From positions 1-22,306 of IMG/VR virus record IMGVR_UViG_3300035698_034663: 22,306 nt of DNA; one strand, given 5' to 3'. The stretch comes from a virus. Shown piece after piece: positions 1 to 22,306 of this stretch. The notes beneath the pieces are model-generated. The model was not told the DNA's origin and made no database searches. It saw only the letters and a list, made by a program, of their open reading frames with translations. Each line of letters begins with the position of its first letter. The first letter of the stretch is position 1. A program made the position numbers and the translations under genes.

Positions 1-316
1 CATTTTATTAATGCTTGAAATGAAACAAAATTACTGCGATTATCTGAAGTTTTAACATAACCTATAGGCTTGAAATCTGATTGATACTTAGTGATTTCAA
101 AATTTATAAAGATTCCAAAATCTTTCATTTTATGAACAAACATACTCATTGCTTCATTTGGATTTTTCGCATTTAATCTTATGTAATTAAGCCTGCTGTA
201 ATTAAGCTGCTCAATAAAATTATCTCTATCTTTAATCTCATGCTTAATTATGTGCTTATGATATTTTGATTCGTTTAAAATGAGATGATCACATAGCTCA
301 CATTGATATATTTCAC
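1..316 (-). CDS. C2H2 zinc-finger protein, cut by the left edge, start frame broken
   Basis: An open minus-strand frame runs from about 345 off the left edge. Near its start it encodes Y-x-C-x2-C-x12-H-x3-H (bases about 308-240), the exact spacing of a classical C2H2 zinc finger; the following residues are basic and mixed. Such fingers usually bind nucleic acid or proteins; the role here is unknown. No ATG, GTG or TTG precedes the finger in this frame. A GTG at 316-314 overlaps the TGA of the upstream DUF1289 gene in the usual GTGA coupling, but it is out of frame. Removing one AT from the ATATAT at 311-306 would join this GTG directly to the finger. I therefore infer a frame error or mutation at the dinucleotide run; an AUU start at 320-318 is the alternative. 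Coordinates use the GTG. Confidence 0.55.
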
Positions 317-501
317 GAATTACTTTCGTGACTATAAGTCTCTTTTTTATTTAAGGAATCAAGAACACGCCGCTTTTCTTTGTCAGACATTTTTCGCCAA
401 GCACGTATCTCTTTAAATGTTCTATCGCAACTTACACATGCGTCTTTTTTATTATCCCACACGCACTCTTTTGTGCATGGAGACTTAACCTCCTCACTCA
501 T
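313..501 (-). CDS. DUF1289-like small cysteine protein
   Basis: This 62-residue protein begins MSEEVKSPCTKECVWD and has four cysteines in the pattern S-P-C-x3-C-V near the start and C-x2-C at residues 22-25, followed by R-T-F-x-E-I-x-A-W and M-S-D-x-E-K-R-x-V-L. That order is the signature of the DUF1289 family, small presumed metal-binding proteins common in Proteobacteria and sometimes carried by phages; no biochemical function is established. Its ATG overlaps the TGA of the preceding gene by 8 bases (ATGAGTGA), so translation is probably coupled. It ends in TGA at 315-313, which overlaps a GTG for the next frame. The length is normal for the family. Confidence 0.8.
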   Translation of the reverse strand: MSEEVKSPCTKECVWDNKKDACVSCDRTFKEIRAWRKMSDKEKRRVLDSLNKKETYSHESNS

Positions 502-922
502 CTTCTTTCTTAAATAGACTTATTGGATCGCCAAGAGTATAGTCTTTCGGAAGAAGACCTAAACTCATAGCGTTCTCTGCAGCCTCAAAACATGCGGCTA
601 TATTTTGATTATTCAACGAGTAAAGCGGGTTCCTAATTATAATTATATGACCTTGCATACCATGCGATGTAAGCTTTGTATGCCCAGGGTAATAATACGT
701 ACTTGATGTATTTGGAAAGAAAGATATAGAGCCATAGTTCTGTTGTCGTCTTCGCAGGCTTACTATTTTAGACTCCGATACTTTTACTGCTGATACTATC
801 GCTATCAGCATATCTTTGGAGCCTTGACCACTTGTTCCGAATGCAATCATATGACCAACTTCTATTTCGTTACCAAGAATATCCGTTATTATTTTTTTCT
901 CAGCCGCTTCCTCTTCCAACAT
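494..922 (-). CDS. Unknown phage protein, about 142 residues
   Basis: I do not recognise the family. The N-terminal part reads as a compact beta domain (D-I-L-G-N-E-I-E-V-G-H-M-I-A-F-G), a pattern seen in small phage proteins with SH3-like or KOW-like barrels, but this is only a resemblance. Residues 30-100 are rich in Ser, Tyr, His and Ile, and the C-terminus is acidic. The best start is the ATG at 922: AGGAGG lies 4 bases upstream, while the TTG just before it is too close. The gene follows the TilS-like gene and is followed, with overlap, by the DUF1289 gene, so the three likely form one operon driven from the promoter motif near 1600-1640. Confidence 0.7.
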   Translation of the reverse strand: MLEEEAAEKKIITDILGNEIEVGHMIAFGTSGQGSKDMLIAIVSAVKVSESKIVSLRRRQQNYGSISFFPNTSSTYYYPGHTKLTSHGMQGHIIIIRNPLYSLNNQNIAACFEAAENAMSLGLLPKDYTLGDPISLFKKEDE

Positions 923-930
923 CAAGCCTC

Positions 931-1554
931 CTAATTAATAATTTTCTTTTTAATCAACTTATACAAACCAGGGTTTACATTCAATGCCTGCGGAACCATT
1001 TCCTGGCGAATAAAACTCCTTGTATACTTATAATCATAATTCCCAGGGTCAACTAAGAACGGAACATTCTTTCTATGACACCAATCTTCCAGGGCTGCCT
1101 TCCTAGTTGTAATAAACGGCCTAATGAAAACATTCCCATCTGACTCCCTCTTGTAAGGAATAAGGGTAGGGTTACCATTTCTGATTGAAGTAAATAGCCA
1201 ATTCTCAACCTGATCATCAAGGTTGTGACCCATAATAATTTTCTTATCTTGAAATTTTAAGAAGAAATTATACCTTGCATCACGCCAATATTGCTCATAT
1301 GACTCTGACGGAAGTCTATTTCTGAATGACTCAATATTCCCAACATGAATTGTTACGCCCCTATTCTTGCAGTAGTTCTTCAAAAACTCTTCTGCTTCCT
1401 GACCATGAACTGTACCATGGTTAAAATAAAGAGCGGTAACACTCTTCTTTCCTCCAAGAATGAAGTCTATTGCCGCCATAGAATCTGGGCCGCCACTAAG
1501 AGCTACGTAGCAGTCATTAGGAATCTTACCGAAAATTTCAAGCCTAGATGACAT
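931..1554 (-). CDS. tilS-like: TilS-like tRNA(Ile)-lysidine synthetase (PP-loop ATPase), short form
   Basis: TilS uses ATP and lysine to convert C34 of tRNA with anticodon CAU to lysidine, changing decoding from AUG to AUA. Visible here are the PP-loop SGGPDS (residues 20-25), GHNLDDQVENWL (109-120; TilS has HNxDDQxET), R-P-F (145-147), and D-P-x-N-Y-D-x-x-Y-T-R-S-F-I-R (169-183), close to the TilS D-P-S-N-x-D-x-x-x-x-R-N-x-I-R block. At 207 residues it covers only the N-terminal catalytic domain; cellular TilS often has about 400 or more residues with tRNA-binding C-terminal domains. A related PP-loop tRNA modifier such as a TtcA-type enzyme is less likely because the TilS-specific blocks are present. 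A copy of the recurrent promoter motif ends about 45 bases upstream. A tRNA-CAU lies at 7453-7526. Confidence 0.85.
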   Translation of the reverse strand: MSSRLEIFGKIPNDCYVALSGGPDSMAAIDFILGGKKSVTALYFNHGTVHGQEAEEFLKNYCKNRGVTIHVGNIESFRNRLPSESYEQYWRDARYNFFLKFQDKKIIMGHNLDDQVENWLFTSIRNGNPTLIPYKRESDGNVFIRPFITTRKAALEDWCHRKNVPFLVDPGNYDYKYTRSFIRQEMVPQALNVNPGLYKLIKKKIIN

Positions 1555-1598
1555 TATTCACCAAAGTTAACATATTGAATAAAGACATAACTCTCTAT

Positions 1599-1650
1599 AT
1601 TATACTATAGCTCTTTTGAGAAATTTCGCAAAGATTTTTTATGAAAATTT
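1599..1650 (-). promoter_or_regulatory. Recurrent phage promoter motif, copy 1
   Basis: On the minus strand this site reads TCTTTGCGAAATTT followed by CTCAAAAGAGCT, then TATAAT at 1604-1599. The same block recurs near 4742-4767, 14390-14415 and 16409-16435, always upstream of minus-strand genes. CTCAAAAGAG is a small inverted repeat. The TTTGCGA element is too far (about 21 bases) from the -10 to be a normal sigma70 -35 box, so an activator, a phage sigma factor or another polymerase is inferred. It sits about 45 bases upstream of the TilS-like gene. Confidence 0.75.
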
Positions 1651-1682
1651 TAATAAAATTCAGGGCTCGGACCTGTATATTA

Positions 1683-1700
1683 ACTTCTAATATTAGAAGT
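1683..1700. repeat. Perfect 18-bp palindrome
   Basis: ACTTCTAATATTAGAAGT is its own reverse complement. It lies between the stop of the AAA+ ATPase gene (1735) and promoter copy 1. As RNA it could form a 7-bp hairpin with an ATAT loop, but no clear T tract follows on the minus strand, so a protein operator is as likely as a terminator. Confidence 0.5.
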
Positions 1701-1734
1701 GTATTCCATAAAAGACTCATTTTATTCTAAGAAA

Positions 1735-4056
1735 TTAGAACCCTAGCCCTACATCTCCAGCCTTAGCCCTATCAAGGAGCTTCTTAGCATTCTTATAGGT
1801 TGCTTTAGCTACCTGAATTTGTTCCTGAATTGCGGCATTATCTAGTAACTTTTCAAAGTGAGTAGTTATAATTTCCGCAGTAACTACAGTTCCTGTATCC
1901 TGAACCATAGACTTAATCTTTAACCTATCCTCATCAGATAACTCTGATACATCAAAATGCTCTCCGTATTCTTGCTTTATGAATTCGATAATCTTTAAAG
2001 CTTCTTCTCTATGCTCTTTGATAAAGTTACGCATCGTGCTTAACCAAACTTCATCAACGCCCTTTCGCAACACGTCACCTGTAGCGCCAGCGAATAGTTT
2101 ACTCCAAGATTCATACTGCTCGTCAAGAAAACCTTCTCCGCAGGGAAGAAACTTTTCAGTGTAATGCTTAAGGATAGTCTTCGAGTCTTCTACTTCAAGC
2201 TCTCCAACTACCAGAACCTTAGCAAAACGCCTTAGCATAGGTGTCGGGATTCTCTTAGGATGATTTGTTGCTCCCCAGATTGAAATTCCTGGATACGCAA
2301 CTACTCCATCCATAAGGTTTTGAAATTCAAGCGACAAATCTACTTTTGTTCCAGGAGTAGAATCCTTATTTAGAACCATATCAATCTCATCAATAAGAAT
2401 GTGAACGGGACGTCCAGATGACTTATTGAGCTTTACAGCTTCATCAAACAGTCGCTTAGGATTCTTCTGAGCTTCACCAGACCAGCAAGTTAAGAAGTCA
2501 GAGCCAACTGCGAAGATTGATATACTATCATTACTCGCACCTAATGCTCTCATAATCTGCGTCTTACCACATCCGCCAGGGCCAACAAGAAGCATGTTAT
2601 TCTTGTCTGTACTTCCAGATGGAGAAGTGGCTAGAAATAATGGTGCCCACTGCTTCGCTTCATCCATTCCAGAAATAAAGTCTCGGACTTCATCAAACCC
2701 ACTTCCCCAAATATTATCAAGTTTAGCGTAAGGCTTTTCGCCAGGAATTACCTCAATTGCTCCTGGGGCTTCGCCAGTAAACATATTTCCTGTACCAATT
2801 CTACATACATAAAAACTATTTTCTTTTACGAAGAAATCATGCTCTTCTACTTTCAGTTCAAGGATATCCTGAGCAATAGAATCAAGTCCGTCTTTTGCGA
2901 TTAAGGATTCGGCCACGCTTTGAATAGACTTATTTCTATGGTCCATAGCAAACCTTTCAACTTTAGAGAAAGCTCTCTCAGGGGCGCGTTGAACAATTTG
3001 AGTTAAGTCAAGGCTATCAATAAGCTCTTCGAATTCTTCATGAGCTTGCTTGGGATTTAAGCTTAAAAGTTTCCATACGGGTTCTCCTAATGATGTCTTA
3101 AACTTCTTAACGGTAGAAAGAATAGATTCCATTATGGATACTGAAATTTTACTCCACTTAATTAGTTCTTGAGCAGGATCAATAATCCAATCCCAAATCT
3201 TACTATTTCTACAACTTGAAATCATCGCGTTTGCGCGATGAATTGTGTAGGGGCTAAGCTCGTCTTTTGAAACTCCAGATTCAACTTCCCCAACCCTATC
3301 GATATTATCCCATACAAGTATAGCAATGTCAGTTAGGGTTACTGATGGATCCTGATTATAATCCACAATAACCACACCATCATCAGAGTGTCGCTTTGAT
3401 AGCCTCTGGTAGTATGCTTCAAAATTTCTTGATTGAGCGATGAGATAATTCTCATAAAGCTTTGGGGCCTGCTCAAGCAAATTTAGACCTTGAGTGAAAG
3501 CAATGCTTGCACTTCGATTAACGGATTGCTCTAGAGCTAAACTTTGGAGAGTATCCTTCCCTGCCTCTGAAGTTAGATTAATTAAAGCCTTAGTTCTAGA
3601 TTCACCTAAAACATCCTCGTTTTCATTAACAACACTTTCCCATCCACTAATGGAATCGTTTAACGAAACCATCTTAGCATTGGACATAAGATCCATGCCT
3701 TGAACGATTACATCATAGATTGCCGCAATATTGGCATAATGGCTGTATAGCAATGCTAATACATCTACATTATAATTTGCAGCATTATCTTCTGCTTGCT
3801 GATCAAGCGCATCAAAAACCTTTTTAGAATCCTTGCGCCGCCTTGTTAAACTATCTCCGGTAACTTGCTTGCGCAGCTCTTTAGCCATTTTAGCTGCTTC
3901 ATTATAAGCATTAAGGCTCTTCTTCATATCAGGAAGCATTTCCCTTAGAGCATTAACTTCCTCAGAGCGTGTAGCTTTAATTAAATTAGCGTATCTAATT
4001 GGGTTATCTGATGCTGATTGATTTAGTATCAATGAGGCTAGTTCTTGCGTATCCAT
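1735..4056 (-). CDS. Large AAA+ ATPase
   Basis: This is the largest gene here (773 residues). The C-terminal third is an AAA+ module: Walker A G-P-G-G-C-G-K-T at about 491-498, Walker B H-I-L-I-D-E-I-D at about 552-559, a sensor-1 like G-A-T-N at about 594, and R-R-F at about 610 as an arginine-finger candidate. This resembles classic substrate-remodelling AAA proteins more than clamp loaders or helicases. The first roughly 480 residues are mostly predicted helical and charged, with no motif I recognise; they probably bind the substrate or a partner. The last 60 residues look like a coiled coil. Start ATG at 4056 has AGGAGA about 6 bases upstream. It stands apart from the downstream TilS operon, which has its own promoter. 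The target is unknown; disassembly of a host or virion complex is plausible inference only. Confidence 0.85.
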   Translation of the reverse strand: MDTQELASLILNQSASDNPIRYANLIKATRSEEVNALREMLPDMKKSLNAYNEAAKMAKELRKQVTGDSLTRRRKDSKKVFDALDQQAEDNAANYNVDVLALLYSHYANIAAIYDVIVQGMDLMSNAKMVSLNDSISGWESVVNENEDVLGESRTKALINLTSEAGKDTLQSLALEQSVNRSASIAFTQGLNLLEQAPKLYENYLIAQSRNFEAYYQRLSKRHSDDGVVIVDYNQDPSVTLTDIAILVWDNIDRVGEVESGVSKDELSPYTIHRANAMISSCRNSKIWDWIIDPAQELIKWSKISVSIMESILSTVKKFKTSLGEPVWKLLSLNPKQAHEEFEELIDSLDLTQIVQRAPERAFSKVERFAMDHRNKSIQSVAESLIAKDGLDSIAQDILELKVEEHDFFVKENSFYVCRIGTGNMFTGEAPGAIEVIPGEKPYAKLDNIWGSGFDEVRDFISGMDEAKQWAPLFLATSPSGSTDKNNMLLVGPGGCGKTQIMRALGASNDSISIFAVGSDFLTCWSGEAQKNPKRLFDEAVKLNKSSGRPVHILIDEIDMVLNKDSTPGTKVDLSLEFQNLMDGVVAYPGISIWGATNHPKRIPTPMLRRFAKVLVVGELEVEDSKTILKHYTEKFLPCGEGFLDEQYESWSKLFAGATGDVLRKGVDEVWLSTMRNFIKEHREEALKIIEFIKQEYGEHFDVSELSDEDRLKIKSMVQDTGTVVTAEIITTHFEKLLDNAAIQEQIQVAKATYKNAKKLLDRAKAGDVGLGF

Positions 4057-4130
4057 AATTAGTCTCCTTTTATTTTATATCAAGACCCATATGTGGGCAG
4101 AAAAGTATTTCTTCTTAAATGCTTAAGCAT

Positions 4131-4313
4131 TTATCCGCATCTACAGTAAGCGAATTCCACTATAGGTTTATCGCACTTCTTAGTACAAAAATCAAGAGTA
4201 TTGTAATTTACCATTCCGAAAAATATAAGTGAAGATATAGCAATAATAACAATTGCATGTAATGCGTAGTACACTGATTTTTCAATATTCTGACCTGAAA
4301 TATTATTCATCAT
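4131..4313 (-). CDS. Small single-pass membrane protein
   Basis: A 60-residue protein of unknown function. Residues about 18-38 form one hydrophobic segment (A-I-V-I-I-A-I-S-S-L-I-F-F-G). The tail has four cysteines in two pairs (F-C-T-K-K-C and Y-C-R-C-G-stop), which could bind metal or form disulfides. Two ATG codons stand in tandem at 4313 and 4310; a weak AAAGAG is about 10 bases upstream, so either may be used. It lies between the terminator at 4338-4386 and the AAA+ ATPase, so it probably belongs to the ATPase transcript. Confidence 0.6.
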   Translation of the reverse strand: MMNNISGQNIEKSVYYALHAIVIIAISSLIFFGMVNYNTLDFCTKKCDKPIVEFAYCRCG

Positions 4314-4337
4314 TAATTTATACTCTTTAATTCAAGT

Positions 4338-4386
4338 AAATAAAAAAATAAACGCCATCGTTGAATTCTTGACTCAACGATGGCGT
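4338..4386 (-). terminator. Rho-independent terminator
   Basis: A perfect 13-bp stem (ACGCCATCGTTGA at 4352-4364 pairing with 4374-4386) encloses a 9-base loop. On the minus strand it is followed by a T-rich run at 4350-4341. It lies just past the stop of the gene at 4395, so it ends that transcript before the AAA+ ATPase unit. This is the clearest terminator in the window. Confidence 0.9.
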
Positions 4387-4394
4387 AATATTTA

Positions 4395-4649
4395 TTACTC
4401 GGTAAGAAGCTCTTCGTGTGGAGTAACTTCACATGGAAGGCCCGCATCTAAGCATTCAGTCGTTGTAGTTACTTCCATGTCAGTATCGGTCGGCTGAACG
4501 GAATCTGTCTCTTCAGGCATTTCATCAAGAATAGTTACCACACCAAGCGGCGCAGGTTCCGATTCAGACATTCCAAATAGAGCAGCACCGCATACACCTA
4601 GCAATACTACGATTCCAATCACTGCCGCTACAAGTTTATTGTTTTTCAA
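4395..4649 (-). CDS. Small membrane-anchored acidic protein
   Basis: Unknown function. The N-terminus is K-N-N-K followed by one hydrophobic stretch (L-V-A-A-V-I-G-I-V-V-L-L-G-V-C-G-A-A-L-F-G), then an acidic, Thr/Pro/Glu-rich tail of about 55 residues with two cysteines. It looks like a signal anchor with an external tail. The Cys in L-G-V-C has Val at -1, which argues against a lipobox. I choose a TTG start at 4649-4647, because GGAG lies 6 bases upstream. An in-frame ATG at 4661 overlaps that GGAG and has no ribosome site of its own; if used, the protein has 88 residues. Promoter copy 2 lies upstream and a strong terminator downstream, so this may be a single-gene transcript. Confidence 0.6.
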   Translation of the reverse strand: MKNNKLVAAVIGIVVLLGVCGAALFGMSESEPAPLGVVTILDEMPEETDSVQPTDTDMEVTTTTECLDAGLPCEVTPHEELLTE

Positions 4650-4732
4650 GTATATCTCCATAAGCTTATCACTTAATATTTATTTAACACACAAATTCGC
4701 AAAAATAATTCTACGAACATTACCTCTTCACA

Positions 4733-4780
4733 ATTAACCTTAGCTCTTTTGAAAAAATTCGCAAAGGTTTTTTTAAACTT
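4733..4780 (-). promoter_or_regulatory. Recurrent phage promoter motif, copy 2
   Basis: The minus strand reads CCTTTGCGAATTTT, then TTCAAAAGAGCTAAG, then TTAATT in the -10 position. It matches copies 1, 3 and 4 across the core at 4742-4767. It is about 85 bases upstream of the membrane-protein gene at 4395-4649. Confidence 0.65.
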
Positions 4781-4786
4781 TAGTAA

Positions 4787-5206
4787 TTAAATTCTAAATG
4801 AATTTTTACTTTCAACGTGTAAATTGTTAGCCATTTTAATTTCAGCTGAAATTAAAGTTTCAAAATAACCAAGATACATCGCTGCATACATTCTAACTTC
4901 TTTATTATCATTACCTATGACGTTAAAAGAATACTTCGAATCACTTACCATCTTGCATTTAGTCGACTTCTTATACCATACAGGACATAGTATTTCTTTA
5001 TGCACTGAGTTTAATGATGAAGCCCAAATGTAATGCTCTTTCATTCTAAGTAAAGCATTTTGAGCTACTTCTAAAGTATCCCAATGATAAACGTAGCTGC
5101 AAGTATTTGTATCCTCATTATACATTGTTTCCAAACAATCAATTTCTATACTATCATCTTCAAAAGTGCTTCCCGTAGTGTACGAAAACTCTATTTTGTA
5201 TTTCAT
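4787..5206 (-). CDS. Unknown phage protein, 139 residues
   Basis: I do not recognise the function. It begins MKYKIEFSYTTGSTF, predicted as a beta hairpin, followed by an acidic region and a helix (L-E-V-A-Q-N-A-L-L-R-M-K-E-H-Y). The mix of short strands and helices suggests a small soluble cytoplasmic protein. AGGA lies 6 bases upstream of the ATG at 5206. It is the last gene of a three-gene run with the paralogous pair at 5214 and 5579, with spacers of only a few bases, so the three are probably co-transcribed. Confidence 0.65.
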   Translation of the reverse strand: MKYKIEFSYTTGSTFEDDSIEIDCLETMYNEDTNTCSYVYHWDTLEVAQNALLRMKEHYIWASSLNSVHKEILCPVWYKKSTKCKMVSDSKYSFNVIGNDNKEVRMYAAMYLGYFETLISAEIKMANNLHVESKNSFRI

Positions 5207-5213
5207 ATAAGTC

Positions 5214-5570
5214 CTAATCTATTTGAATAAACCAGCAAACCATGCAATTTTTATCCGTTATAATTGTAAATGCACAATCGCAATCTTTATGACAGAAAAC
5301 TCTAATTACGCATCCTATAAAATCTTTACCTATATATTTCTGATCAGCCCAAGCCATTTCACTCTGTAAATTTGAAGAAAAGCTATAATTATAATATATG
5401 TAGTCTTGAATCCAAGAATGATCATCATCTTTTTTTATAGCGGCTTTCTCAACTCTTGACCATTTACTTTTGCCAAAAGAAGTAACATTATGTTCCAGCA
5501 ACTCTGATTTTATTATGGGCGTTTTATTTATAATGCTTTCTATAAAAGTTTTACATTCATCTGAATTCAT
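5214..5570 (-). CDS. Unknown protein, paralogue of the gene at 5579
   Basis: An 118-residue protein whose C-terminal third aligns by eye with the next gene upstream: I-R-V-F-C-H-K-D-C-D-C-A-F here against V-R-I-F-I-H-R-D-V-G-A-D-F there, then T-D-K-N followed by a Trp-Phe ending (C-W-F-I-Q-I-D versus G-W-F-F-A-V-K). The N-terminal parts are both acidic and Lys-rich but diverged. No known domain is seen. AAGGA lies 5 bases before the ATG at 5570. The pair probably arose by tandem duplication; function unknown. Confidence 0.65.
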   Translation of the reverse strand: MNSDECKTFIESIINKTPIIKSELLEHNVTSFGKSKWSRVEKAAIKKDDDHSWIQDYIYYNYSFSSNLQSEMAWADQKYIGKDFIGCVIRVFCHKDCDCAFTIITDKNCMVCWFIQID

Positions 5571-5578
5571 ATCATTCC

Positions 5579-5983
5579 TTACTTGACTGCAAAAAACCAG
5601 CCCACGAAATTTTTATCTGTTGGACTTGTAAATATGTAAAAGTCTGCGCCAACATCTCTATGTATAAAGATTCTAACGTTTGTGCTTGTTAGATCACCGG
5701 ACATATACTTTTTAGTAAAAGAAAAAGCGTCAGCATTGCTTTCTTTATCAAGAATTATATCAGCTATAAAATCAAAGTGTTCTTTATTTTCAACTACACT
5801 TTTGTAATCAAGAGACCAATATTTGGACTCTATTTTGTTAGCATATTTTTCACCAAGTTCTAAAGCTATAATTTCTTTATTTTTATTGGTGGTTTCACTA
5901 AAAGTTTTTTGAATATAATCAAGGCACTCTTTATTGTTCAAGTAAAACCACCACCTGTATTTATCTAGAATAAAAAGTTGCAT
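5579..5983 (-). CDS. Unknown protein, paralogue of the gene at 5214
   Basis: A 134-residue protein with the same C-terminal block as its neighbour (H-R-D-x-G-A-D-F, T-D-K-N-F-V-G-W-F-F). The start is uncertain: the ATG at 5983 has no Shine-Dalgarno sequence, only TTTTATTTTAAA upstream, directly after the structured non-coding segment. Either initiation is leaderless or unusual, or that upstream RNA affects translation. No TM segment or signal peptide is evident. Confidence 0.6.
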   Translation of the reverse strand: MQLFILDKYRWWFYLNNKECLDYIQKTFSETTNKNKEIIALELGEKYANKIESKYWSLDYKSVVENKEHFDFIADIILDKESNADAFSFTKKYMSGDLTSTNVRIFIHRDVGADFYIFTSPTDKNFVGWFFAVK

Positions 5984-5987
5984 TTTA

Positions 5988-6217
5988 AAATAAAAGACGA
6001 GTATATGGGGGACGTTTAAAGTCGCTGATCACTGCGGACTCTTTAAACACAGGAAGATGATCAAGTCTTCATAGTCTGTAATCGCTTCCCCTACATTTAT
6101 CTTCATATACCGCTTTCCCAGAGACGTTAGCTATTGTTTCCCATCTACGGCTTGGCTGACCCGAAGTCAATGGCTGCTATTAACAGCACCAGGAGCCCTC
6201 TCTGGTGGTAGACATAT
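5988..6217 (-). ncRNA. Candidate structured non-coding RNA
   Basis: No ORF covers this stretch, and its GC content (40-50 percent by line count) exceeds its AT-rich neighbours. On the minus strand, GTCTAC (near 6210) can pair with GTAGAT (near 6147) around three hairpins: CACCAG/CTGGTG, GCTG/CAGC, and TGAC/GTCA. Further on, GTATATG pairs with CATATAC, and GGGGA with TCCCC. They enclose GAAGA/TCTTC and GTTTAAA/TTTAAAC hairpins whose loops both hold TGATCA, a self-complementary hexamer that could form a kissing pair. A T-rich run (TCGTCTTTTATTTT) follows. I recognise no known family: tmRNA, RNase P and hammerhead motifs were looked for and not found. The strand is inferred from neighbours and the T run. 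Confidence 0.5.
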
Positions 6218-6811
6218 TCATTCTGACCACGTACCTATTACGTGACTCTTAGAGCTTATACGCTCTATAAAGCCTTCTGTGCGACTACTCTCATTTACAG
6301 AGATAACTTTATGCTTTCTACTTCCTTGATATGAGCAGCTTTCTGTTTTATTGTTTTGACAATACCAAATAGATTCTTGTGATATATACGCATAAGGAGT
6401 TTTTCCTTGCCAAGTCACTATACTGTAAATTTCGAAATGAGTCCAGGAAATATTCTGATAAACGTAACACTGCTCCTCTTCCATAACCCATCCGGCTTTT
6501 GATTGCTTAGGAAAAAGCTTCTTACATCCTGTATAACCTAGTGTCGCTATAAAGTAAGTATGCTTTTCTTTATCAGTTTGAACTAAAGTTCCTTCATTAC
6601 ATAGATTTGAAAATGAATTGCATAAATCGGAAATATGCTTTTCAGCTTTCCTTATTGGTTCAAAATTAATACTCAGCGATGTCTTCTTAGATCCATCAGC
6701 TAAGCTAACATTAATTTTCATCTTTGTTGATTGATTATCTAAATCAATAACTCCCGCATAAGCTTGGGATATAAATAACGAAAAAGCTAGTAGAAAATTT
6801 CTAACAAACAA
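6218..6811 (-). CDS. Secreted cysteine-containing protein, copy B of a tandem pair
   Basis: A 197-residue protein with a clear signal peptide (F-V-R-N-F-L-L-A-F-S-L-F-I-S-Q-A-Y-A, likely cut before G-V-I-D-L). The mature part has eight cysteines in positions shared with its neighbour: L-C-N-S-F-S-N-L-C, G-C-K-K-L-F-P, E-Q-C-Y-V, W-Y-C and S-C-S-Y. Conserved blocks are S-F-S-N-L-C, A-G-W, T-P-Y-A and W-x-C. It is likely exported to the periplasm and disulfide-bonded. The start is a TTG directly abutting the TAA of copy A, with GAAGAA as a weak ribosome site. No known family is recognised; a role at the host envelope is inference. Confidence 0.7.
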   Translation of the reverse strand: MFVRNFLLAFSLFISQAYAGVIDLDNQSTKMKINVSLADGSKKTSLSINFEPIRKAEKHISDLCNSFSNLCNEGTLVQTDKEKHTYFIATLGYTGCKKLFPKQSKAGWVMEEEQCYVYQNISWTHFEIYSIVTWQGKTPYAYISQESIWYCQNNKTESCSYQGSRKHKVISVNESSRTEGFIERISSKSHVIGTWSE

Positions 6812-7432
6812 TTATTCTTCTTGCCATCGCGCTTGTATAGTTTTCGAATCAAATGTTTTTGTGAGGGTTCCTGAAGACTTCGAATCTTCAATGAGGCTTA
6901 CAACGGAGTGATTTATATTCCCATGATATACGCAGCTATCTTGCTTTACAGAGAAACATTTCCACATTCCTTTTTGCTTAATGATTGCGTATGGTGTAGA
7001 GCCCGTGATCGAAAAATCATTTCCTATCGTTTTTGCTGAAGTAAACTCCTGATTTACGATGCAGGTTTGAACCTCATAATTCCAGCCAGGCTTAACGTCA
7101 TCAGGATAATACTTATCGCACTTACCCATATTAAGATTGTACTTAACTTTAATCCTTTTATATTCGGGCCCGCCGCTAATCATTAGCCCAGAGAAACATA
7201 GGTTACTAAATGAATCGCAATAATCCGAGTAGCTTCCACCAGATACTTCTTGTGATAGATTTGAATTAATTCCTTCGTAAAAGGAGCCGTTCGATTCTAA
7301 AATAATAATCTTGTAAGTATTAACTGGAGTATCAATCTTTATTACTCCACAAAATGCGTCAACCGGAATTATCATTAATGCAGCTATCGCTGTGGCGATC
7401 AGTGCTATTAAAATTGTTTTTTTTAATGTCAT
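6812..7432 (-). CDS. Secreted cysteine-containing protein, copy A of a tandem pair
   Basis: A 206-residue protein beginning M-T-L-K-K-T-I-L-I-A-L-I-A-T-A-I-A-A-L-M, a signal peptide with likely cleavage near V-D-A-F. The mature protein shares its plan with copy B: D-S-F-S-N-L-C, C-D-K-Y-Y-P, P-G-W, T-C-I-V-N-Q, S-T-P-Y-A-I, M-W-K-C, D-S-C-V-Y-H-G and a final W. The shared cysteine pattern shows common descent, but identity is low, so the duplication is old or both genes evolve quickly. ATG at 7432 has only a weak GGAT upstream. The tRNA-CAU gene lies just upstream on the same strand. Function unknown; export to the periplasm is likely. Confidence 0.7.
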   Translation of the reverse strand: MTLKKTILIALIATAIAALMIIPVDAFCGVIKIDTPVNTYKIIILESNGSFYEGINSNLSQEVSGGSYSDYCDSFSNLCFSGLMISGGPEYKRIKVKYNLNMGKCDKYYPDDVKPGWNYEVQTCIVNQEFTSAKTIGNDFSITGSTPYAIIKQKGMWKCFSVKQDSCVYHGNINHSVVSLIEDSKSSGTLTKTFDSKTIQARWQEE

Positions 7433-7452
7433 ATTTTATCCATAAAAAAGAA

Positions 7453-7526
7453 TAGGGCTTCTCGGATTTGAACCGAGGACAAACGGTGTATGAGACCGCT
7501 GCTCTAACCAACTGTGCTAAAACCCT
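7453..7526 (-). tRNA. tRNA with anticodon CAU (Ile2 or elongator Met)
   Basis: The minus strand folds as a full cloverleaf: acceptor AGGGTTT with AAGCCCT, TA at 8-9, D stem GCAC/GAGC (one mismatch), anticodon stem GCGGT/ACCGT with loop CTCATAC, T stem CTCGG/CCGAG with loop TTCAAAT, discriminator A. CCA is not encoded. The GGG/CCC anticodon stem and 1-72 mismatch of initiators are absent, so it is an elongator-type tRNA. Because a TilS-like enzyme is encoded at 931-1554, tRNA-Ile2 (read with lysidine as AUA) is my preferred reading; Met cannot be excluded by eye. Confidence 0.9.
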
Positions 7527-7566
7527 TTAGGTTATTTTCACTATATAGTTTTTTAAGTTATACAGC

Positions 7567-7941
7567 CTATCTATTTAGAGCCTTAAATTTAGAGTTTAGT
7601 ACTTTAACTTTTTTTCTAGATTTGATAAGATCTGCACTTAACAGCCTTAAATCTAGCTTTAGCTTATATTCTTTAACAAAACTATTCATCGTCTTTTGGT
7701 TATCAAAATGTATAGATGAGTATGAATTATAAAAGCAGACTCTTACATTTTTATATTTACTATCATTAAAAATCTCACCCTCTGCTTTTAGGCCAAGCCC
7801 GTAATTCAGATTAAGAAGTAAGTAATTCAGATTAAGAAGTAAGTAATTTGTGCCGGTAACTTCCCATTCGACTTCCTTAATAAGCTCAATAAACTCATTA
7901 AGTTTTTCTTCTACTTTAACTGCTGCTGTAATTTCAATCAT
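7567..7941 (-). CDS. Small unknown protein with an internal repeat
   Basis: A 124-residue protein starting M-I-E-I-T-A-A-V-K-V. I choose the ATG at 7941 because AGGAAAGAAG lies just upstream; a TTG at 7980 would add 13 residues without a ribosome site. A 21-bp tandem DNA repeat makes the peptide N-Y-L-L-L-N-L occur twice plus a partial third (residues about 32-48). The C-terminus is very Lys/Leu-rich and helical. It sits between tRNA-CAU and tRNA-Tyr on the same strand. No family recognised. Confidence 0.55.
   Translation of the reverse strand: MIEITAAVKVEEKLNEFIELIKEVEWEVTGTNYLLLNLNYLLLNLNYGLGLKAEGEIFNDSKYKNVRVCFYNSYSSIHFDNQKTMNSFVKEYKLKLDLRLLSADLIKSRKKVKVLNSKFKALNR
7801..7848. repeat. 21-bp tandem repeat, 2.3 copies
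   Basis: GTAATTCAGATTAAGAAGTA plus A occurs at 7801-7821 and 7822-7842, followed by GTAATT. The two full copies are identical, so the duplication is recent. The unit is a multiple of three and keeps the reading frame of the host gene. Confidence 0.9.
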
Positions 7942-7994
7942 TTCTTCTTTCCTGAAATACATATTCTTTCTTTTTTTCAATTATTATAAAATGA

Positions 7995-8081
7995 TTGGAG
8001 AGGCCGGAATCGAACCGACTACACCGCGCGTCCGCAGCGACGGATTTACAGTCCGCCTAGCTTCCAAAGCTATTACTCCCA
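7995..8081 (-). tRNA. tRNA-Tyr(GTA), acceptor stem lacks one base
   Basis: Anticodon stem GCGGA/TCCGT with loop CTGTAAA gives GTA. A long variable arm and T arm GTCGG-TTCGATT-CCGGC fit a bacterial class II tRNA-Tyr. The 3' acceptor strand CTCTCCA expects TGGAGAG, but the 5' strand reads TGGGAG before TA: exactly one A is missing. The gene is otherwise complete. CCA is not encoded. Function may be impaired, or the base may be missing only in this assembly. Confidence 0.8.
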
Positions 8082-8112
8082 GAAGTTATTATTACATGCG
8101 CATCATTAATTA

Positions 8113-8199
8113 TCAGTTCCGCCAAAAGCTAGACTCTAATATTAACTCCCGCTTAGCTTCCTGTACGGCTTCATTCCATTGAACAGCCGAATCTAGCAC
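8113..8199 (-). other. Short coding-like tail or remnant after the gene at 8212
   Basis: Directly after the TAA of the 399-residue gene, the same frame stays open for 32 codons and encodes a coding-like helical peptide (from GTG at 8199: V-L-D-S-A-V-Q-W-N-E-A-V-Q-E-A-K-R-E-L, ending S-F-W-R-N). No ribosome site precedes the GTG. It could be a lost C-terminal tail, a readthrough extension or a separate tiny gene remnant. Confidence 0.3.
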
Positions 8200-8211
8200 T
8201 TCATGTTTATT

Positions 8212-9411
8212 TTATCTACTTTTAAATAGAATAGAATGTTCTACTTCAAGCGCTGTGTAGAACTGCTTGTACTCTATATCAAGTCCCTCATAAAATCCTT
8301 TGCTTTTTAATAGCTCAAGATTTTCCATAAAGGTATTTATAAGATTTTTATAATTGCTAAAAGTATATTCTTTTTTATAATCTTGAAGCCAACCTGTACA
8401 AAATTTCTTTTTTGTACACATCTCTCTTAAGATATTTATCAAAACCACTACATGAGTAGCTTTGTGCTTGTTGCTACCGCTACAGGTAGCTACATGCATT
8501 TTAACGCCAGAGCTTATTGAATTGCTTGCACGTTTTACTTTTGCTTGAAGCTCAAGGTTAAGCCTTATAGTTAAGGTATTCAATAATTGATCAAGCTCTT
8601 TGGTTAGGATGGCTTTAGGCTTAGAGTTTTTATTAACCCTAGTTAGTCCACCCTTATAAGCTGCTCTCCTTTCATCAATGCGTTTGCGAAGCTCTGGGTT
8701 TAAGCTGATCTTTAAAAAGAAATTTTCGTCTACATCTTTACCATTAACTAGATCAGAAACTATATTTTTTGGTCTTTCAAAAAGATAATTTCCGTAAAAG
8801 CATTTATCTTTTCCATACTTTTCACGTGTATCAATTCCAGGATCTATAATTGTAGCTATTTTTTTTTCAAATCTTGCTACTTCGTATCTCATATCATGAT
8901 AATGTGAGTGGTTATGATAGCCGAAACTTTCTTCCGCAATACTTAGCTTGTTATATTTTGCAAGAAGATTATTTGTTACGGAAGCTTTATTATTTGATAT
9001 ATCAAGAGTATGCTCTTTTTTTACTATAACGCAAGAATTTGAATTATAAAAATAACTATTAGCAATTAGTTTAAATACGTTAGTTAGACCTTCTTCTTTA
9101 AAATTCCTAGAGTCTAACTCAATTTTCAATTCATCAAGATCTTTTACGAAAATTACATCTTCACTATCTAAGATTAAATTTACATCATTTGTAATGACCC
9201 ATACCTGATCAATATTTTTTTTGCCTAAATATTGGTAAAAGCTATTGCTTGAATTATTACAATTAACTAATACCGCCGCAGTTTCTTTCTCCGAATCAAT
9301 ATTTTCTGCAGGTTCAAAGTCTTTAAAACTCACTGATTTAATATCTTTTTCAACTCCTACGACAGCATACTTAAAGCTACCAAGAAAGCAGTTCTTCTTT
9401 AATTTGGACAT
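8212..9411 (-). CDS. Large unknown phage protein, paralogue of the gene at 9425
   Basis: A 399-residue soluble protein without a domain I recognise. It shares blocks with the gene just upstream: V-W-V-I-T-N-D-V-N-L-I-L-D-S-E-D here against L-W-F-A-T-D-D-A-D-L-I-L-N-S-E there, and in the C-terminal third L-I-N-I-L-R-E-M-C-T-K-K-K-F-C against L-I-F-I-D-K-I-N-S-K-F-C-L. Between them are Lys/Arg-rich stretches and many helical segments. The ATG at 9411 has a weak GGG about 6 bases upstream. It lies 13 bases from the upstream paralogue, so they are co-transcribed. In-frame coding-like sequence continues past its TAA. Confidence 0.7.
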   Translation of the reverse strand: MSKLKKNCFLGSFKYAVVGVEKDIKSVSFKDFEPAENIDSEKETAAVLVNCNNSSNSFYQYLGKKNIDQVWVITNDVNLILDSEDVIFVKDLDELKIELDSRNFKEEGLTNVFKLIANSYFYNSNSCVIVKKEHTLDISNNKASVTNNLLAKYNKLSIAEESFGYHNHSHYHDMRYEVARFEKKIATIIDPGIDTREKYGKDKCFYGNYLFERPKNIVSDLVNGKDVDENFFLKISLNPELRKRIDERRAAYKGGLTRVNKNSKPKAILTKELDQLLNTLTIRLNLELQAKVKRASNSISSGVKMHVATCSGSNKHKATHVVVLINILREMCTKKKFCTGWLQDYKKEYTFSNYKNLINTFMENLELLKSKGFYEGLDIEYKQFYTALEVEHSILFKSR

Positions 9412-9424
9412 TACATACCCTATT

Positions 9425-10519
9425 TTATTTTTTTGAAAACTTTTTTAGCAATTTGATAAAATTATCATAATCTACACTACCCAGTTCTTCTTTAAAGAAA
9501 GACTGTGATACTTCTTCAAAAGCTTTAACTAAAGCTTTAGCGTTTGGGTTTTTGAAATCTAAATGAGAATAAACGGGCTCAGCGCTTCGGAAGTCAGATG
9601 CATGAAGGCAAAATTTGGAATTAATCTTATCTATAAAAATCAGCTTTGCAAGCATTGCTTTTAACTTACTCTCTTTACTAATTAACTTACTAAGGTAATT
9701 ATTAAAGCCGACATGCTCTTCTGAACCGCTAGACTTAAAGAGTTCAGATAATGCTCTGTTTGCTTGATGTTTTATAAAAACTTCCATATCTTTTATGTCA
9801 TAAAAAGGATCTAAATCCTTATTTTTCTTTTTAGATTTAACCTTACGCTTAGCTGCTGACTCTTCTAATCTCAGCTTATGCTTTTCTTTTTCGCCAGGAC
9901 ACCAAGTTACTTTTTCTTGCGCTGAAAGTTTAATATCTGAATTAAGATAAATTGTAAGCCCAACTATTTCATAGCTATCAAATGAAGCAACTAGATTATG
10001 CATAGGAATTTTTTTGTTATTAAGATTGAGTTCAAGCTTTTTATACTTTTCAACTAATCTTATTACTTCAAACTTATTTTTCGTAGCAAGCATTGGCTTT
10101 CTGGATATAAAGAAACCTTGCCTATCTTCGTTATAATATGAAGAAATTAAATTATCTAAAAATTTTTTATCTAATCCACAAGTAGAGCTATAAATTTCCG
10201 CAATTTCTTTATCGGAAAGGGCTGAGTTTATCAAACCTTTATTAACCTTAGAGATTCCTAGCTCTACATAGTGCATTAACTCAAGCTCTTCTAATAAGGA
10301 AGAATTTGACACTCCAGGTATCATCTTTTCTGAGTTTAAAATAAGATCTGCATCATCTGTCGCGAACCATAATTCTTCAAATACTTTACTATTAATTAGA
10401 GTGTAGCATACCCCTGTAAGATTGCGCTCTTCTAAAATAGACATATCATCTTCTAACCTGTTATTAAAACAATTAGAAGTATTTATATTAGGAAATTTTG
10501 TTTTGAGATAACGATGCAT
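9425..10519 (-). CDS. Large unknown phage protein, paralogue of the gene at 8212
   Basis: A 364-residue protein with the same plan as its neighbour: N-terminal L-W-F-A-T-D-D-A-D-L-I-L-N-S-E, a basic middle (R-K-V-K-S-K-K-K-N-K at about 230), and a C-terminal helical block with K-F-C. No catalytic motif is evident. AGGAAAG lies about 8 bases upstream of ATG at 10519, inside the end of the preceding gene's spacer. Tandem duplication followed by strong divergence is inferred. Function unknown; the N-terminal D-x-D-L-I-L-N-S-E motif could be a structural rather than catalytic element. Confidence 0.7.
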   Translation of the reverse strand: MHRYLKTKFPNINTSNCFNNRLEDDMSILEERNLTGVCYTLINSKVFEELWFATDDADLILNSEKMIPGVSNSSLLEELELMHYVELGISKVNKGLINSALSDKEIAEIYSSTCGLDKKFLDNLISSYYNEDRQGFFISRKPMLATKNKFEVIRLVEKYKKLELNLNNKKIPMHNLVASFDSYEIVGLTIYLNSDIKLSAQEKVTWCPGEKEKHKLRLEESAAKRKVKSKKKNKDLDPFYDIKDMEVFIKHQANRALSELFKSSGSEEHVGFNNYLSKLISKESKLKAMLAKLIFIDKINSKFCLHASDFRSAEPVYSHLDFKNPNAKALVKAFEEVSQSFFKEELGSVDYDNFIKLLKKFSKK

Positions 10520-10523
10520 TATC

Positions 10524-11222
10524 TTACTTTCCTGTAATAGCTTTTGTTGTGGTGAATAAATTTACTGAATCGATATGCTTCAGCATCTCAATTCCCTGCT
10601 TTGAGTTCTGAAATACTGAACGAGCAATCGCAGCCTTAGCAGTACGCTCGACGCGGCCGATATCACCAAGGTCTTTCTTTACCTTAATTCTTTCAAGACG
10701 AATCTCGTTATATTTCTGTAAGAGTTCTTCTTTCTTAACAAAGAGAGCTTTTAGATCCGCACTCGGAACTACTGTTTTATAATCAGATACTGAAAACGTT
10801 CCCTCGTAAGCGTTAGATTTAGCCTTTTTAGTATTAAGCTTGTAACCATTTGCAGATACTGAACCTGTAATCTCTTCGCTAGATATATTACTCATACTTA
10901 CCTGGACTGTAATATTCGAATATCCTTGAGTAGACATAAACTCGGTGAGGGCATTCATATTAAACTGATCGTTCAGTTCTTTTTCTGCAAGAGTTTTGAT
11001 TGCAGAGTCTGTAGCTACAGCGCTCTTCTGCGTAGAATCCTCTTCCTTCTTTAGTTCAGTATCTCTTTCGCACAGGCGATTTTCATGAGCGCAGAGTGCA
11101 ATGATAACCATATCTTCTTTGTTGATTTCAATATTGCTAAAAATATTGGTATCGATCGTAATGGCGTCATGGGTAACAAGCTCTGTGGACTCTTTTACTT
11201 TGGACGAATTCTTCTTAGACAT
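10524..11222 (-). CDS. Unknown protein, 232 residues, partly coiled coil
   Basis: No family recognised. The first 20 residues are Lys/Ser-rich. A short segment (D-M-V-I-I-A-L-C-A-H-E-N-R-L) is followed by charged helices (R-D-T-E-L-K-K-E-E-D), a Ser/Thr-rich beta-like middle (residues 100-150), and a long basic coiled-coil candidate at about 165-195. AAGGAAAA lies 9 bases upstream of ATG at 11222, and this start overlaps the TAA of the frame-broken gene upstream. Codon use is slightly richer in GC than neighbours. It leads a run with the two paralogues at 8212-10519. Confidence 0.65.
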   Translation of the reverse strand: MSKKNSSKVKESTELVTHDAITIDTNIFSNIEINKEDMVIIALCAHENRLCERDTELKKEEDSTQKSAVATDSAIKTLAEKELNDQFNMNALTEFMSTQGYSNITVQVSMSNISSEEITGSVSANGYKLNTKKAKSNAYEGTFSVSDYKTVVPSADLKALFVKKEELLQKYNEIRLERIKVKKDLGDIGRVERTAKAAIARSVFQNSKQGIEMLKHIDSVNLFTTTKAITGK

Positions 11223-11524
11223 TTACATTTTCCTTTTTCAGTTTCTCAATCTCAAATTTTTTCATTGCGCTAATAGCTCTATCTATTGAGAGCTCGTTAA
11301 AACCTACTTTGTATCCATAAAGATCCTCCTTGTGCAAAATTTGTCGAAGTTTTTCATCAGAAATATTCTTATTTAATACTTTTGTAGTATGAGACCAATA
11401 ACCTTTTGAAGCATGAAAGTTGCTCTACATCAAATACTTTTTGAGGTTTAGATATCAAATCCTCACCTAAAGGTATGTAGTCTCCGTAAACAATAGCAAA
11501 TGTAAGATTCCTATTCAACCCCAT
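11215..11524 (-). pseudogene. Small gene split by a +1 frame change
   Basis: An ATG at 11524 overlaps the stop of the OGFr-like gene and opens M-G-L-N-R-N-L-T-F-A-I-V-Y-G-D-Y-I-P-L-G, which ends at a TAA at 11371-11369. In the +1 frame a clearly coding-like sequence then runs to 11215 (including Y-W-S-H-T-T-K-V-L-N-K-N-I-S-D and E-L-S-I-D-R-A-I-S-A-M-K-K-F-E), with no usable start before its last 16 codons, and it overlaps the next gene's ATG. Joined near 11413-11430 the product is about 102 residues. CTT-T at the join resembles a +1 slippery step, but sequence error or mutation is equally possible. No family recognised. Confidence 0.55.
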
Positions 11525-12074
11525 CACACTCAGAACCGCAGAAGTCTTCATCAGAATTATCTTCATCAGAATTATCTTTATCAGAATCGCAACTGAAGTC
11601 TTCGATGGATCCAGCCTCAAGCTCTTCGTCCTTCCACTTGGGAATATATTTAAATGAATCAGCCCAGGACCAATGAGCTTTTTTTGCTGCGCCATGCTTT
11701 GCACACCACTCAAAAATAGTCTTTGCCTCCTCCTCCATTCCAATTTGATTAACAAATCGAATCATTTGGAGAATCTTTACGTGAGAAGAATCAATAGGGT
11801 TTCGCCATTTAGTTGTTTCATTTAAAAATTTAAGAAACCTATTCGTTGCTCTCTTAACATTTTTCTGCAAAGATTCGTTTTGCTTAAACTGATTAAACTC
11901 TGCATAGGTAATAGGCTTAACTCCTTTGTAAGAAGGGCTTTCTTCAAAAAGAGGAAAGTACCACGGAATATAATCTCGCTTTGACTCCAGAGTTTCATTA
12001 TCTAATTCAAGCATTTCTTCAAAATCTTTTCCATCAGTATTCTTAGAATTTCCTAGGTAAAAATCGACAAGCAT
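11511..12074 (-). CDS. OGFr-domain-like protein
   Basis: The segment D-Y-I-P-W-Y-F-P-L-F-E-E-S-P-S-Y-K-G-V-K (residues 40-59 counted from the upstream ATG at 12092) followed by P-I-T matches the core of the opioid growth factor receptor conserved region (OGFr_N: H-D-Y-I-Q-W-L-F-P-L, then an S-x-x-N-x-x-A-P-x-L-T block), a domain of unknown biochemical role also found in bacteria and phages. The rest is helical. The C-terminal tail is very acidic and built on a 15-bp DNA repeat (D-N-S-D-E repeated). I choose ATG at 12074 because AAGGAAG lies just upstream; the ATG at 12092 lacks a ribosome site. The gene follows the deaminase with a 1-base gap relative to the upstream ATG. Confidence 0.7.
   Translation of the reverse strand: MLVDFYLGNSKNTDGKDFEEMLELDNETLESKRDYIPWYFPLFEESPSYKGVKPITYAEFNQFKQNESLQKNVKRATNRFLKFLNETTKWRNPIDSSHVKILQMIRFVNQIGMEEEAKTIFEWCAKHGAAKKAHWSWADSFKYIPKWKDEELEAGSIEDFSCDSDKDNSDEDNSDEDFCGSECDGVE
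11545..11588. repeat. 15-bp tandem repeat in the acidic tail of the OGFr-like gene
   Basis: TCTTCATCAGAATTA occurs at 11545-11559 and 11560-11574 and again, with changes, from 11575. The unit is in frame and encodes D-N-S-D-E, extending an acidic tail. Confidence 0.85.
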
Positions 12075-12093
12075 AGTTTCTTCCTTTTTCATA

Positions 12094-12459
12094 TTAAATA
12101 TTCATATCTTTAAAGTTTCCATCCCAATCAGAATAGACAACTCTTTTAATTCCAGCTTTACGAATAAGCTCTTGACAATGCTCACAAGGATGAGCCATCG
12201 TTAGCTCCCCTTCGGCGCTCCAACGCATTACAAAAATAACATCTCCTGGTTTAGCTTGACGCAAGATGTTCATCTCAGCATGGATGGCATAACAACTCTG
12301 CCCATTCTTATAAGTCCTCTTAAAAGAGGGGTGAGTCTTACTTGTGTTAGCACCAATCGTTACCAAACTCTTTCTTCTAAAGAGAGCAGCACCTACGTGA
12401 AATCTATGATTATTATTCATGGCAACTTCTTTAACTCTACTAAGGGCTCCGATATTCAT
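12094..12459 (-). CDS. Cytidine/deoxycytidylate deaminase family protein
   Basis: This family uses a zinc-bound water to remove the amino group from cytosine bases. The zinc site is complete: H60-A-E62 (ligand and proton-shuttling Glu) and P91-C-E-H-C95 (two Cys ligands). At 121 residues it matches small cytidine or dCMP deaminases. A phage dCMP deaminase supplies dUMP for thymidylate synthesis; the substrate cannot be set from sequence by eye, and nucleoside deaminase is the alternative. The start ATG at 12459 has only a weak AGAG upstream. It lies between the metallophosphoesterase and the OGFr-like gene. Confidence 0.85.
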   Translation of the reverse strand: MNIGALSRVKEVAMNNNHRFHVGAALFRRKSLVTIGANTSKTHPSFKRTYKNGQSCYAIHAEMNILRQAKPGDVIFVMRWSAEGELTMAHPCEHCQELIRKAGIKRVVYSDWDGNFKDMNI

Positions 12460-12489
12460 AGCGCTGCTCTAATTTTAAAGATTAATTAT

Positions 12490-13233
12490 TTAACTTCTAA
12501 GCCAGAATTCTCCATGAAGGCCGCAGCCAAAGAATTCCGTACCCTCTATTTTTTGTCTTTGTAAAATATGATGATGACCATAATACCAAGCTTTTGGTTT
12601 ATGTGCTGAATGTTTTACTACATTCTCAAGCATATTTGGTGTAGTAGAAGAATTTCTTCTTACTCGAAATAAATCAATTCGAAGAGGAACGTCATGAGTT
12701 ACAATTACTTCAGGCTTTCTGTGTTCGTAATTTGATTGAAATAAATTAAACTCATTACGGTTAGGCTGTTCTTTATCCCACCATGATAAATTGGGTTCTC
12801 TTAGATGAACATCGGTTGACTCTGCACCACCAAGAAATAAGTGGGACTTTCCATTTAAAGACAAAACTGAACCTCTTGCTGCCCAGAATACGCCGGATCC
12901 CGGTTCTACCTCAACTTTATCAGGGTAACCTTGTTGCTCGCATAAATCATAGTAAGCATTCCAATTATCATGATTGCCGCCACAAGTTATAATTTCAACT
13001 TTCCATGTTCCGCGTCGAGCCCTTTCTTTAATCCAAAGGTTAAGCTCTGAAGTTTTCCATATAGGAAGCTCTCCGTTAACGCGATACTTTTTAATAGCAT
13101 TCTTTGTTGGAAAGAATAGTCCGAAATCTCCAACTTGAACAATGTGAGAGTAACCTTTAGATTCCGCCTTCATTTCTAGCGATCCTAGATCGTTATACCT
13201 TCCATGAAGATCGCCTACATACATTATTGTCAT
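12490..13233 (-). CDS. Metallophosphoesterase
   Basis: A calcineurin-type phosphoesterase of 247 residues with all metal-site blocks in order: G-D-L-H-G (7-11), G-D-F-G (35-38), G-G-N-H-D-N (85-90), T-H-D (179-181) and Y-G-H-H-H (218-222). The G-D-F-G block and G-H-H-H ending differ from the PPP-type protein at 18800, so the two are separate subfamilies. Substrates of this family include phosphoproteins, nucleotides and nucleic-acid ends; which applies here is unknown. AGGATGTGTT directly precedes the ATG at 13233. Confidence 0.88.
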   Translation of the reverse strand: MTIMYVGDLHGRYNDLGSLEMKAESKGYSHIVQVGDFGLFFPTKNAIKKYRVNGELPIWKTSELNLWIKERARRGTWKVEIITCGGNHDNWNAYYDLCEQQGYPDKVEVEPGSGVFWAARGSVLSLNGKSHLFLGGAESTDVHLREPNLSWWDKEQPNRNEFNLFQSNYEHRKPEVIVTHDVPLRIDLFRVRRNSSTTPNMLENVVKHSAHKPKAWYYGHHHILQRQKIEGTEFFGCGLHGEFWLRS

Positions 13234-13397
13234 AACACATCCTAGTATAAGTCATTGGGCTTTTTTAAATTTAATGGATTTACTAAATGACGCTGGCTAT
13301 CGGTTACAATTAGTTGCCAACCAAATCTCTTTTCTTTAATATCACAATCGCTTTTGTACGAAAAAAACTAAGCAGTTGTGCCGAGGAGTAAAACGAA

Positions 13398-13417
13398 TTC
13401 TGTTATTTTTCACAGAA
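13398..13417 (-). terminator. Weak terminator-like hairpin
   Basis: TTCTGT at 13398-13403 pairs with ACAGAA at 13412-13417 around an 8-base A/T loop. On the minus strand it is followed by TTCGTTTTA. It lies about 40 bases past the tiny gene at 13457. The rest of 13234-13456 shows no gene; a TATAGTATAA at about 13449-13440 could be a -10 element toward the phosphoesterase. Confidence 0.3.
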
Positions 13418-13456
13418 CGCCTTTATACCAACCCAAAACTTATACTATAACAAAAT

Positions 13457-13552
13457 TTATTTTTTATTAATAAAACCCTCTAGAAAACTAACGATATCTA
13501 AAAGATAATAACCTATAGCAATTCCTATTGCTAGTGTAATTAACTCCAACAT
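13457..13552 (-). CDS. Tiny membrane peptide, 31 residues
   Basis: Begins M-L-E-L-I-T-L-A-I-G-I-A-I-G-Y-Y-L-L-D-I and ends F-I-N-K-K. One hydrophobic segment covers most of it, with a positively charged end. GGAG lies 9 bases upstream, inside the last codons of the preceding tiny gene, and the two frames overlap only by a base or so, which supports coupled translation. Unknown function. Confidence 0.5.
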   Translation of the reverse strand: MLELITLAIGIAIGYYLLDIVSFLEGFINKK

Positions 13553-13553
13553 C

Positions 13554-13703
13554 TTAGATTACTCCTACGAGAAGGAGGACTAGAAGCACAATCATGATTG
13601 TTACTAGTGCGCCACCTGGAGCGAGAAACGCCCTACCTTGACTAACACCTCCAGTTAAAACTAAAATCAATAAAACAATTAACAGTAAAGTTACTAACGA
13701 CAT
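13554..13703 (-). CDS. Small two-pass membrane protein, DUF3309-like
   Basis: A 49-residue protein: M-S-L-V-T-L-L-L-I-V-L-L-I-L-V-L-T-G-G-V, a short loop with R-A-F-L-A-P-G-G, then a second hydrophobic run ending L-L-L-V-G-V-I. Two hydrophobic helices joined by a G/P-rich loop resemble DUF3309 small membrane proteins; this is recognition by pattern only. AGGAGA stands 5 bases before the ATG, one of the best ribosome sites in the window, so the gene is probably real despite its size. It starts just downstream of tRNA-Gln. Confidence 0.65.
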   Translation of the reverse strand: MSLVTLLLIVLLILVLTGGVSQGRAFLAPGGALVTIMIVLLVLLLVGVI

Positions 13704-13724
13704 TTTTCTCCTATAGTTATAAAA

Positions 13725-13796
13725 TAGGGGTAGTAGGATTTGAACCTACGCATACTGGGATCAAAACCCAGGACCTTACCGCTTGGCTATACCCCA
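13725..13796 (-). tRNA. tRNA-Gln(TTG)
   Basis: Acceptor TGGGGTA with TACCCCT (1-72 is a U-U mismatch; weak 1-72 pairs are normal for tRNA-Gln), anticodon stem CTGGG/CCCAG with loop TTTTGAT giving TTG, T stem GTAGG/CCTAC with loop TTCAAAT, discriminator A. CCA is not encoded. It reads CAA, and by wobble CAG. Confidence 0.93.
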
Positions 13797-13804
13797 ATAA
13801 ATAA

Positions 13805-14029
13805 TTATTGTGTTGGTGGTTTCTTCCAGCTAAATTTCGTTCTACATTCAGGGCAATTAGGTTCATTTATATAAATGAACGCTGAACATTCATGACAAAG
13901 ATATTTCGCATGATACATTCTATGATAATCATTTAAAGCTTTGTATACAAATACAACCAAAGAAATAATCGTAATTATAACAAATACGAAAATAACTATT
14001 AAAATTATATAAACCAAACTACTTAACAT
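13805..14029 (-). CDS. Membrane protein with C-terminal zinc ribbon
   Basis: A 74-residue protein: one N-terminal transmembrane helix (V-Y-I-I-L-I-V-I-F-V-F-V-I-I-T-I-I-S-L-V), a basic linker, then C-H-E-C and, 12 residues later, C-P-E-C-R, a two-knuckle zinc ribbon. The tail ends K-P-P-T-Q. Such membrane-tethered ribbons are common but of varied function. I choose the ATG at 14029; a TTG at 14041 would add four residues. Its start overlaps the end of the tiny gene at 14019, so they are likely coupled. Confidence 0.65.
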   Translation of the reverse strand: MLSSLVYIILIVIFVFVIITIISLVVFVYKALNDYHRMYHAKYLCHECSAFIYINEPNCPECRTKFSWKKPPTQ

Positions 14030-14114
14030 GATTTTTCCCAATATGATATATTATAACTAATGTAAATCTTAAGAAGACAATGAGGCTTATTATTATTGCG
14101 GCCCCAATAGTCAT
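14019..14114 (-). CDS. Tiny membrane peptide, 31 residues
   Basis: Begins M-T-I-G-A-A-I-I-I-S-L-I-V-F-L-R-F-T-L-V and ends G-K-N-H-V-K. One hydrophobic helix with a basic end. GAGGTG lies 6 bases before the ATG at 14114, and the 3' end overlaps the next gene's start by 11 bases. It has the same design as the tiny genes at 13457-13703 in this tRNA-bearing stretch. Function unknown. Confidence 0.5.
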   Translation of the reverse strand: MTIGAAIIISLIVFLRFTLVIIYHIGKNHVK

Positions 14115-14182
14115 CTTAATCACCTCATTCATGATAATATGTAAATATTAATATACTCTTTTTATTTGCTAAACTTATAAAG

Positions 14183-14263
14183 TACCTGCGGCGAGATTCG
14201 AACTCGCAAGCCGTTAGGCGGGGGATTTTGAATCCCCTGTGTATACCGTTCCACCACGCAGGC
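14183..14263 (-). tRNA. tRNA-Leu(CAA)
   Basis: Acceptor GCCTGCG/CGCAGGT, anticodon stem GGGGA/TCCCC with loop TTCAAAA giving CAA, a short class II variable arm (CGCCTAACGGCTT), and T stem GCGAG/CTCGC. Discriminator A, CCA not encoded. It reads UUG. Promoter copy 3 lies about 115 bases upstream on the same strand. Confidence 0.93.
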
Positions 14264-14376
14264 TCATTAAGAATAAGCTCTAATTGACTCTATGGATTTA
14301 GTAGTCTTCTAAAACCTCTTGCCAACTCTTTAAATCTTCAACAAACTCTCCTCAGGGAATCTAACCCAACCCCCTT
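14264..14376 (-). other. tRNA leader with a possible gene fragment
   Basis: This spacer between promoter copy 3 and tRNA-Leu holds no intact ORF. On the minus strand, E-G-G-W-V-R-F-P-E-E is followed in another frame by F-V-E-D-L-K-S-W-Q-E-V-L-E-D-Y-stop. The two pieces read as one short helical peptide broken by a frame change near an AGGAGAG. It may be a decayed gene end or chance. Confidence 0.25.
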
Positions 14377-14430
14377 CCTATATACTCTTAGCTCTTTTGA
14401 GAAAAATCGCAAAGATTTTTAATGAAAACT
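14377..14430 (-). promoter_or_regulatory. Recurrent phage promoter motif, copy 3
   Basis: Minus strand TCTTTGCGATTTTT then CTCAAAAGAGCTAAGAG then TATATA at the -10 position (core 14390-14415). Upstream TTTTCATTAAAAA also matches copy 1 (TTTTCATAAAAAA). It points toward tRNA-Leu and the small membrane-gene cluster down to tRNA-Gln. Confidence 0.72.
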
Positions 14431-14443
14431 TTAATTTTATTTT

Positions 14444-14740
14444 TTATAATAAATATTTCAATAAAAGTTTGTATGCATTTAAATCGAAGTTTAAAGCTTT
14501 AAGTTTATTGAATTCTTTTTCATCATACTCTCTATTATAATAAAACCACCTATAAGATTCTTTCTTATTATAAAAAGTATTTATATATGCCGGGCCACTT
14601 TCACGATGCAGATATTCATATAGACGAAATTCTTTAAACCGCCATCCTACCTTTTGAGGCATATCTTCACCTCTATGCTTTAAGCCATTTAATATCCATT
14701 GCTCACTTAAGCAATCTATACTTAAAATATAAAGGTTCAT
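14444..14740 (-). CDS. Unknown phage protein with an HRxxGPA motif
   Basis: A 98-residue protein. Its middle carries L-H-R-E-S-G-P-A-Y-I-N followed by Y-N-K-K-E-S-Y-R-W-F-Y-Y-N-R-E-Y, resembling the H-R-x-D-G-P-A-x-x repeats found in several unannotated bacterial and phage proteins; only one copy is present. The rest is Tyr- and Lys-rich. Its ATG overlaps the TGA of the upstream 320-residue gene (ATGA), so translation is coupled. Function unknown. Confidence 0.65.
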   Translation of the reverse strand: MNLYILSIDCLSEQWILNGLKHRGEDMPQKVGWRFKEFRLYEYLHRESGPAYINTFYNKKESYRWFYYNREYDEKEFNKLKALNFDLNAYKLLLKYLL

Positions 14741-15696
14741 TTATTTTTTTCAGATAAACTTTTTGCTACTTTAGTAATTGCTTTTAAAAGAGCATAATGA
14801 TTATCATGTTCTCCGAACTGAGGGCCACATATGTCTGTTGGACGCCAAGTATATCTCATATTACTTAATGCGTTTTGAACATAATGAAAGTCTGCTACAA
14901 CTTCAGAAAACTTTTTTAAATCAAAATCCTGCTTCATTATAATTTCACCATATTCTTTCAAACCAACAGAAAACGGGACGTCTTCTCTTAAGAGAAGCCT
15001 GTAAGACTTCTCAGCTTCATGATTATAATTATGATTATAATTAAAGATTACTGAACTGCTAGCGCTTCGAATATCTTTATTGTAATTTAAATCATTAACA
15101 ATTCTTAAATGCTTAGAGTAATTTAGTATGAAATTAGAAGCTTCTTTGCGTAAAGTTTTTAAACTAGAATTAGTGTTAAAATAATCGTTACACTTAGTTT
15201 TTAATATAGCATTCCAAATATCTTCTCTAATCATAGCTTGCTGAACTACTGTAGTATTATCTTCTGGAATATAAGTATTTGGGAATAAAGAACTCTCTCT
15301 ACATTCAATTATATTTAAAAATGAATCTAAGTCTTTACGAACTTTTTCATCTCTATGAAAGTCAGAATATTCCATAACTCTTATTTTCTCATCAAAAACT
15401 AAGTACAGAAAATCTCTAAAGAGTACGTTCTTTAGGTTAGAGCCATCTAGTAAAACTAAATCTTTTTCAAATCCAGGTATAATTGCGTTAACTAAGAAGT
15501 CATCATCCCAATCAGAAATTATACCCTCATCATCATACTTAGCTTTAATGGGCCACGTTCTTGGGAACCACCTAGATTGCATGCTGCTTGCGCTTGTATG
15601 CTCTATAGGATTGCTGGTAACGAGAAACCATCTAACTTCATCTTCATGATTTATAGATAATCCTGAAACGCAACATGTTGATGCAAACGAACCCAT
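14737..15696 (-). CDS. Unknown phage protein, about 319 residues
   Basis: The N-terminus M-G-S-F-A-S-T-C-C-V-S-G-L-S-I-N-H-E-D-E-V looks like the start of a recurrent phage protein type that I cannot name with confidence. The remainder is soluble, mixed alpha/beta, with no catalytic motif recognised. I choose the ATG at 15696, with AAGGA 7 bases upstream; a TTG directly before it is not needed. It is the middle gene of a run 15947 to 14444 with minimal spacers. Confidence 0.7.
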   Translation of the reverse strand: MGSFASTCCVSGLSINHEDEVRWFLVTSNPIEHTSASSMQSRWFPRTWPIKAKYDDEGIISDWDDDFLVNAIIPGFEKDLVLLDGSNLKNVLFRDFLYLVFDEKIRVMEYSDFHRDEKVRKDLDSFLNIIECRESSLFPNTYIPEDNTTVVQQAMIREDIWNAILKTKCNDYFNTNSSLKTLRKEASNFILNYSKHLRIVNDLNYNKDIRSASSSVIFNYNHNYNHEAEKSYRLLLREDVPFSVGLKEYGEIIMKQDFDLKKFSEVVADFHYVQNALSNMRYTWRPTDICGPQFGEHDNHYALLKAITKVAKSLSEKNK

Positions 15697-15707
15697 CAAT
15701 ATATCCT

Positions 15708-15947
15708 TTATAGTTCTTCGTTAAGCTGTTTATTATATCGTGATTCAAACATAATATATGTTAAACTGTATTTTTTTGCTTTTTTACGCGCTGCTTTAAT
15801 AGCTTTTTTTGCGCTATAATAAGTTTTCTTATTAACGTTATACCAGTAATCTTGCTCATAGCTTGCACTATAGCTTAAATCTACTACTGTTACTTTAGTC
15901 TTATCGCCTCTTGGGAAAACTAAGAAACAGAACTGCTTATCTTCCAT
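15708..15947 (-). CDS. Small Lys/Tyr-rich unknown protein
   Basis: A 79-residue protein. The first half has beta-like strands (F-C-F-L-V-F-P-R-G-D), and the second a basic amphipathic helix (S-A-K-K-A-I-K-A-A-R-K-K-A-K-K-Y). AAGGA stands about 8 bases before the ATG at 15947. It is the first gene of the operon leading to 14444. The basic helix could bind nucleic acid, but no known domain is seen. Confidence 0.6.
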   Translation of the reverse strand: MEDKQFCFLVFPRGDKTKVTVVDLSYSASYEQDYWYNVNKKTYYSAKKAIKAARKKAKKYSLTYIMFESRYNKQLNEEL

Positions 15948-15949
15948 TA

Positions 15950-16085
15950 TGCTAATCCTTCAGTTTTTTAAGTTAACCTAGCTTAGTAAGTAATTGTTAG
16001 CGGATCACGGAATGCAGCAGCTAGTTAGGATGGAGAGTTATATAAAACATTTTAATAGTTCACAACAACTCCCCAGCCACTAATA
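15950..16085 (-). ncRNA. Possible structured leader or small RNA
   Basis: No ORF fits this spacer. On the minus strand GGGGAGTT pairs with AACTCTCC around an inner TAAAA/TTTTA hairpin, then TAACTAGCT can pair with AGCTAGGTTA (one bulge) around a GC-rich loop (GCTGCTGCATTCCGTGATCC). It ends about 10 bases before the ribosome site of the gene at 15708, so a folded 5' leader is as likely as an independent RNA. Confidence 0.3.
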
Positions 16086-16088
16086 ACA

Positions 16089-16376
16089 TTACTCTCGTGG
16101 TCCCTTCACGCCATCAACTCGAATCTTTTCGCGAATTGCAAGCTCAACATCACGAGGATGCTCAGACTTAACATTAAAGCTTACAGGGCGTAGTTCTAGC
16201 CGACTCGATGCCGTCATCCGATGCTTTGCCTTAATAAACATCTCATTAGCTCTATCTCGTCGGAATACGGATGCGCCATAACTAGTAGCACCAGTATCAC
16301 GATTATGCTCGTAAGCAACAGTAAACATTCGGTAAACACCAGACTTGGAAACTTCATCTACATAAAAAAACTTCAT
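16089..16376 (-). CDS. Small unknown protein, 95 residues
   Basis: Starts M-K-F-F-Y-V-D-E-V-S-K-S-G. I choose ATG at 16376, because GAGAGG lies 6-7 bases upstream and because promoter copy 4 has its -10 near 16400, too close for the TTG at 16400 to be transcribed with a leader. The middle (G-A-T-S-Y-G-A-S-V-F-R-R-D-R-A) is basic; the C-terminus is mixed. No family recognised. Codon use is slightly more GC-rich than its neighbours. Confidence 0.6.
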   Translation of the reverse strand: MKFFYVDEVSKSGVYRMFTVAYEHNRDTGATSYGASVFRRDRANEMFIKAKHRMTASSRLELRPVSFNVKSEHPRDVELAIREKIRVDGVKGPRE

Positions 16377-16399
16377 ATTCAACCTCTCTTCTTTGTTCA

Positions 16400-16446
16400 A
16401 TTACTCTTAGCTCTTTTGAAAAATTTCGCAAAGATATTTTAAAAAA
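16400..16446 (-). promoter_or_regulatory. Recurrent phage promoter motif, copy 4
   Basis: Minus strand ATCTTTGCGAAATTTT then TCAAAAGAGCTAAGAG then GTAATT at the -10 position (core 16409-16435). The gene at 16089-16376 starts about 25 bases past the -10, the shortest and clearest promoter-to-gene distance of the four copies. Confidence 0.72.
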
Positions 16447-16465
16447 ACTCTTATTTGCGAAATAA
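16438..16465 (-). terminator. Weak hairpin with T run after the gene at 16554
   Basis: TTATTT and AAATAA (16451-16456 with 16460-16465) form an AT-only 6-bp stem with a 3-base loop. On the minus strand GAG and seven T follow. The stem is weak, but the placement between a gene end and promoter copy 4 fits a terminator. Confidence 0.3.
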
Positions 16466-16553
16466 AACCGTCGCATACTCAATATTTTTTATTACAATAT
16501 TCCATTCTATTCCTAGGTGATTATTATGCTTAATTAATTATTGGATCGAATTA

Positions 16554-16925
16554 TTAATATAATTCTAAAACAGTCGCACTAGATGCATCCTGCGCTAACT
16601 TTGAAGGCAGTCGTTGCACTACAACCTCATTATTAATTATTGAGATTGAGCCCCAAGCTACTTTAATATAGTTATATTGGTCATCTCTTAGATGAGACAG
16701 CAAGCTTAATAAAATAAATTCCGCATTTACATAATTCCAGCCATTAAACTTATTTAAGTTTAGTGCGATATCTTTTACGAATTGATATCTAGAATGCTTA
16801 CCAGAGTGAAAAACTATTTCATCAGTTACTATTTCCTGTATTGTCAGATCGATATCGCACCAAGCAACTGTGGAATCTATATTTTCAATGTTGTCTTCAG
16901 AAATCTTAAGTGTATCACTATTCAT
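16554..16925 (-). CDS. Unknown protein, about 123 residues
   Basis: An acidic N-terminus (K-I-S-E-D-N-I-E-N-I-D-S) leads into mixed alpha/beta sequence with three Trp residues and a helix (A-E-F-I-L-L-S-L-L-S-H-L-R-D-D). No domain recognised. Two starts compete: ATG at 16934 overlaps the AAGGG ribosome site, so the ATG at 16925 is preferred. Its start overlaps the stop of the frame-broken membrane gene upstream, suggesting coupling. Confidence 0.6.
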   Translation of the reverse strand: MNSDTLKISEDNIENIDSTVAWCDIDLTIQEIVTDEIVFHSGKHSRYQFVKDIALNLNKFNGWNYVNAEFILLSLLSHLRDDQYNYIKVAWGSISIINNEVVVQRLPSKLAQDASSATVLELY

Positions 16926-17161
16926 GGCACTCATCCCTTTGTGTAGTTTGGTATGTAAATTTCGAGTTTTCTAATTCGTAAAAGAAACCTACCATACTTA
17001 GAAAAAAGAAAATCATAACGCTTAATAGAAAAATGTTGAAAGCTAACTCCTTTCTTTCTCTCTTAATACTTAATCTTTCAATTGGGCCAACTTTTAGCCC
17101 CTCTTGAAGCCCTACTTTGTAGGATTTCTTTTTTCGCTTTCGATGAGTGCAAGTTGCTCAT
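16918..17161 (-). pseudogene. Small membrane protein with a frame break at an A6 run
   Basis: From about 17130 to 16918 one frame encodes K-S-Y-K-V-G-L-Q-E-G-L-K-V-G-P-I, a basic stretch, a transmembrane helix (F-N-I-F-L-L-S-V-M-I-F-F-F-L-S-M-V-G) and a polar tail ending in D-E-C-H-E. It has no start codon of its own before the helix. Deleting one A in the run at 17134-17129 joins it to an ATG at 17161 (80 residues); adding one A joins it instead to the 31-residue gene at 17207, giving a 95-residue fusion. Ribosomal or polymerase slippage at the run, mutation or sequence error are all possible. Confidence 0.5.
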
Positions 17162-17207
17162 CGGACATGGATGATAAAATGCGTAACATACTATCGCTGT
17201 TAGTCAT
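17112..17207 (-). CDS. Small peptide, 31 residues, possible first part of a fusion
   Basis: Begins M-T-N-S-D-S-M-L-R-I-L-S-S-M-S-D-E-Q-L-A and ends R-N-P-T-K. AGGA lies about 11 bases upstream of ATG at 17207. It ends within the A6-run region, where a -1 shift would carry reading into the membrane-protein frame downstream. On its own it would be a tiny soluble helical peptide. Confidence 0.4.
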   Translation of the reverse strand: MTNSDSMLRILSSMSDEQLALIESEKRNPTK

Positions 17208-17275
17208 GGTGTAAATAATCCTCGTTTGATAAGCTTCGCATGATAGTTTTCTTCGATATATTTTATATCACATAC

Positions 17276-17842
17276 TTAGGCTCTTTTCGAATTAGCTAAC
17301 AACACAAGATTTATCAGTATGCCTGAAATATCATATGTGCATAAATAAACTACTACAACAAACATGCTTCCGGAACATAAAGCTGTAATTCCTATTGTTG
17401 GAAATGATAAAAGTATCGTTGCATATAAAGCTATGCATGAAAATAAAGACTGTATAATTCCAGACTTAATTCTGTACTCTAATAATAAATCATGAGAAGT
17501 ATATTTTAATCCAACATCTGGATCGTCATCTACAATAGTGGGAATTGCACCTAAAACAACAGTTTGTTTTTTATTTCCAATCAAATGCATTGAGGATGCG
17601 CTTATGATATCTCTAAATATGAATATGATGCAAGCTACTATTGCTTGAAATAAAATCATAGTGGCATAATTTAAAGTATTAAATTCTACATTATATTTAT
17701 TAAAAAAATCAATGATGCCTTCAGCTCCTAAGATTTGCATTAAAATAAAAGCTACCCCATAGTACATTACTAATGCTGAAGTGGGGTAAACTAATGCCCA
17801 GCGAGTTACTTTTAAATTAGTATAACCTAAATTTATATTCAT
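17276..17842 (-). CDS. Multi-pass membrane protein
   Basis: A 188-residue protein with about four hydrophobic helices: near residues 14-36, 58-80, 128-148 and 150-182, separated by a polar loop at about 90-125 that holds D-D-D-P-D-V-G. The pairing suggests two hairpins in the inner membrane. No catalytic or transporter motif is recognised. AAAGG stands 7 bases upstream of the ATG at 17842. It lies between two damaged genes but is itself intact. Phage membrane proteins of this size include superinfection-exclusion factors, but nothing specific supports that here. Confidence 0.65.
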   Translation of the reverse strand: MNINLGYTNLKVTRWALVYPTSALVMYYGVAFILMQILGAEGIIDFFNKYNVEFNTLNYATMILFQAIVACIIFIFRDIISASSMHLIGNKKQTVVLGAIPTIVDDDPDVGLKYTSHDLLLEYRIKSGIIQSLFSCIALYATILLSFPTIGITALCSGSMFVVVVYLCTYDISGILINLVLLANSKRA

Positions 17843-17882
17843 CCTAACACCTTTTTTTACAATTTATTATTAAGACTTTTAC

Positions 17883-18345
17883 TTAATATTTTTTTTCCAG
17901 AAGAGCTAGCTCATTAAGATCAGAAATTGTCGCCCTAAGAGGAACTCCATGCTGCAGCAAATCTGTTACAAGCCACCTTATTTGACCATCCGAAGTATCC
18001 ATATTAACATAATTAGTCCCGCCGCCGGTATAAGAATCATATTTATAGTTGCACCAATTCTAGTGCACATCTTTTATATATACAATACCTAGTTGATCAA
18101 CACGCCATCTAGACCCCGCAAGTGGCGCGGGATTAAAAAGTGACCGCCATTTGCGCTTGATTGAATACCATAAAATCCATAACATCGCGAACCTCAGAAC
18201 AAAAAGAGTATGTATTACTTGATTTTTTTTATAAAGATCTTCTATATAACAGAATCCATATCCTCGACTTATAATTATCTAAACTCTTAGCTACACCATC
18301 AGCATCATTAGATTCTTTTTCGGAAGCCTCTTTCTAATTAATCAT
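17883..18345 (-). pseudogene. Decayed unknown gene with several frame breaks and amber codons
   Basis: No single ORF spans this stretch, yet coding-like pieces follow one another on the minus strand: K-E-A-S-E-K-E-S-N-D-A-D-G-V-A-K-S-L-D-N; R-G-Y-G-F-C-Y-I-E-D-L-Y-K-K; S-N-T-Y-S-F-C-S-E-V-R-D-V-M-D-F; N-P-A-P-L-A-G-S-R-W-R-V-D-Q-L-G; and, after an in-frame TAG at 18062-18060, N-W-C-N-Y-K-Y-D-S-Y-T-G-G-G-T-N and onward to TAA at 17883. Frame changes fall near an A8 run (about 18230) and a T5 run (about 18138). A further TAG is the fourth codon after ATG at 18345. An intact ancestor would have about 150 residues. A shorter ORF (ATG 18185 with GAGG upstream) ends at the amber codon. Confidence 0.6.
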
Positions 18346-18353
18346 TTAATATA

Positions 18354-18773
18354 CTAAACGGCATTTACAACACCCCATTTTTTTAGATTTATATTATTAC
18401 AATACTCACCTTCAAAAATAAAGTCTTCTCTTCTTGTAAAATCATTATTTACCGTTGAGTATAATCTTCTCGTAGTATTGCAAGTTATATCATGAATAAC
18501 TAAAGTAAAATCTACAACAAAAGCCTCGCCTTTTCCGCTTACATTAGTTACAAATGTATTAAACATTTCCTTATCAACCTGTTCCGCTTTAGCCTTAGCT
18601 TCTTCTTCTGTCGCGATAAAATATCTTGCATATAAAATTTGATGAGGCTCCGAACCATCCTTATAAGGCCAAAGTTTATATCTTTTAAATGTTCCGACTT
18701 TGCTGTGAGGAAATTTTGATTTACCTACAACGATTTGCGAAACCAGTATAGCCCACTCCTTTTTCTTATCCAT
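18354..18773 (-). CDS. Unknown protein, 139 residues
   Basis: Soluble protein of mixed strands and helices. A helix at about 55-70 is Glu/Ala/Lys-rich (A-T-E-E-E-A-K-A-K-A-E-Q-V-D-K). The second half has strands (E-A-F-V-V-D-F-T-L-V-I-H-D-I) and the C-terminus W-G-V-V-N-A-V. AGGATAA stands 5 bases before the ATG at 18773. It directly precedes the decayed gene in transcription order. No family recognised. Confidence 0.65.
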   Translation of the reverse strand: MDKKKEWAILVSQIVVGKSKFPHSKVGTFKRYKLWPYKDGSEPHQILYARYFIATEEEAKAKAEQVDKEMFNTFVTNVSGKGEAFVVDFTLVIHDITCNTTRRLYSTVNNDFTRREDFIFEGEYCNNINLKKWGVVNAV

Positions 18774-18799
18774 ACATTATCCTATATAGAAGATGACAC

Positions 18800-19558
18800 T
18801 TAGTCGGCTAGGGATTCAACTACTTTATTGTCCGGAAGAATTATTGCTGACAACTTAAATGGGTTGCACGTTCCGCAGCCTGTATCCATAGCAATAAAGT
18901 GCGGCTTGATCATAACCTCTTTAACCGGCCTATGTCCAAATATCTGTACAGCGTTTTTAAAGTGATGAAGATTATCATTTGCAAAGCCAATCCCTAAATT
19001 AGGACTAGGCCATAAAATACCATCTGTTGATTCTGGAGTTGATACGATTAAATCCATCATATCCTGATCACTTAACATTCTATCAAGATAGGTTTTAGCT
19101 ATCGAATTCGTTAGTCCGGCATGAGTAAGCCAATACGTTTTATTTTTTATGACAACTTTCCTATAAGCCGGCAAATTTCTAAACCACTCAATCTGCTCTT
19201 CGGTTATAGAAGCAAGTAGTTGCTGCGCAATAGAAACATTTGATTGATGAGTATTTATAACTCCGTATGAAGTAAGCGTACTTATACCACCCATAACTTG
19301 TTGCATACAGTATGGATCAAAAACTTTATCTACCGCTAAATCTCTTAACCAAGTATCATGATTTCCAGTGATAGCATGAATGCCTTCGTCTATACATAGC
19401 TGAATAACGCCCTTAGAATCAGGACCTCTATCAATAAGGTCTCCAAGAGAATATATAGCTATATCTCCATAATCTTTTCTTATCAAATCAATCAGCTTAT
19501 GTAGCTGCTTATACTCACCGTGAACATCTCCGAACACAGCAATCTTCTCTTCGTCCAA
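18800..19558 (-). CDS. PPP-family metallophosphatase (Ser/Thr phosphatase or Ap4A hydrolase like)
   Basis: Motifs of the PPP family appear in order (residues counted from the ATG at 19570): G-D-V-H-G (14-18), G-D-L-I-D-R-G-P (43-50), G-N-H-D (69-72), then W-L-T-H-A-G, F-G-H-R-P-V and D-T-G-C-G. This matches the lambda protein phosphatase and bis(5'-nucleosyl)-tetraphosphatase (ApaH-like) group, which use two metal ions to cleave phosphate esters or dinucleoside polyphosphates; phosphoprotein versus nucleotide substrate is undecided. I prefer the TTG at 19558 (M-D-E-E-K-I-A-V-F-G-D-V-H-G-E-Y), since GGAGG lies 5 bases upstream; the ATG at 19570 overlaps that site. Confidence 0.88.
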   Translation of the reverse strand: MDEEKIAVFGDVHGEYKQLHKLIDLIRKDYGDIAIYSLGDLIDRGPDSKGVIQLCIDEGIHAITGNHDTWLRDLAVDKVFDPYCMQQVMGGISTLTSYGVINTHQSNVSIAQQLLASITEEQIEWFRNLPAYRKVVIKNKTYWLTHAGLTNSIAKTYLDRMLSDQDMMDLIVSTPESTDGILWPSPNLGIGFANDNLHHFKNAVQIFGHRPVKEVMIKPHFIAMDTGCGTCNPFKLSAIILPDNKVVESLAD

Positions 19559-19577
19559 GCATTCCTCCATATAGTTT

Positions 19578-19596
19578 TCATTATACTATATTTATA
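19578..19596 (-). promoter_or_regulatory. Possible promoter upstream of the phosphatase gene
   Basis: The minus strand reads CCTATAAATATAGTATAATG. It contains TATAAT preceded by TATAG, as in promoter copy 1, and also TATAAATA, the T4 late-promoter octamer. TATAAATA also occurs by chance inside genes of this AT-rich window, so this is weak evidence. Confidence 0.3.
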
Positions 19597-19602
19597 GGAA
19601 GT

Positions 19603-19710
19603 CTACTTAATTAAAGAGATAACGCATGGATTTAGTAGTACGTAAATTAATATACATACAAATAACGCAATAACTATATTATGATTAACTTCCAATTTTC
19701 CATACTTCAT
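19603..19710 (-). CDS. Tiny membrane protein, 35 residues
   Basis: M-K-Y-G-K-L-E-V-N-H-N, then a hydrophobic helix (I-V-I-A-L-F-V-C-I-L-I-Y-V-L-L) and N-P-C-V-I-S-L-I-K. GAGA stands 6-8 bases before the ATG at 19710, overlapping the spacer just after the TGA of the Lys-tailed protein gene. One of a family-like set of tiny single-helix genes in this window, without shared sequence. Function unknown. Confidence 0.5.
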   Translation of the reverse strand: MKYGKLEVNHNIVIALFVCILIYVLLNPCVISLIK

Positions 19711-19719
19711 TTTCTTATC

Positions 19720-20121
19720 TCAAGCGAATGGGTTAAATCCCGCAAGTTTTTTATCAACTTTCTGCTTAGCTTTAAGCTTAATAGGCTTAGCTTTCTTTGG
19801 CGAAACTTTCTTATTTTCCTTAGACTCTTTCTTCTTAGATTCTTTAGGCTTATTCTTAGCTTTAACATCCGGCTCATCAAAAGTAATAAGCTCACCCGTA
19901 AGTTTATTTCTTAATCCTAAAATCTTACAAGAAGAATAGATTCCTAGCTTGTTGGATTTTGTATTATTAAACGCATCTTCGATAGGCTTAGAATACTTCT
20001 CTGGAATCTCCTTATTCATCATGCAGCCAGTAGGACCCTTCATAGCCCAAGCTTTTGATATCCACCTTCCATCAAGTGTTCTCTCAACAATAATCCCATT
20101 ATATTCGCATACCGTATTCAT
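19720..20121 (-). CDS. Unknown protein with a Lys-rich tail
   Basis: A 133-residue protein starting M-N-T-V-C-E-Y-N-G-I-I-V-E-R. The first 85 residues look folded (R-W-I-S-K-A-W-A-M-K-G; I-Y-S-S-C-K-I-L-G-L). The last 45 residues are highly basic and disordered (K-P-K-E-S-K-K-K-E-S-K-E-N-K-K, then more Lys/Pro/Ala) and end G-F-N-P-F-A. Such tails often contact nucleic acid or a partner protein. I choose ATG at 20121 with AAGGAG 5 bases upstream; a start at 20166 would lie wholly inside the exonuclease gene. The ribosome site is formed by the last codons of the exonuclease gene, a sign of coupling. It may be an accessory protein to that nuclease, but this is inference. Confidence 0.65.
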   Translation of the reverse strand: MNTVCEYNGIIVERTLDGRWISKAWAMKGPTGCMMNKEIPEKYSKPIEDAFNNTKSNKLGIYSSCKILGLRNKLTGELITFDEPDVKAKNKPKESKKKESKENKKVSPKKAKPIKLKAKQKVDKKLAGFNPFA

Positions 20122-20122
20122 A

Positions 20123-20935
20123 CTACTCCTTAAATGTTGAAGTGAAAGTTTCCCACGCAGTATCATTTGTTATTGAATTAAAGCTCATTAATTCAAACTG
20201 CTCTTTTACCCAATCCATATCAGGCTCGTGTGATAGATTTATAACTCCACTTAATGGAACATCGGCAAATCTAATCAAGCGCTTGTTTCTTTCAACTACA
20301 TCTCGCCTCTCTGGCTTTTCATCAAGCCATTTGTTCACTTCATCATCTGAACCTGACAATACTTTTATAGCAGTCTTTGGGCCAACTCTATGTATGCCTT
20401 TAATATTATCAGAGCTATCTCCAACCATAGACTTCCATAAAACATAATTGTAATCAGGATTAGGAACATAAGATTTCTTTATTGGATTATAAATCTTAAC
20501 GCCGTCGTTTTGATCATAAAGTTGAATAAAGTCAGTGTCAGCAGTGGCAACAATACACTCTTCATCTTTATAAATTGATGTTACTAACTTGCCAATTAAA
20601 TCATCGCCCTCATAATCGGGATGCTTAATTACATCGACTGGCATTTTTGATAGAATTTTGATAATTAAATCTTTTTGCTTTGTGAATTCTTCGTACTCCG
20701 CAACCTTAATAAGGTTCGTCGGATCTTTAATCCGATTACCTTTGTACTCTGGGTAGATATCATATCTAAACTTAGGATAACCTTCTAGTGCAAAGATAAT
20801 TTTATCAGGATTAATTAATTCCGTCATCGACCTTAAGCTTCTCATAAAGCTATACGTGGTTCCAAATTCTCCAGCCTGAAAACTATACCTTGCTCTATGC
20901 ATAAGATTATATCCGTCTAGAAAAAGAACCTTCAT
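20123..20935 (-). CDS. 5'-3' exonuclease / flap endonuclease (FEN family)
   Basis: FEN nucleases remove 5' flaps and RNA primers during replication. Residues seen (270 total): F-L-D7-G-Y-N at the start, R-Y-D-I-Y-P-E-Y-K-G-N-R (57-68, the arch-base block), Y-E-G-D-D (108-112), T-A-D-T-D-F (131-136) and G-D-S-S-D-N-I-K-G-I (172-181) followed by V-G-P-K-T-A, the helix-3-turn-helix. The metal-binding acidic set is therefore present. Length matches stand-alone phage enzymes such as T5 FEN or T4 RNase H, and lacks the polymerase domain of Pol I. GGAG lies 7 bases upstream of ATG at 20935. Its start is 11 bases from the start of the divergent endolysin gene. Confidence 0.92.
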   Translation of the reverse strand: MKVLFLDGYNLMHRARYSFQAGEFGTTYSFMRSLRSMTELINPDKIIFALEGYPKFRYDIYPEYKGNRIKDPTNLIKVAEYEEFTKQKDLIIKILSKMPVDVIKHPDYEGDDLIGKLVTSIYKDEECIVATADTDFIQLYDQNDGVKIYNPIKKSYVPNPDYNYVLWKSMVGDSSDNIKGIHRVGPKTAIKVLSGSDDEVNKWLDEKPERRDVVERNKRLIRFADVPLSGVINLSHEPDMDWVKEQFELMSFNSITNDTAWETFTSTFKE

Positions 20936-20946
20936 TAAATATCTCC

Positions 20947-21684
20947 ATGTCTATTATTTTAGAAACTTTATATATGATAAAACAATTAAATAAGCTTAAA
21001 AATCAACTTTCTAAAATGGGCTGCTCATCTGATAAGCTTGATAAGCTTGATAATTTAATTGCACAACAAGTGCATGTAGTCAAACCAGGTGATTCTTTCT
21101 ATACAATATCAGGTAGAAATTTGGCTTACCAAAGACTTATAGAACAAGCTAACCCTGATATCGATCCTAGTAAATTACAGCTTGGTCAGAAAATAAAACT
21201 TCCCCCTAAGCCTATTAGTCCAAATAAAAGTATGCAGCCGAGTAGTAAAGCTATTGACTTCATTAAGAAATATGAAAGCAAACCGGGCACAATGAATCCT
21301 TATCTATCTGCTTATGATGATGGATTTGGAAACGTTACAATCGGCTGGGGTCATAACTATGGCCCTGGTAATTTTACTAACTATAAACCTATAACAAAAG
21401 ATAAAGCTGTATCTCTTCTTGCTGAAGATTTAAAAGAAGCTTCTGACTTTATTAAAAGAAATATTGATGCAAAACTTAATCAAGGACAATTCGATGCTTT
21501 GGTAAGTTTAATATTTAATGCTGGTGGCACGCAGTTTTATAAAACTGATCTATATAAAGCTATAAATAATGGAAATTTCTCTGAAGCAAAAAATCTATTC
21601 CCCTCCTCTTTAATTGGTTCTGGCCAAGGTGGGCTTGTTGACCGTAGAAAAAAGGAAGCGGAGTTGTTTAGTCAGCTAGGATAA
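20947..21684 (+). CDS. Endolysin: LysM plus GH24 lysozyme
   Basis: The enzyme cleaves the glycan strands of peptidoglycan for host lysis. An N-terminal Lys/Leu-rich helix (1-40) leads to a LysM wall-binding domain (about 43-86: H-V-V-K-P-G-D-S-F-Y-T-I, then L-Q-L-G-Q-K-I-K-L-P), a Pro/Ser linker, and a T4-type lysozyme domain (about 100-245) with catalytic Glu110 (K-Y-E-S-K-P-G), Asp125 and Thr131 (Y-D-D-G-F-G-N-V-T-I-G-W-G-H). No signal peptide is seen, so a holin elsewhere is expected. It is the only plus-strand gene, set between exonuclease and ligase. No ribosome site precedes ATG at 20947 or the next ATGs, so the exact start is uncertain. LysM at the N-terminus is a modular fusion. Confidence 0.9.
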   Translation: MSIILETLYMIKQLNKLKNQLSKMGCSSDKLDKLDNLIAQQVHVVKPGDSFYTISGRNLAYQRLIEQANPDIDPSKLQLGQKIKLPPKPISPNKSMQPSSKAIDFIKKYESKPGTMNPYLSAYDDGFGNVTIGWGHNYGPGNFTNYKPITKDKAVSLLAEDLKEASDFIKRNIDAKLNQGQFDALVSLIFNAGGTQFYKTDLYKAINNGNFSEAKNLFPSSLIGSGQGGLVDRRKKEAELFSQLG

Positions 21685-21687
21685 ACT

Positions 21688-22306
21688 TTACTTATCTAAA
21701 TCCCAATCCGGCCGCAACTTAATTCCTCTAGGGAATCTTGGTAGACCATCATTAGTTTTTCCGTTATACTGAACGGTTAGCCACTGACCAAAATAACTCT
21801 CCTTGTTATTCCAATAATTACTTCTCAACTCATTGGAACCTGTTGGTCTGACATTAAACTCTTTACCATCCGCTGTAACACATTTAAATACTGCGGTGCC
21901 TGAATCGGAGCCAGTACCTTCCTGCGCTCCGATAATTTGGTATTCATCATCGTCAACAGGCTTAATCTTCTGTAGATCATTAGATCTATGATCATACATA
22001 TACTTACCTTTCAAATTACGAACCATAGCACCTTCGTATGGCCTATCTCCAGTAATCCATGATTCGTAAATATTAAAAGCATCTTGCTCGTTATTTACAA
22101 TAAGAGTTTCTGTAAGCCTTACCCTTGAAGAACCTATTGATTCAACTCTCTCTGCTAGATCTGAATTAATAAATCTATCACTAAAAGATTTTGATGAATC
22201 CGGCACATCATAAATATGGTATTCTAACAAAGAAGTATCAGGGCGATGCTTCTTAATTGCCGAAGAAATCCTTTGAAAGTCTGGCTCGCCTGTGCCACTC
22301 CTCCAC
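21688..22306 (-). CDS. ATP-dependent DNA ligase, C-terminal part, cut by the right edge
   Basis: DNA ligase seals nicks via enzyme-AMP and DNA-adenylate steps. The frame is open to the window edge with S-G-T-G-E-P-D-F-Q-R-I-S-S-A-I-K and L-E-Y-H-I-Y-D-V-P (motif IIIa-like region), then Y-E-G-A-M-V-R (motif IV, E-G-x-x-x-K/R) and D-L-Q-K-I-K-P (motif V, K-x-K). An OB-fold tail follows (F-N-V-R-P-T-G, Q-W-L-T-V-Q-Y, F-P-R-G-I-K-L-R-P). The adenylated lysine (K-x-D-G motif I) must lie beyond 22306. A TTG at 22230 is not the real start. It faces the endolysin gene tail to tail with 3 bases between the stops. Confidence 0.9.
   Translation of the reverse strand, partial: WRSGTGEPDFQRISSAIKKHRPDTSLLEYHIYDVPDSSKSFSDRFINSDLAERVESIGSSRVRLTETLIVNNEQDAFNIYESWITGDRPYEGAMVRNLKGKYMYDHRSNDLQKIKPVDDDEYQIIGAQEGTGSDSGTAVFKCVTADGKEFNVRPTGSNELRSNYWNNKESYFGQWLTVQYNGKTNDGLPRFPRGIKLRPDWDLDK

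Follow-up and report, generated by a model that had tools for sequence, protein, structure and literature searches.

A candidate P4-less HDV-like self-cleaving RNA with a folded insertion in L3, located between two genes of a phage operon

The ribozymes of HDV and CPEB3 combine a P1 of 6-7 bp, a P2 of ~7 bp and a P1.1 with a G.U pair beside the cut and a J4/2 containing the C and two A's, and they also possess a P4, together with a short L3 in which a U and a G are invariant (PMC3386971, PMC4908430). A short L3 is common to the known members of the HDV-like family, its U and G being part of the family signature, and a U/A combination in the L3 of a laboratory HDV ribozyme leads to a ~500-fold loss (PMC3386971). 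Minimal HDV-like ribozymes that do without P4 have been described, and the phage HDV-like ribozymes located away from tRNAs are mostly non-coding and in the sense orientation (PMC10879173). The ribozymes of silkmoth R2 retrotransposons are also built on an HDV-like core from which P4 is absent; other parts of these RNAs can be greatly enlarged, the enlargement being located in J1/2, with strong conservation of P1.1, P3 and L3 (PMC3774820).

Here, we describe a 96-nt candidate HDV-like self-cleaving RNA (positions 6118-6213, minus strand) with a predicted cut 5' of G6213. We estimate at roughly 0.5 the probability that the intergenic gap harboring it encodes a P4-less HDV-like self-cleaving variant with an insertion in L3, which would separate two messages of an operon. 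With the minimal HDV-like and theta ribozymes of gut phages (Kienbeck et al. 2024, PMC10879173), the candidate has in common its occurrence in a phage, the sense orientation, the non-coding location, a double pseudoknot devoid of P4 and a putative catalytic C in J4/2. Unlike them, it carries a 40-nt folded insertion in L3, it is not placed at the 3' end of a tRNA and its predicted cut follows a stop codon. Theta ribozymes cut at most 5 nt from a tRNA 3' end, whereas the nearest tRNA here (Met, 7453-7526) ends ~1.2 kb upstream of the candidate. The dimensions of P1 and P2, a possible P1.1, the G.U beside the predicted cut and the C and two A's of a putative J4/2 are shared with HDV and CPEB3, whereas P4 is absent and L3 is long. 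The L3 of the candidate spans 43 nt; the conserved U is present, and the position of the G facing it appears to be an A in the most natural reading. Because this defining feature of L3 was examined and is lacking, we do not file the candidate as an HDV-like ribozyme. It may nevertheless function in the manner of one, as a variant with an insertion in L3. The lack of P4 may leave space for a domain in L3, and this domain could assume the stabilising role of P4.

The window, which designates the whole 22,306-nt stretch analysed, is a 22.3 kb virus record whose genes are mostly on the minus strand, including those of a PP-loop ATPase (931-1554), an AAA ATPase (1735-4056), a metallophosphatase (12490-13233) and a 5'-3' exonuclease (20123-20935); its four tRNAs are all on the minus strand as well. 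The relatives found for the AAA protein all come from phage records measuring 63-395 kb, so the window is most likely a piece of a large phage genome. The gap lies between two minus-strand genes of unknown function, namely an upstream gene of 197 aa (6218-6811), whose stop codon (UGA) ends 4 nt ahead of the predicted cut, and a downstream gene of 120 aa (5579-5941). Two tandem pairs of paralogues surround the gap (6218-6811 with 6812-7432, and 5214-5570 with 5579-5941), displaying 30-32% identity and lacking Pfam or PHROGs matches, and the products of the 6218-6811/6812-7432 pair appear to be secreted and rich in cysteine.

According to the initial annotation, the downstream gene lacked a ribosome site. 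This stemmed from a start-codon error: its frame can be read from ATG 5983 (134 aa), but the alignment with the paralogue 5214-5570 begins at TTG 5941 (MNNKEC / MNSDEC) and AGGTGG is found just upstream, so that TTG 5941 is most likely the true start. The missing ribosome site hence vanishes, and the gap becomes larger than first stated, running from 5942 to 6217 (~275 bases). The absence of an ORF, as previously claimed, holds for ORFs of at least 50 aa on both strands across 5984-6217, and the short ORFs within the gap (15-33 aa) lack convincing ribosome sites. The gap is also richer in GC than its flanks, as had been noticed (0.46 vs ~0.27-0.34): a GC content as high is reached by 0.9% of the 220-base windows of the 22.3 kb, and it exceeds that of the other untranslated gaps without tRNAs.

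The helices listed in the initial annotation are present in the sequence, and its T-rich run was found on the minus strand at ~5994-5982, past the folded segment. The high foldability attributed to the segment did not extend to the whole: compared with shuffles, the folding energy of 5960-6240 is ordinary (z -0.94 on the plus strand, +0.61 on the minus strand), and 120-base windows of the gap region have unremarkable folding ranks among 740 windows. Low energies were restricted to a plus-strand sub-domain (5994-6114 or 5998-6112; z -2.9 to -3.1), whose ends were picked after the fact. The claim that the segment matches no RNA class was borne out for Rfam, the scan that had been suggested giving no match in the gap even at E <= 10, although the pseudoknot-free covariance models of Rfam 15 are weak for HDV-like folds; a tRNA/tmRNA search of the gap returned nothing either. 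As a statement on RNA classes in general, the claim is probably incomplete, because the half of the gap beside the upstream gene fits an HDV-like double pseudoknot. Overall, the evidence favours the interpretation as a non-coding, probably structured RNA segment. The stretch 6213-6143 was also read as a tRNA-like cloverleaf, an idea discarded owing to misfits in the T-arm and acceptor; RNase P, group I intron, SRP and 6S RNA were judged by eye and are without Rfam support.

Nested folding programs cannot display the HDV-like double pseudoknot, and the crossing helices of the candidate were found by reading the minus (coding) strand by hand, outside the domain with the TGATCA loops; they were absent from the initial annotation. 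The elements occur in the order P1, P2, P3, L3, P3', P1', J4/2, P2' of the nested double pseudoknot. P1 starts from the cut-site G and comprises 6 bp, within the 6-7 bp of the family (GUCUAC, 6208-6213, with GUAGAU, 6143-6148), and G6213-U6143 provides the G.U at the cut site. Following J1/2 (CA, 6207-6206), the 7-bp P2 crosses P1 (CCAGAGA, 6205-6199, with UCUCUGG, 6124-6118) and is separated by the single base G6198 from P3 (GGC, 6195-6197, with GCC, 6149-6151), the 3' strand of which runs straight into P1'. The GG that comes after P1' (6142-6141) and the CC at 6193-6192 constitute a P1.1 candidate identified from their letters. A 10-nt loop (6140-6131) occupies the place of P4 and leads to the CUAA of J4/2 (6127-6130), featuring the proposed catalytic cytosine C6130, after which two further bases, CG (6126-6125), precede P2'. 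These two bases and G6198 between P2 and P3 are extra to the family core and speak against membership.

L3 (6152-6194) opens with UCC (6194-6192) and ends with A6152. The minimum-energy fold of 6149-6197 is a three-way junction of ordinary stability (z -0.74), in which a UGG/CCA stem closes two hairpins (6187-6173 and 6170-6156); with this arrangement, the U is paired to an A while both C's bulge out and stay free for P1.1. The nested minimum-energy fold of the entire 6118-6213 segment (-24.9 kcal/mol) deviates from the pseudoknot.

The rarity of such a match was evaluated with a descriptor composed once the candidate was known: a P1 of 6-7 bp from G, a J1/2 of 1-6 nt, a P2 of 6-12 bp, 0-1 nt, a P3 of 3 bp, an L3 of 5-60 nt starting with a CC-type motif, P1' then GG, a loop of 2-30 nt, C-N-R-A, 0-2 nt and P2'. 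The candidate was the one site matched in the window. When the window was shuffled (10.7 Mb-strand), no match had C at the catalytic place, compared with 3-4 matches for each of the wrong letters. The region itself was shuffled 338,665 times, which gave 30 matches on either strand and a single one if the insertion in L3 had to be self-closing. Another shuffled phage, one of the relatives, produced 21 matches over the four catalytic letters in 25 Mb-strand, none of which, with any letter, combined a P2 of at least 7 bp with exclusively Watson-Crick pairs in P2 and P3. The real relatives, represented by seven whole records and two stretches (4.4 Mb-strand) and searched with a slightly wider descriptor, gave 4 matches with C, 4 with T, 3 with G and 2 with A, which is the background level. 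Because the descriptor is post hoc and several RNA classes were considered, all these counts exaggerate the rarity by an unknown factor, perhaps 10-50. A chance origin of the candidate match still appears unlikely from these comparisons, which do not by themselves prove a ribozyme.

Relatives of the AAA protein (1735-4056) were found in nine distant phage records, at 36-58% identity, and a scan of genome contigs added two distant AAA proteins; four other protein queries retrieved none. Neither RNA domain had a copy in the records of the relatives by blastn or single-sequence covariance model. DNA similarity searches of phages and plasmids gave only scattered short chance matches, the sites retrieved by two DNA-pattern scans of IMG/VR were all due to chance and lacked the fold, and no homologue of the RNA was found across the IMG/VR, phage, plasmid and GTDB searches. 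This absence is weak evidence, as the records nearest to this genome may be missing from the collections searched. In the closest AAA relative (58% identity; L005 9893-13441), the ATP-binding loop is interrupted by an apparent intein of ~400 residues (CVRGDTMI...VVPGAESFAANGMMNHN).

Past the ribozyme candidate, the minus strand continues with a second structured domain (6112-5995), after which come the U-rich run and the next gene's ribosome site. The initial annotation had placed TGATCA in both distal hairpin loops, and the two copies (6026 and 6058) indeed fall in hairpin loops, as UGAUCA, in the minimum-energy fold of the minus strand (5995-6112). Loop pairs capable of a 6-bp kiss arose in 4 of 4000 shuffles, and a kissing contact is possible according to the predicted fold. 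Either strand of this domain may be the functional one, because the plus strand folds more stably than the minus strand (5998-6112: z -3.10, with 0 of 200 shuffles as low, vs -1.11). This difference favours a plus-strand small RNA centred on 5998-6112 and its 12-bp hairpin; we regard it as highly improbable, given that the ends of the domain were chosen post hoc, that no promoter or terminator match was found beside the domain on the plus strand and that the minus strand carries nearly all genes and every tRNA.

Two further explanations concern the gap as a whole. It could encode a minus-strand leader or spacer RNA that is structured yet non-catalytic and would shield or time the translation of 5579-5941 or slow the decay of the polycistronic message, the resemblance to HDV being coincidental. 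A GC-rich non-coding island within an AT-rich genome, hairpin loops able to kiss and a strong ribosome site directly behind all suit such an RNA, but the joint presence of all the HDV-like core elements is left unexplained, and we consider this explanation unlikely. Alternatively, the gap may have no function at the RNA level and consist of acquired or decaying DNA between parts of the operon, with helices formed by chance. The ordinary overall folding energy and the failure to find a homologue are in line with this possibility, which we nonetheless judge quite unlikely: the GC content is above that of the other untranslated tRNA-free gaps, the pseudoknot match is rare in shuffles, and idle DNA is seldom kept in compact phage genomes.

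The self-cleaving variant is the reading that we prefer, and the location of the candidate supports it, on the sense strand, in non-coding DNA and 4 nt past a stop codon. As proposed, P1, P2, P3 and P1.1 would form in the cell during the synthesis of the polycistronic message, C6130 would serve as the general acid, and cleavage would occur before G6213, four bases past the upstream stop codon. The upstream mRNA would thereby be trimmed almost to its stop codon, and the downstream gene would gain a transcript of its own, beginning with a 5'-hydroxyl and ~270 nt of structured leader; the second domain (6112-5995) would come after the ribozyme on the same strand. While terminating at this codon, a ribosome would sit on the first bases of P1 and could thus delay cutting. 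The more specific version, an HDV-like ribozyme whose helical domain in the active-site L3 replaces P4 and with which the phage cuts its polycistronic mRNA past the stop codon, is tentative and, in our estimate, falls somewhat short of even odds.

Should the candidate be active, L3, regarded as the most constrained element of this ribozyme core, could host a folded domain, and descriptors based on a short L3 would overlook such ribozymes. The role of phage HDV-like ribozymes would then extend beyond tRNA trimming to the splitting of messages inside one operon, with the terminating ribosome as a possible competitor, and further ribozymes of this type might be hidden in phage intergenic regions.

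Elsewhere in the window, an element of 30-55 bases (TTTGCGAAATTTTTCAAAAGAGCTAAGAGTA) recurs on the minus strand at 14383-14413, 16402-16432, 4735-4765 and ~1600-1655, thus occupying four intergenic gaps that precede minus-strand genes or a tRNA. It shows at most 3 mismatches at three of these sites, none being expected by chance. It probably acts as a promoter specific to the phage or as another type of regulatory element. The clearest intrinsic terminator nearby is a perfect-looking 15-bp hairpin followed by a T run (4352-4386, minus strand; ACGCCATCGTTGAGTCAAGAATTCAACGATGGCGT TTATTTTTTT), which also has the most extreme folding score of the window. In the long gaps 17843-18353 and 13234-13804, short open frames of <50 aa are visible on the minus strand, for example an apparent frame with a LATISDLNELALLEKKY-like end at ~17884, and these two gaps probably contain unlisted small genes rather than RNAs.
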